DNA from: Sinotaia quadrata
Taxonomy: Eukaryota > Mollusca > Gastropoda > Architaenioglossa > Viviparidae
Direction: 5' to 3'
Assembly (NCBI GenBank): GCA_028829895.1
Contig: CM054182.1
Span: 90,049,046 to 90,113,045, forward strand
Length of the DNA stretch: 64,000 bases
In this document: positions 1 through 64,000 of the stretch, one piece after another
How the letters are laid out: every line of letters starts with the position of its first letter
Numbering within the stretch: the first letter of the stretch is position 1
Notes under the pieces: model-generated
The model's database searches: none
Told to the model about the DNA's origin: nothing
Seen by the model: only the letters and a program-made list of their open reading frames with translations
Position numbers and translations under genes: made by a program

Positions 1-28
1 CACGAAGTTTGTACCTAGTGTGTACATA

Positions 29-356
29 CACCCGGTTTGTCCAAACCTCTGACCTCTTTACTGGTGGCGTTGTCGTCGTTGTTCTGATGTTGCGGTTGTC
101 CCCGGTGTCCGTTGGGATGTGCGTAGATGGGTGCTGGTGGCCAGTAAATGTGGTCGAGTAGCAGCTGGATCCTGTCCGCAATGGGGTGGTTAAAATATCC
201 CCACTTCGGATACTGCTGCTTACTGTACTGCCATTGTTGTCGCTGTTGGTGGTGGCTTTTATGGCGTTGATGTTGATGTCGTTGTTGTTGCGGCTGCTGT
301 TGTTGACGCTGTTGCTGTTGTGTTTGCTGTTTTCTTACATGTGGTGGGCGCCATCT
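29..356 (-). pseudogene. Eroded Gln-rich coding remnant
   Basis: Read on the minus strand, one frame stays open from about 356 down to a stop near 29. It encodes a Gln/His/Arg-rich run followed by ordinary-looking sequence that includes WGYFNHPIADRIQLLLDHIY and then an Asn/Asp-rich stretch. Upstream in the same frame the Gln-rich reading continues (KKYSQQQGGQ) but is cut by a TAA near 358 and by a TGA further on. That looks like a decayed exon or retroelement ORF rather than a live gene. The family is not recognised. A triplet-repeat origin of the Gln tract ((GTT)n on the plus strand) is the alternative for the first part, but does not explain the non-repetitive C-terminal half. Confidence 0.3.
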
Positions 357-511
357 TTATTGTCCACCTTGTTGTTGTTGGCTGTACTTCTTTTGTTGCT
401 GTTGTCGACGTTGTCAGTGTTGTATTTGTTAGTGTCTGGCAAGGGTGAGAGAGTTGCTTCAAGCACACTTGCGTACTCATTGAGAGTGTCCTCGATTTCA
501 ATTGGTGTCGT

Positions 512-604
512 CTGCCTTCATGTTCCAGTTTTGTTCTGTTGCCTGCCTTCATGTTCCAGTTTTGTTCTGTTGCCTGCCTTCATGTTCCAGTTTTGTTCTG
601 TTTG
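512..604. repeat. 31-bp minisatellite, 3 copies
   Basis: Units begin with ctgccttcatgttccag at 512, 543 and 574. The copies are nearly identical, so the duplication is recent. Confidence 0.9.
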
Positions 605-961
605 CACGATTTTTTTCTTTCGTCTCTGTTTTTTCCGTCTGTGAGGGAATTTTTTCTTGTTGCATTTTTGTCTTTTTTTTTTTTCGTTGAGGTTGATGCT
701 GTCTGAATTTTTTCCTTCAGTATTGTAGTTGGTGTCCGTAGTTGTCGATTGTGACAAAGCCTGTCTTATTTCCCTTTTTGTGAGTCTGAGTCACGTTGAC
801 ACTTATTTTAGGTGGAATTTTCCACATGATGTCGGTGTTAGATTATACCTCTCTGGTCAGAGTGGCTGTTGCCTGAATCTCACTTGTTGTCTCTATTTTT
901 GAATGCCTAGTAAAATATCTCTGGAGAGCATGGCTTACTCCTATCACGTGATTTGTGACTC

Positions 962-1149
962 GGTCTTTGTTCTTAGCGAGGTCTTTGTCTTCAACGTTTT
1001 CAAAAATTATCTCAGAGTAGTTGGTCTTTGTTCTCAGTGAGGTCTTTGTCTTCAACGTTTTCAAAGATTATCTCAGAGTAGTTGGTCTTTGTTCTCAGTG
1101 AGGTCTTTGTCTTCAACGTTTTCAAAGATTAAAATCTCAGAGTAGCTGG
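962..1149. repeat. 61-bp minisatellite, 3 copies
   Basis: Units start with ggtctttgttct at 962, 1023 and 1084. The array lies inside a minus-strand open frame (843-1064), whose translation therefore repeats Lys/Thr-rich segments. Confidence 0.9.
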
Positions 1150-1415
1150 TGGATAGCTTTTTCAAGTTCTGAGTCTCGGGAATTTATTGTGTATTCAAGA
1201 GGTGTTGTGAATTTTATTTTTTCTCTCTCATCTTCTGTCTTCCCTAACATCAGCTCTCGCTTGTAGTCACCTAGATCATAGTCTAGATCGGAGTCATCTT
1301 CTTCTTCTTCCTCTTGCTTCTTTCCCTCTGCCTGCCATGAAAAAGACATGGGAGTGTAGTTGTTTGAGGCTCTTGTAACTCGCCTTTCCATCGGCTGTTT
1401 TTCTCGGTAATCCAA
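1137..1415 (-). CDS. Possible acidic exon fragment, unrecognised
   Basis: A 92-residue minus-strand open frame with a charged, non-repetitive composition. A basic N-terminal part containing MERRVTRASNNY is followed by an acidic block (QEEEEEDDSDLDYDLGDY) and a mixed helix-like C-terminus (SELEKAIHQLL). The stop falls where the 61-bp array begins. It could be the 5' neighbour of the eroded coding sequence at 29-356, since both read on the minus strand and lie within 1.4 kb, but frames are broken in between. No family recognised. I cannot tell a live exon from a remnant. Confidence 0.3.
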   Translation of the reverse strand: MDYREKQPMERRVTRASNNYTPMSFSWQAEGKKQEEEEEDDSDLDYDLGDYKRELMLGKTEDEREKIKFTTPLEYTINSRDSELEKAIHQLL

Positions 1416-1522
1416 AGGATAAAAAGCTAGGCACGTCTTGACTCACTGAAGGATTAAAAAGCTAGGCGCGTCTTGACTCACTCAAGGATAAAAAAGCTAG
1501 GCGCGTCTTGACTCACTTAAGG
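1415..1522. repeat. 35-bp minisatellite, 3 copies
   Basis: Three near-identical copies containing aaaaagctaggcgcgtcttg, immediately upstream (minus-strand sense) of the acidic open frame. Confidence 0.85.
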
Positions 1523-1778
1523 CGCAGGGTGAAATGACACGATTCATTTAAGTATTTACTCATAACAAAGGATCCTCTATGTTACTAGGTATAGTTAGGC
1601 TTGTAGAGTCATCATATAGATTCACTGCATGGAAACCTGCCATTCTAATTTGTGCCTCAATTTATTTAATTATTTTTCGTGGGTGGGGTGGGGCTATAAA
1701 TATTACTGACAGGCTTTCTATGTCTTTGTTTCTCTATATTCGTCCTTCCATCAATCTTCTTATTCATAGGTTTATTAT

Positions 1779-1823
<45 letters not shown>

Positions 1824-2334
1824 CTGTCATCTAATTAAAATGAAATTATCTCCCATTGTGAGCGTTATACCTAGCTCGGCATTTCCACAAGAAATTAGAA
1901 GAGCACGAAAATAACTAAACTGGCAGACGAACGAACGTATCGATGAAATGCGAATAAAAGAAAAAAGAAAGAAGGAATGTGAGAGAATGTCTAAAAAGAG
2001 TAAACAAGAAGCCTAAATAACCTTATAGGCCACAAACAGACTGACGTCATTGCCAAGCTAAGCGACAAACGAGGACAGTCTAAAGTTAGATCCAAACAAA
2101 GAGATCACGGGCCATTTGCGATAACCAAACACTACACACCGCTGCACTGACGCAAAAAGGGCGCTCAAGCAGTGCGACAGCAAAGGTCGAACTTCGGCAT
2201 GCCAAATCTAAACAAGACGCCATGTCTGGATTCTTATCTTCGTACGCCGGCCGGCACTTAGTACAGAAATCGCACGAACATCGCAAGGATCGTGCGGATA
2301 TCGTTCACAGTTCAGCAAAGGGTGTCTCCATCCA
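1523..2334. other. Spacer with (CT)n tract
   Basis: A short (CT)n run lies at about 1780-1822. I see no exon supported by splice signals in the rest. Confidence 0.5.
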
Positions 2335-2540
2335 TTTGCACTGATGACTAAGGCCTCTATTGATATTCCCTTTAGTTCCCGATCTTTGCACTGATGACTA
2401 AGGCCTCTATTGATATTCCCTTTAGTTCCCGATCTTTGCACTGATGACTAAGGCCTCTATTGATATTCCCTTTAGTTCCCGATCTTTGCACTGATGACTA
2501 AGGCCTCTATTGAAGCATATTCCCTTTAGTTCCCGATATT
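2335..2540. repeat. 50-bp minisatellite, 4 copies
   Basis: Units begin tttgcactgatgactaagg at 2335, 2385, 2435 and 2485. The last copy carries a 4-bp insertion. Short minus-strand open frames here are products of the repeat. Confidence 0.9.
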
Positions 2541-3367
2541 TGCTTTTGGTGTTCGTTTGATATTATCAGTTACACAGATTTCAGTTGAAAGATTTATGGT
2601 GAAATATTTGTATAATGTAGGGTTTTGCAACGCATTCTTGCAACATTTTTTTCTGTTTTCGATGTAAATGCTTTGACACATTTTTGTTCCTCTATCTCTT
2701 TTTAGTAAAGTCAAAATGTCTTTTCTGGGACTAATGCAAACTCGAGGATAGAATTAAATAAACGCTGCCAAACACTCTTTATTCTTTATGTACAACGAAA
2801 GATTAAATCAATTAATGTTTATTCTAAATTAAAACAGTCATCATATAAGGAATTTTGCGGCATATCAAATAATTAACTTTATTTCAAAAACAATTTCTTT
2901 GGAAACAAAGATAGGCTTCTTCACTTGCCCTGTATTCTAAGCAGAAACAAGCTTTATAACGCGAACTAGAACTCAAAACTATATGTAAAAAACTAAAAGT
3001 TCAAATACTCTTTAAACAAAGAAAGGATTAATTAGTTGTGCTTTATACCATACTCAGATAAATTGAGCCATCATAGACAAATAAAACAGACTAAACTACA
3101 AACTTCTTTGAGTTTATGACTTAAAATTCTAGATTCTTGATCTCCAAGAATCTCACTAGCTTTCCCCATGGTTGATTTGTTCAGTGGTAGACAGGAAAGT
3201 GTGAAAGTGCAGTATGTGTACAAATATCGTTGCTAATCAAACTATAAATAATAACAAGAAATAGAAGAAAAACAGAAAGTCAATCACTGTTTCAAAAACA
3301 ATTTGCGAGCAAAAAAACCCACTTCAAATTAAAGACAATTCTCCATATAGTTTTCGTGCGAGCATAA
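2541..3367. other. AT-rich gene-free spacer
   Basis: No sustained open frame, repeat array or splice-flanked block seen. Confidence 0.5.
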
Positions 3368-3693
3368 AATGAGAACGGAGAAGATACACTTCATTAATGA
3401 ATGCCAGGCAATACAATGAGAATGAAGAAGACACACTTCATTAATGAATGCCAGGCGAAAAAATGAGAATGAAGAAGACACAGTTCATTAATGAATGCCA
3501 GGCGAAAAAATGAGAATGAAGAAGACACAGTTCATTAATGAATGCCAGGCCATACAATGAGAATGAAGAAGACACAGTTCATTAATGAATGCCAGGCCAT
3601 ACAATGAGAATGAAGAAGACACAGTTCATTAATGAATGCCAGGCCATACAATGAGAATGAAGAAGACACAGTTCATTAATGAATGCCAGGCCA
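3368..3693. repeat. 47-bp minisatellite, 7 copies, palindrome per unit
   Basis: Units begin aatgag at 3368, 3415, 3462, 3509, 3556, 3603 and 3650. Each carries the perfect 12-bp palindrome ttcattaatgaa followed by tgccaggc. Confidence 0.95.
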
Positions 3694-5400
3694 TATTTTG
3701 ACATATAACTCAGATGTATACACTGAACCACGGCATAATATAAAGTCGACTTGGGCAGTCTCGGGTTTGGTTAAATTTCAAAACACATTAACGTCTTCAA
3801 CTGAGGATTCGAATCTGTTGTACGTTTTTACTGTCGTGAGAAAATGCATTGAATTGAACGCTGTGAAATTCGGGGATGCTCGAAAAAATAATTAGTTTTT
3901 TTTAATATTTATATGTAAGGGTTCATTGGATATCAGAACAAAGAGAAGAGGCTTTTAATAAATGTGGTGTTTTGTTTGGGATTATTTTCAACTCCGGGAC
4001 GTGAATGTTGAGCAAGAGCTTTCCAAAGATAGAAGTGACGACAATAATTCTAGAGTAATATTGTCATAGAGTCTTTGAAATTAATGTCTGAAAGTTGTTT
4101 TTGTACACGTTCAAGATGTTCACAAGGTTAGATAGTGCAAATTTGCTCCAAATCAATTGGGGTTTAAATCCGTGCTTATATTTGTTTACTTCGCTCAACG
4201 TTGAAATGTTTAGTGTGTACATTAATCACGGCACGTTCTGATAAGTAGTTCAATGAGGGATTGAGAGAGAGAGACAGAGAGAGAGAGAGAGAAGGGTGGA
4301 GAGAGGGAGAGAAAGCAAGACAGCTTAAGACAAGAGAAAGAGAGAGAAAAACTCATCGAGATAAAACAAACAACAGAGGTACATAGAGCAAAAGAAAAAT
4401 AAGCACAATTATATTTTGTGATTAACTTAAGTCAACCAAGAGAGAGGTGAAGAAAGAAAGTATGAAAGAGATAAAGATAAAGAAAAAAGGAGAGTTAAAT
4501 AAAATGGAATGAAAGACAAACGAGATAGTTTTGCCGACAGAGATAGGAGCAGGGGAAAGAACCGTAGAGTGAACGAGAGAGGTGGTTCAAGGATACAAAG
4601 TAATAAAACGATGGAAAAAATTATGAAAAACTACAGATAGAGAAGGCAGAAACCTGGAGAGAGATACAGACAAAGAAAGATAAAGAGAGAGAAAGTATGT
4701 TCCCTTACAAAGCCAGACATTCTAGTGCATAACAGGAAATCGCCCTAAGTAAATGTCATAATGAATGAATCAAATGTGAAACCACGACATATATGTTTGA
4801 AAAACAGCAATTTTTAAATAAACACCTATATTCGTCTCTGTTTACTCCGCCAGTAATGAAGCATTAATTCGTACTGTGTATCAATCCTCTATATAGAAAT
4901 TGAATAGGCTGATACTAATAAATATAGCAATGCTATAAAACTTTAATAACGCGAGCATTTCTGAAAGCGTTTTAAAGGTGGAAACAAGCATTGTTAGGGA
5001 ATGTACGATTTTAGTTTCCCAAAGTATTACACTCTGTCAATATTTTACTTTTCTGGAGAAAGAAAGACCAGCAACAGTACGGATGTTCTCCATGTGACCA
5101 TGACATATACTGTTGTTTACTGTCAGTAAGCTCTGGTAACTGTGACCTGTGCCATCTATGGCTTGGGGGAGATGATCTTTAGAGTGGTGTCCCCTTAGAA
5201 TGCTGCTCGCGCGTCATCTTAAGAGAATTAAGAGAAAAACAGTGCATTGTGCTAAATGTCAAGGATATTAACCATCGATTTCAGCTTTTACGACAGAATG
5301 ACCGATGAACTTAGCGAATTGACAAGATGGGTGTAATTTTATTTCCCTATTGAGTTTACTGTGTTTCAATTTTAAAGTGGCGTGCGACAAAACCCAGGAA
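3694..5400. other. AT-rich spacer with GA-rich tract
   Basis: GA-rich low-complexity DNA at about 4260-4345, and A/G-rich sequence continues to about 4700. The 70-residue open frame starting at 3683 begins inside the array and has no coding support. Confidence 0.45.
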
Positions 5401-5419
5401 TAATTGATAATCGCGCACC

Positions 5420-5600
5420 CAGAACACACACACACACACACATACACATTCATACATACCCACAAATAACAAACACAGGTACCCAAACACTTAGGTACAT
5501 ACACAGACACACACAAGCACATGCAGACAACAAAGGACACACAGACAACAAAGGACACACAAATATACATAGGCACACACACCACACACGCATGCACATA
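5420..5600. repeat. CA-rich low-complexity tract
   Basis: (CA)n with interruptions, including two copies of gacaacaaaggacacaca at about 5526-5561. His/Thr-rich and Cys/Val-rich open frames here are artefacts. Confidence 0.85.
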
Positions 5601-6270
5601 CATTTTAAATAAATGAAAGTATCAATAAATAGAATAAAGGAGAATAAATAGTTAAATACCAACATACACATAAAAAAAATGAGTAAATCAAAATATAGAA
5701 AGATACCAATGAGTGACTGGAAAAGAAATAATTGAAAGAATGCCTAAATGACAAAAGGTCGACAGAATTAATCGTTCATGACAAACCATAAGTATGCCAA
5801 ATGACAAGAATTATTTGTATGTAAAACACATAGCGCGCCCCCAGTAGCCAAATTTATTTGTACATATAAATATATCTACACCTAGATTATAACAGAAAGA
5901 CCAGAAATATGTGATTGCAGTTACACTAGTCTAAGATTGTACCAATTAAAACATAATTATTTGTCTTTCATTTGTATATAACTACACACAGATTATACCG
6001 AAAGATGAGAAATATGTGTATGTAGTTACGTTACTCCAAGGTTGTGTTAATTGAAACAAAATTACTTGTATAGAACTAATCTTCATTCGTGCATAAAAGA
6101 GAATAATATTACATAGATACCAATCAAGTTCAATTATGTAAATTACTAATTGGAAAATGCACGTAAAACCAGACAATTTTGTTCATAGTTACGCTCCAAT
6201 TACACAGAAAGACCACATATTTTTTCATCACTAACGATCGTGTTCATAACTCACATAGAATCTAGCCAGT
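5600..6270. other. AT-rich gene-free spacer
   Basis: No coding or repeat structure seen. Confidence 0.45.
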
Positions 6271-6428
6271 GACCAGCATTATGTTTTGTACTAGCTGCCA
6301 TTGACCAGCATTGTATTTTGTACTAGCTGCCATTGACCAGCATTGTATTTTGTACTAGCTGCCAGTGACCAGCATTATGTTTTGTACTAGCTGCCTGTGA
6401 CTAGCATTATGTTTTGTACTAGCTGCTA
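6271..6428. repeat. 32-bp minisatellite, 5 copies
   Basis: gaccagcatt recurs at 6271, 6303, 6335 and 6367, with a variant near 6399, followed each time by ttttgtactagctgcc. Confidence 0.9.
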
Positions 6429-6628
6429 AATTGTATCACACTTCTTTATTAAAGGGATAAAAACACTAGCCTAAAGTGTTTGCTAAACAATTTTGCTTCT
6501 ATTTCCATTTATGAAAACTTGATATGACAAATGAAGAATTTTCAGTATTAATTCTAAGATCCATGAAAAGTAAACTAAAAGTGAAAAGGTGTATCCTTCC
6601 ATTCATTCTCCCATCCATTCATCAAACG

Positions 6629-6660
<32 letters not shown>
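6629..6660. repeat. (ATCT)n microsatellite
   Basis: Uninterrupted tetranucleotide run. Confidence 0.9.
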
Positions 6661-6661
<1 letters not shown>

Positions 6662-7073
6662 GATTGACTGAATGATTTACAAACAGACAAACACATGTAG
6701 AAATGGATAGTTAGATGGATGGGTAAAATGCAAACATATCGTATATGAAGAGTTTTGTCTTGTAGGAAGCAAAATCAGGACATAATATTTCCAGAATGAC
6801 CATTAGTGCATAAATGACTTTTATCTTCAAATTTAATTTGTAGTTGCCACGAACTAGGGTTCAATGTGTCGTTTCTAACAGGAATGATAAGCCTCTCCTC
6901 GCAACATATTTATTAAGATAGATGAGCTTGGTTAGTTTAATCAATCGGAAATGTAGGTCTCGCGTGGAATATAGATACATATGTACTCTTGGCTTTGAAA
7001 ACAAAGCTAATTTTGGTTGTTTTCTTCTTCACTGTGTTTATGAATATTTCGTAATTTTGTATATCTAGGATTA

Positions 7074-7308
<235 letters not shown>

Positions 7309-7310
<2 letters not shown>

Positions 7311-7495
7311 ATCCATCCGCATACGCTTTCGTTCGTCCTTCTGTCTGTCTCACCTTCGATTTGTCTGTTGTATTTGTCATCTATGTACGCATTTTCTTAT
7401 TTATCGGAATTTGGTAGACCTGTCTTTCAGGTAATTTCATGACGAAAAGCCATATCCTCTAATGCCTTATGACGTTTGCAGTGACGTTATTTTCT
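7309..7495. repeat. Dispersed repeat, copy A
   Basis: About 180 bp here aligns by eye with 9327-9502. Shared blocks in the same order include ccatccg, catctatgt.cacattt, ttatttatc.gaat, a matching aaaagcc motif, taatgcc.t.tgacgtt and gcagtgac. Both copies sit immediately 3' of a microsatellite. Probably a fragment of an unidentified interspersed element. Confidence 0.6.
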
Positions 7496-7801
7496 AGGCC
7501 TCTCAAAGTTTGTTTTTTAGTGTAAGGCGCTCTTCACTTCTCCTGAAGATCTGGAAGTCGGGGAGTGGGGGCAGCTTGGGTTCAAGAAGAAAAGATTAGA
7601 AAGAAATCCAAAAAACAAGTGAACCAAGATAACGACGAGACGCTTTTCGGTGCAAAATAAGAGGGAATCCTGTCGAACAAGTGCACGTCCAAAATAAGAG
7701 GGAGGGAATCCTGTCGAACTGACACTGGATGATGTAATCGTCCTCACCACTGACGAAGTTCTAGAGAAATTTGTGACACTCCCCAGGCTTTTGCACTAGA
7801 G

Positions 7802-7900
7802 TTCTGTGTCAATTCCAATAAACACATAATTAGTGCAATTACACCAATATTTCTGTGTCAATTCCAATAAACACATAATTAGTGCAATTACACCAATATT
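7802..7900. repeat. 49-bp direct repeat, 2 copies
   Basis: ttctgtgtcaattccaat at 7802 and 7851, both followed by the same sequence to accaatat. Confidence 0.95.
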
Positions 7901-7984
7901 TCTCCATGAAAATAGTACCAGTGAAACCGGCATAGCAATCGATTTTCGTGGAGAAAAAAATGACCCATTGAAAAATCAAAACGC

Positions 7985-8330
7985 ATAAAAGAACACAACC
8001 GCAATAACATGGAATAATAATATAAAACAACAGCATACAGTACAAAATAATAATATACAATATATAATATACAATAGCAACATACAATGCAAAATAATAA
8101 TATACAACATACAATGTGTATCAACATAAAACAACAACATACAATAACAATACAAAACAACTACATTCAAGAACATTCAATGCAAAATAATATACAACCA
8201 GCAATAACAGCATAAAACAACAACATACAATGCAAAATACTAGTATACAACATACAGTAACAATATACAATGCAAAATAATAATAGTCAACACACAAAAC
8301 AAATACATACACGAAACATTATATAAACGA
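7985..8330. repeat. AT-rich degenerate array
   Basis: Variants of caaaataataatatacaaca recur irregularly. Overlapping minus-strand Cys/Tyr/Val-rich open frames are repeat artefacts. Confidence 0.75.
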
Positions 8331-8580
8331 GAATAGAACACAAAAAGCGCCATTTTAGAGCAAAGTAACAACACTGCGGCAACAATACAACACAAAGCAC
8401 ATAAAATAAAACTACAATAAAAAAATACAACAGCCACTAGCACAAGACAAAATGAACAATGACAAATTACCAGCTTACTGGAACATAATATGTCGAACTG
8501 AAACACGTCAGAAGTTACGTATTGCAGAAAAAAATTGCTCTTTCATCAAATCAAGTTCACTGAAATACGCACGTCATAGC

Positions 8581-8612
8581 ACTTCAACCCACTTCAACCC
8601 ACTTCAACCCAA
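8581..8612. repeat. 10-bp repeat, 3 copies
   Basis: acttcaaccc repeated head to tail. Confidence 0.85.
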
Positions 8613-9078
8613 GGTCGACATTTCTTTCGCTAGTACGCTATAGGCAAAAACATTTAGATTGGATGAGGAAGGAAGGAATGGCCTATCGTGTCTCTATTAC
8701 ATGACGACCTTTCAGTACTTGTTTGCTGGTTGTGATGCCGTTGTTGCTTAGCTTTATATAACCAATATCGATATATTATCTGATCTACTTACCTTGACTA
8801 TGCGTTGCAGTTTTCTACAACAAATAATATACGGGAGCTGTTTGTTGTGTGAACAGCTGGAGGCTCATGAAGAACGAAGGGAAAAACATTACCATAATGC
8901 ACTCAACCGCCAATGATAGTTGCGAGTGAAGGTCACTGGGCACATTTGACCAGTCTTTTTAGCGATAGAACATGTAGGATTATATTTTTATAATTCGATA
9001 TTTAAAATAAAATTGGGGGGATGGGGCAAGAACTGGCTTCGAGTCAGGGATGAAATTAAACAACTAGCAATGATATAA

Positions 9079-9262
9079 CACACACATACACACATACAGG
9101 CACGCATACATACACACACACACACGCACGCACACATACAGGCACACACATACACATATACAGACACGCACACATACAGGCACACACACACACATACAGG
9201 CACACACATACAAGCACGCACGCACACATACAGGCACGCACACACACATACAGGCACGCACG

Positions 9263-9299
<37 letters not shown>

Positions 9300-9315
9300 G
9301 CGCACACACACACGT
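9079..9315. repeat. CA/CG-rich compound microsatellite
   Basis: (CA)n with tacaggcacg interruptions and cgcacgcacg blocks. It abuts copy B of the dispersed repeat. Confidence 0.9.
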
Positions 9316-9326
9316 ATGTGCCTATC

Positions 9327-9502
9327 CATCCGACCCTTCACTTTTGCATCCGTCCTGCCCTTATTTCGTCTGCTATATCTGACATCTATGTGCACATTTT
9401 ATTATTTATCAGAATATAATGGACCTGTTTTTCTGATCTTTTCATGAAGAAAAGCCTAAACCACTAATGCCCTGTGACGTTCGCAGTGACATTTTCCTAT
9501 AT
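9327..9502. repeat. Dispersed repeat, copy B
   Basis: Second copy of the segment at 7309-7495, diverged but colinear. It ends next to the (ATT)n/(ATG)n tail of the retrotransposon fragment. Confidence 0.6.
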
Positions 9503-9522
9503 GTGGTTATATGAAACGATAC

Positions 9523-9855
9523 GTTATTATTATTATTATTATTATTATGATGATGATGATGATGATGATGATGCCTCTTTCCACGACTTCTGTTTGACTG
9601 TCGGTTGTAATCCAAGGTCTCGGAATCTTACCAAGATTCTGGGAGATCCAAGGTTTTACGGAAAATGTGGGCACTTCCGAGGAGCGCTGCTTTGAGTAGT
9701 GGAGCGAGTCTGTGTTTTCCAGGGAGTTTATTCAGATAACCTTCCAATTCAGATGTTATGTTCCCCAAGGCTCCTATCACTACAGGTATCACTTCTGCTT
9801 TTACATTCCACAGTCTCTGAATTTCTAATCTGAGGTCTTGGTATTTTTCTATTAT
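9523..9855 (-). mobile_element. 5'-truncated non-LTR retrotransposon, 3' end
   Basis: On the minus strand an open frame from about 9855 to the TAA at 9628-9630 encodes a C-terminal tail with EKYQDL, EIQRLWNVKAEVIPVV and LLKAALLGSAHIFRK. I know this tail from the C-termini of reverse-transcriptase ORFs of non-LTR retroelements in many invertebrates (pattern: EIQR.W.VK..V.PVV.GALG ... LLG.AHI.RK). It is followed by about 50 bp of 3' sequence and a (CAT)n(AAT)n tail, as expected for target-primed insertion. The 5' end is truncated inside another (ATT)n at 9850-9863. The 73-residue plus-strand open frame here is a shadow. The element clade cannot be fixed without the RT domain. Confidence 0.75.
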
Positions 9856-9863
9856 TATTATTA

Positions 9864-11302
9864 TATAAACTTTAACTAGAGCAACATGGTTGTATTTACT
9901 AAATTTTTCTTAGGAGAGGAGGGGTGGTGGTGGTAAGAGAGCGTTAACATGTCACGTTGTGCATTGCTTTCAGTGACCATGGGCTATCAAGAATGCACTT
10001 GGCTAAATTGCCAACAAGTCAAGCGTACCAAACAGGTTAATGTCTGAATTCTTTACTACCGATCGCAGTATAAGACCAAAGTAAATGACCATTGAAAATG
10101 CATTCAGTGACATGTTCAAGATCAAAGCCCTTTTATGTCACAGTCATCTTGCTGTGTGATATCGAAAACCTGGTGCAGTATCGTAGCAGTGGATTGTGCA
10201 ATGCTCAAGGGCCCCGGCGGTGGGGGGGGGGGTCTGTCAACGAGCAGGTTTCTCTCTCTCTCTCTAGTATGCAACAGCACTTTTTCGTTTGAAATAGTAG
10301 GGGCCCACCACCGAAGCTCTGTACAAAGACCCTAACCCCAATCCCCCCCCCACACACAAAAACAACCGTGCTACGCCATTGAAATCTAGCGATTTCGTTT
10401 ACTTCTGATTTGCATGTAACCCGGTTAGGGTTAACTTGATTATATTAACATTTATAAGTAAAGAATGAACAAACAATCATTGCTTTGGCGCCGAGCTTTT
10501 TTTGTGTTAGCCTCTCTGTTTTAACCTCTAAGGGCATTTGATAAACTTAGGCCAAAAAAATAATTTTATCGGGTCAAAAGTGTGATTGTTCATGAGAACA
10601 GGATCTATGTTTAATCTTTTCTAATTGGTGATAAAACACAGCACTATTTTCACCCTCGCTGCCATTGCTCATGTCGGTTGCTTCTGACTTTGATTGATCC
10701 AATTTAAAAACCGGAAGCTCTAGAATATGATATCAATCGTAACTGTTATAAAAAGAACTTTTCTTCGCAACCCAGCCAGAATTAGCGGACAGGAGATGGA
10801 TTTGGCCTAAGAATAAAGTTAATAAGAGCAATTGATATCCCACCCTACCAACATACACTGACCAATACCCCCCCCCCAAAAAAAAAATAAAAAAATCTTA
10901 TCTTACTGCTAGCACCTGAGCTAAATCACGCAGCGTTGTGAAAATATATAAATATCTTCATTGTGGCTTCTTGTTTTGAGTTAGGGTTCCTGTTCATGGT
11001 TAAGTCACAAATACTTTATCTTTTCAATTTTGTCACAAATGCTTCAATCATCAGATGCCTACTGCCCATTAGCTATCTGAATGTGAGAAAACTAATCATA
11101 GTTCTGCAACCTGCAACGTAGTTTTTAATCTTTAAAATTATATTTTGTAAGGAAATATTTTATGGCATTTCCACCATTCAAGCTTGAATTTAAGACTTAA
11201 ATATATAAAAATATATCCAATGCACCTTGATAATGGCTAATGGAAATCTGACATCTCTGTAAACTTCTGTAGTTTTTGATGTTTGACGTTGTCAAGGTTA
11301 AC
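9864..11302. other. Gene-free spacer
   Basis: Homopolymer runs of C, G and A near 10210, 10345 and 10868, and a short (CT)n at 10250. No exon recognised. Confidence 0.45.
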
Positions 11303-11425
11303 ATATTAGTCTGTTAGTCCAGTAAGTATGTTGGTCTGTAAGTCCAGTAAGTATGTTCGTCTGTAAGTCCAGTAAGTATATTAGTCTGTAAGTCCAGTAA
11401 GTTCATTCTTCTGTCAGTCTAACTA
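11303..11425. repeat. 24-bp minisatellite, 5 copies
   Basis: Copies of gtctgtaagtccagtaagta, decaying at both ends. Confidence 0.85.
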
Positions 11426-13820
11426 ATGTATTTTTTTAGTCCATTTAACTTATGCGTCTATCAGTTAGTTAACAGTCTATAAGGATATGGGCGTATTCAT
11501 GCGAGATTACTTATTTGTATCTTCATCTAAAAGGTGTTTAAGCAAGAGTGAACGTTTTATACATATTTTGTTTATGCTTATAAACTACTTTCATATTTTA
11601 ATGAATTCATAAATAATTGATACAAATAAGAACAACTGTTTTATTATTTTGTTTCTTTACGTAACAGGACAAGATGCGTTTAAGTTACAGTAAACATATT
11701 GAGGGTTAACTTGTATTCATGCAATTAATTTCAGTTGTTTGCGATTTATTTCTTTATGAATTGCACCTTAATAACTTAACACACACTGGTATAAATACCG
11801 ACCATGGAATAGCTAAGACAAAAATCTATGTTCTATGGCTATTGACTTGTCATCACCGCCACCACCCCCATATACACTACTCCCCCCCGCACACACACAC
11901 TCAGACAAAATAATTAATATGTGACAATACAAATACAAATATGACTACTGATACAACTACTGTTGTATGCTACACTCTGATTTTCTATGCTATAATATAC
12001 TACACTGAACTATACAAGGTGAGAATGAAATAACACTTATCAACAATATTTAATACATTAAAAAGGATAAAAGGAACAATTATTAGCAACATATCAACAA
12101 CTTTCTAAACGATTTCCTCAAGGACTTCATTATCAACTATCTCTGGCTATCTGTCACATATATTACTTAATCTTGGGACATTGTTTCATGTAGTTATTAC
12201 TATTTGAGTTTGTGCAAGTTAAATAATTCCTATAATTGTACTTATTTTCACAATCAAGGTTTGCATTTTGCAACTACAGTTTTTTACTTTACGAAATAGA
12301 ATATGATGTTGGTTTTAAGACATTTGAATTACTTCCCTTTATTGATTTGTATAACTTGCACGGATTGCCGACCAGTTTCGATCATACCCAGTGAGCTCTA
12401 CATATTCCCGAGTACTGTTTTACTATACATACTTTTTTCTTTTGCCTTCTGCAGCGCCCCCTTGTAACATTTATTAGCCTGATGGTATTCTTCTGTCAGA
12501 ACTGTTCGGCAAAGCATCCAATCAGAAAACATTTTAGGACATTATGAACTAATATTGTTGAGTGTTACAATTTCCCATATACTATCTCTTGTCATAATTA
12601 ACATTTTAATACCTGACATTTGCAACTGTAAGTGGTAAGATTTGAAACATTTTCAGTCTAGAAAAAAAAGTCAACTAAACTTTGAGCTCACTCCCAATTA
12701 GTAATTTCTAGAAATTAAATACACAGATTAGTATCGGTTATGCTCACATGCAGAAACTTAAATTGCTTTCTCTTTAAAAGGATACTTTGTACGTTTCCAT
12801 TATGAATCTTCCCTACACCAGCAATAACGTTTAGAGTTATCTGAACCTTGTTTTTCAGGTAATAGGGAAAAGAGAAGAGGCAGGTGGAGTCTATGAGTTG
12901 TGTTTCCAAAATAAGACGTCTCTTCAAGGACTGCTGGACCACTAATATCAAACTGGACACATGCACAAACTGAACATATGCACAAACTGGACACATGCCC
13001 ATCCACACGTGTGCTCAGGCAACAGCTGATCTACTGAGTACTCTCCCCTGTTGGTCGCTGCACGTTCTTACCACACCCATCCTCACCCACCCATCCCTCA
13101 CACTTTTAATTTTAACTTCATAAGCACAAATATTCATTGAATATATTTTCTCTTACAATGGAGCCACACACTTATTTCATAGCATTTTTACCTTTATTTT
13201 ATTCTTTCTGAAAAATCAAAATAATAAATAATACTCAGAAGCTGACCAGTATGTGCATGTAATTAATGTGTATGGTGTAAATCACGACTGGTGTCCGTTT
13301 GAACTATTTCAGATGAGGTAATATCACAAAGGGACATAACAACGTTTTTATCTGTGTCACTGCTTCAGATAATAAGCAGCGAGTGGTATATCCTTACTTA
13401 GCTTATGCGTAGAACTGGCTTTGACACCCGAGTTTTGCCTGGAAGCATTCTGAGATCAAAAGGTTCTTCATATTTCTTTATTCTATTTAAACTGCGAATA
13501 ACTTAACTTATTTATCCTTCAATGCATTAGTCTGAGGTCAACAAGGGAAGAATTGCTCCTTCGCGCATGGACAGAGACCAAGATTTAAAAAGAAAAGTTT
13601 CCTACATCCATTAAATCTTGAAAGAATTAAGCTGATTCTGGTATGGACACACAATAGGAGATGATCTCAGAATAAATCTATTTTTGGGACTGAAGTAAGT
13701 ATGTTATCATTTACGACGGTAATATAGTCCTTGAAATAATAAAAACAACAACAGCATTTGAGAGTACATCTGTTTGCTAGGGAGTGTGACGCAGATGGAG
13801 AGATGAAGAGAGAGAGAGAG
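11426..13820. other. AT-rich spacer, possible decayed coding
   Basis: Mostly structureless AT-rich DNA. On the minus strand about 12810-12950 carries two overlapping open frames next to an AG (…tggtccag). They could be a downstream exon of the minus-strand gene at 14.6-16.8 kb, but neither frame is convincing and I do not call it. A small 18-20 bp repeat (acatgcacaaactg) lies at 12955-13000. Confidence 0.35.
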
Positions 13821-13825
13821 AGAGC

Positions 13826-13852
13826 GAAAGAAAGAAAGAAAGAAAAAAATGA

Positions 13853-13944
<92 letters not shown>
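13826..13944. repeat. (AAAG)n microsatellite
   Basis: Long tetranucleotide tract. The Lys/Glu/Arg and Phe/Leu/Ser open frames on either strand are artefacts. Confidence 0.95.
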
Positions 13945-14237
13945 ACATGAAATTAGATCATGTAGATTGTAGACCATTGCAATAAAATGAACATTGAGGT
14001 CTTTCGTGATGCAGAATAATTTCTTGTTTGTTAAACACAGACCAAGGCCTTTTGTAAAGAACTCCCCCACCTCCTTGTCTTCAACTCTCGATTTGTCAGT
14101 CTCTATTTATCGTCATATGGTTATCTTCAAATATATATGTACTATACAGGTGAATATGATTGTGCATATCTATGGATTAGAAAGCATGCATGATTATTTT
14201 GCTTAGATATAGGAAAGCATGTGTGTATTTATACATA

Positions 14238-14310
14238 GACAGACAGATGGACAGATAGATAGATAGATAGATAGATAGATGGGTGGATGGGTGAATGGGT
14301 GGATTTTAAA
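14238..14310. repeat. (GATA)n / (GGAT)n microsatellite
   Basis: gatagata run passing into gatgggtggatggg. Confidence 0.9.
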
Positions 14311-14610
14311 GAAATATTTGCATACTTCAACAAACTATACGTCAATGTCTATAATGCGTACAAGTCTGTGTTCATACACATATTTAAATGCGTCGAACTG
14401 TGACTAAAATGCAACTATATTTACTTACATGTATGTGCATGCATATATGTAGGCGTGTATTTTTATGACCACTATATATTTATAGGTGCGTGTATGCATG
14501 CAAGAGTGTGTACATATTTATGCATGCGAGTATGAATATTTGAGACATGGTGACAAAAGATCTTAATTAAAATGCATAAATATTAAATTATAAATATCAA
14601 AACACCCTAC

Positions 14611-16791
14611 CGTAGACTTCGAATCTTTATGTTCACTAAAGTTTTGGAGACCACCGGTACTGTTGGCCGTCATGCTCGTGACCCCATCCTTGGTTTGAAG
14701 GTCAGGAATTAATTTAAATCCAGAATGTCTTTGATCCTCGGAAGCTTGAACCGCATCTGATGGAGCCGGTGCAGCAGCAGATTGTGCCACAATCTTGGAA
14801 CAAGTACCGAAATCATTACTGTGAGAATAGTCTCGGTCTAGGTCTGTGTGAACTATGTTCTCTGCAGTGTCCAAGTCTAGAGGACTTACGTCCCTTTGTG
14901 CTTTCTCAAGTTTGCAAGGACCATTGCCAGGCAATGTGATCGTAACAAGTGTCGACTTCACAAACTTTGATTCCATGGTCACTTCTTCAGCTCCCACAGC
15001 ACGAGTGTCAACAAAGACGTCTAATGCGCTGCCTGCAGGAAGTGTCTCCAGCGTTGTATGAGAACTGGTTGAACCCTGCTCAGCAGCAGGGTCAATGTCA
15101 GCAAGTGCTTGTACGAGATTTCCGTGTTCTTTGTGAGTTCGTTGTTGCTTTCGAAATTCGTCGAAACTTGGGATTTGTATTTTGCGTCGTGTGGCCATTT
15201 CAAGAAGACCTCGGGGGAAGGAGCAGCTTCCTCTCAACATCTCGGTCAGCGGCAGGTGGGAAGCATCACCGCACCCACCCGTAATTGACTTCCTGCGCCC
15301 TTTCTGAACGATGGTGGGATCTGCCGCATTGCCGCTTTGTGGCAAACATTTTCCTGTAGACGTTGTGCGATCCTTTTCAGTTAGATAGAGTTTCCCTCCG
15401 TTTTCCGTTTTACAAATGTCTTCTCTACTGCTATGGTTGTGTAACATTTGAGAATACTTCAACCTGCCAAGTCTTTGAGGATGTTCTGAAAGGTCCCAAC
15501 TGGAGGCAGATTTTTTCAGGCATAACTTCTTGAACTGTTGTAGTACCTTCTTGTCTGCTATGTCGATGTGATTCGAAAGGTGTTTCTTAAACAGGTCGTT
15601 TCCAAGTAGCTCTTCCACTCTGGAACTTATTTGACGCTTTGGTTTGGTAACGGAACAATCGCTTTCTGCGTTCCTCTCTTCTGGATGGGCGTGTTCTTGT
15701 TGCGTGCCATGAGTACTTTTGTGTTCTTGTAAATATTGTTCGTACAGCCTACTTAAATTTGAAGACACTCTCCCTTCATCAGGTGCAGTACAACGATTGC
15801 CCAAGAAGTCTCCGTACATCGATGCAGTGGCGCTATCTAAGAGGTTTAGATTTTCCAGGCATGGAGGTCTTTGAAGGGCAGAACCCCAGTTCCTGGAATA
15901 TTTATCCATTGCTGGAGCACCTAAACTACTAGAAAGAAAGTCTGGAAAAGTATCATTTCTTTCTTTCATTTTTACAAGAGATTCTAGACTTCCATGTACA
16001 CTCCTGCTCTTTAGCCCTTCGTCAATTCTTATAGCCACGTCCCTTGCTGAAGTGAAATTACTGACGTCATTGTTTGAAGTGTGACGTCCTTGACCGGATC
16101 CGGAAAGCTCGAGCTGCACTTGGAGGTTATTGTTTAAAATTAAGAAACCGTCTTGCTGTTGTAAGTAACTAATTTCGCATTGATGCAGTGTCTGCTCCAA
16201 TAATTCACTCACAGGGCTGCGCATCAGCCATGAACTGACGGTATTATCACCTTTGTTCTTGTCAAGTTCATCGGTTGCTGGGCTGTTTGGTAGATCGCTT
16301 GTCACGTTCGTTTGGAATAACCGGAACCCATTGCTCTCTTCTTTCTTGGTGTCTCTATTTGGGATGAGACTAGAGTACAGGCAGGGTGACACGTTGCTGG
16401 AGTACGTCACGCCGAAAGGAAGAACGTCTTTCAGAGATTCAATCGTAGTGCTCTCCCCTTTACAAGCTTTTCTTTTGGGGGCTGCTTTGCACGAAGGTAA
16501 GAGTATGGTGTCCTCTCTCCAGCGACCGCACGTCCCAGGAACCCGCCTGTAGTGAGAAGTGTGGCTCATTGCTCCGGAACTGTGTCTCGTCTGCTGCTCG
16601 TAAACATTCTTGCGTGACACGTACTCACTGTTTGTGGACAGGGAACGCGTTAGACGCGGCGTGCTGCTGGAAAGTGAATCCTGGGTAGCGAATTGAATTT
16701 GACAGGTTCTGTTGTCGGATTTACAAAATCCGTTTGACAGAGACATGTAGTTGGATGGTGAGACAAAGCTGTCCTTTACGCCGATGTCCAT
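14611..16791 (-). CDS. Large exon of an unrecognised, mostly disordered protein
   Basis: This is the longest convincing coding block. The frame is open for 742 codons on the minus strand (16791 to 14563) and its composition is balanced and non-repetitive. The first ATG after an in-frame stop about 100 nt upstream sits in a good context (gcgATGG). The last 15 codons look non-coding. A donor-like ACG|GTAGGG puts the exon end at 14611 after exactly 727 codons (phase 0), so the gene probably continues to lower coordinates. The protein is Ser/Thr/Asn-rich, with no signal peptide or transmembrane segment. Ordered-looking parts are near residues 390-440 (SSRVEELLGNDLFKKHLSNH, a Lys-rich helix, then KKSASSWDL) and near 540-560 (ATRRKIQIPSFDEFRKQQ). 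The last motif faintly recalls the IPTFDEW motif of SUN-domain ossification-factor proteins, but the Trp is Phe and the context differs, so I do not assign it. Several RRxS-type sites suggest phosphorylation (inference). Confidence 0.75.
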
Positions 16792-16989
16792 CGCGCTTGT
16801 TTGAATGAGAACGGTTGTTCGAAAACAAAAATGTGTCTTGCAAAAACGAAGTAATACACCTGCGGTATTTTTAGCTTTTAAGATGATTTAATTTTTGCTT
16901 TTCTCAGTAGATGATGTTTCTTGATGTGAGTATCAAAATGCTTCAGAATGCAGAACAATCATTCTATATTTCTTTCAGAATTAATTGAT

Positions 16990-17175
16990 ACATGTTGAGG
17001 TACTTCACTGGTAAATTGTGACGTGTGTGTGCTGACATTCTTCATTGGTAAATTGTGACGCATATCAATGGTAAAAGCTGAGTTATTTAATTGATACATT
17101 GTGACGTATTTCACTGGTGCATGGTGACATACTTCATAAGCTAAATGTGACGTATTTCAGTGGTACATGCTTAGA
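16990..17175. repeat. Degenerate ~28-bp array
   Basis: Variants of tggtaaattgtgacgtatt recur about seven times. It lies just upstream of the 5' end of the minus-strand exon. Confidence 0.6.
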
Positions 17176-17499
17176 CACTTAATTACAACATGCTGGTTTT
17201 TCTTTATATTGTTAAGTGGTCCAAGTAGGTACAGAGCAGCACTTTGTTCGGTTTATTTCCTGTAATGAATATATATATATATTCTGTTTTATAAACAATT
17301 ACGATGAGAAATACAAAAATAAACTCTTTTACAAAGTTCAATGAAGAGAAATACTGAAAATTTCATTTAAAATCAAATAGCTCCTTTTGAGTTATTTATA
17401 AAATATAATCTTAAAAAAGAGATTTTAAAAGAAAATTGTATTGTTCAAAAGCGGAAACCAGGCCAATTTGCAGGAATCTAATAATGGTAAAAATGTGTG

Positions 17500-17555
17500 C
17501 CTGTGTGTGTGTGTGTGTGTGTATGTGTGCACGTGTGGGAATATGTGCGTGTGCC
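17500..17555. repeat. GT microsatellite
   Basis: (GT)n with interruptions, followed by degenerate GTG-rich sequence. Confidence 0.85.
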
Positions 17556-18070
17556 ATTTGTGTGCTAATGTATCTAATGTTTACTCTGAAAAGTAGAAAT
17601 AGCAATACTTTAGTAATTACTATTTAATGGATGTGGTTCCTGGCTTGAAAAGGAAAGGTTTCTGACACAAATTCCAAATCCGATGTTGCATAATAAAGTA
17701 TTACATATATTTATATTTGTGTAGTTTACCGATACAGTAAACCTGTTTACACTTAGGAACATTTATTTCTTCCCATAGGTTTAGATGTAGATCTATAAAA
17801 ATACGTTAGTCTGATAGATGCATATGCAACTTGCTCATAGAGAAAAGACCGTCCATTGATGGTCACTGAACTTATCGTCAGTGTTCACTTACAGATAACA
17901 TTCCTATGCTATCACTACCACCTCTATTTATACACCATCCACCCACCAGCTTGTATGTTCGTTTGTTTTAACAACATAATTATGCTAAATTAATATAAAT
18001 GTTTATTCACCTCGTCATCGGGTCAGTATGTATTGTTTTAAAGGATAAACTAGATTATTTCATCTTTTAA

Positions 18071-18310
18071 AATGAACGCTACGTCACGGAAGTCAAGGAT
18101 TCGTCATCTGTACCTAATTTTACTGATAGACTAGATGAACCTAGTAAAAAGATAGACGTCATTAATCTTCAGACCCAGAAGATCGCAACAATAGATGTTG
18201 CATACAGTGGAACAAATTCATCCATTGCTCTGGTAGGAAGGAATTTCCATCCAAGATTTCTTTTGATAAAATGCCAGCACACGACAGATCTTACTTATTC
18301 CATGTTTTGA
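18071..18310 (+). CDS. Possible exon or decayed ORF without a start
   Basis: A frame without any ATG until its end stays open for 79 codons between TAA and TGA. Its composition is balanced (ERYVTEVKDSSSVPNFTDRL, then KKIDVINLQTQKIATIDVAY). No clear AG acceptor precedes it and no donor is obvious. It may be the remnant of a transposase or cellular exon. The length is only modestly above chance for this base composition. Confidence 0.25.
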   Translation, partial: NERYVTEVKDSSSVPNFTDRLDEPSKKIDVINLQTQKIATIDVAYSGTNSSIALVGRNFHPRFLLIKCQHTTDLTYSMF

Positions 18311-18494
18311 TGAACTTTCTTATTTCATTTCGACTGTTCACAATCAGAGAAGCACGAAAATATGAGATTGCTTTACATTTGGGGGAGGGGATTGTCTTAT
18401 ACGTGCATTAACACAGAAACGCGTTTGTTTATATATTCTTATCAGCCATTTTGAAATATTCTATTTTGGAATGATAGAAATGAGTACTGATGTA

Positions 18495-18715
18495 CAGACG
18501 GGAAAATGAGTACTCTGTCTACTTTTATTCGGACAGGAAAATGAGTACTCTGTCTACTTTTCCTCAGACAGGAAAATGAGTTCTCTGTCTACTTTTATTC
18601 AGACAGGAAAATGAGTACTCTGTCTACTTTTCCTCAGACAGGAAAATGAGTACTTTGTATACTTTTCCTCAGACAGGAAAATGAGTACTGTCTACTTTTC
18701 GTCTGACAGTAAAAA
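18495..18715. repeat. 35-bp minisatellite, 6 copies
   Basis: gacaggaaaatgagtactct at 18532, 18567, 18602, 18637 and 18672, with a diverged copy before. Confidence 0.9.
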
Positions 18716-19288
18716 TTGACGTGCTTGAAACAACACGTACTAATTTATTCTGTCTAGTCTATGTATTGGCTGCAAATGAGATAATTACACAACTGACAGA
18801 GGAGCCAGTCGCTAGAAAAGAATAAAATGAAAATACTCTTGAATAATAAACCCAGTTAATTCCATCTCTATATTAATAGTATTGAATTTTCGTCAAACTT
18901 TGTTTTTAAAAAAATTACCTGAAGCATCATGAATAAAATGACAACTATAAAATATGACGTTCACAAACCTGAAAATGAGTTCTCTCATAACATCTCTGAG
19001 AAGTCCATATTACTGGTGAGCAGTTAATGGTTTGAAGTTTTATCTTCTGCATGTCTGAGAGGGTGGTGGTGGTCACCTGCAACAGAGTGTCCAGAACTTT
19101 CACTATGGTTCATCTCTAAGAATTGTATTAGCCTCTTAACATTGTTGGACTGGACACAAATTCAACAAAAGAGTGATCTTCCAAGAAAAGAACTCTGGCC
19201 GTCTCGCTAGCTTTGTAGTCGCATTCTTCTTGATGAGACAGTTGTAAAAGTAGCTATGACCACACTGGATGTTCATTGAGCAACGCAT
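18716..19288. other. AT-rich spacer
   Basis: Nothing coding recognised. Confidence 0.4.
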
Positions 19289-19396
19289 GGTGAGCCTCAG
19301 GCAAGGGCATAGTGAGTGTAAGGCCAGGGCACGGTGAGCCTCAGGCAAGGGCATAGTGAGTGTAAGGCCAGGGCACGGTGAGCCTCAGGCAAGGTT
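19289..19396. repeat. 44-bp minisatellite, 2.5 copies
   Basis: ggtgagcctcaggcaagg at 19289, 19333 and 19377. Confidence 0.9.
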
Positions 19397-20155
19397 GCAG
19401 TCAGCGTCACTGAATCGGGGGTTACAAAATTGTTTTTGTGTCATTAGTCTACGTCTCTATGACGTACACAAATCAAATGAAATATTGTCAAGGCCAGAAA
19501 TCATTGCCATTGTGTCAAGTAATAATTCAATACTGTACATGTTAACAAATATTTATATATATTGGCCTGATGAACATAGCCGGTCCTGAAAAAATATTTA
19601 GTAGAAATTATTTAGCTGGTTTTGAAAAAAAAGAAAAAACTATAGAAAGTTCACTGTCTAAGTATGTAAGGAACAGTTATCAAGAATAGCACACTTCCAA
19701 ATAGCTATACATAAATAAATACGTGCATTCTTAAAAGCAAAGTAATGTAGGTAATACGTTAACCAAAATAAAATTTCCTGCAAAAAGAAACTATTTACTA
19801 AAAAAAAAAAAAATTTCAAAAAATCATAATTACAGAACAAACATACTATTGAAGAAAAGTATAAAAATCACAAAACTAAAACCTAAACAAAAAGAAACGA
19901 AACGAAACGGCACTACATAATAGAATTTCTAAGAAGGGAATGAAGGACAGGGATAAGAAGAAAAACTGTTCATACATTAATAATATGTGCCATTGGAGTA
20001 TGTCCAATGTAACTGTTCATCCACCACAATATTACGAAAGAATGGTGTCATTGCTATGTCATCACGAACAGTACCTATAACGGCGTCATTGCTCTGTCAT
20101 CATCAATAGTACCTATAACCATTTGCTTGAAACTCAACCGTCATATTAATGTTGA
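19397..20155. other. AT-rich spacer
   Basis: A-rich runs near 19800. A short direct repeat (…gtcattgct.tgtcatca…) lies at 20047-20115. No genes seen. Confidence 0.4.
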
Positions 20156-20203
<48 letters not shown>

Positions 20204-20222
20204 CGTGCGCGCGCGCGCGTTT
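20156..20222. repeat. (GT)n(GC)n microsatellite
   Basis: About 40 bp of GT passing into gcgtgcgtgcgcgcgcgcg. This alternating purine-pyrimidine sequence can adopt Z-DNA. Confidence 0.9.
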
Positions 20223-20356
20223 ATGTGATTGTTTAGATATTTACTTTTCCTAACTATGACCTCTTATTTAAGTGGTGTCATACAAATATGGTGCATACCA
20301 CCACCTTTCAGAAAATGTTACATTGGGAATATCGTCAGTGAAAATACAGAGCATTT

Positions 20357-20461
20357 TCAAGGAAACCTCACAAAGCCTCCAGACTTCAGTCTCCATAGGA
20401 ACAGCACGATTTCAGGATGTGGAATTTCTTTGACGCATTCAATTGTAAATGTAGCCGCCAT
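20357..20461 (-). CDS. Small ORF with strong start context
   Basis: ATG in AAAATGGCGGC context opens a 34-residue frame beginning MAATFTIECVKEIPHPE and ending SGGFVRFP before a TGA. ATGGCGGC starts are typical of first exons. The frame could be a first exon whose donor I cannot place, or a chance ORF. No family assigned. Confidence 0.2.
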   Translation of the reverse strand: MAATFTIECVKEIPHPEIVLFLWRLKSGGFVRFP

Positions 20462-20837
20462 TTTTCGAAAAAATAGGAAATGTCCCAAGTAGTACGACAA
20501 ACACTGTTTGTTTTTATTGTGCACTTAGAAAAAGTGTTTGCACCAGAAATTAAAAATTATATTTCTAATGATAAACAAATAAAAACAATTTTTAATTACT
20601 GGGAGGAGGAAAAATGAGGGAAGGAGGGAAAATATCGGAAGGAGGAAAAATGAGAGAGGGGAAGAGGAAGTGAATGAGTGCGAATGGAAAAAAAGGTAAT
20701 AGTGGAGGTAGGCAAGCTTCGATTTTTCTCCATATAAGGCGTGTGTGCCTTAATGTATAGAGGATCGTTTCTAGAAAACTTGAGAAAATATTATTTTTAA
20801 AAATATTATTTCCATTAGCACAAAGTTGCGTAGTCTG

Positions 20838-20907
20838 CAGACTTCATAAATAGATTTTAAATAGACTTGAACAGACTTCATAAATAGATTTTAAATAGAC
20901 TTGAACA
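20838..20907. repeat. 35-bp direct repeat, 2 copies
   Basis: agacttcataaatagatttt followed by aaatagacttgaac, twice in tandem. Confidence 0.9.
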
Positions 20908-20961
20908 GAAGCTTAATCACATATACATGTATAAGTCTGTCTAGGTAAATGAAAAGAAGAA

Positions 20962-20964
<3 letters not shown>

Positions 20965-21056
<92 letters not shown>
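20965..21056. repeat. (CT)n(AT)n compound microsatellite
   Basis: About 20 CT followed directly by about 26 AT units. Confidence 0.95.
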
Positions 21057-21059
<3 letters not shown>

Positions 21060-21082
21060 TTGTAGTTACTCTTTGTTGGTAA

Positions 21083-21276
21083 TTGTATAGCAGAAACTCT
21101 ATAGATACACGGATGGTAATTATTGTATGTAGGTGACTGAAAGGCAAAACTTTAGATACACGGATGGTAATTATTGTATGTAGGTGACTGAAAGGCAAAT
21201 CTTCTATTTAGATACATGGATGGTAATTATTGTATGTAGGTGACTGAAAGGCAAATCTTCTATTTAGATACATGGA
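21083..21276. repeat. ~47-60-bp minisatellite, 4 copies
   Basis: ggatggtaattattgtatgt followed by aggtgactgaaaggcaaa. Later copies gain a tcttctatttagatacatgg segment. Confidence 0.9.
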
Positions 21277-21775
21277 TGGCATAAACTCTATGTTGATAGA
21301 TAGATGGTACAAACTCTTTTTTGATGGATAGATAACAGAAACTCTATATTGATAGATAGATAACACAAACTCTATGTTGGTAGATAGATGGTACAAATCT
21401 GTGTTGTTACAAAGATAGCACAAACTCTGTGTTGTTACATAGATGGCACAAACTCTGTGTTGTTACATAGATGGCACAAACTCTGTGTTATTAGACAGAT
21501 GGCACAAACTCTGTGTTGTTACATAGATGGCACAAACTCTGTGTTGTTACATAGATGGCACAAACTCTGTGTTGTTAGACAGATGGCACAAACTCTGGTG
21601 TTGTTACATAGATGGCACAAACTCTGTGTTGTTAGACAGATGACACAAACTCTATGTTGAGAAATAGATGACATAAGCTCTAAGTTGGTAAATGGATAGC
21701 ACAAACTACATTTGTCGACAGATGACACAAACTCTATGCTGGTAGATGGATGGCACAAACTCTATGCTTTAGGCA
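21277..21775. repeat. ~26-30-bp minisatellite, about 17 copies
   Basis: Variants of gatggcacaaactctgtgtt. The centre (21420-21650) is nearly homogeneous and both flanks decay. The Cys/His/Trp-rich 90-residue plus-strand ORF and the 71- and 79-residue minus-strand ORFs are artefacts of this array. Confidence 0.95.
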
Positions 21776-22736
21776 GTTGCACGGCAGATATATTTATTTA
21801 TCGAAATACACATAAGATAAGATAACTCTAGGTAGATGGATAGCAGAGGTGTATTTGTGCCGGACCCTCATGCACGATATTTGTGGTTTCAAGACTGATC
21901 TGGTGGGAAATTTTCAACCCACCTACATTTTTCTACACCTGGATTGTCGGACCTAGCAGAACGATGACAAATATTAGATAGGAAGCACTAAAACAAAAAC
22001 TGCATTAAATTATAAACATCATAATGAAATGGCAGTGTGCATTACTTTCGGAGAAAATATTACAAGAAGACCGCCATAGTGTGCACCGCGTTGTTCCTCC
22101 CCACCCTTCCATCCCCCTCACTGCAACCGATCATTATTCCAAGGACCTCGAAATTATTTCATACAAAAAAATCTTTTGTTTTCATGACGTACTTCGGCCT
22201 TTAGTGACGTACATGGCTATAATTATCGCGTGACAAGTACCAGTTGGAGAGTGGATACCGTCCAGACTGCAGGATCTCTATCGGCCACTAAATGCTCGCT
22301 CAAATATGCGTTTACGAGCGCTCGCGCGCATGTGTGGGTGCTTGTGAAAGTATGTGTGTGCTGCTTTTTGTTGCCTGCTTTTGCGTGCAATTCGAAGTAG
22401 CAATTTTACTAAAGTCTTGGAGGTATCTGGTCTTGTCGGTATCTGTGTGTATACGTATATATATATTTAAAAAAGTATTATTTAAAAAAGTATTATTTAA
22501 AAAAAGTATATATAATTTTTTTTTAAAATCCCAACAACATACACAAACACACTAACGACAGTCGTGATAACGAGCAGACATAGAAATACACAAACCAAAC
22601 AACGCACGAACACCCCACACCACCCTCCCTGAATACCAGTGAAAGATGGAAGGCCTCACAGGAATCCACCAAAAACTGAAAACATCGCAAAGATGAAAAG
22701 TTTTACAGCAATTCCTGTGGGGCGAATTGAGAGCGG

Positions 22737-22737
<1 letters not shown>

Positions 22738-22798
<61 letters not shown>

Positions 22799-22803
22799 CC
22801 ACC
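22738..22803. repeat. (ATC)n microsatellite
   Basis: About 20 ATC units then ACC. The poly-Ile/poly-Met open frames across it have no independent support. Confidence 0.95.
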
Positions 22804-22939
22804 ACCAAGCCGGAAGCGCCCCCCCCCCCTACACTACGACTACAGCGAGAAAGGCCACAACGCCTAGCCTCAAAGTTGTAAAACAACTTTTGAAACTCGA
22901 CGGTGACACAGTAGTTGTATAAATTGCTTGCATCAGTCC

Positions 22940-23420
22940 AAAATAATAATACACCAATAATCTCTCAAATCCATAATATTAAATATATCAATATTCCCTC
23001 AATTCCATAATGTTAAACACACCAATATTCTATCAATACCATTATGTTAAATATATCAATATTCCCTCAATCCCACAATGTTAAATATATCTGTATCCCC
23101 TCCATCCCATAGTGTTAAATACACCAAAATCCCCTCCATCCCATAATGTTAAATACACCAATATTATATAAATTTCATGATGTTCAAAACACCCATATTC
23201 ACCCTATCCCAAACTGTTAAACACACCAATGTTCACTTAATCACATACTGTTAAATACACAAATACTCCCTCAATCCCATAATGTTAAATACACAAATAT
23301 TCCCTTAATCCCATAATGTTTAAATACACAAATATTCCATCAGTCAAGTACATCAATCCCATAATCCCATATGCCAATTTACCTTCAATCCCATAACGTT
23401 AAATTACAACAATATTCCTA
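22940..23420. repeat. Degenerate ~33-bp array, about 14 copies
   Basis: Variants of cccataatgttaaatacacc with aatattccctcaat between. Strongly diverged, hence old. Confidence 0.85.
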
Positions 23421-23477
23421 CTTCACACAGTTCACTTTTATCAGCGTTTATGGTTTTAAATTGGGTGTCTAGGGCAA

Positions 23478-23812
23478 GTCAAATCCTGGCCAATCGTCTT
23501 AGCAGTTTAACACTAGAACCAATGTCAAATCCTGGCCAATCGTCATAGCAGCTTAACACTAGAACCAATGTAAAATCCTGGCCAATCGTCTTAGCAGCTT
23601 AACACTAGAACCAATGTAAAATCCTGGCCAATCGTCTTAGCAGCTTAACACTAGAACCAATGTCAAATCCTGGCCAATCGTCTTAGCAGCTTAACACTAG
23701 AACCAATGTCAAATCCTGGCCAATCGTCTTAGCAGCTTAACACTAGAACCAATGTAAAATCCTGGCCAATCGTCTTAGCAGCTTAACACTAGAACCAATG
23801 TAAAATCCATCC
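23478..23812. repeat. 46-bp minisatellite, 7+ copies
   Basis: aaatcctggccaatcgtctt units start at 23478, 23524, 23570, 23616, 23662, 23708 and 23754, with a partial at 23800. Copies alternate between gtcaaatcc and gtaaaatcc. Confidence 0.95.
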
Positions 23813-24082
23813 GCAACAAAACTTCAAATCAGCAACTTCTGAGATAGCCGCTGTCTTCATTTATAAGAGAAATCTGTGTTGAAAACGATAGATCCAGTGT
23901 TGCCTTAAAATTTATTAAAAATTAGATTATTTAAGTAGGGGCTTCAACTCCAAGACGAATTAATTTTTTTTTTTTACCACTCTTTAGTTTTAAGTCACAT
24001 TTTTGTTTTGGGGTGATTTATTATCTCATTATGTACAGTATTGTTTAGGAATGATCAATTAAGACGTTTGTTTGCTTTTGTT

Positions 24083-24131
24083 TCACTCACTCACTCACTC
24101 ACTCACTCACTCACTCACTCACTCACTCACT
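24083..24131. repeat. (ACTC)n microsatellite
   Basis: Twelve tetranucleotide units. The flanks gtttgcttttgtttca (24067-24082) and the A-rich acaaaagcaaac (24143-24154) are near inverted repeats, so the tract can sit in the loop of a hairpin. Confidence 0.9.
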
Positions 24132-24889
24132 TTGTGATTAAAACAAAAGCAAACAAAACGTAGGTAAAAGAAATGACGACCTACTGCTCGTAAAAAACAA
24201 AGAAAGAAACAAACAAAAGTACTGATTAATAACACTTTCGAGTATTTTAACTGAATAATATATTAAACTCTCGAGTTTTAAAATTATTTTAATTTTATTA
24301 GTTTCTAAATTGAATAATTAAGATTTCGTGGATATAATTTAACATAGCTCTCTGTTTTTAAATATGGTAGTTTTGCTATGTTTTAATTAGCTAAAGTTTC
24401 TTCACTTTGCTCAATCCAGAAGGAAAGATAGGAATTTATGAATAGTAGTTTAAAATAAACAGTTAAAATATCATTATCATAATCATTCAGAAATTAACTT
24501 TATATTTTCTACCTTATATCTGTAAAGCTGAATATTCCTACAATCTTTAATTTTTGTGATTACGGCAAAATGTGGACTAATTCAACTAAACAGTCCGGAA
24601 CAATGAAGGATGATATAACAAATTGTCTGTGAATTAAGATATTTGAGACTAAACATACACAAGCTCCCATTTACGGCCTTAAAACGACAATTTCGTACAT
24701 CTGTCAAATTCTGTCTGACGTGTTATTTGTCGTCGAAATTGACGTCAAGGTTTACGGCTCCTGCACATTTGTGTCATATTTTATTTTAAATATAAATTTA
24801 TGAAGTTAGGGCTTTCTTGTTGTTTAGCAAACGACTGGTAAACTGGCAACGGATGCTGTGGTAACGTCTACAACCCAGTAACAGCAAGT

Positions 24890-24890
<1 letters not shown>
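24132..24890. other. AT-rich spacer
   Basis: No structure recognised beyond base composition. Confidence 0.4.

Positions 24891-24891
<1 letters not shown>

Positions 24892-24976
<85 letters not shown>
24892..24976. repeat. (GT)n microsatellite
   Basis: About 40 perfect GT units. The poly-Thr-His open frame is an artefact. Confidence 0.95.
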
Positions 24977-24977
<1 letters not shown>

Positions 24978-25650
24978 TGCGCGCGTATGAATGTTGCAAA
25001 GTGATACAGCCCAGAGGTTCATCGCTCAGATGGGTTTGCCGGCAGTTGTAACTAAAAGAGACAATTTGACAATGCTGTTTCTAAATAGTACAAACTAGCA
25101 ATGATTTTACTAAAAGGTAGAATTTTGCAACTTTAGGAAAGGGCCTATTTTTGCAACATTTTTTACTAAAACACTAAATAACTGTATCACTTGTAGGTTT
25201 TGTACCTGATTGTCAGAGACAGCAGCAGCCAGTATTGAACACTCTGGATTAATTATTATTTTGATAGTGGGAGTTTGTGATCAATACATTTTGATTTGAG
25301 CCAAGTACTATATACAGCACAAGGATTTACAGAAAAATGAATTAAAGTTAAGAAGTATATAATACGGATTACAAATGCTCCATATTTCTTGCATGCATAA
25401 TTTAAATTAATTTTAAATGTACAATTTAATGTGTTTTTATAAGGAAAAGTAAGCTTTTACTGCGGGGCACTATCTAAAATGTTGCAGTAAAATCCCGAAC
25501 AAACAAATAAAACTTCTATTCTGGAAGCACACTAAGTATGGTTTGATATACAAATTACGAATACCTCATTCAAATATATTTATATTTATACAGAAACATC
25601 AAATTGACAGAAGAAAGTATGAAGTGGTCATGGCCTCCATTAGGACTGTG

Positions 25651-25990
25651 GTAAACCCAATTGAACAATGATGTATTCAGAGTTGTGCAACTAGAACTAG
25701 GGTAAACCTATTCGAACAATGATGTATTCAGAATGGTGCAATTAGAAATGGGGTAAACCCAATTGAACAATGATGTATTCAGAATGGTGCAATTAGAAAT
25801 GGGGTAAACCCAATTGAACAATGATGTATTCAGAATGGTGCAATAGAAATAGGGTAAACCCAATTGAATAATGATGTATTCAGAATGGTGCAGTTAGAAA
25901 TGGGGTAAACCCAAATGAACAATGATGTATTCAGAATGGTGCAATTAGTAGTGGGGTAAACCCGATTGAACAATGATGTCGGACAATGAT
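25651..25990. repeat. 51-bp minisatellite, 7 copies
   Basis: gtaaacccaattgaacaatg at 25651, 25702, 25753, 25804, 25854, 25905 and 25956. Each unit also has gatgtattcagaatggtgca. Confidence 0.95.
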
Positions 25991-26758
25991 GTCTTCCGGT
26001 GTTGACTGCTGACTCAGACAGTGCCCAATTTGGCTTTAGATCCAGCCAGAGATCTAGTACTTTAGATCTAGTACTTTATAAGAACATTTATTGAGATACC
26101 TTTCGTTTAAAATCCCCATTCTAAAGCATTTAGCCTTTTTCTTATTTTAAAGATTGGTTAATGATTTTCTGCACATAAGTGATCATAATTACAATTTAAC
26201 TCAAAATTGTGTGTATCATAGTGTTAAAATATTAAAGGTAACATATCTGTTTTAACATGATATGTTCTTAAAATTAAATACATTAAAGAATTAATTTATA
26301 TCGAAAAGAGCAAAATGGCAAATATAAATTATAAATGAGAGCATGTAGAGAATTCATTAATTTTTGCAAACTGCACTGGTCTCCAGTATATTTCCACACT
26401 ACATGCAGTCTACTCTGAATCACTCACTATCTGCAATCATTCATGTTTACACTCCAGGCCAAAAGCTCATTTCATTCTCACACACCCTGACTTTGCGGAA
26501 ATATTTTTTGTTTCGAAACCAAGGCATGTGGGCTTTGCAGTTGATCACAGCTGAGCCCAGAAGCCTCTGATCCACTCCCCTGTGATACCTAACACTTACA
26601 ATCCTCCACATCCTTGAAAAGTAAACAAAATACAGGTAACCAATAAAGATTGAGTCATTGGTACCGACTTTAAATTACGTTTGAGTGTATACCATCAATG
26701 CACTAGGCGTTTAAGTACTAGCTATATGTTATTTTATTCACGATATAAGCGAACTATA
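25991..26758. other. Spacer
   Basis: Includes a 13-bp repeat (tagatctagtact) at 26050-26078. The 68-residue open frame at 26364-26570 has no recognisable family. Confidence 0.35.
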
Positions 26759-26759
26759 T

Positions 26760-26812
<53 letters not shown>

Positions 26813-27025
26813 TGATAGATAGATAGATGAATGAATGGATGGATGGATAGATAGATAGATAGATAGATAGATAGGTAGGTAGATAGACAAATAGACAGAT
26901 AGATAGACAGACAGACAGATAGATAGATAGATGGATAGATAGATGGATGGATGGATGGATGGATGGATGGATAGATAAATCAATAGATAGATAGATAGAC
27001 CAATAGATAGGTAGATAGATAGATG
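26759..27025. repeat. (GATA)n compound microsatellite
   Basis: Long GATA tract with GGAT and GACA interruptions. Confidence 0.95.
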
Positions 27026-27495
27026 AAATGCAATATCATAAGAAGTAAAGACACGGCTGTTTTAATAATAGTAGATTTAATTGTTATATTTTTGAAACAT
27101 TTAATAATGCAGCAAATCTTTCTTTAAAATATTTAAATTACTGCTAATAAACATAATTAACTCCTTGAATCAATAATGTGCCATTTCAAGACAGACTGCC
27201 TGTTATTAAATTAAATCGATTTGTATTTTCTTTTATGTGGCACAAACATGCACCCAATACTTTTCTCACTTTGCTGGAATTAGAAAATCCTTTGGAATGC
27301 CAGGAATAGAAGTGCCATATCTATTTTAAGTATTTTGTAGTGGAGTTTTTTCTTAATTCCCTTTTTTATTATTTGTTTTGGGTTTCTTTACTTCTCTTGA
27401 GACTCCATGGTTACGATAAAATGTACCAAGCCGTCAATGTTATTGCAAGCTATTTTGAGCACCACTCAGCAAGGATCTAAATTTCTTATTTACTG

Positions 27496-28022
27496 TATCT
27501 CTCTAGCAGTCTAGCTGATCAATGGATACCTGAAATACATTATCTCTCTAGTTGATCCATGGCTACCTGAAATACATTATCTCTCTAGCTGATCCATTGA
27601 TAACTGAAATACATTATCTCTCTAGCTGATCCATTGATACCTGAAATACATTATCTCTCTAGTTGATCCATGGATACCTGAAATACATTATCTCTCTAGT
27701 TGATCCATTGCTACCTGAAATACATTATCTCTCTAGTTGATCCATGGCAACCTGAAATACATTATCTCTCTAGTTGATCCATGGCTACCTGAAATACATT
27801 ATCTCTCTAGTTGATCCATGGCTACCTGACATACATTATCTCTCTAGTTGATCCATGGATATCTGAAATACATTATCTCTCTAGTTGATCCATGGCTACC
27901 TGACATACATTATCTCTCTAGTTGATCCATGGATACCTGACATACATTATCTCTCTAGTTGATCCATGGATACCTGAAATACATTATCTCTCTAGTTGAT
28001 CCATGGATATCTGAAATACATT
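27496..28022. repeat. 37-bp minisatellite, 14 copies
   Basis: Units of tatctctctagttgatccat then gg.tacctgaaatacat. Many copies hold the palindrome atccatggat. The first unit has an internal insertion (agcagtctag). Confidence 0.95.
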
Positions 28023-29700
28023 CTTACACGATCAGAAACTTGCATGCTATACCTTTAGCAACGTTTGTCTTCAAAAACAAAAAGAACGGACGTGTGCCTC
28101 TTCCCAGTATTTCCTTTTCCTAAATTTGTAAGTATGGTAGAGAACCTGATAGTATGCATTATTATTTTTTTTATGTAGTCCTGTCTTACGGTGAAAACAA
28201 AAACGTCCCCGCCGATTTCAAGAAAAATGTAATTATTAGGAAATTGTTTCATTTCTTTATTTACAGGAAATTAACTGTATTTCTTTGCGTGAGAAATGTG
28301 AAACGTAAATGTGAGAAATTCTGCTGTGAGGAAGAGAAATTATAAATCAATTAAAAAAAAAACAACACTACCAAAAGTCATCGCTGTAAACAGTACTGTA
28401 CATAGCAAATTCTAGATCGATATAAAAAATAACTTTCACTAAAAGGTGAAGGTCGAACTTCATCTATTCTTTCTAAACAAGTCCGATGGGAAAGTAAGAA
28501 AGAATTCTGGATACGGTCTATTGAATACTTCTACAATTTGAAGTGTTTATGTGAACTATTTTATATATATATATATAGAAAAACTCGAACCCAAAGAAGA
28601 ATATCGCATTCGGTTTCCTAATTTTAAACGCTCGTTCAGTGTCAACGTCCGTGCCAGTTGTGGTTTTCTTTCTCCTCAAATAAATGTTTTACGATTAAGT
28701 GGAACTGATATGCTTTGATTTTTTTTTAAGCGACTAACACATTCACTCAACCAATCGACCTGACCATTTGCAGCAGTTACCTGAAAAAACCAATGAACGA
28801 TTTTTCCGCCGTAAAGAAGTAATTCTGAATAGAAAAATCGATAGTCCTTTGAAGCGCTGAGCTTGTACGTTAAAAGCTTCGTTACCCAGCTTCGTCTTGT
28901 TAGATGGTGGGTGGGTGGGGGGAGGGGGGAAAGACGAGCTGTGAAGAGATTGGGAACTGTCTTTATACCGATATTTTTCAGGTGTGTGACGCAACCGCAG
29001 ACAATTAAAGGGCGTTATACGGAATGGCTGGAATTTTATAGAGTTTTTATCTTTCCGTGTGATCTCGGACATGATATCAAGCTTTTATCTGCCTTATTGG
29101 GGATATTTATAAGCAATTATACCTTTAGATCGTCTTATAACAACGGAATTCAAATCAAGAAACTAAATGGGCTATACGGAATATTTTGACCTTTATAACA
29201 CAGACTTTAGACTGTATTACAACACCGGACATCAAATCAAGAATCTAATTACATTAAATAGAATGTTTGAAACCGTCATTGTCTTTCCATGACTATACTA
29301 ACGTGGGCCGTGAAACTAAGATGTTAATCACATTAGAAGGGATGGTTTGAGACATTATAATTTTATTAAATTATCTTGCTACTTGTACAAGAGATTTTAA
29401 AAATCAAGAATTGAATGGCATAGCACCATTAGGACATTATAATTACTTTGGATTGCATTTTAACTCAGATTAAGAAATCAAGAAATTAATCGCTCTATGA
29501 GGGATGAACAGAACACGAAACAGATTATTTATTTATGGGTTGAATAAAATAACTTTTACATTGCCTTTCAACAAGAGTTCTGAAATCAAGAAATTAATCG
29601 CATAACATGAGCACAAAGGAGGCCACATGATGTGATTGTCGTTTTATTCCCATTATGATGATAATAAAATAAAACTCATTACACTGGACGACTTCGAACG
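28023..29700. other. Spacer with overlapping short ORFs
   Basis: Open frames of 108-109 codons overlap on both strands at 28743-29189 around a G-rich tract (gggtgggtggggggagg…). I cannot tell a real exon here. Short repeats of (t)caagaa(t/a)ttaat near 29230, 29470 and 29590 look like an old decayed array. Confidence 0.35.
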
Positions 29701-30120
29701 ACATTTTAGACTAGATGACTTGAAAAGAAATAAATGACTTTATTTAAAGAACACATTAGACTAGATGACTTGAAAAGAAATAAATGACTTTATTTAAAGA
29801 ACACATTAGACTAGATGACTTGAAAAGAAATAAATGACTTTATTTAAAGAACACATTAGACTAGATGACTTGAAAAGAAATAAATGACTTTATTTAAAGA
29901 ACACATTAGACTAGATGACTTGAAAAGAAATAAATGACTTTATTTAAAGAACACATTAGACTGGATGACTTGAAAGGAAATAAATGACTTTATTTAAAGA
30001 ACACATTAGACTGGATGATTTGAAAGACATATGAGATTAAATTACTTCGAAAGTCACATTAGACTGGACGACTTCGAAAGACACGATGGATTGGATTACT
30101 TTGAAAGACACATTAGGCTG
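29701..30120. repeat. 50-bp minisatellite, 6 copies plus decayed tail
   Basis: attagactagatgacttgaa followed by aagaaataaatgactttatt. Homogeneous to about 30020, then diverging. Confidence 0.95.
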
Positions 30121-30199
30121 GGTGTCATAATAGTATATTGTTAAGTAGAAGATTCAAAATCCCACACATAATACAAAAGTGCACTACTTTTGCACTATT

Positions 30200-30640
30200 G
30201 CTCAGTTAAATGACCAGCTTATTAAGACACACGGTGAACTGTTCACGACATTGTTGCTCAGTTAAATGACCAGCTTATTAAGACACACGGTGGACTGTTC
30301 TCGACACTGTTGCTCAGTTAAATGACCAGCTTATTAAGACACACGGTGGACTGTTCTCGACACTGTTGCTCAGTTAAATGACCAGCTTATTAAGACACAC
30401 GGTGGACTGTTCTCCACACTGTTGCTCAGTTAAATGACCAGCTTATTACGACACACGGTGGACTGTTCTCTACACTATTGCTCACTTAAATGACCAGTTT
30501 ATTACGACACAAGGTGAACTGTTCTCTACACTATTGCTCAGTTAAACGAGCAGCTTAATAAGAAACAAAGTGCACTGTACTATAAACTATTGCTCAGTTA
30601 ATCGACAAGTTTATTAAAACTCACAGTGCATAATAATGCA
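30200..30640. repeat. 56-bp minisatellite, 8 copies
   Basis: gctcagttaaatgaccagct at 30200, 30256, 30312, 30368, 30424, 30480 and 30536, and diverged at 30592. Divergence increases toward the 3' end. Confidence 0.95.
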
Positions 30641-30734
30641 GACGGTTGTATGCTTTCTTTGCAGCAGGTTTTATGATTCGTAAAACGACGCAACGAAATA
30701 CATCGTATTATTATATTATAATAATATTTTAATC

Positions 30735-30850
30735 AGTCAGAATTATTATATATGTGACGCCAACGCCACTTAGTTAATGGTTATTATTAATTAATTAACT
30801 GTCCATAACTAATTACAAGTAATGAAAATCTTAATTTATGTTATTAATAA
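30735..30850 (-). mobile_element. Possible LTR 3' end with primer-binding site
   Basis: Reverse-complemented, this segment reads tgtaattagtta…ttaattaattaataataacc followed by tggcgttggcgtcacata. It matches 46397-46470 (same AT-rich end, then tggtgttggcatcacata). The shared TGG-starting block placed right after an AT-rich end looks like a tRNA primer-binding site following a 5' LTR. The internal region expected at lower coordinates is absent: a 56-bp array is there instead. Confidence 0.4.
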
Positions 30851-31639
30851 TTCTCTACAAGACACCACTCGTCTCCCTCACTTGGCGGATATGCTGGCGC
30901 TGTGAACGTTTTCTCTCTTCCACAACATTAAAGAAAACATTATAATGGAGAAAACAAGTCCACCTTTAATCCATCCATCCACTTTCTTCTCCAACATACG
31001 GTTATCAATATGTGTAAAAAGGTCCCAATAAATTTATTAAATCAACAATCAAATATACCTATGACAAAATACAACGAAAAAGATTATTTGACATCGATAT
31101 TTCCATGAAACCACATTCGAATAACTTTATACTACACAGTCTAATATCCTAAAATACAAGTCAGCTATAGTGTGAATACAAATCACAGGATAGTTCTTAT
31201 CAGGGAACAGAAATGGAGCTATTAGAGATAAGCAATAATAGTTTCTACGTAACCTGATTTAGACGAATCCACAAATAATCGATATTATAATGGAATATAA
31301 TAAATGATGTAGCATATTCCTTAGAGTCGAGAAACAAATGTATTAATCTGCTAGAACACGATGAGCAATATATAAAGAAGACCTTGAATATATGACGTGG
31401 CTGGAAGTGTCGTCTGTTTACAGGAACAGTGTGACGTAGGAGCAACTAAAGAAAACTTATTCTACAAGGAGCGTCTGTTTCCCTGTCTTTTCTAAATATA
31501 TACTGGGAAACGTAGAGATGGAAGGGGAGATAAGACATAAGCCAAATTAGTAACGATAGCTGCAAAGGTACCGATATCATGTTCAAATAAATTCTAATTT
31601 GGGTTGTTAACTGATATTTTTTTTATATTTTGAGAAAAC

Positions 31640-31858
31640 AGACACGCGGAATAACATGATACCCATAAGGAGCACTTTCCTGGGACTGATGGGATATTGA
31701 TATTGTCCAGGAGTCGTGTCTGTCTCTGCATAATGTTCTAACTGCCGGGATGTTTCGCCTTCCATTCGCAGACACATCGCCTTGTCGGGCTGAACACTTC
31801 CGGAAATACATTTCAGTGATAAACTGGTGTATTGCTTCCCTGCCGTCGAGTGATTCAA
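31640..31858 (-). other. Coding-like block, two open minus-strand frames
   Basis: Two minus-strand frames of 83-84 codons overlap. One contains VQPDKAMCLRMEGETSRQLE with balanced composition and follows a possible acceptor (…aagtgttcag). No clear donor. A possible exon, unrecognised. Confidence 0.25.
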
Positions 31859-32385
31859 GAACTGTCAAAATTTTCACACGTCAAACAGAACATTCCCGAC
31901 GATAAATATTTATGAAAAAAAAAACCCAAGTAGATAAAACTTTTATGTTTCAATATGGAATATGCTAGAAAAATTTCATCGGATGTTTATGATGTCGTAA
32001 TCAGTAATCCTCGGAACGTTTTGTAGAAATCATTAATGCTCAGAACTTTAACATTAGCACAGATCTGCATTTAGTACCATTTTAAAGATAATCTTTATAA
32101 AATTATAATGGAGAAATCTGCACCCTCCATTTAGACGTATTCTTTGATTGTTATTGTTTTTGGTTTTGAAGTAAGTAGATTAAATAATGCTACCCATCGG
32201 TTGTACACATGGAAACGACTCCACGATCCTGAGTGGGCGTTTCAGTCCGAAGGATTTTAATGAATATAAAGAACATAGTGACACGGACATGTGGCTTTAG
32301 CCCCTGATTCTCAGCATGCCAAAGCCACCGCTACATTTTTGCGACCATTCTGTTATGCAGACTTTATCCATTGTTGAGAGGAGCG

Positions 32386-32406
32386 CGTGCGTGCGTGCGT
32401 GCGTGC

Positions 32407-32468
<62 letters not shown>
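32386..32468. repeat. (GCGT)n(GT)n microsatellite
   Basis: Five gcgt units followed by about 30 gt units. Confidence 0.95.
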
Positions 32469-32471
<3 letters not shown>

Positions 32472-32954
32472 AGAGAGAAAGAAAGAGTCAGACAGAGAGA
32501 AGGGAGAGAATGCAAATTAACTAACCATTTTACAGATTAGCCTCATGGTATATTTCAAGGAAGATTAAAGGGCAATACACACACGCGCGCCTACACATAC
32601 GTAACGAGTATACTCTCGTGCGAGCCTGCAAACAAAATGAATGAATTGAGCTATTTTATTGATTAGGCCCATGGCCTGTTGGAATCGGGGATGCAATTTT
32701 CTGAAAATATATTTATAATGCACAAATAATGAAATATGAATTTTGCTAGAGTATAATATAAAAAATACTATAGCTTAAAATAGTAACTGACATACAGGAA
32801 TAGAGAGAGACGGAAGGAGGGAAAGAGAAGTGAATAAGAGCGAGGGTAAGGGATGAGTGAGCGAGAAGAGTGAGGGACGAAAGGAAAGAGAGGAGTTGGG
32901 GATCAAGAAAAATATATATATATCTACCTCAGCACGTCCACTATTTAAGCTATA

Positions 32955-33492
32955 CCACTCTCTACGTGATAGTATGTATACTAATTTCAGTTACACAACT
33001 TTCTACTTGACAGTATGTATACTAATTTCAGTTACACAACTTTCTACTTGACAGTATGTATACTATTTCTGTTACACAACTTTCTACTTGACAGTATGTA
33101 TACTATTTCAGTTACACAACTTTCTACTTGACAGTATGTATACTATTTCTGTTACACAACTTTCTACTTGATAGTATGTATACTAATTTCAGTTACACAA
33201 CTTTCTACTTGACAGTATGTATACTATTTCAGTTACACAACTTTCTACTTGACAGCATGTATACTATTTCTGTTACACAACTTTCTACTTGACAGTATGT
33301 ATACTATTTCAGTTACACAACTTTCTACTTGACAGTATGTATACTATTTCAGTTACACAACTTTCTACTTGACAGTATGTATACTATTTCAGTTACACAA
33401 CTTTCTACTTGACAGTATGTATACTATTTCAGTTACACAACTTTCTACTTGACGGAATGTATACTAATTTCAGTTACACAACTCTCTAAGTA
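32955..33492. repeat. 40-bp minisatellite, 13 copies
   Basis: acttgacagtatgtatacta followed by tttcagttacacaactttct. Units are 40 bp, or 42 where ctaatttcag occurs. Confidence 0.95.
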
Positions 33493-34085
33493 ATTCTCTA
33501 ATTTCAAATTAACATATATCTAAATGGAAATACGCATTCTACGTCAAGTACACAACTCTCTATATGCCAATACAAATTCGTTTTAGTTGCACTGTTTTCT
33601 ACATGATAATACATATAATATTACAGTAAAGAGATGTTTAAGTGACACACGTAATATTTTAGATATACAGCTGACTAAGTAGAAGTAAACCTAAGTAGAA
33701 GTAAACACAATGATCAGATATATAGTTCTCTAAGTGATAATAATTTAATTTCAGATATACAGTTGTCTGTCACAAAACATAATATTTCAGACATATAGTT
33801 CTCTAAGTGTCAGTAAACATAATATTTCATATGTATATTTCTCTTAGCGTCAGTAAACACAATTTTCAGATATACAGTTGTCTAAAGTGTCACTAAATAT
33901 AGTATTTCAGGTGTTCAGTTGTCTAAATGTCAGTAAACATAATATTTCAGATATATAGTTAGTTATCTAAGTATCAGTAAACACACTGCTTCATATAAAT
34001 ATATATATATATATATAAATTTTCTAAATGTCAGTAAACATTCACATTCACAAATATTTCACATAAACAGTTCTCTAAGTGGCAA
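33493..34085. repeat. Degenerate continuation of the 40-bp array
   Basis: Spacing and motifs (ctaagtgtcagtaaacataa, tatttcagatatacagtt) follow the adjoining array but are heavily diverged. One continuous array with a sharp age gradient. Confidence 0.7.
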
Positions 34086-34335
34086 TTACATACTTGTTCT
34101 GACAAACACTTCTCGAAGTGACACATAATACATATCCATAACATTTTCAAATCTGCATGCAGAGGAAAACAGCAGACAACGAATTCCAGTATTATTGGCA
34201 CATACATATGAGGTCGGAAAAGGGTCTGTGCATAGGATAAAGATCTAAACTCTAAAGTGAACCAATTGATAAAGACTAATGTGTTCGGCAACTGTAGTAG
34301 GAATGCAGTTTTGTCACCACCAACACTTGCCAACT

Positions 34336-34387
34336 AACACCAGGGATCAACTCACACCAGGGATCAACTCACACCAGGGACCAATTA
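34336..34387. repeat. 17-bp repeat, 3 copies
   Basis: accagggatcaactcac, the last copy diverged. Confidence 0.9.
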
Positions 34388-34690
34388 CAGGTTACAAGCA
34401 CACTTCACATAGAATTGATACTTCCTGGTTTGTATAACTAAACTGCTCGATAAACAGTCTCGTTTTGGCCAGTTACGTGACGCCCTTCGAAAGGCGGCCA
34501 TGTTGCATTTGTAAGAATTAAAGATGCTGCATAGAATAAAAGCTTTGAAGTCTTAATAAATGACTTGTAAAAGCCACAATACAACGCTTTTATATAGTGA
34601 CCGCCAATTATTTTGTATATTGATTTTTAAACAAATACTTAAATTTATATATTTTATTAAAATACACGTGGTGTGCTTGATTTCGATTCC

Positions 34691-34735
34691 TCGTCGCTTG
34701 ATCCTAAAGGAAGCAAAGTTTAAATCAAGCGACGA
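34691..34735. repeat. Perfect 12-bp inverted repeat
   Basis: tcgtcgcttgat (34691-34702) and its exact reverse complement atcaagcgacga (34724-34735), with a 21-nt loop. Confidence 0.9.
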
Positions 34736-35615
34736 TGAATATTATAAGCTTTACCAGCATTGCATGTTCTGACGCAATATTCAAAAGCATTTCTAAATTT
34801 CAGTATTAATAATAATTTACAAATGATCTCAGTGTTGATAACTCTTGTATCAGTCCGCTCAGAAAGTACGGATAATTATTCAGAACTGAACAGATTCAAG
34901 TTTAAACAGCTGACCTTTCACTTATTGCGGAAGTCGAAATTGTATACTGATAGCCTCCCTTTGTCGTCCCGCTAAGGTCATGATTGACAGATTAATTCGG
35001 GTTCAAGGTCACTTCAAATGTAGCTGACATTACAGACATCCCGACCTGCTCAACAGCTTTTTCCTAATTTCCACCGAACTATCGTGCTAGGAGACATTTG
35101 CTTGTAGTTTTTACGTCCTCTGTGTTTCTTGGAGAACGTTACTTAAAGACATTTTAAAACTAGCAGCTAACAGAGGTGTTCAATTAGCAAAATCGTGACA
35201 CAAGTCCGTTTGTTTCGTGTAGTAAAAGAAAACGCTTGGCATTAACAACAAAGAACGAAAAAGAAAAAAAATGTAAAGAAATGTTGAAGCAAACAACATA
35301 TGTATCAACCGAGATAGCTAGATAAATATCGTACCGTTGTTTTCTCAGAACTATTTCATTAAAATGTTTATGTGCTTAAGCCTCTAACAAAACTGTTTTC
35401 TGTTTATAGAGGGGTAGTTGAGACAATACACAACTTAACATATCTAAATCAATATAATCAATGCTTGATTTTACTTAGTACCACGTGCGTTTTCCGTGGC
35501 CGGTTTGATTAATTTGTGGACACAACAATATCTAGCCTGTTTGTTTATTCTTTAACGGGACTGGTAAATACACTGCTGAGATGAGGCTCTGTTTTGGTAT
35601 ACTATAATCATAGTA

Positions 35616-35618
<3 letters not shown>

Positions 35619-35657
<39 letters not shown>

Positions 35658-35680
35658 CGAGAGCGAGAGAGCGAGCGAGC
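35619..35680. repeat. (GA)n microsatellite
   Basis: GA run passing into gagcgagagcgag. Confidence 0.95.
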
Positions 35681-36033
35681 AGAAAATATTTTTAACATCT
35701 ACTGAAAAAGGCCATTAGGTTTTAATAGGCAAAAACATCAGAAGACTCCGCTCACTTCCGCTCACTTTCTATTTGTTGCGATGCCCAGCGCATTCATTTG
35801 CAAGAAATAAAAATACTTTTTTCTGATTGAGTCTTTTTTCTTTAGTTGTTAAAGTTTCGCTGGGTGTTGGGGGGAGGGGGTAAGGAGGAGAAGTATGCAA
35901 CAACTTATTGTTGTGAATACATTTATGGACTCATCACTTAAGCGTAATGACCGTTGTGGTACAATACATTTACGGCATTTACGCGATGCATCGTTTATTG
36001 TTTGGACTGATTGATGCGACGAAGTAGCTACGC

Positions 36034-36230
36034 TTAAATGTGTCTTGAGTGATATGATAAAACTTAACTGTGCTCAAGCGTGGCAATGTTTGGTTAAATA
36101 TACACTTAGCGATAAGACCAATACAGTACTTAAATGTGTCTTGAGTGATATGATAAAACTTAACTGTGCTCAAGCGCGGCGAAGTTTGGTTAAATATACA
36201 CACTTAGCGATAAGACCAATACAATACTTA
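36034..36230. repeat. 96-bp tandem repeat, 2 copies
   Basis: ttaaatgtgtcttgagtgat at 36034 and 36130, with about 95% identity over the unit. Confidence 0.95.
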
Positions 36231-36715
36231 AAACAGGTCGCAACAAGCGAAAAAATACAGTGATTAAATAAATAAAACAAAAACAGCAAAGTAATCGTGC
36301 ACAGGAAGCGCCAAAGACAGCCATATAAGTTTAAATCGGGAGGAGTCTGCACTTACGATCCAAGGGAGATAATCGAATGAAACTTAGCTTCTGGCGTATG
36401 AGATAATCACCTTCAATCGATCATCCAAATTAGAGGGTATTTTGGGTGATTGTCTTTACACTGTTTTTTTTAAAAAAATATTTTTCATTTTATAAATTAC
36501 AATAAAGAGAAATCTATTAAACAGCGGAGATTTCTAAACTTAATCAGTGAAAATTCTGTTTGATGCAGTTAAAACTGTTTATCTCTATTATAATTATTGC
36601 CCTGGGTCGCCTCCTTGAAAAGTTAGTAGAATTTATTCTCGCTAAAAGAATTACAGACAGAGCAACAATATTGCAACAGATAGTCAAGATCTTAACATAT
36701 AGAGTCAGTGCCTAT

Positions 36716-36788
36716 GTAAAGTTAAGGTCTCACCATGTAAAGTCAAGGTCTCATGATATAAAGTCAGACCTCGTTATGTAAAGTCACC
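36716..36788. repeat. ~19-bp degenerate repeat, 4 copies
   Basis: Variants of gtaaagtcaaggtctcatga. Confidence 0.8.
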
Positions 36789-36816
36789 GCTGTGTGCTAC
36801 TGTATTATATATGTGC

Positions 36817-36869
<53 letters not shown>

Positions 36870-36896
36870 ATAACTTACATACCTGTCTGTGAATTA

Positions 36897-36960
<64 letters not shown>
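36817..36960. repeat. (ATCT)n and (CT)n microsatellites
   Basis: (ATCT)n at 36817-36868 and (CT)n at 36899-36960, about 30 bp apart. Confidence 0.95.
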
Positions 36961-36965
<5 letters not shown>

Positions 36966-36999
36966 ACTCACATGTTATTATATTTGTGGGTTCTTTAAT

Positions 37000-37995
37000 T
37001 TTTTTGTTACTGTGCATTTTATAATGAATAGATGCTTATTTTGTAGAATGTATAACAGTATGTGTGAAAAAGTTACTCTCTGTTAATTGCTTAATTATTA
37101 ATTTATTATATTATATTCATAAATAATACATAATAATTCTTACTCACAATCAACACACAGTCACTCGATGGGGTCTTTCTATTGTCATTAACTCATTTGG
37201 CAGCCCCCACCCATCATCTGTGCCAAGTACCTCTCTATCACAGCAAAGAGAGTGGATAGTTAAAAGTTCAACAATTTATTAAAGAAAAATAATAAATAAC
37301 AATTAAATAGTTTTACAATTAAATGTCATCAAAATCTCACACAAGGCAATTTCTCATAGATCACAAATCTCTTTACAGCTTATCTCAAATCAAGCTCAAT
37401 AATTAGAAGAAAAATGGTTCATACAAGTTCCATAGAAAAATTACTAGGAATTTTATAGTTAAGCATATAGTCAATACAGTCTCTAATTTATCTTACAACA
37501 ATTCTCAAAAATGTCAATAATCAAAATTAGATACTAATACAGTTTAGTCACATAAAAGACATAAAAGAAGAATCAGGAAATAGATAAAGAATTTATGAAT
37601 AATCAGAGAAACATGTACAGATTACATGAACAATACATAATAATGATTCACCTGATGTGGCCTGTGAGGGGTAATCTTGTTCCTGTGTCAAAGATGGCTG
37701 GTGGTTAAAAGTCTGGTTAAGAGAGTCACACCTGGAAACAGTTCTGCATACCGTCACAACAAAATGTTCTTGTATAATCCATATAAGAATGCACAACATA
37801 GTACACAATCACAGTTTTGTTCACAGGCACTGAATCAGTTCATGAAGATGAAGTTATGCACAGATTCAGTTATAGTTCTGGCACAATTTAACATCCAGCA
37901 CTAGGCTTAAAGTTCAGCTTTTGCACTTCAACATAGTTATGTGGCAGAGACAGACTTATGCACTCTGGGCTACTGCTCTCTTTGTAACTTAATAC
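37000..37995. other. AT-rich non-repetitive block, possible old LTR
   Basis: On the minus strand an AATAAA lies near 37280, followed by an AT-rich end. That is compatible with a decayed LTR, but I see no primer-binding site or duplicated partner. No coding sequence recognised. Confidence 0.2.
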
Positions 37996-37997
37996 TC

Positions 37998-38064
37998 TTG
38001 ATGGACCCAATTCTTTGAGCAAGTCTCTTTGATGGACCCAATTCTTTGAGCAAGTCTCTTTGAT
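37998..38064. repeat. 31-bp direct repeat, 2 copies
   Basis: tgatggacccaattctttga followed by gcaagtctctt, twice. Confidence 0.95.
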
Positions 38065-38249
38065 GTCTGTGAATTTCTCCCAAAGTCGGAAAATACTCCT
38101 CGTCACAACCACATTGTGTCACAGCATCTCACACGGAGTTTCCATACTTCTCTAGAATTCTACTTTAGAGTCCCAACAAGAATTTCCACTGCTCATTCAC
38201 TCTTGTAATCATCAACAGAATAATAGCAGCTTGCAGGTATGAACACAGA

Positions 38250-38374
38250 GGCTTTGATACCTAGATGTTCAATTAATTCCTCCTTAACAATGCCTTGATG
38301 TATGTTACATGATTTTGACGTGAAAAGGCTTTGATACCTAGACATTCAATTAATTCCTTTTTAATAATGCCTTG
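38250..38374. repeat. 77-bp direct repeat, 1.6 copies
   Basis: ggctttgatacctagatgtt at 38250 and a variant at 38327, both followed by caattaattcct. Confidence 0.9.
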
Positions 38375-38516
38375 TCAAAGTTCGTGTATAAAATGCTTAA
38401 CAACAAGTGTCTGAAGGAGGCGAAACTGATAATGGTCAGACATCTGTTATTGGAAAGCATAAATTATTATATGAATATTTTAAAATATGAATTAGTATTT
38501 CCATATCCAGTTTCCA

Positions 38517-38517
<1 letters not shown>

Positions 38518-38552
<35 letters not shown>
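38518..38552. repeat. (GT)n microsatellite
   Basis: About 17 GT units. Confidence 0.9.
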
Positions 38553-38553
<1 letters not shown>

Positions 38554-38970
38554 CATTTTAATTCTTTAAACTGATATATATATATATTATGAGTAATAAT
38601 TTTCTATGTGAGCAGTAATTTTTTCCTGATATAAGCAAAATAAATAACTACTTCCCTTACCAAATGTACAATGGTAAATTATGTCCTTGTGTATACTGGA
38701 CTATCTGATTTCTAAAATTAGAATATTGTTATATGATGGAAAATATTCCCATGTATTTTATATAAATTTTCATACGTGTAATTTAAATTGAACAATATTT
38801 GTAATTCGAATGACGTGTGCATTGCATCATATTTGTTTTGGAAGTGAGGTCCTGAATGAATGAGTTGTGCATGGTGGCAGATTTACTGACCGGTGTTTGA
38901 TGTTTACGCCAATTAGGTGAGCGAGTGTTTGTTGTTTAAATGGCCAGTAAACGTAGCAAGGGATTAATTT

Positions 38971-39040
38971 GTGGCGCGCGCGCGCGCGCGCGCGTGTGTA
39001 TGTGTGTGTGTGTGACATGAATTCAACTATATTCGCATAT

Positions 39041-39112
<72 letters not shown>
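38971..39112. repeat. (GC)n(GT)n ... (CA)n microsatellite cluster
   Basis: gcgcgcgc, then gtgtgt, a 26-bp spacer and about 35 CA units. GT on one side and CA on the other make a long imperfect inverted repeat. Confidence 0.95.
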
Positions 39113-39113
<1 letters not shown>

Positions 39114-39229
39114 GTGCTAGTAAACAGACTTACATAAATGCATATTTATTTGCACGTGCACATCCGCACGTTTAAACATGCACACCTTAAACCGAACACG
39201 CGCAAGCGCACGAACAAAATGATATAAAC

Positions 39230-39354
39230 ATGCACACACACACACACTATGCATGCTCGCGCACATTTGTACGTACAAGCACATGAACGCACGCACGCAC
39301 ACACACGATCAAACAAACTATTTCGCACATTCATGCATATTCGCATGCACACAC

Positions 39355-39410
<56 letters not shown>

Positions 39411-39700
39411 TGCAATAATAAACACGCACACATACCACGTATTTAGTGGGTACACATGCTAACGAACAAGCGTACTTTCGCACGCCCACTCATACCGATA
39501 TTCACCCATGTACATGTACGCTTATTATGCACACATAAACTCACACACACATACACGCACGCAGTCACTACGATTACAACACATATTTGTACGCACTTGC
39601 AATACACATTCTATACATACGCGTACACACACAACTACAAACACAATGATTCACACTCACGCGCAAGCACTCGCGCATTTACACATACAAAAGACATGTC
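39230..39700. repeat. CA-rich low-complexity region
   Basis: Includes a perfect (CA)n at about 39363-39408. All His/Thr-rich frames here are artefacts. Confidence 0.9.
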
Positions 39701-40059
39701 AAATTGAACACAAGAATTAATCAAAGAGTGACTGAATCTTTTAATGGTAAATGGAAATGTGGAGAAATTGGTCGATTGGAACATACAAAAGTTTCATGTT
39801 AAAAATTTTGTTCATGTGCATGTGTAGTCGACATGCATTAAAACAGAAAACATGATAAAGAACTAACTCTTAAAATAAAAAAAAACAGCAACAATAACAT
39901 TTACAAAACAAAATCTTTGACAGACTGCTTGCTTGCTTGCCTGCGTGAATAATTACGATGTGGAATGTTTTTATCGTCATCATATGGAAAGAACACAATG
40001 TCACGTGACTCACGTCCTTAAAGAGCTTCAAGAAAAATGCTCTCTTTTTCTCTCTCATA

Positions 40060-40405
40060 CACACGCACTTTTCTCACACACACCCTCTCACACACCCTCT
40101 CTCATACAGACACTATTTTACACCCCCTCTCTTACACAGACACTTTTTCACACACACCCTCTCTTATACAGACACTATTTTACACACACACACTCTCACA
40201 CACTCTCTTACACAGACACTTTTCACACACACACCCTCTCACACACACCCTCTCTTATACAGATATTATTTTACACACCCTCTCTTACACAGACACTTTT
40301 TCACACACACCCTCTCTCACACACACCCTCTCTTACACAGACACTTTTTCACACACACCCTCTCTCACTCAGACACTTTTTCACACACCCTCTCTCACAC
40401 ACATC

Positions 40406-40438
<33 letters not shown>

Positions 40439-40443
40439 GCACG

Positions 40444-40487
<44 letters not shown>

Positions 40488-40558
40488 CAAATGCACACAT
40501 AATCTGACACACGCTGTCTCTCTCACGAACTCTCCCACTGTCTCTCTCTCTCTCACAC
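40060..40558. repeat. Degenerate cacaccctctcttacacagac array ending in (CA)n and (CT)n
   Basis: Irregular units of about 32-36 bp built from cttacacagacactttttca and cacaccctctc. They give rise to 189- and 156-residue open frames rich in His, Thr, Leu and Ser. Neither frame has non-repetitive sequence beyond a short lead-in. Confidence 0.85.
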
Positions 40559-40850
40559 ACACACAATATATATATATATATAATGAACAAATGCTGTATC
40601 TCTTATCTATAAACATAAATGCATGCCCTTTAGCAGTGTCTAAATAATACACTAGTAAACTATTCATGGGCTGAGAAGACAGGACTTCGTTGTTGTTTTA
40701 GATCTGATTTTTCACTTAATGAACGAGCTCCCTCAAATACACGCCCCGTTATTTCATTAATGGCTTCATTGTACCCACAAAAGCTTGGATTTCGGTCGTC
40801 TGTACACAGTAGGTTTCAGTGCCATAGCACAATAGCAACAACAGCACATG

Positions 40851-41066
40851 CTATGTTATACGGAACCAATCCCAGACATGTATTGGAACCTGCCAGGTAA
40901 GGACATTAACATAATTATGCGCACGGGCAATACTTAGGGCATTCATTCGACAAGTAAATCGATACCTTGCATTCCAACATTCTGACATAGCACTGTCAAC
41001 AAGAAACAGGTTTGGATAGGAACGAGATATGTCACCTGCACTGGAGATGGACGTGGTCAGCATCAC
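40851..41066 (-). CDS. Possible exon or decayed ORF, unrecognised
   Basis: A 71-codon minus-strand frame of non-repetitive composition, including GDISRSYPNLFLVDSAMSEC. A CAG acceptor (…atctccagtgcag) lies at its 5' part and a possible donor gcaag|gtatcg inside, which would delimit an exon of about 70 nt. It could equally be a mobile-element remnant. No family identified. Confidence 0.2.
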   Translation of the reverse strand: MMLTTSISSAGDISRSYPNLFLVDSAMSECWNARYRFTCRMNALSIARAHNYVNVLTWQVPIHVWDWFRIT

Positions 41067-41349
41067 ACATGAACGGACTAAACATTGAGACCAACTGAAT
41101 CAAGAAGTGACCAGGTCTTGGCGAATTCGCGCCCACCGGCTTCCCTTCTCCGCAGCATTGATTCCCACGCCGAGCGTCGAGCAATCAATAATTACCGTCA
41201 ATACAAAATAGATGGACTTACGTCTTTAGGATGATCCCCCTTTGACAGTACTGGCACCACCTTCTCGATTCAATTACAGATCGTTTCTCGTATGCGCACA
41301 GTGGCACGTGTACTCACAAAATGCACAACACAGTACTAGGCCAACTGTA

Positions 41350-41700
41350 AGTACTAATATTCACAGCAGAGCCCTGGATCATGTATAAGTAATATTATTC
41401 ACTGTTGAGCCCTGGACTTTGTATAAGTAATCTTACTCACTGCTGAGCCCTGGAACAAGTATAAATACTCTTATTGACTGTAGAGCCCTGGGCCATGTAT
41501 AAACTCTTATTCATTGCTGAGCCCTGGACCATGTATAAGTAATCTTATTCCTTGCAGAGTCCTGGACCAAGTATAAATAATCTTATTCTCTGCTGAGCCC
41601 TGGACCAGGTAGAAGTATTCATATTCACTGCAGAGCCATTGGGTTTTGTATAAGTACTTTTATTCACAGCGAAGTCCTGGACTATGTACTAATATTCATT
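41350..41700. repeat. Degenerate ~38-bp array, about 9 copies
   Basis: Variants of gagccctggaccatgtataa followed by gtaatcttattcactgct. Confidence 0.85.
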
Positions 41701-41799
41701 GCAAAATGGCGTTTGTGATCAAATAATGTACTAATGCCACTCATGTCCAAATATGTGTTAATATTCATTAATGAACGATACAACAAACATGTTAATGGC

Positions 41800-42345
41800 C
41801 ATTAAATTGAATGTCATTCTTCCTGTACTAGAATGAATGTCATTCTTCCTGTACTAGAATGAATGTCATTCTACATGAACAGGAATAAATGTCTCTCTAC
41901 ATGTAAAAGAATAAATGTCACTCAACATGTGCTAGAATAAATGTCATTCTACATGCACGAGAAATAATGCCACGCTTCGTGTACTAGAATGAATGTCACT
42001 CTACATGTACATGAATAAATGTTATTCAATATGTGCTTGAATGAATGCCTCTCTGTTTATTCAAGAATAAATGTCACTTTACATGCGCTGGAATAAATGT
42101 CATTTTACCTAATTATGCTTGAATGAATGTCATTCTACATGCACTAGAATGAATACCACTGCTCATGTACTAGAATGTATGTCATTTTATATGGACTGAA
42201 TGAATGTCACCCTATGGATACTGAATGAATGTCAACTTACATATACTAAATGAATGTCAATCTATATGTACTGAATGAATGTCACTCTATATATACTGAA
42301 TGAATGTCATTGTACATTTACTAGAATGTATGTTACACGGAAAAT
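41800..42345. repeat. Degenerate ~26-bp array with hairpin units
   Basis: About 20 variants of tagaatgaatgtcattcta plus a spacer (catgtac). Well-preserved units are self-complementary: TAGAATGA-ATG-TCATTCTA. Confidence 0.85.
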
Positions 42346-42484
42346 TTAGTACACACCATCAATTAAGTGTGGGATATTTTAGGTGCTAGTATTTGTCGCG
42401 AGTGAAATAGAGTGAATATCATTTCATGTCCGGATATGGAACGAACATTTCAGCTGTGGCACGATCGAACCGCAGTCAGGAAGT

Positions 42485-43460
42485 GCCAGTAATGCTAACG
42501 ACAGTGTCACAGTAATGCTAAACACAGTGTCACAATAATGCTAAACACAGTGTCACAATAATGCTAAAGACAGTGTCAAAATAATGTTAAAGACAGAATC
42601 ACAGCAACAATAAAGGCAGTGTCAGATCAATGCTAGTGACAGTGTCACAACAACATTAAAGACAGTGTCAGATCCATGCTAATGACAGTGACACAGTAGC
42701 GCTAAATACAGTGTCACAGGTATGCTGAACACTGAGTCAAAGTGACATAATGTTAAAGAAAGTATCTAAAGTATCACATTAATGCTAAAGACAGCGTCAC
42801 AGTAACATAATGCTAAAGAAAGTATCATAGCAATGCTAAAGACAATGTCACTTCAACACTAACAACAGTATAAGAGCAATGCTAAAGACACTGTCACATC
42901 AAAACTAAAATCAGTATAAAAGCAATGCTAAAGACATTGTCACATCAACACTAAAACAATATAAGAGCAATGCTAAAGACACTGTCACATCAAAACTAAA
43001 ATCAGTATAAAAACAATGCTAAAGACATTGTCACATCAACACTAAAACAATATAAGAGCAATGCTAAAGACACTGTCACATCAAAACTAAAATCAGTATA
43101 AAAGCAATGCTAAAGACAGTGTCACAGCAATGCTAAAGGCTTTGCCACTAGTAAAGCTATAGACATTTTCACATAAGGCTAAAGACAGAGTTACAGTAAT
43201 GCTAAGGACAATGAAACAGAAACACTACAGACAGTGCCAAAGTAACATTAAAGACTGTCACAATAAAGCTAAAGACAGTGTTACAGCATCTCTAAAGACA
43301 ATGTCATATTAACGCCAAAGACATTATCAATGCAACGTTAAAGACAATGTCATATTAACGCCAAAGACATTATCAATGTAACGTTAAAGACAATGTCAAA
43401 GTAATGCTAAAAATCGTATCACAGTAATTCCAGCGTCTTCAGTAACACTACAGATAGTGT
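42485..43460. repeat. Degenerate ~22-bp array with higher-order structure
   Basis: About 40 variants of gctaaagacagtgtcacagt. Within 42871-43118 a roughly 90-bp composite of four variants is repeated about 2.5 times almost exactly. Confidence 0.9.
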
Positions 43461-44307
43461 CAAATTTATAGGACTCACATTCCAGCTCACAACATAATAT
43501 CAGTCATAAACTACAAACTGACAAATCAAAGAAACCATGGAAGTAGATATGTATCATTTCAATCAATCAGCCAACAGATCATGCAATCAACGAGTTAATC
43601 AGTCAAACGGTTAATCAACAAGCAATTAACATATCACAGCCAACAAATATTATACATCTAGATAATTATTCACGACATTAGAATTACCATAACAGAGATA
43701 AACATGTTGTTTTTTTTAATCGCCTGTGTCGGTTCCAGCTCTAGTCCGTCTTAGGGGAAATATATATATAATTGTTTAAACCTGATACAACTAATTCGAC
43801 GTGTGCAGAGACACAACAAAGCCCTAGTCGTATTTGTTCAGCGTATGCGCGCGCACGAACAGGTGAGCAAAGTATTGTTGTTCATAATCCTACCTTACTA
43901 CCAAGTCTTACCAGCCGTCAGTAATCAACGGTCTTTCAGTGACAGTATGGACTTATTTATATAAGCCCCGAAATGATGAAATATCACACACGCACGCACA
44001 AACATACACACAATTCTAATCCCTTCTTACAGAAAATCCGTCGGACAAGCTCTTACCTTTGAAAAATCTTGCTGTGACTGCAGCGTCAAACCAGTCTGAT
44101 TGAGTTACTCTTCGTCCATTCTCATCACTGTAGTCATGGAGACATTGAAGGAATTATGAACATTCACCTTGCCGAACCGGATTTTTTTCCCCTTCTACAT
44201 TATATATAGTTTATTTCACGCACGGCCGAGACACAGCACCAGGTTCGTGAGCGTTAAAAGGTTAAACACACGCACACACGCACGCATGCGAACACACAAA
44301 TACGCTC

Positions 44308-44310
<3 letters not shown>
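43461..44310. other. Spacer
   Basis: No coding sequence recognised. Confidence 0.4.
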
Positions 44311-44311
<1 letters not shown>

Positions 44312-44353
<42 letters not shown>

Positions 44354-44362
44354 GCACACACA
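44312..44362. repeat. (CA)n microsatellite
   Basis: CA run with cgcacg flanks. Confidence 0.9.
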
Positions 44363-44646
44363 GAACCACAAACATTTCTTCGACTCTCTAAAATAGAAAT
44401 TCATGTAGCAAAGAAATTACATCTTTTTTCATTGCTAAGCACATTCGATTATTTTTTTATTGGGACACAGGTAAAATATGTTATTACTTTTTTTCTAACT
44501 GTCGATCTACGTTTACCAATCAATACAAGTCTCTAGGTTATTATCCCCACAGACGGCCTACCACTGCAAATCCACCAGAGACCCTGGCAACGATTCGGAT
44601 CAATCAGAACCCACTTACCCCACCACGCTCATACAACCGCTTTGCA

Positions 44647-44730
44647 AAAAAAAAAAAGAAAAGAAAATAAAGAAAGAAAGAACAAAAAAACAAAACAAAA
44701 AACAAAACGAAAACCCAACAAACAAAAGAG
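44647..44730. repeat. A-rich low-complexity tract
   Basis: Runs of A with scattered G and C (aaagaaag, aaacaaaa). Could be a decayed poly(A) tail. Confidence 0.6.
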
Positions 44731-45299
44731 GAATGAAAGAGATTAAATTAAACATGATCTGAAAGTTCATTTATATGGCAGATAAACAATTCAATGTTCG
44801 GGGTGTTTTTTTGTGTCTTTATTATTACACTCCCGTAATCCAATATTACTATCGTTTATGTGTTTATGACATGCCTTAAATATATATATTTTGGAGAATT
44901 ATATATATTGAATGAATTCTGAGTATTCACGCATTACTGATGACGAGTGTTTATTAGTTGGATAGTGGACGCGCATTAAAGTCACCAATAATGAACGTGG
45001 TGCATGCAGATAAAAAGCATGCCTCGAAGGATTATGTCACCAGACATAAAAGTTATAGAAGCCTTTGAGGACTCCCAGTAAAACTATACAAGGGAAGAAG
45101 AGAGACTTATACTCTCATGATGAAAACGAGGATTTAAGTGAAGACATCTTATTTCATTTGTGTGGAATTTCCTATAGAGAAAGTTGGGAATATCTCTTTC
45201 CACCCGTTTTTTCATCCGTCAACTGTCTGGTGTTGGAGCAACGAGGTAACTTGCTTCAATATTTTCCTGGCAAAGTGGAAAGTTTGACCTCAAGACAGC

Positions 45300-45690
45300 T
45301 TATGCACGCAACATTGGTTGTATGCATTTATCCACAGAGAAGCCAATTTCGTCAACTGTCTGAGCTTGTTTAAATCCATATTCCTTGGATGGAGGGACAG
45401 CATCTCGGTGCCCCATGGACAAAAGAACTTCTGCATCCATAGATGTGACAACACATTCCACTGGACGATAATCTGGTAATGCTAAACGTCGCTGGCTTTT
45501 CCCATTGTCATGGCAACCAGAGAAAGCAGTGACAATTACCAAGGTTGGCAACATGCCAATAGAGCATAGATTTCCCCCAGCAGCGAATCTGAGATGGTGC
45601 CTAGATCCTGCAAGTCTTCACTGTCAGGTGATGCAATGATTGTGTCATATCTTCTCTTTGAAGTGCCCCATATGAGTTACTTATGAGATT
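45300..45690 (-). pseudogene. Frameshifted coding remnant, unrecognised
   Basis: On the minus strand one frame reads TSKRRYDTIIASPDSEDLQD then LGTISDSLLGEIYALLACCQ and stops. A second frame takes over upstream of that stop and continues with SQRRLALPDYRPVECVVTSM and ADEVGF-like sequence (YGFKQAQTVDEIGFSVDKC) to a stop at 45300. Both halves look like real protein, so a frameshift or a lost intron boundary seems likely. The first half has the LG...S..LL.EI spacing seen in some domesticated or repetitive mollusc ORFs, but I cannot name the family. The plus-strand 102-codon frame is a shadow. Confidence 0.4.
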
Positions 45691-46261
45691 GCATCATCTC
45701 CCTTGGAACATTGCTAAGTGAGTAATTGATAAAAGGCAAACTCGCATCATGAAGTGTTAAGAACAAGAATACTTAATCTATTCTTGTTGAACTCATTATT
45801 ATTGTCATTTTGTGTAATATGAATTCTAAGATAATGTTTAAATACATACCAATGTTGTATATGAATTATCATTGTTGGCAGTGGTGCAATTTACAGCGTA
45901 AGAATTGTATAATTATTTTTTTGTTTTACATTTTGAAGTTCATCATTTTCATCCCCCTTTATTTCCCACAGAGTGTATGACATTGGAAAGTTGTATGTTT
46001 GACTAATCACTGTGTGAAAGAGTAGTGCCCCAAATTAGGTAATAGACGAGCTAATTTATCATTTTCAAACAAACTTGTTATTCTCAGTTTTGTTTTAGAG
46101 AAGCAAGAGAATTCATGTTTGTATTGTTTTGTTCGTTCGTCTGTTCATCCGTTTATTCACTTTTACGATACTTGCTCACCCGCATGCACAGCCAATAAAA
46201 TGTTCCTTTACATAACAGAATAAAAATGGGCCACACCCAAACATCAATGGCGTTTGTTATG

Positions 46262-46451
46262 TGTCTTGTGTAACAACTTAAGACAACGTATTACTGGCAC
46301 GTCACACGAGCTTCTTGGAGATAATCTGGAACAGCCAAACCCAACTCACCCCTTGTGTCTCTATCTTAGCCTGCACTTGTGACACTCATCAATTGTAATT
46401 AGTTAAGGATGATTAATTAATTATTAATAATAATAATAACCATTATATACA
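46262..46451 (+). mobile_element. Probable LTR of an LTR retrotransposon
   Basis: A segment beginning TGTCTTGTGTAAC and ending …attatataca lies directly before the TGG-initial block at 46452 (tggtgttggcatcacata), the expected place for a tRNA primer-binding site. A gag-like frame follows within 200 bp. The left boundary is a guess from the TG...CA rule. The 3' end and primer-binding region match a minus-strand copy at 30.7 kb. Confidence 0.45.
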
Positions 46452-46544
46452 TGGTGTTGGCATCACATAAGTTGGGAGATATATGGGGTGAGTTTAAGTT
46501 TGTTCAAAATTGTTAAACTAATTGTCATTGTGTTGAAAATAATA

Positions 46545-47030
46545 AAAGAAACAGAGAGCTTGGCTTAATTCAACTGAAGATACAGGAAGATAGCTTAATG
46601 ATAAGCAAGAGGGCAGCTAAGGTTCAGGAAGCCAGTGCAAAATTTCATTTTGATTCTTTTAACGAAAGAAGAGGAAATCTTCGAAGATTATGTGTTAAGT
46701 TTTGAGCAATTCACTGTGAGATTAGACCTACCAGAAAAAAACTATAGTTTAATTATTTTAATGGCAGAAATGAAAGGTCAGAATAGTATAATCTTGTATA
46801 GGCTCCCAGAGGAAGCCACAACATTTGAGACATATAAGTCCAAACTGTTAAAATACCTTAAGGTGACTAGTGAGATGCACAGACAGATATTTCACCAGTT
46901 TAAGAGACAGCAGGCTGATACATATTTACAGATAGTTAGTAAGCTATAGCACGCTTTGACCAGGATGTTAGAGTTGGACAAAGTAGAGATTGACAGTGCG
47001 AAAGATGTTAGGGATCACTATTTTTATTAA
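46545..47030 (+). pseudogene. Frameshifted gag-like ORF of an LTR retrotransposon
   Basis: A helical lead-in (…ISKRAAKVQEASAKFHFD…) in one frame is followed, after a frameshift, by a 104-codon open frame (46635-46949). This has the spacing of Gypsy-type capsid/SCAN-like domains: EDYVLSFEQFTVRLDLPEKN, then AEMKGQN...LYRLPEEATTFETYKSKLL and TSEMHRQIFHQFKRQQADTY. The corresponding pattern in live elements is FE..A..L.WP...W...L...L.GKA...Y..L......YE.LK..LL..Y..T.E.YR..F. The frame then hits a TAG but continues coding-like for about 25 more codons (LDKVEIDSAKDVRDHY). Degenerate and not functional. No protease, RT or integrase follows; a 24-bp array takes their place. Confidence 0.6.
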
Positions 47031-47600
47031 ACAATCCAAGTGACATTTATTGAAACAAAATAATACTTATTAAACCAGTCAAAATAACACTTAATAAAAC
47101 AGTCAGAATAATGTTAATTGAAACAGTCAAAATACCATTTATTAAAACAGTCCAAGTAACATTTATTTAAACAATCAAAATAACACTTATTGAAACAGTG
47201 AAAATAACATTTATTGAAACAGTCAAAATAACATTTATTAAAACAGTCCAAGTAATATTTACCAAAACAGTTAAAATAACATTTATTAAAACAAAATCAT
47301 ATTTACTCAAACAGTCAAAATAACATGTATTTAAAAAGTCAAAATAACATTTATTAAAACAAACTTACATTTATTAAAGCAAAATAACACTTATTCAAAG
47401 AGTCAAACTAACATTTATTAACACTTATTTAAACAGTCAAAAACATTTATTAAAACAAAATAACATTTATTCAAACAGTCCAATTATTATTATTTAAAAA
47501 AACAAAACAAAGTGCCATTTATTTAAATAAAATATCATTTGTTGAAACATCGAAATGATATTCATTTTTTAAAAGTAACGTTTATTAAAAGTCTGAGTAA
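47020..47600. repeat. Degenerate ~24-bp array, about 24 copies
   Basis: Variants of aacagtcaaaataacattta followed by ttaa. It interrupts or replaces the sequence downstream of the gag remnant. Confidence 0.9.
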
Positions 47601-47925
47601 CAGGAACCATAATTAAGGTTTTGCGAGTAGATAAATATGAAATAAATATTTCTTTGGTTTTACTGAGGTAATTCCTTAAGATCCCATGATTGTATGTGAT
47701 AGTAAAGCATATCTTGCTAACGTTGTTTCATAGCCAAGACCAAAAGCAAACAAACAAACAAAACCTTTTCATCGATTAGTTATTCTCAGTTTATGGGTCG
47801 ACATTGAAGGGACTTTGTCCCCTACTCTGGATTCTGGGATTCCTACCATTACCTACAGAACCGCTTTTTATCAAACCCCTCTGACAATTTCTATTTCTGA
47901 AAAAAATCACTTCAATTACTAAAAT

Positions 47926-47948
47926 GTGTGTGTGTGTGTGTGTGTGTT
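47926..47948. repeat. (GT)n microsatellite
   Basis: Eleven GT units. Confidence 0.85.
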
Positions 47949-47949
47949 A

Positions 47950-48811
47950 CGATAGCAGTTTTACGTCACCACTGGAGCTTGCGTTGACCATTTCGTCATA
48001 AAACGTTATTTGATCTGGAGTGCCCCAGTGGAATTCACAGCATTACACTTGTGTGTTTCAGGTGGAGGACGGAGGGGTGGCGGAAACGGGTGAGGAAGGT
48101 CGCACCAGTTTGGCGCACACCCTCAACCACACATTAATTACAGCGCTATGATCGCAATATTTATACTCGAAAGTCGCTTACTTTCTATTTTATAATCTTC
48201 TGTTGTATAGCAAGCATCCGTATTAGAACTGCGCGTTTCTTTTCTTTCTAATAGCACCCCCTCCCTCTCCCACCCTCTCCAAACGCGAAAGCGGCGGAAG
48301 CCGGAAGCGTTCCCCACATTCAACAACAATCTTTCTAATATAAACAGCACGACTGTTCAGCTTTAACTATGAAAGCAACGCAAGGCGAACAATCAGAATG
48401 CTAAATTTATAGGAATACAGTATAACAGCAACAAGGCTCGACTTTTCGGCAAATAGTCTTCATCGAAACAATACAATTATAACAATAACACACCAACAAC
48501 GAAACGAGTTGGCCTCTTATCAATGAAAGACTTTCTAAAATCGAAATAGAGGAAGGCTATTTAACCGAAACGTCGACTCCTGTAGTAGCTATACTACTAT
48601 TTTCGTTTCTTTCTTTCATTCTTTCTTCCTTTTTTTAAAAATAAAGTTTTACACCTACTGACTAGGGTACATAACTCACAAACATCAGGGGTGAATTATT
48701 GCTCCTGAGTTGTAGAGATCTCGATCCGTTAACCAGTACGTTGAACTGTTGTTCTCTGCCAAAATGTCTAACTCTCGAAGCGATACATGCTATTAGAGTT
48801 AAGAAACACAT
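47950..48811. other. Spacer upstream of the claudin-like gene
   Basis: A possible 28-nt exon-like interval at 48061-48088 (tgtgtgtttcag|gtggagg … acgg|gtgagg) does not fit the phase needed by the next exon. Promoter elements are not evident. Confidence 0.25.
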
Positions 48812-48825
48812 ATGGCAATGTCAAG
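48812..48825 (+). CDS. Tentative start exon of the claudin-like gene
   Basis: ATGGCAATGTCAAG|GTATTT would supply a start Met and end in phase 2. That is exactly what the acceptor at 50154 needs (AG|G = Arg), giving an N-terminus MAMSR-TIESGEA. The donor is weak (GTATTT lacks the +5 G), the exon contributes only 14 nt of coding sequence, and other start exons further upstream are possible. Offered because the downstream exon has no in-frame ATG. Confidence 0.2.
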
Positions 48826-49417
48826 GTATTTTATTCGTTCTTCACTTTCGTCTCGGTTTCTGATGCTGACAGAAATATCTTTATTAATATACGTATTTGT
48901 TTATTTGCTTCGTATGTTGATTTACCTCTGTTTCTTCGGTGCTAGAAATCAATTTATATGTGAGTATTTATATTCTTTTCTTATATTATTCTGTTGTTCA
49001 AACAATGGTTGTTTTGAATTGGCATTTCATAGATTGAGATAATTTTAAAATTTATTTTAAAAAAAACTGATTTGAATGTGTTGTACAGAGTAATTAGAAC
49101 GCATATTGGTAGCGATTGTAGAATAGATCAGTACTCTATGCTAAACAATGCTTGCAAACTGTTGATTCAGTAATTCTTCCTGCAGTCGTACTTTGGGCAC
49201 TCACAGCTAGACTACCGAACTTTAATTCCATCCATCTGGTCATTTTAAAAGATTCACAAAATCAGAATTGTGTCTCATGAAGTACAATTATTGAGTCAGT
49301 ATTCTTCTGAGTAGTTCTACATTTAGATCTAAAAATTGTAGCTGGAGAATAAATATTGTTACTCCTTTTCCTTACTTTATAATCGCAATTACTTTGTTTA
49401 ATCAGAAGAAGGATCTG

Positions 49418-49495
49418 TTAGAGTCACACACACACACATACACACATCATCACGCGCACACACACACACACAAACACACATCACGCACACAAGCA
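49418..49495. repeat. CA-rich microsatellite
   Basis: (CA)n with atcacgc interruptions. Confidence 0.85.
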
Positions 49496-50004
49496 CAATC
49501 GAAGCGCTATCATTGCTATGTCCCCTATGAGTGCCCTGTCATTGTGAACGAACTGCCTTTTGGGCTCAGATTTAGTGACACCAAAACGTCCCCTTTCACC
49601 CCCAACCACCAAAAATTTAAATAAACAAACTAAGAGCAACATTTTAAATAAACAAATAAACAAAAGTCTTTACATTAATAATCTTCTCTGTTTATTTTTC
49701 TTTATCTACTAACTGCCTATCTCAAACTGTACTCATGTTACCACAGTAAATACAAACGTTGTGCGTTAATAGTTTTTTTATATCACGTTACTTGTATATT
49801 GTTTTTGTTACTGTATGTATCATTTACTGTCGTGTGCTACTGTTCAAGTTTTTGTGTATAAAATTTAATATTTCAAAGTGATTAGGCAATTCATATATTA
49901 GGAGTTGAGGACTCGCATGCCGCCATTAAAGAGAGTGAGAGTGGGAGATTGTGAGGGGAGGGAATAACAGACACTCGGATAGATGAACATATATTTGAAT
50001 TAAT

Positions 50005-50011
50005 GTGTGTA

Positions 50012-50051
<40 letters not shown>
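50005..50051. repeat. (GT)n microsatellite
   Basis: About 20 GT units, 100 bp before the claudin-like exon with TM1. Confidence 0.9.
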
Positions 50052-50053
<2 letters not shown>

Positions 50054-50154
50054 CTGGTATATTAAAAAGATAGATGGATATTTATATCCCTCATCAGACA
50101 TTATATTTTTCGTCGCGTCTTGTAAGTGGCAACTGGCCTGTTTTTCCTCACCAG

Positions 50155-50284
50155 GACAATCGAGTCGGGTGAAGCAGTGCTGGGTTTGTCGCTAGTATGG
50201 CAGTTACGCATTTTTAATGTAGGTCGAGGTCTGCTCGTCCTCTCAGTTGCTCTTTACGTCATCAGCTATCCGTCGACACAGTGG
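50155..50284 (+). CDS. Claudin/PMP22-like gene, exon with TM1
   Basis: A strong acceptor (ctgtttttcctcaccag) and a consensus donor (cagtgg|gtgagt) bound a 130-nt exon entered in phase 2 and left in phase 0. It encodes a short N-terminal segment (TIESGEAVLGLSLVWQLRIF), a hydrophobic first transmembrane helix (GRGLLVLSVALYVISY) and PSTQW. The final Trp is at the position of the Trp that opens the first extracellular loop in claudins. There is no in-frame ATG, so an upstream exon must supply the start. Claudin/PMP22/EMP proteins are four-pass membrane proteins of cell junctions and the plasma membrane. The specific role of this member cannot be inferred. Confidence 0.7.
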
Positions 50285-50429
50285 GTGAGTGTTCAGGCTA
50301 TAGAACATGCATGCTATAAGCTGCACAGATAAAGAAATGAAATATAAGCATGAAAGAGTGACAAAAGATTACAGATTGAAAGATACATGATGGGAATGTG
50401 CCTGAAACATAGATTAGAGATGCTATGCT

Positions 50430-50850
50430 TAACAACTAAAAGATTAGAAATTATGAAAGAATGTGTAGATGAAATACACTCTAAAGTTTCCACATTTTGT
50501 CTAGGAAGGCAATTGGAAAAAAATGAAGGAGGCAGAGAATGAGCTAGAAACAGTATGTTTGAGAGTGCGTGAGTTAACCTTCAGAGTTGAAGAAATGGAA
50601 GAAAAGAATGAGAGAGGGAGAGGCTGGATAATTTAGAACTAGAGGAATTAGAATTAACTGTTGAAGGAAAGAAAGACTGAGCATGTGTGAGGGTATGATG
50701 ATGAAGGAGTCATGTGATAACTGTCAGTGAGTGAACAGGAAAATGGAGTATCCCATTCCATTAGGGGAAGCCCTGACTATCAACATTCATTTTAGATATG
50801 TAGCTGTTGATATCTTGTCTGATAATGGGGACACAATTCTCTAGCAAGTT
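50430..50850 (+). pseudogene. Degenerate coiled-coil/retroelement-like remnant in intron 1
   Basis: Purine-rich sequence with successive short open frames of coiled-coil character (ELETVCLRVRELTFRVEEME), then a frame with EYPIPLGEALTINIHFRYVA that ends in TAG. The order (coiled coil, then a beta-rich segment) would suit the gag-protease part of an LTR element, but similarity is too weak to claim. It ends where the 60-bp array begins. Confidence 0.2.
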
Positions 50851-50867
50851 AATGAAAGAGATACGGA

Positions 50868-51176
50868 TTCTGATGAGTGTGGAATTAGGTTTTTTCTGTT
50901 GGTATTGTTGGTCACAGTGATCAACATTTCTGATGAGTGTAGAATTAGGTTTTTTTTCTGTTGGTATTGTTGGTCACAGTGATCAACATTTCTGATGAGT
51001 GTAGAATTAGGTTTTTTTCTGTTGGTATTGTTGGTCACAGTGATCAACATTTCTGATGAGTGTAGAATTAGGTTTTTTTCTGTTGGTATTGTTGGTCACA
51101 TGATCAAACATTTCTGATGAGTGTGGAGTTAGGTTTTTCTGTTGGTATTGTTGGTGACAGTTATCAACATTTCGTT
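50868..51176. repeat. 60-bp minisatellite, 5 copies (intron 1)
   Basis: ttctgatgagtgtagaatta then ttctgttggtattgttggtc. The copies differ mainly in a poly(T) run. Confidence 0.95.
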
Positions 51177-51504
51177 TGTTATTTTCGGTCAGTGATCAAC
51201 ATAAATATCTTGATATTAGAGATAAATAATTATGTTCCTTCGTGTTTTGTTTTAATGGATATCTTTGAGTTTTGTGAAGTTTAAAAAATATATTTTCATC
51301 AGATTCATTGACCGCTTTTTATCCATTCCATGATACCTTACGTATAGTTGTTTACAAGTTGAAAGTATACACTTTGATATCTTGTTTTCTTGTAGGTTGC
51401 GAGTCTTTCTCAGTTCCTCCTTTAGCCTCGGTGTGTACTTTAGCCTGCACATGTTCAAGGAATTGAAGTATTTCAAGATACTAGTATCTCTCCCCCCCCT
51501 CCCC

Positions 51505-51870
51505 GCCGTGGGTTTGTTCTCTCGTCAAGTTTTTTTTCTTTTCCTTCTGTGGGTTTGTTCTCCCGGCAATTTTTTTTCTTCTATGGTTCTGTTCTCCCGG
51601 CTATCTTTATTCCCCTCTGTAGGTTTGTTCTCCGGTTAAGTTTTGGATCTTCTTTGGGTTTGATCTCCTGTCAGGTTTAGGGCCCTCTATGGATTTGTTT
51701 TCCTCTCAGGTTTGGGGCCCTCTATGGATTTGTTTTCCTGTCAGGTTTGGGGCCCTCTATGGATTTGTTTTCCTGTCAGGTTTGGAGCCCTCTTTGGATT
51801 TATTTTTCCGTCAAATTTTTTTCCCTATCAGGGTTTGTTCTCCCGTCAGGATTTAGGCCATTTGTGGGTT
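51505..51870. repeat. Degenerate ~36-bp array (intron 1)
   Basis: Variants of tctatggatttgttttcct plus gtcaggtttggggccc. Homogeneous in the centre (51680-51800). Confidence 0.85.
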
Positions 51871-52055
51871 TCATATTTCGTTTTAGATGATAATTTTTAA
51901 ACCGAATGACATATAGAATGCTATCATTGAAAATCGTGATTATATTAATCAGTGAATTTGCGAATTTATTTGTTATTGTTCAAAGTCATTCATGAATATT
52001 CTTTTATAATTTATAATAATAACATGATCAGCAACATCAACAGAAGAATCAACAC

Positions 52056-52162
52056 TACTACTACTACTACTACTACTATGATGATGACGATGATACTACT
52101 ACAACTACTACTACTACAACATACTACTACTACTACTACTATGATGATGATGATGATGATGC
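52056..52162. repeat. (ACT)n/(ATG)n microsatellite (intron 1)
   Basis: Two blocks of (ACT)n followed by (ATG)n. Confidence 0.9.
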
Positions 52163-52481
52163 ATTATTCAGAAACATATAAATGCTCATGACAATTCACA
52201 TCAGTCAGATTAGTCCTATTTTGTCACATGAAATAAATATAAATGTTTAGATACGTCGACTTTATAAAGTTTTATGAAGATGGATAAACAATGATAATGA
52301 ATATTAAATGGATATAAAGACACAGATAGAGCGATATTTAAAATGCTTATGAAGATGACTAAATAGTAAATATGAACATAAAACGATAATGAATGTACAG
52401 CTACAGTAATATTGCAAAGATTTATGTGGATGAAAAATATAATGAATGATTTGTGTAGCTAAATAAATATTAAATGTACAG

Positions 52482-52626
52482 ATACGTCGAAATTACACAG
52501 ACTCTTCGAACGTGAATCCAAGAATGAATCTCATCTCCACGGACAGAATGAGTTCTTTCGGAATCTGGAGCACATGTGACATCTCCTATAGTTGTGACCG
52601 GATCTGGAGACGACACCCTAAAGTCA
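52482..52626 (+). CDS. Claudin/PMP22-like gene, first extracellular loop exon
   Basis: The 145-nt exon starts after a tgtacag acceptor in phase 0, matching the previous exon. It ends at a perfect donor (aaagtca|gtaagt) in phase 1. It encodes IRRNYTDSSNVNPRMNLIST followed by DRMSSFGIWSTCDISYSC and DRIWRRHPKV. GIW..CD....C is the hallmark of the claudin/PMP22 first loop (W...G-L/I-W..C...C), here with five residues between the cysteines, which probably form the loop disulphide. NYT is a potential N-glycosylation site on the outside. The pyrimidine tract before the acceptor is weak, and a second AG at 52500 would break phase, so 52481 is preferred. Confidence 0.75.
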
Positions 52627-52664
52627 GTAAGTGATAGTAACAAAACAAAGCCTTTAAAATACAC

Positions 52665-53365
52665 TAAACAGTTAGTAACTCTTAATAATAACGTAGAGAG
52701 CCTTTAAAAATACACCAAACAGTTAGTAACTAATAACGTAGAAAGTCATTGAAAATACCTCGAACATTTAGTAACTCTATATAAAATAGAAGATAAAGAC
52801 TACACCAAAAGGTTAGTAACTCTTAATAAAATAGTGGGAAAATTCTTTGATAATACACCTAACTGTTAGTAATTCTTAATAGAATAGTAGAAAGATTTTG
52901 AAAATATACCAATAGCTAGTAAGTCTTAAGAAAATAATAAAATGTCTTGAAAATACACCAATAGCTGGTAAGTCTTAAGAAAATAGCAGCAAGTCTCCGA
53001 AAATACACCAATAGCTAGTAAGTCTTAGGCAAATAGTAGAAAGTCTTGAAAATACACCAATAGCTAGTAATGTCTTGATAATACAACAATAGCTAGTAAG
53101 TCTTAAGAAAATAGTAGAAAATCTTGAAAATACACCAATAGCTAGTAAGTCTTAAGAAAATAGTAAAAAGTTTTGAAAATACACCAAACAGTTAGTAATT
53201 CTTGAGAAAATGGTAGAACAATATCTTTTAATAAAAACCGACAAAAATACACTAAATAGTAATTCTTAAGAAAGTACTTGCAAGTCTTTAAAATACACCA
53301 AACAGTAACTTTTAATAAAAACCTTCGAAAATACACCAAACAGTAACTTTCGAAAAACTTCGAAA
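52665..53365. repeat. Degenerate ~46-bp array (intron 2)
   Basis: About 14 variants of aaatacaccaatagctagta followed by agtcttaagaaaatagtag. The minus-strand Phe/Tyr/Leu-rich frame at 53142-53369 is an artefact. Confidence 0.9.
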
Positions 53366-53604
53366 ACACTACTGTTGGTAAAATATGAGCTGGTTTGGAA
53401 AATACACATTAAAGCTGGCAGCTATGAAAAGTTAGTGTGTTTCTAAAAACGTACCTGAAGTTAGTAATTAATTTGAAAAAATGTCTTTAAAAATGAATTT
53501 AAAGTTAGTAACTGTTAGCAAAACGTGAGTAAGCTATTAAAACATAAAAATATCCCCCACAAAAAAGAAAGAAATTAAAGTAATAATTGTTAATATAAAA
53601 TGTG

Positions 53605-53812
53605 CAAAATGATCAGGTCCATAAAATGGCTTAAAGTAATAACAGTATGAAATGAGCAGGTCTAGAAAACGGCCAAAAGTAGTAAACGTATAAAATGTTC
53701 TAGTCCACAAAACGGCCTAAAGTAGTAACAATATAAAATGTTCTAGTCCACAAAACGGCCTAAAGTAGTAACAGTATAAAATGTTCTAGTCCACAAAACG
53801 GCCTAAAGTGTT
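53605..53812. repeat. 42-43-bp minisatellite, 5 copies (intron 2)
   Basis: taaaatgttctagtccacaa followed by aacggcctaaagtagtaac. A stray partial copy (taaagtagtaacagtataaa) lies at about 54210. Confidence 0.9.
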
Positions 53813-54284
53813 GGTACCAAGTAAGATGGGCAATACGAAATACACAACAATTGAGATCAATCACTCTGTGAACTCTTTCAGCCCCCAGAGGAATGGTCCT
53901 CACATATAAGATGGACGGACGGATGGACAGACGGACAGACAGACACAATGATTAAATGAATTTTATGAAGATGGTAAGAAATGACACAAGACAGACGAAA
54001 ATTAATAAAATATTTCTGTATACAAAAAATAAACAATTAATGAAAATCAAAACAACAATCAATTACAAAATTCACATAGTACAGTTCCCATAATGTCTAT
54101 CAGAGAAAGGTTTAACCTTCCCTAGCTAGACATGATTTCTTCAAGTTCATATAGTTTCTTCTCAGTTCTCCAATATCAAAGATTCACACAGTAATTTAAG
54201 CCCGCGGTATAAAGTAGTAACAGTATAAAATGAGCAAGTCAGCTAATTTTCATACATATATATTCTATTTTCAAGATCTATTGA

Positions 54285-54585
54285 AAAATAAACAATGGAG
54301 GATCTATAGTAAAATCAAGGCAATGCGTAATTTTGTCAAGAGGATTGAAAAATAAATAATGGCTGGTCTACATTAAAATCAAGGCAATGCGTAATTTTGT
54401 CAAGAGTGATTGAAAAATAAATAATGGCAGGTCTGTATTAAAATCAAGGCGATGCGTAATTTTGTCAAGAGTGATTGAAAAATAAATAATGGCAGGTCTG
54501 TATTAAAATCAAGGCAATGCGTAATTTTGTCAAGAGTGATTGAAAAATAAATAATGGCAGGTCTATTAAAATCAAGGCATTGCGT
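54285..54585. repeat. 64-bp minisatellite, 5 copies (intron 2)
   Basis: attgaaaaataaataatggc followed by aggtctgtattaaaatcaag and a gcgtaattttgtcaagag tail. Confidence 0.95.
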
Positions 54586-54770
54586 TATTGAGAAAGTGGC
54601 AATCCGGCCTTCTCAAGTGCTCAGCTTCAAATTTATGGCATTCTGTTGCCTTGGAAACTCTATAGATAAACTGTCGGTTTGTCAAGGCAGTACGGTATAA
54701 ATTTGTTACATGAGGTTATATTACAGTATAAATTTGTTATACAGAAGAATTTTTTTTAACAATGTTTCAG

Positions 54771-54920
54771 CTCCGACAGCGGTTATGACGGTTCAAGTCT
54801 TGATGACATTTTCATTATTTGGCTACGGCTTCGCGATGGTCCTGGAGCTGTGTGGTCGGTTGAGTTTTCTCTTTGCTGTGGGGCTTAACCGGATATCAGA
54901 GTTCCTTTTGGCCATATCCG
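54771..54920 (+). CDS. Claudin/PMP22-like gene, exon with TM2 and start of TM3
   Basis: A 150-nt exon with a strong acceptor (ttttttttaacaatgtttcag) and donor (atatccg|gtatga), entered and left in phase 1. The junction codon with the previous exon is A|CT (Thr). It encodes PTAVMTVQVLMTFSLFGYGF then AMVLELC, a long hydrophobic TM2 with the A..VQ.LM pattern usual in claudin-like proteins. A short charged turn (GLNRISE) follows, then the beginning of TM3 (FLLAIS). An open frame of 93 codons extends past the donor, but its tail has no family character. Confidence 0.8.
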
Positions 54921-55079
54921 GTATGAAATCGCCATTTCTTTCTCTTCTGCAGTGTATGGTCATAGTTATTCTGTTTAGGAGAGATGATTAAAAAATAAAT
55001 TAAATCGAGTAATTATTTGTTCGGCTAAGATTATTTACTGATGCTAATTATTTCTTCTCCCTTCTTTTTTCCTTTCGTT

Positions 55080-55186
55080 TGTTTGTTTCTATTTTAATCA
55101 TGCTTCCTTTTGCTTGTTTGTTTGCTTACTTGTTTGTTTGTTTGTTTGCTTCTTTCTTTCATTCTTTCTTTCCTTCTTTCTTTCCT

Positions 55187-55243
<57 letters not shown>
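55080..55243. repeat. (CTTT)n compound microsatellite (intron 3)
   Basis: (GTTT)n, then cttc/cttt repeats. Degenerate cttc-rich sequence continues to about 55460. Confidence 0.9.
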
Positions 55244-55244
<1 letters not shown>

Positions 55245-55504
55245 TAACTTCATTCCTTCAAGACTACCTTTCTTTTAAGACCCTTCTTTCTTTCAATACT
55301 TCCTTCCTTCAGGACTTCATGCAAGACTTCATTCATTCAGGATTTCCTTCTTTCAAGACTACTTTTCAAGACTTCCTTCCAAATTTTCTTCCAAACTTCT
55401 TTCTTTCAACACTTCCTTAAAGACTTCCTTCATGACTTCCTTCCAAACTACCATTCCTTCAGAACTTCTTCAAAACTTCAATACAGTTCTTTTCCTTAGA
55501 CAAG

Positions 55505-55812
55505 TGACAAAACAGGACAATACAGTTTATTTCCTAGTACAGGTGTCAGGACAATTCAGTTCATTTTCTAGGACAGGTGTCAGGACAATACAGTTCATTT
55601 TCTAGGACAGGTGTCAGGACAATACAGTTCATTTTCTAGGACAGGTGTCAGGACAATACAGTTCATTTTCTAGGACAGGTGTCAGGACAATACAGTTCAT
55701 TTTCTAGGACAGGTGTCAGGACAATATAGTTCATTTTCTAGGACAGGTGTCACGACAATACAGTTCATTTCCTAGGACAGGTGTCAGGAGAATATAGTTC
55801 ATTTCCTAGGAA
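55505..55812. repeat. 34-bp minisatellite, 9 copies (intron 3)
   Basis: aggacaggtgtcaggacaat followed by acagttcattttct. Confidence 0.95.
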
Positions 55813-56043
55813 AAGTAAAGAAACAAGTCAAGATCTTACTTTTGAGAAGAGATTTAAAACAAAATAGAAAGCAATTCCTTTACAATGAGAAAAGGAAAAG
55901 CTGATTTCTTAAAAACATAGTTTAAATAAATTTGGTTTGGTTTGAAAGTGTAAAAGTATTCAGCATTTAATGGACATCGTTCTTCTGGAACTGACAACTT
56001 AAAATAAAAACTTATTTGATGTATTTTATACTACTGATGCAAA

Positions 56044-56044
<1 letters not shown>

Positions 56045-56103
<59 letters not shown>
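56045..56103. repeat. (CA)n microsatellite (intron 3)
   Basis: About 29 CA units. Confidence 0.95.
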
Positions 56104-56107
<4 letters not shown>

Positions 56108-56269
56108 CAGTTACACGTTTCAATCTAATGTTTTGTATATGTTTATCTTGGTGTTTCATCAACATTTTATAGACGTCGATATATCAGTATCGGAAATGCT
56201 CACCATATTATGATATATTTGCCGTTTAAATGTTTCTCAGTTCTGATTATATACTTTATTGTTTCATTT

Positions 56270-56850
56270 TCGTAGCCAATAGTGATTACTATTTTACCTC
56301 TGTCTCATTTCATTGGTATGATTATCGTTACTATTTATGACATTTTTCATTGGCCTTTAATTGCGTTTGTCATTTCAGCCATGTCTCATTTCATTGGCTT
56401 ATAGCTATTTGCCATTTAAGATATGTTTATCTTCTTTGGCCTCTGATTGAGTTTGTTATTTCAGACACGTCTCATTTCATTGATTTATGAGCGTGTTTGT
56501 CATTTCAGCCATGTCTCATTTCATTTGACCTATAAGCGCGTTTGTGCTGTCTCATCTGATTGGCACATTGGTGTGTTTTAGCTGTTTCATTTTATTGGCA
56601 TATTAGTGTGTTTGCCATTTCATCCATGTCTCATTTCATTGGTCTGTTAGTGTGTTTGCCATTTCATCCATGTCTCATTTCATTGGTCTGTTAATGTGTT
56701 TGCCATTTCATCCATGTCTCATTTCATTGGTCTGTTAGTGTGTTTGACATTTCATCCATGTCTCATTTCATTGGTCTGTTAGTGTTTGCCATTTCATCCA
56801 TGTCTCATTTCATTGGTCTGTTAGTGTTTGCCATTTCAGTCATTGTCACT
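56270..56850. repeat. ~44-bp array related to the exon 4 splice-site repeat
   Basis: About 13 variants of tgtttgccatttcatccatg followed by tctcatttcattggtctgtt. Position by position this is a diverged version of the 42-bp unit at 58.7-59.3 kb (tgtttaccatttcagccgtg, tcacatttcatgggtctgat). Some early copies keep the CAG (…gtcatttcagccatgtc…), while the homogenised later copies have CAT. Most units are 44 bp, which would not preserve frame. Confidence 0.85.
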
Positions 56851-57324
56851 TAGCATTCGTAAAGAAAATGGTGTCGTTGCATTCGTCAGCAGGAAGGTGC
56901 ATTGTCAACCAAACGTCTTTCGAACAGAGGTAACCCGGTACTACTATCCTAGTATCAGATAACCAAGATTAAGTCCCACCATTTCCGTGTCATGTATGGG
57001 CTTAGAAGTCATCTGCACACAACCTCGTTAAAGACATGACGTTCACACACTATTTATATTCATGTAATCATTATAACTCATGAACTGCTGAATGCGATTT
57101 CCACACAAGTAGACTTAAATGCACTCACTGGAATCAGTGTTATACTGGGTATACTCATTCCTATTTTGAATACGTCAAAATGGCTTCCTTTTAATACTAA
57201 CTTATTTACAAATTTTAAATGATAGACGGAAAATTTATTTTCGCAAGATTTTCGCAATATTTTCTAATTCTGTCACTTAGACAATAGTAAATTATTGTAT
57301 AAAACTGTAACAAAGGGATTAGAG

Positions 57325-57970
57325 GATGGTATCTGAAGACTTGCCAGTATACACACATGGAGTAGCAAGTCTGCAGGATGTTGTTTTGGAATCTTGTCAG
57401 TGTACACATGTGGAGTAGCAAGTCATTAGGAAGGTATCTGAAATCTTGCCAACATACACATGTGGAGTAGCAAGTCATCAGGAAGGTGTATTGAAATCTT
57501 GCCAACATACACATGTAGAGTAGTAATAGCAAATCATCAGGAAGGTGTATTGAAATTTTGTCAATGTACACATGTGGAGTAGCAAGTGAGCAGAATGGTA
57601 TATTGAAGGCACGCAAGTGTACACATGTAGAGACCTTCCAATATAAACATGGGAGTAGCAAGTTAGCAGGATGAATTCTGAAGACTTGCCAGTGTTCACC
57701 TTTGAAGTAGCAAGTGACCCGGTTGGTGCATTGAAGATTTGCCATTTTACACACGTGGACTAGTAAGTCAGCAGGATTGTATGTGAAGACTTGCCAGCGT
57801 ATACACATGGAGTAGAAAGTCAGCAGGATGGCATCTGTAGACTAGCCAATGTACACGGGGAGTAGAAAGTCAGCAGGATGGCATCTGTAGACTAGCCAAA
57901 TGTACACGGGGAGTAGAAAGTCAGCAGGATGGCATCTGTAGACTAGCCAATGTACACGTGGAGTAGCAAA
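57325..57970. repeat. ~48-60-bp array, about 12 copies (intron 3)
   Basis: Variants of cttgccaacatacacatgtg followed by gagtagcaagtcatcagga. The last three copies (57815-57960) are nearly identical. The 197-residue minus-strand frame is a repeat artefact. Confidence 0.9.
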
Positions 57971-58659
57971 TCAGTAGAAGTAGTGACCGTATTCAGTCCA
58001 TTCCCTGGACATGTCAAGAAGACTAGTCTGCAATTAGAAACTGGTGACACTTGACAAATGGATAATTAAATCACAAGACAGTACCCCCTCTTAGTACACT
58101 TGTTGGCTAGCCGCAATTTTAGAATGGAGATAAACCGAGAATCAGTTTATCATTATTCAGGAAAGTATCCACAAGTCAGGGCTGGATGAAGATTTCACTG
58201 GTGCATGCAATGCTAAGAAAGAAAACCACACGACTCACCTAAGTGTAGTAAGTTGTGGCCCTTCTTTCACGAAGAACACCGTCAAACCGTTTGGACTCAT
58301 AATTGTACGCAAGTCCATAAATACTTGTTCCAGACAATCGGTCAGAATAAGTGGTGAGCTCGTACTCCAAAAATTAGCTATGATGGTAGAATAGAACTGG
58401 CTCTTTCCAAAAACTGTGCTGCAAAATCCAGAATGTGTCTTTTGTCAGAGCACTGCTCAAAGAATACCATACCCTGTAGTATGGAGTTCACACTCCTTGT
58501 GAAGGCCCACTGACGCGAACCGTGGCCACTAAATAGTAAGTAGACTTATTCTTGTTTGCCTCGTTTTCATTTCTCTGATTACATGTTAGTATTGTACACA
58601 GAAGAAAACAGTTCTAATGAAAGGAGGCAATTTGGACACTCGTCTCAGGGGCCAAAGTG

Positions 58660-59295
58660 TGTTTGCTATTTCAGTCCTGACTTATTTCATGGTTTTTCCC
58701 ATTTCAATCATATCTCAGTTCTTGGGCCTGATTGTGTTTACCATTTCACTCGTGTTTCATTGCATAGGTCTGATTGTGTTTACCACTTCACTCGCGTTTC
58801 ATTGCATAGGTCTGATTGTGTTTACCATTTCAGTCGTGTCACATTTCATGGGTCTGGTTGTGTTTACCATTTCAGTCGTGTCACATTTCATGGGTCTGGT
58901 TGTGTTTACCATTTCAGCCGTGTCACATTTCATGGGTCTGATTGTGTTTACCATTTCAGCCGTGTCACATTTCATGGGTCTGATTGTGTTTACCATTTCA
59001 GCCGTGTCACATTTCATGGGTCTGATTGTGTTTACCATTTCAGCCGTGTCACATTTCATGGGCCTGATTGTGTTTACCATTTCAGCCGTGTCACATTTCA
59101 TGGGCCTGATTGTGTTTACCATTTCAGCCGTGTCACATTTCATGGGCCTGATTGTGTTTACCATTTCAGCCGTGTCACATTTCATGGGTCTGATTGTGTT
59201 TACCATTTCAGCCGTGTCACATTTCATGGGCCTGATTGTGTTTACCATTTCAGCCGTGTCACATTTCATGGGCCTGATTGTGTTTACGGGAGAAA
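58660..59295 (+). repeat. 42-bp minisatellite carrying a 3' splice-site module
   Basis: A 42-bp unit (tgtcacatttcatgggtctg, attgtgtttaccatttcagc, cg) is repeated with perfect register. Acceptor-like CAGs end at 58833, 58875, 58917, 58959, 59001, 59043, 59085, 59127, 59169, 59211 and 59253. Older diverged units precede them, one of which keeps an acceptor at 58674. Each unit has a branch-point-like CTGAT with its A 18 nt before the junction, a pyrimidine-rich stretch and CAG. Two units have CTGGT instead, losing the A. The final unit differs at its end (tttacgggag) and runs into the unique part of exon 4. All three plus frames and one minus frame are open through the array, so openness alone is no proof of coding. 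Confidence 0.9.
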
Positions 59296-59429
59296 TTAAG
59301 AATCGCGTGATGAAGAGCAATTACAGCGCTGACCAGTCATCCTGGGGATTCCAGCTGTCTGCCATTAGTGTCTTTCTAGCAGTCATCTCCACCTGTCTCA
59401 TGAGCATGTTCCGGTTAAAAATGTTTTAA
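59254..59429 (+). CDS. Claudin/PMP22-like gene, last exon with TM3 end and TM4
   Basis: Starting at the last acceptor of the 42-bp array (59253), this 176-nt exon completes the split codon as G|CC (Ala). It encodes VSHFMGLIVFTGEIKNRVMK, a short second extracellular loop with SNYSADQSSWG, and TM4 (FQLSAISVFLAVISTCLMSM), ending FRLKMF and TAA at 59427-59429. Joined to the previous exon it restores a continuous TM3 (EFLLAISAVSHFMGLIVFTG). The four exons give 199 residues plus an N-terminus, about the usual size of claudins. Upstream acceptors in the array would add VSHFMGLIVFTISA blocks in frame. NYS is a second potential glycosylation site. Confidence 0.8.
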
Positions 59430-60002
59430 TAGTTCTTTGTATCTATTTCTATTTCTAAGTCTTCAGTACTTATTTAATTATATCAGCAATAACAATTAAT
59501 GATTGTTAATGTGCAAAAACACTGGCATAATTCTAACCATTTAGCGAAGACCTGGCATCTAAACATCCTCTCTCTCTCTCTCACACACACACACACATAC
59601 ACATATACAGACCCTCATATTCTGATTTACTGGTAATGAAAAGAATATTTTACTTTGTTTTCAGAAGTATATTCTAAAAGTTTAGACAGTGTTCACTTTT
59701 AACAACTGTTCTTTGTTTTTTCCACATTCATGGTTATGCATATATGGTGTGCATATGTGTCTATTTGTGTTCCTGGGGTTATGAGTGCGTGTACACATAA
59801 TAATGTATATATATACGCGTGTTCATTTAAACATAGAAAACATATAATTGTTTTTGCATGTGTATGTGAAAGGCTTTTTTAATATCACAAAATATCATCA
59901 AGCTATTTGTAACCCCAGGGCAGAGTGATAATTAAAACTTAGTTTTCATATCATGTTACCCTGAGCGCGGAATGGTTCAACATAGATTAACTCCCCTGTA
60001 CA

Positions 60003-60008
60003 AATAAA
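60003..60008 (+). terminator. Probable poly(A) signal of the claudin-like gene
   Basis: AATAAA about 570 nt after the stop codon, followed by a GT-rich element (cacagtgtgtctttattcctg) as expected downstream of a cleavage site. Confidence 0.45.
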
Positions 60009-60165
60009 ACTTTTCCTGTACCCGGGAGTGGGACACAGTGTGTCTTTATTCCTGTCTATTCAGATATATATGTGTGTGCAAGTATGTATTTGATGTAACT
60101 TTATTGTGTGTGTGTTAGGTATATTTTAAATATAGTTTTTAATTTTGTTTCCCATTTACTCTCAG

Positions 60166-60291
60166 AAACATTCCAAGTTTGGTTAATCCACGCCGCCGGC
60201 GATTTTGGAAACTGCCTCATTCTCTGCAGGACAGTCCTCCAGTGGGTACATTATCTCTGGACCCTGAAGCCATCAGGTACCTTGCTAGAAC
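60166..60291 (+). CDS. Candidate exon of an unrecognised gene
   Basis: A good acceptor (ttttgtttcccatttactctcag, AG at 60164-60165) precedes a GC-richer block. The most protein-like frame reads NIPSLVNPRRRRFWKLPHSL then QDSPPVGTLSLDPEAIRYLA. It must leave by a donor at 60277 (atcag|gtacct) or 60292 (agaac|gtaaaag) before a TAA. A second frame is open all the way to a TAG at 60432-60434, just before AATAAA at about 60440 and a gattgattgattt tail. That would make this a terminal exon or a retroelement 3' end. The second frame's phase would also fit exon 3 of the claudin-like gene, but its product lacks claudin character. Confidence 0.35.
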
Positions 60292-60955
60292 GTAAAAGTG
60301 AAAACACAGCGGATGATTACTGTTCCGGACAGTTTAGGAAATCACAAAGGCGGTCGGAATTTTCATTTCCTTTACGTCAGGCTCAGATTGAAGTTAATAT
60401 AGATATTAAAAAAGCATTATTTATAGCACTTTAGTTCTTAAAATAAAGATTGATTGATTTATTGATTGATATATGGATTTGATTTATTTATTGGATGCTA
60501 GACTCTTTTCTTTAACTTGTTTTTTTTTGTCGCTGGTTGTTGATTTAACTATTCTCTGATTGAATGGTTATTTACTGATTAATTCCTATGCTGCTTGATT
60601 GGCTTGCTGATCGATTTGCTTGTCTGTTTTCTTTGAAAACATCAACAGTACGCTAAGGTCAAGTTTAACTGCTGCCTATGAAAACGACACCGACAACAGT
60701 TGTGCTAAGATCAATTGTAACTGCTGTCTTTGGAAACGACAAACCAACTCTGTAGCATAATGAAGTGCGCGACAGCGCATGAGCAAAACAATTAAATCTG
60801 AAAGTAGTAACTCGTAACTGGAACTCACCATGAAAGCGTTTAAATCTTTTAACTGCATTAATCTATTTTTGTTTTCATTTTCTTGTGGGGTAGAGAGGGA
60901 AGGGTTACGTACTTCCGTTCTACACTCGGCATTTGGTCTTAGCAACAATATGAAT
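60292..60955. other. Spacer with (GATT)n-like tail
   Basis: aataaagattgattgattta at 60440-60475 resembles the tail of a retroposed element. No gene recognised beyond it. Confidence 0.3.
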
Positions 60956-60956
60956 G

Positions 60957-61123
60957 TCTGTGTGTGTCTGTGTGTGTGTGTATGTATGTGTGACTGTGTG
61001 TGTCTGTGTGTATGTGTGTATATGTATTTGTATGTGTGTGTATGTGTGTGTGTATATGTGTTTGTATGTGTGTTTGTATGTGTGTGTATGTATGTGTGTG
61101 TCTCTGTGTGTGTATGTGTGTGT

Positions 61124-61187
<64 letters not shown>
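60957..61187. repeat. (GT)n with TGTATG interruptions
   Basis: The first half is degenerate and the last 60 bp are perfect GT. The Cys/Val-rich and His/Thr-rich frames are artefacts. Confidence 0.95.
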
Positions 61188-61724
61188 TGCAGGGACAATC
61201 TGTGTATCCGTTTCAAATGAAAGAGTTCGGAAAATTTACCTACACTACAGCAATCTATAAATGAAAAACCTTTGCGGAGGTGACTTCCGTTTATGTGCAA
61301 AGGTTATATGTATTTGAGACAATATATTATGCTTTAAGTCGTAACTAGTTAACACTGTGAAGCTATTAATAAACTCGTGCTAAAATATTAATTAAGAAGA
61401 TTAAAACAAAATCTCCACAGTCAATATATTCCCTTTAAAATAATACGTGTATTATATATTATGTTTGTGTGCCCAAAGAATGCATCGATATAATAAAAAA
61501 TATTTTTTTAATATTTTGTGGCAGACTTATACTGTAAAGTATCGTCATGATAAAAGTTTATTTTATATATATATGAGAAAGAATAATGTGCCACAGCGTG
61601 TAATAGCTATATATAGCTAGAGCCGAAAAGAAATGAGAACATGATAACAATTTTATGCATACAAGAATAAAATTCTTCATGCTACTGTAAAAAGTTATGA
61701 CAGAACTCGTGTTTTCAAGAACTG
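61188..61724. other. AT-rich spacer
   Basis: Nothing recognised. Confidence 0.4.
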
Positions 61725-61861
61725 TTACGGTGTTTTGGGTGTGGTAAGATTCAGTCCACGATTGTCTATTAGTACTATTGCAATAAGTCATTTTACGGTG
61801 TTTTGGGTGTGGTAAGATTCAGTCCACGGTTGTCTGTTAGTACTATTGCAATAGGTCATAT
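61725..61861. repeat. 68-bp direct repeat, 2 copies
   Basis: ttacggtgttttgggtgtgg at 61725 and 61793, about 95% identical. Confidence 0.95.
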
Positions 61862-63388
61862 TACGACAACACTCGGTGTACTTTACTTATGTCTGCCAAA
61901 GTAAGATCTCATTGACGTATCATGTTGAAATGTTACGTTTTTTTAAAATTTTCGTGTCAAGTTGATGCCTTGTTTTAAAACTACGTATTTCGTTTATTTG
62001 TACCAAATTAATGTCTTACCAAAATAAGCTCTAATTTACTTACTGAATTTGGATGAAGACTTTTTAGCTTGTTGCATATTTTTTTAATTTTATTTTTTGT
62101 AATCAGTAAAATATTCATTAAATAAGAGCATACAGGAAACAAATATTATATATTTTCCTCGTGCGAGAGTAGATATAAATATTTGCACGCAAAATTTAAA
62201 TTTATCATTCTATGTTATATTAGGTAGTTCCAACGTCGCTGTTTTGCCGGGGGAAAAGTAGCATTTAGCGCACCAATTTGGTGATTTTCTCTAGTGAAGT
62301 ATGATACTTTAATACAAAGATTTGTTGAAAGCAACTTGAATAACATTAAAGATCATTTCTTCATCTAACACACTGCTATATTTTATTGTAACTTAAGCCA
62401 TGTTCAGAAGAAAAATAATTACACTCACTAAGTGCTGGACACGCTTTTCCTAAAAATGGGGGCTTGCAGCCGAATGTCGATATAATCGAAAAATTTGCTT
62501 TGGTCTGAATTTCTTTTTGTGCGCGACTTTTGACTTGACTCCGCATGACATTTTTTTTTTCATTATCAGTAAGAATAAAAAAATAAAAGTACAGCCCTAA
62601 GCTTTCTCCGTGATCATTTTTATTAGCCTCACTTCAAAGTTCAAGCTTTGGTAATCAATTAAACTTGGCTCAGTTTGAAATCGTTGCTATTACCGCATTA
62701 AAGAATAAATATTTTCTCTCCAAATATTGCGATAATAATAGCATTCATTCTTCTGTGAAACTAGTATTTAAAATATCTTGTAGCTTTGGCTGCAGTTTCC
62801 TTTAGCTTACCGAAAAAGTGTCTGCTTCGAATTTTAGCAATGACCGCTTCACGTGTGTTAGAAAATTTAGAGCTGCAGCAAACTTAGAAAATAATTAATC
62901 TTGTTGTTGTTATATCAGTTAGTATGGCTTTCAATGTATATAGCTCTTTATTTGTACATGAATTTATTTAGTAATTGCAAGTTAATGTTAGCAGCTAATC
63001 GATTGTATATCGATGTCTTCAGATCCTCAGTTCTATAGTTTCAAATTATTTCTTTGCGACAACCCTACTCTATTTCAATCTACTCTATTTAATGTACTCT
63101 ATTTAATTTACTCTATTTAATCTACTCAATTTGAAACCAATTTAAAACTATATACGAAGCATACATTGGTAAAAAAGAAACTTTTGCTTTGTTTTATAGT
63201 AGTATTTATTTTATGTTCATTTTTTTTTTAGACTTATTATTTAACTCTAAAGTTAAACTTTACTGAGATCATGACTGTTTTTTTAAAACAAATTTCTGTT
63301 GGTTTGGGGGGTTGAAGAGTCAACTAGGAAAAAAAGTAGTGCTATGCTTTCAGCAAACTGCGACAATCGAGCTGAAGTCTCCTGCAGC
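61862..63388. other. AT-rich spacer with a small 14-15-bp repeat
   Basis: actctatttaatctactcta-type repeats at 63068-63130. Nothing coding recognised. Confidence 0.4.
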
Positions 63389-63506
63389 TTATTTTCCATT
63401 AAAAATGTATTTTGTACACACATTTCTTTATTTTCCATTAAAAATGTATTTTGTACACACATTTCTTTATTTTCCATTAAAAATGTATTTTGTACACACA
63501 TTTCTT
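63389..63506. repeat. 39-bp minisatellite, 3 copies
   Basis: ttattttccattaaaaatgt at 63389, 63428 and 63467. The unit is a multiple of 3, so frames stay open on both strands without coding meaning. Confidence 0.95.
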
Positions 63507-63814
63507 CTAGTGATAAAATTTAATCTAGCAATTATTATTTTCAGTAAATGGGGGGTAACTGTGGTGCAGAGAAAAAGAATGCAGAGTTATATCTCTTTAC
63601 TTGACGCTTCATAGTATCGGAGAATAGTAGATTAGCAATAAGCTCGTGCGATTAAAAAAAAAAAAAGAGTAAAAAAAGTAAAGAATGTAAACACATACGA
63701 GAAATACAAAACTCGGGAAATAGAGTGGTGCGTGTTGGGAACTAAGCTATTATCATAACGGGACTTGTCTTAAAAATTCGGGTCTCAGTCAGTAAACTCG
63801 ACAACAAACTCATT

Positions 63815-63835
63815 CACACACACACACACACACAC
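63815..63835. repeat. (CA)n microsatellite
   Basis: Short CA run. Confidence 0.85.
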
Positions 63836-63893
63836 GCATCATAATGCATAGACACATAATTAAAGTCTGAAATCGCACGAGACATTTATCCAC

Positions 63894-64000
63894 AGCTCGG
63901 TTTCATCTTGTGAAGTGTCATACCTTTAGAATAAAAGAGTGGCTGTTTAGTCCTCTGTTTCGTCACTAAGCTCGGTTTCATCTTGTGAAGTGTCATACCT
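63894..64000. repeat. 75-bp tandem repeat running off the window
   Basis: agctcggtttcatcttgtga starts at 63894 and again at 63969. The second copy is cut by the window edge, so the array probably continues. Confidence 0.8.

Follow-up and report, generated by a model that had tools for sequence, protein, structure and literature searches.

Tandem arrays that copy an intron/exon boundary, termed "mirages", have been reported in the amphioxus genes BflGb6, BflGb9, Adh3, TnC and PGBD5, where they are described as leaving regular splicing undisturbed (PMC3087553, PMC3902484). The units in BflGb6 are reported to be 150-160 bp long and 81-100% alike, with 6 and 3 units present in two haplotypes. Related cases come from human segmental duplications, in which 27 gene modifications were traced to variable tandem repeats at exon-intron boundaries; for 66% of these modifications a transcript keeping the repeat in the exon was reported to be also present (PMC2812944).

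Here, we consider a 64,000-nt stretch of the genome of the snail Sinotaia quadrata (the window; C6:90049046-90113045 in an assembly searched as 984 Mb in 26 contigs), in which a 3' splice site of a predicted claudin-like gene is repeated in tandem. Like the amphioxus mirages, the snail array is made of minisatellite-like copies of an intron/exon boundary, many of which keep the AG or GT, and the unit, as reported for BflGb6, joins the 3' end of an intron to the 5' part of an exon. The proposal that amphioxus mirages feed intron change is a theme shared here. Unlike the mirages as described in those reports, the snail array has a period that is a multiple of three, eleven acceptors that are all in the coding frame, and an older, decayed generation of copies in the same intron. 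The human boundary repeats are minisatellites as well (units of 30 bp on average, 4 copies), and they are reported to change splicing, with alternative transcripts that keep or remove the repeat. In the human cases new introns arose, some of them via activated cryptic sites, whereas in the snail an authentic acceptor appears to have been copied and an old intron lengthened (PMC2812944).

Splice signals were likewise copied in the intron gains by tandem genomic duplication reported for potato RdRp (PMC4974935) and Drosophila (PMC2891723); unlike in those cases, the snail intron would have been lengthened at its 3' end, with no new intron formed. NAGNAG tandem acceptors also provide a single exon with two or more in-frame acceptors, at a distance of 3 nt (PMC3250501) compared to 42 nt here, where most acceptors have a branch-point motif of their own. 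The ABCA7 VNTR is similar in being a repeat array that affects splicing, but it is intronic by the title of the report (PMC5954066), while the snail array comprises an authentic acceptor and exon codons. The initial annotation knew of no described gene with this arrangement. That statement has to be given up, since the amphioxus globin, Adh3, TnC and PGBD5 genes are reported to carry such arrays (PMC3087553, PMC3902484) and the human boundary repeats are also related; in view of the latter, we also rejected the notion that boundary arrays are known from amphioxus alone (PMC2812944). Among the matches listed in a literature search that left most subscription journals outside, no such array was found for a mollusc, and in a report on gastropod haemocyanin introns both passages that mention "tandem" are unrelated to repeat arrays (PMC7931591). 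The snail array appears to belong to the known mirage kind, with an in-frame period and an older generation in the same intron that were not found described in the literature searched.

The gene was predicted on the plus strand with four exons that share one continuous frame. The end of exon 1 (50226..50284, the first coordinate being arbitrary) codes for TM1 (...ISYPSTQW) and closes with the donor TGG/gtgagt, where the slash marks the splice site. Exon 2 (52482..52626) runs from the phase-0 start tacag/ATACGTCG to the donor TCA/gtaagt and codes for the first extracellular loop with GIWSTC, a possible counterpart of the GLW..C-like motif that the PMP-22/EMP/MP20/Claudin superfamily has in this loop. 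Exon 3 (54771..54920) covers TM2 and the start of TM3 and ends in phase 1 (CCG/gtatga), while exon 4 (59254..59429, 176 nt), predicted to be the last one, holds the end of TM3, the second extracellular loop, TM4 and the stop codon TAA. An exon 2 start at 52501 was rejected as being out of phase with exon 1, which 52482 fits. TM1, GIWSTC, TM2, TM3 and TM4 were read from the exon translations, and hydropathy was computed for exons 2-4.

The query protein used in the Pfam, PDB, database and paralogue searches was short of seven exon 2 residues. With this query, no Pfam family matched at E <= 1, no match was found among PDB chains, and the protein database returned no match to the predicted protein. 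A protein search with an alignment of the two paralogues gave no match either. Elsewhere in the window, the minus strand at 14563-16887 holds a 774-codon open frame with no Pfam match at E <= 0.1.

At the intron 3/exon 4 junction, a recount in the window gave eleven CAG acceptors spaced by exactly 42 bp, with ends at 58833, 58875 and so on to 59253. Each 42-bp unit combines 34 nt from the start of exon 4 with the final 8 nt of intron 3 (CCGTGTCACATTTCATGGGCCTGATTGTGTTTAC/CATTTCAG). We observed that the 23-base site (20 intron and 3 exon bases) is identical in eight acceptors (58959-59253), and that the sites at 58833, 58875 and 58917 differ from it by 1, 2 and 1 bases, respectively. A branch-point motif lies upstream of all eleven: CTGAT in nine cases and CTGGT in two (58875 and 58917). 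The GLIVFT codons of one copy double as the CTGAT motif and the pyrimidine-rich stretch of the next. The last acceptor (59232..59253, plus strand), which we regard as the ancestral one, has the CTGAT, a pyrimidine-rich stretch and the CAG, the A at 59235 being a branch point predicted from the motif only; the G of its own AG lies 18 nt past this A, and eight other copies have the same layout.

The recent array of ten 42-bp units spans 58834..59253 on the plus strand, each unit departing from the one at 59212-59253 by 0-3 differences. It is preceded by three older units (58708..58833, plus strand) with 7, 8 and 7 differences, in which the AG was lost at 58749 and 58791 and the CAG was kept at 58833. 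Bases 58666-58707, where 19 of 42 positions differ, were left out of the unit count. Further upstream lies a twelfth CAG (58672..58674, plus strand), which had been listed as an additional in-frame acceptor at 58674 worth up to 193 codons; the frame and the codon count are right, yet its surroundings match poorly, with 6 of the 23 bases of the site mismatched.

The initial annotation is supported in part: in a claudin-like gene, a 3' splice site is repeated together with its branch-point motif, its pyrimidine-rich stretch and a run of TM3 codons, and every copy is in frame. The frame, described there as free of stops from 58675, is open from 58590 up to the stop codon at 59427-59429, and the last acceptor is in phase with exon 3, whose phase 1 end (...GCC ATA TCC G/gtatga) joins 59254. 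The statement that the same 14 codons follow each acceptor holds broadly and needs three amendments: two of the ten recent units carry V for I and, in first place, V for A; the last copy gives 11 codons (VSHFMGLIVFT), not 14, ahead of the unique part; and the three units at 58708-58833 follow decayed acceptors (CAA at 58707, CAC at 58749, CAC at 58791).

Several smaller observations concern the same region. Between the end of exon 3 (54912-54920, CCATATCCG) and that of intron 3 (59245-59253, CCATTTCAG), 7 of 9 bases agree, and ISA appears at every read-through joint between copies as it does at the exon 3/4 joint. The frame of the array (58593-59426) scored 28.8 bits against the Pfam family Bombesin peptide, above the cut-off of 18.1, with no single stretch passing; we take this match to be a repeat artefact.

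The position of the original junction was assessed by means of a paralogue. A search of the genome with the predicted protein gave five matches, four of which were the gene itself and one a paralogue at C2:73681166-73681327 (E 3.6e-4; L014), 37% identical and free of gaps at the exon 3/4 junction. The predicted exon 4 acceptor falls at the same residue and in the same phase 1 in both (LAFS-A-VIGLLGMVIFAGEVKN in the paralogue, LAIS-A-VSHFMGLIVFTGEIKN here), and exon 4 is 176 nt long in both. TRF found no array in the first 705 bases of the paralogue locus, a stretch that contains exon 4 (149-324) together with some 380 bases of the preceding intron. Given the same junction residue, phase and exon length without the insert, homology identifies 59253 as the predicted ancestral acceptor, which makes the array a derived feature. 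The paralogue also backs the gene model and the exon boundary at 59253 proposed at the outset.

The translated paralogue fragment, in which the joint of two exon 3 pieces was guessed and about 6 residues, at least 11 residues away from the exon 3/4 junction, are probably intronic, had Claudin_2 as the best of the 8 Pfam families listed (20.4 bits, E 4.8e-4, compared to a curated cut-off of 29.1). With the score of the paralogue below the cut-off, the gene would be assignable as claudin-like only.

The differences from the unit at 59212 increase with the distance from the exon, although not strictly stepwise: the eight units closest to the exon have 0-1, the following two have 3, and the three beyond those have 7, 8 and 7. 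A decayed array of about 13 copies of 36-44 bp lies further upstream in the same intron (56298..56840, plus strand), two partial copies at its ends being left out of the count. These copies are 60-84% identical to a unit of the recent array, nine of the 13 are 42 or 44 bp long, and ungapped comparison with the unit gave 24-35 matches out of 42, compared to at most 23 of 42 on the plus strand of window positions 1-54000. The sequence between the two generations includes arrays with a period of about 50 bp that do not match the 42-bp unit.

The simplest reading of this history is that the exon edge was copied repeatedly and the copies then decayed into intron. Gene conversion homogenizing the exon-proximal end would produce a similarity gradient of the same appearance. 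The idea that the unit is a dispersed repeat was rejected: when the repeat peptide was compared with all six frames of the genome, with only the best candidates scored, nine matches were obtained, seven of them here and two in one other repeat with a 36-bp unit (L008), which was judged to be unrelated.

An open frame through so many copies might be taken as a sign of coding selection. We rejected this interpretation, since the unit is 3 x 14 nt long, the recent array is also open in other frames (two forward frames and one reverse frame in all), and random placement of the observed substitutions in the three diverged units left no stop in 52% of 20000 simulations. Selection is not required for the open frame, and the period and the frame show no sign of it. 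The probability that two or more of the three diverged units lose their AG is 0.25. Purging of AGs from the old copies was likewise rejected, because AG still closes five of the 13 older copies and, in a sixth, a CAG lies one base earlier; by our own estimate this is about the retention expected from decay to 60-84% identity.

We also looked for copies of the other boundaries of the gene. A decayed copy of the exon 2 acceptor region, with about 21 intronic and 9 exonic bases, was found at 52231..52259 (plus strand) with an alignment score of 43, while the maximum among 1966 control windows was 32 and none of them reached 43. A second decayed array (52637..53540, plus strand), with most spacings in the range 38-53 and TAGTAAGT in several units, may go back to the exon 2 donor (5' splice site). 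Its match to this donor reached 6.8 bits at the boundary (bias 8.6), and 6 of 3000 random windows gave 7.3 or more; the donor score of 26 was below the best of 60 shuffles (28), and derivation from the donor is suggestive only. Among the six boundaries tested, the donor of exon 1 and the two boundaries of exon 3 likewise scored no higher than the best of 60 shuffles.

Claudin_2 had 38 matches in the genome, and 30 loci were taken for a TRF survey. A boundary-spanning array was detected in one of the 30 loci by TRF, which would miss decayed arrays. In this locus (L017:1628-1924, on C6 near 13705779), the donor ACAGAG/GTAA occurs seven times, with spacings of 31, 43 and 44 bp, and each copy carries 11-18 exonic bases in mixed phase. 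Judging by the reading frame, the first donor is probably the authentic one; the exon is of the claudin family and calcium-channel-gamma-like. Arrays near the junction in L022 and L030 do not cross it, and the array in L023 begins about 20 bases past the donor, leaving the junction uncovered. Low-complexity sequence, not exons, seemed to account for the matches at three or more of the 30 loci (L033, L035 and L036). An LHFPL-like frame from another locus, L040, matched one database protein at 100% and, of the named proteins, was closest to one from Littorina saxatilis (56%), followed by Haliotis cracherodii (55%), which places the host among the molluscs, probably the gastropods. Since the 100% match continues beyond the final codon of the query, in the frame read from the locus, it may stem from genomic DNA and carries no information on expression. 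In L022 (1621-1920), a 40-base exact inverted match connects the near-acceptor sequence with a neighbouring intronic array, and this intron end could form a long hairpin.

In the window, TRF arrays with a period of at least 10 (63 after merging) take up 22% of the sequence, and in the 30 claudin-like loci such arrays take up 17%; some of them are multiples of microsatellites. With 22% of the window in tandem arrays, a boundary-spanning array needs no special cause here.

Our preferred reading, to which we assign a probability of about two thirds, is that the array is a mirage, with 59253 predicted to be the acceptor mainly used and the ten upstream copies likely removed as intron. As in the amphioxus arrays, the units hold intronic and exonic sequence of one junction (8 and 34 nt), the authentic junction, placed by homology with the predicted junction of the paralogue, lies at the end of the array (59253), and the arrangement recurs in another gene (L017). 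Every duplication would set a fresh acceptor directly before the intact exon; if the last site wins after each duplication, the protein would stay unchanged. The copies left behind would be freed from exon constraint, decay and turn into intron, a fate that seems to have befallen the 13 older copies at 56298-56840. Since nine of the eleven sites possess their own CTGAT, tract and AG, no sharing of branch points is required and the choice would probably fall when the branch point is selected; the last copy would then prevail as the sole one followed by the full exon 4. That the full exon would decide is suggested by work on duplicated splice sites. The insert-free protein of the paralogue and the normal splicing reported for amphioxus point to the same expectation. 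Use of 59253 plus some leakage is the likeliest outcome; for every upstream copy included through leakage, TM3 would gain 14 residues.

What speaks against the mirage reading is that no database protein matched the gene, and that 59253 has no local advantage, as eight acceptors are identical over 23 bases. The same eight identical sites, together with CTGAT at nine of eleven and all copies in frame, are what one would expect if several acceptors were used appreciably, giving proteins with 14, 28, 42 and more additional residues in TM3 and a set of products that varies between individuals with the array length. Under the linear-search rule as reported, splicing uses whichever AG comes first after the branch point, barring AGs within about 12-15 nt; the AGs here are 42 nt apart, outside the competition range of about 12 nt, and the rule is compatible with use of upstream acceptors, which it does not exclude (PMC1431707). 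The repeat-keeping transcripts of 66% of the 27 human modifications argue for some leakage, and they led us to weight appreciable use of several acceptors a little up and the mirage reading a little down (PMC2812944). On the other hand, the amphioxus arrays are reported to be normally spliced (PMC3087553, PMC3902484), and the blocks are strongly hydrophobic (GRAVY 1.76); each would extend TM3 or double it, and the four-TM protein would acquire overlapping TM-like segments. Maintenance of such products by selection is further opposed by the 36-44 bp lengths of the older copies, by the spacings of 31, 43 and 44 in L017 and by the openness expected by chance. Taken together, we consider appreciable use of several acceptors rather unlikely; the fuller proposal, in which copy number sets TM3 length in 14-residue steps and the exon edge serves as a continuing source of intron from exon copies, seems doubtful to us.

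Between duplicated sites the intron-proximal one is often preferred, and the frame is open throughout; both would fit dominance of the first strong acceptor, 58833, and a single protein lengthened by ten blocks. An insert is absent from the paralogue, and some 140 extra hydrophobic residues would hardly be tolerated in a conserved four-TM fold, which makes this outcome barely credible. Very improbable, too, is that the gene is dead or the exons arose by chance, with an array of no meaning for splicing. The predicted protein has no Pfam, PDB or database match, as such an origin would suggest; conversely, its four predicted exons share one frame, and the 37%-identity paralogue, whose fragment matches Claudin_2 at E 4.8e-4, below the Pfam cut-off, keeps the junction and the length of exon 4.

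Local sequence, proximity and exon context are the factors weighed in models of how a 3' splice site is chosen, and natural sites rarely allow their effects to be told apart. With eight acceptors identical over 23 bases, each with CTGAT and in-frame products, the locus offers a natural test of the choice between identical sites, in which junction counts alone would measure position and exon context. Successive copy ages within one intron suggest a route by which introns may lengthen from exon edges. The locus also suggests that molluscs, too, carry repeated authentic splice junctions of the sort described in amphioxus.
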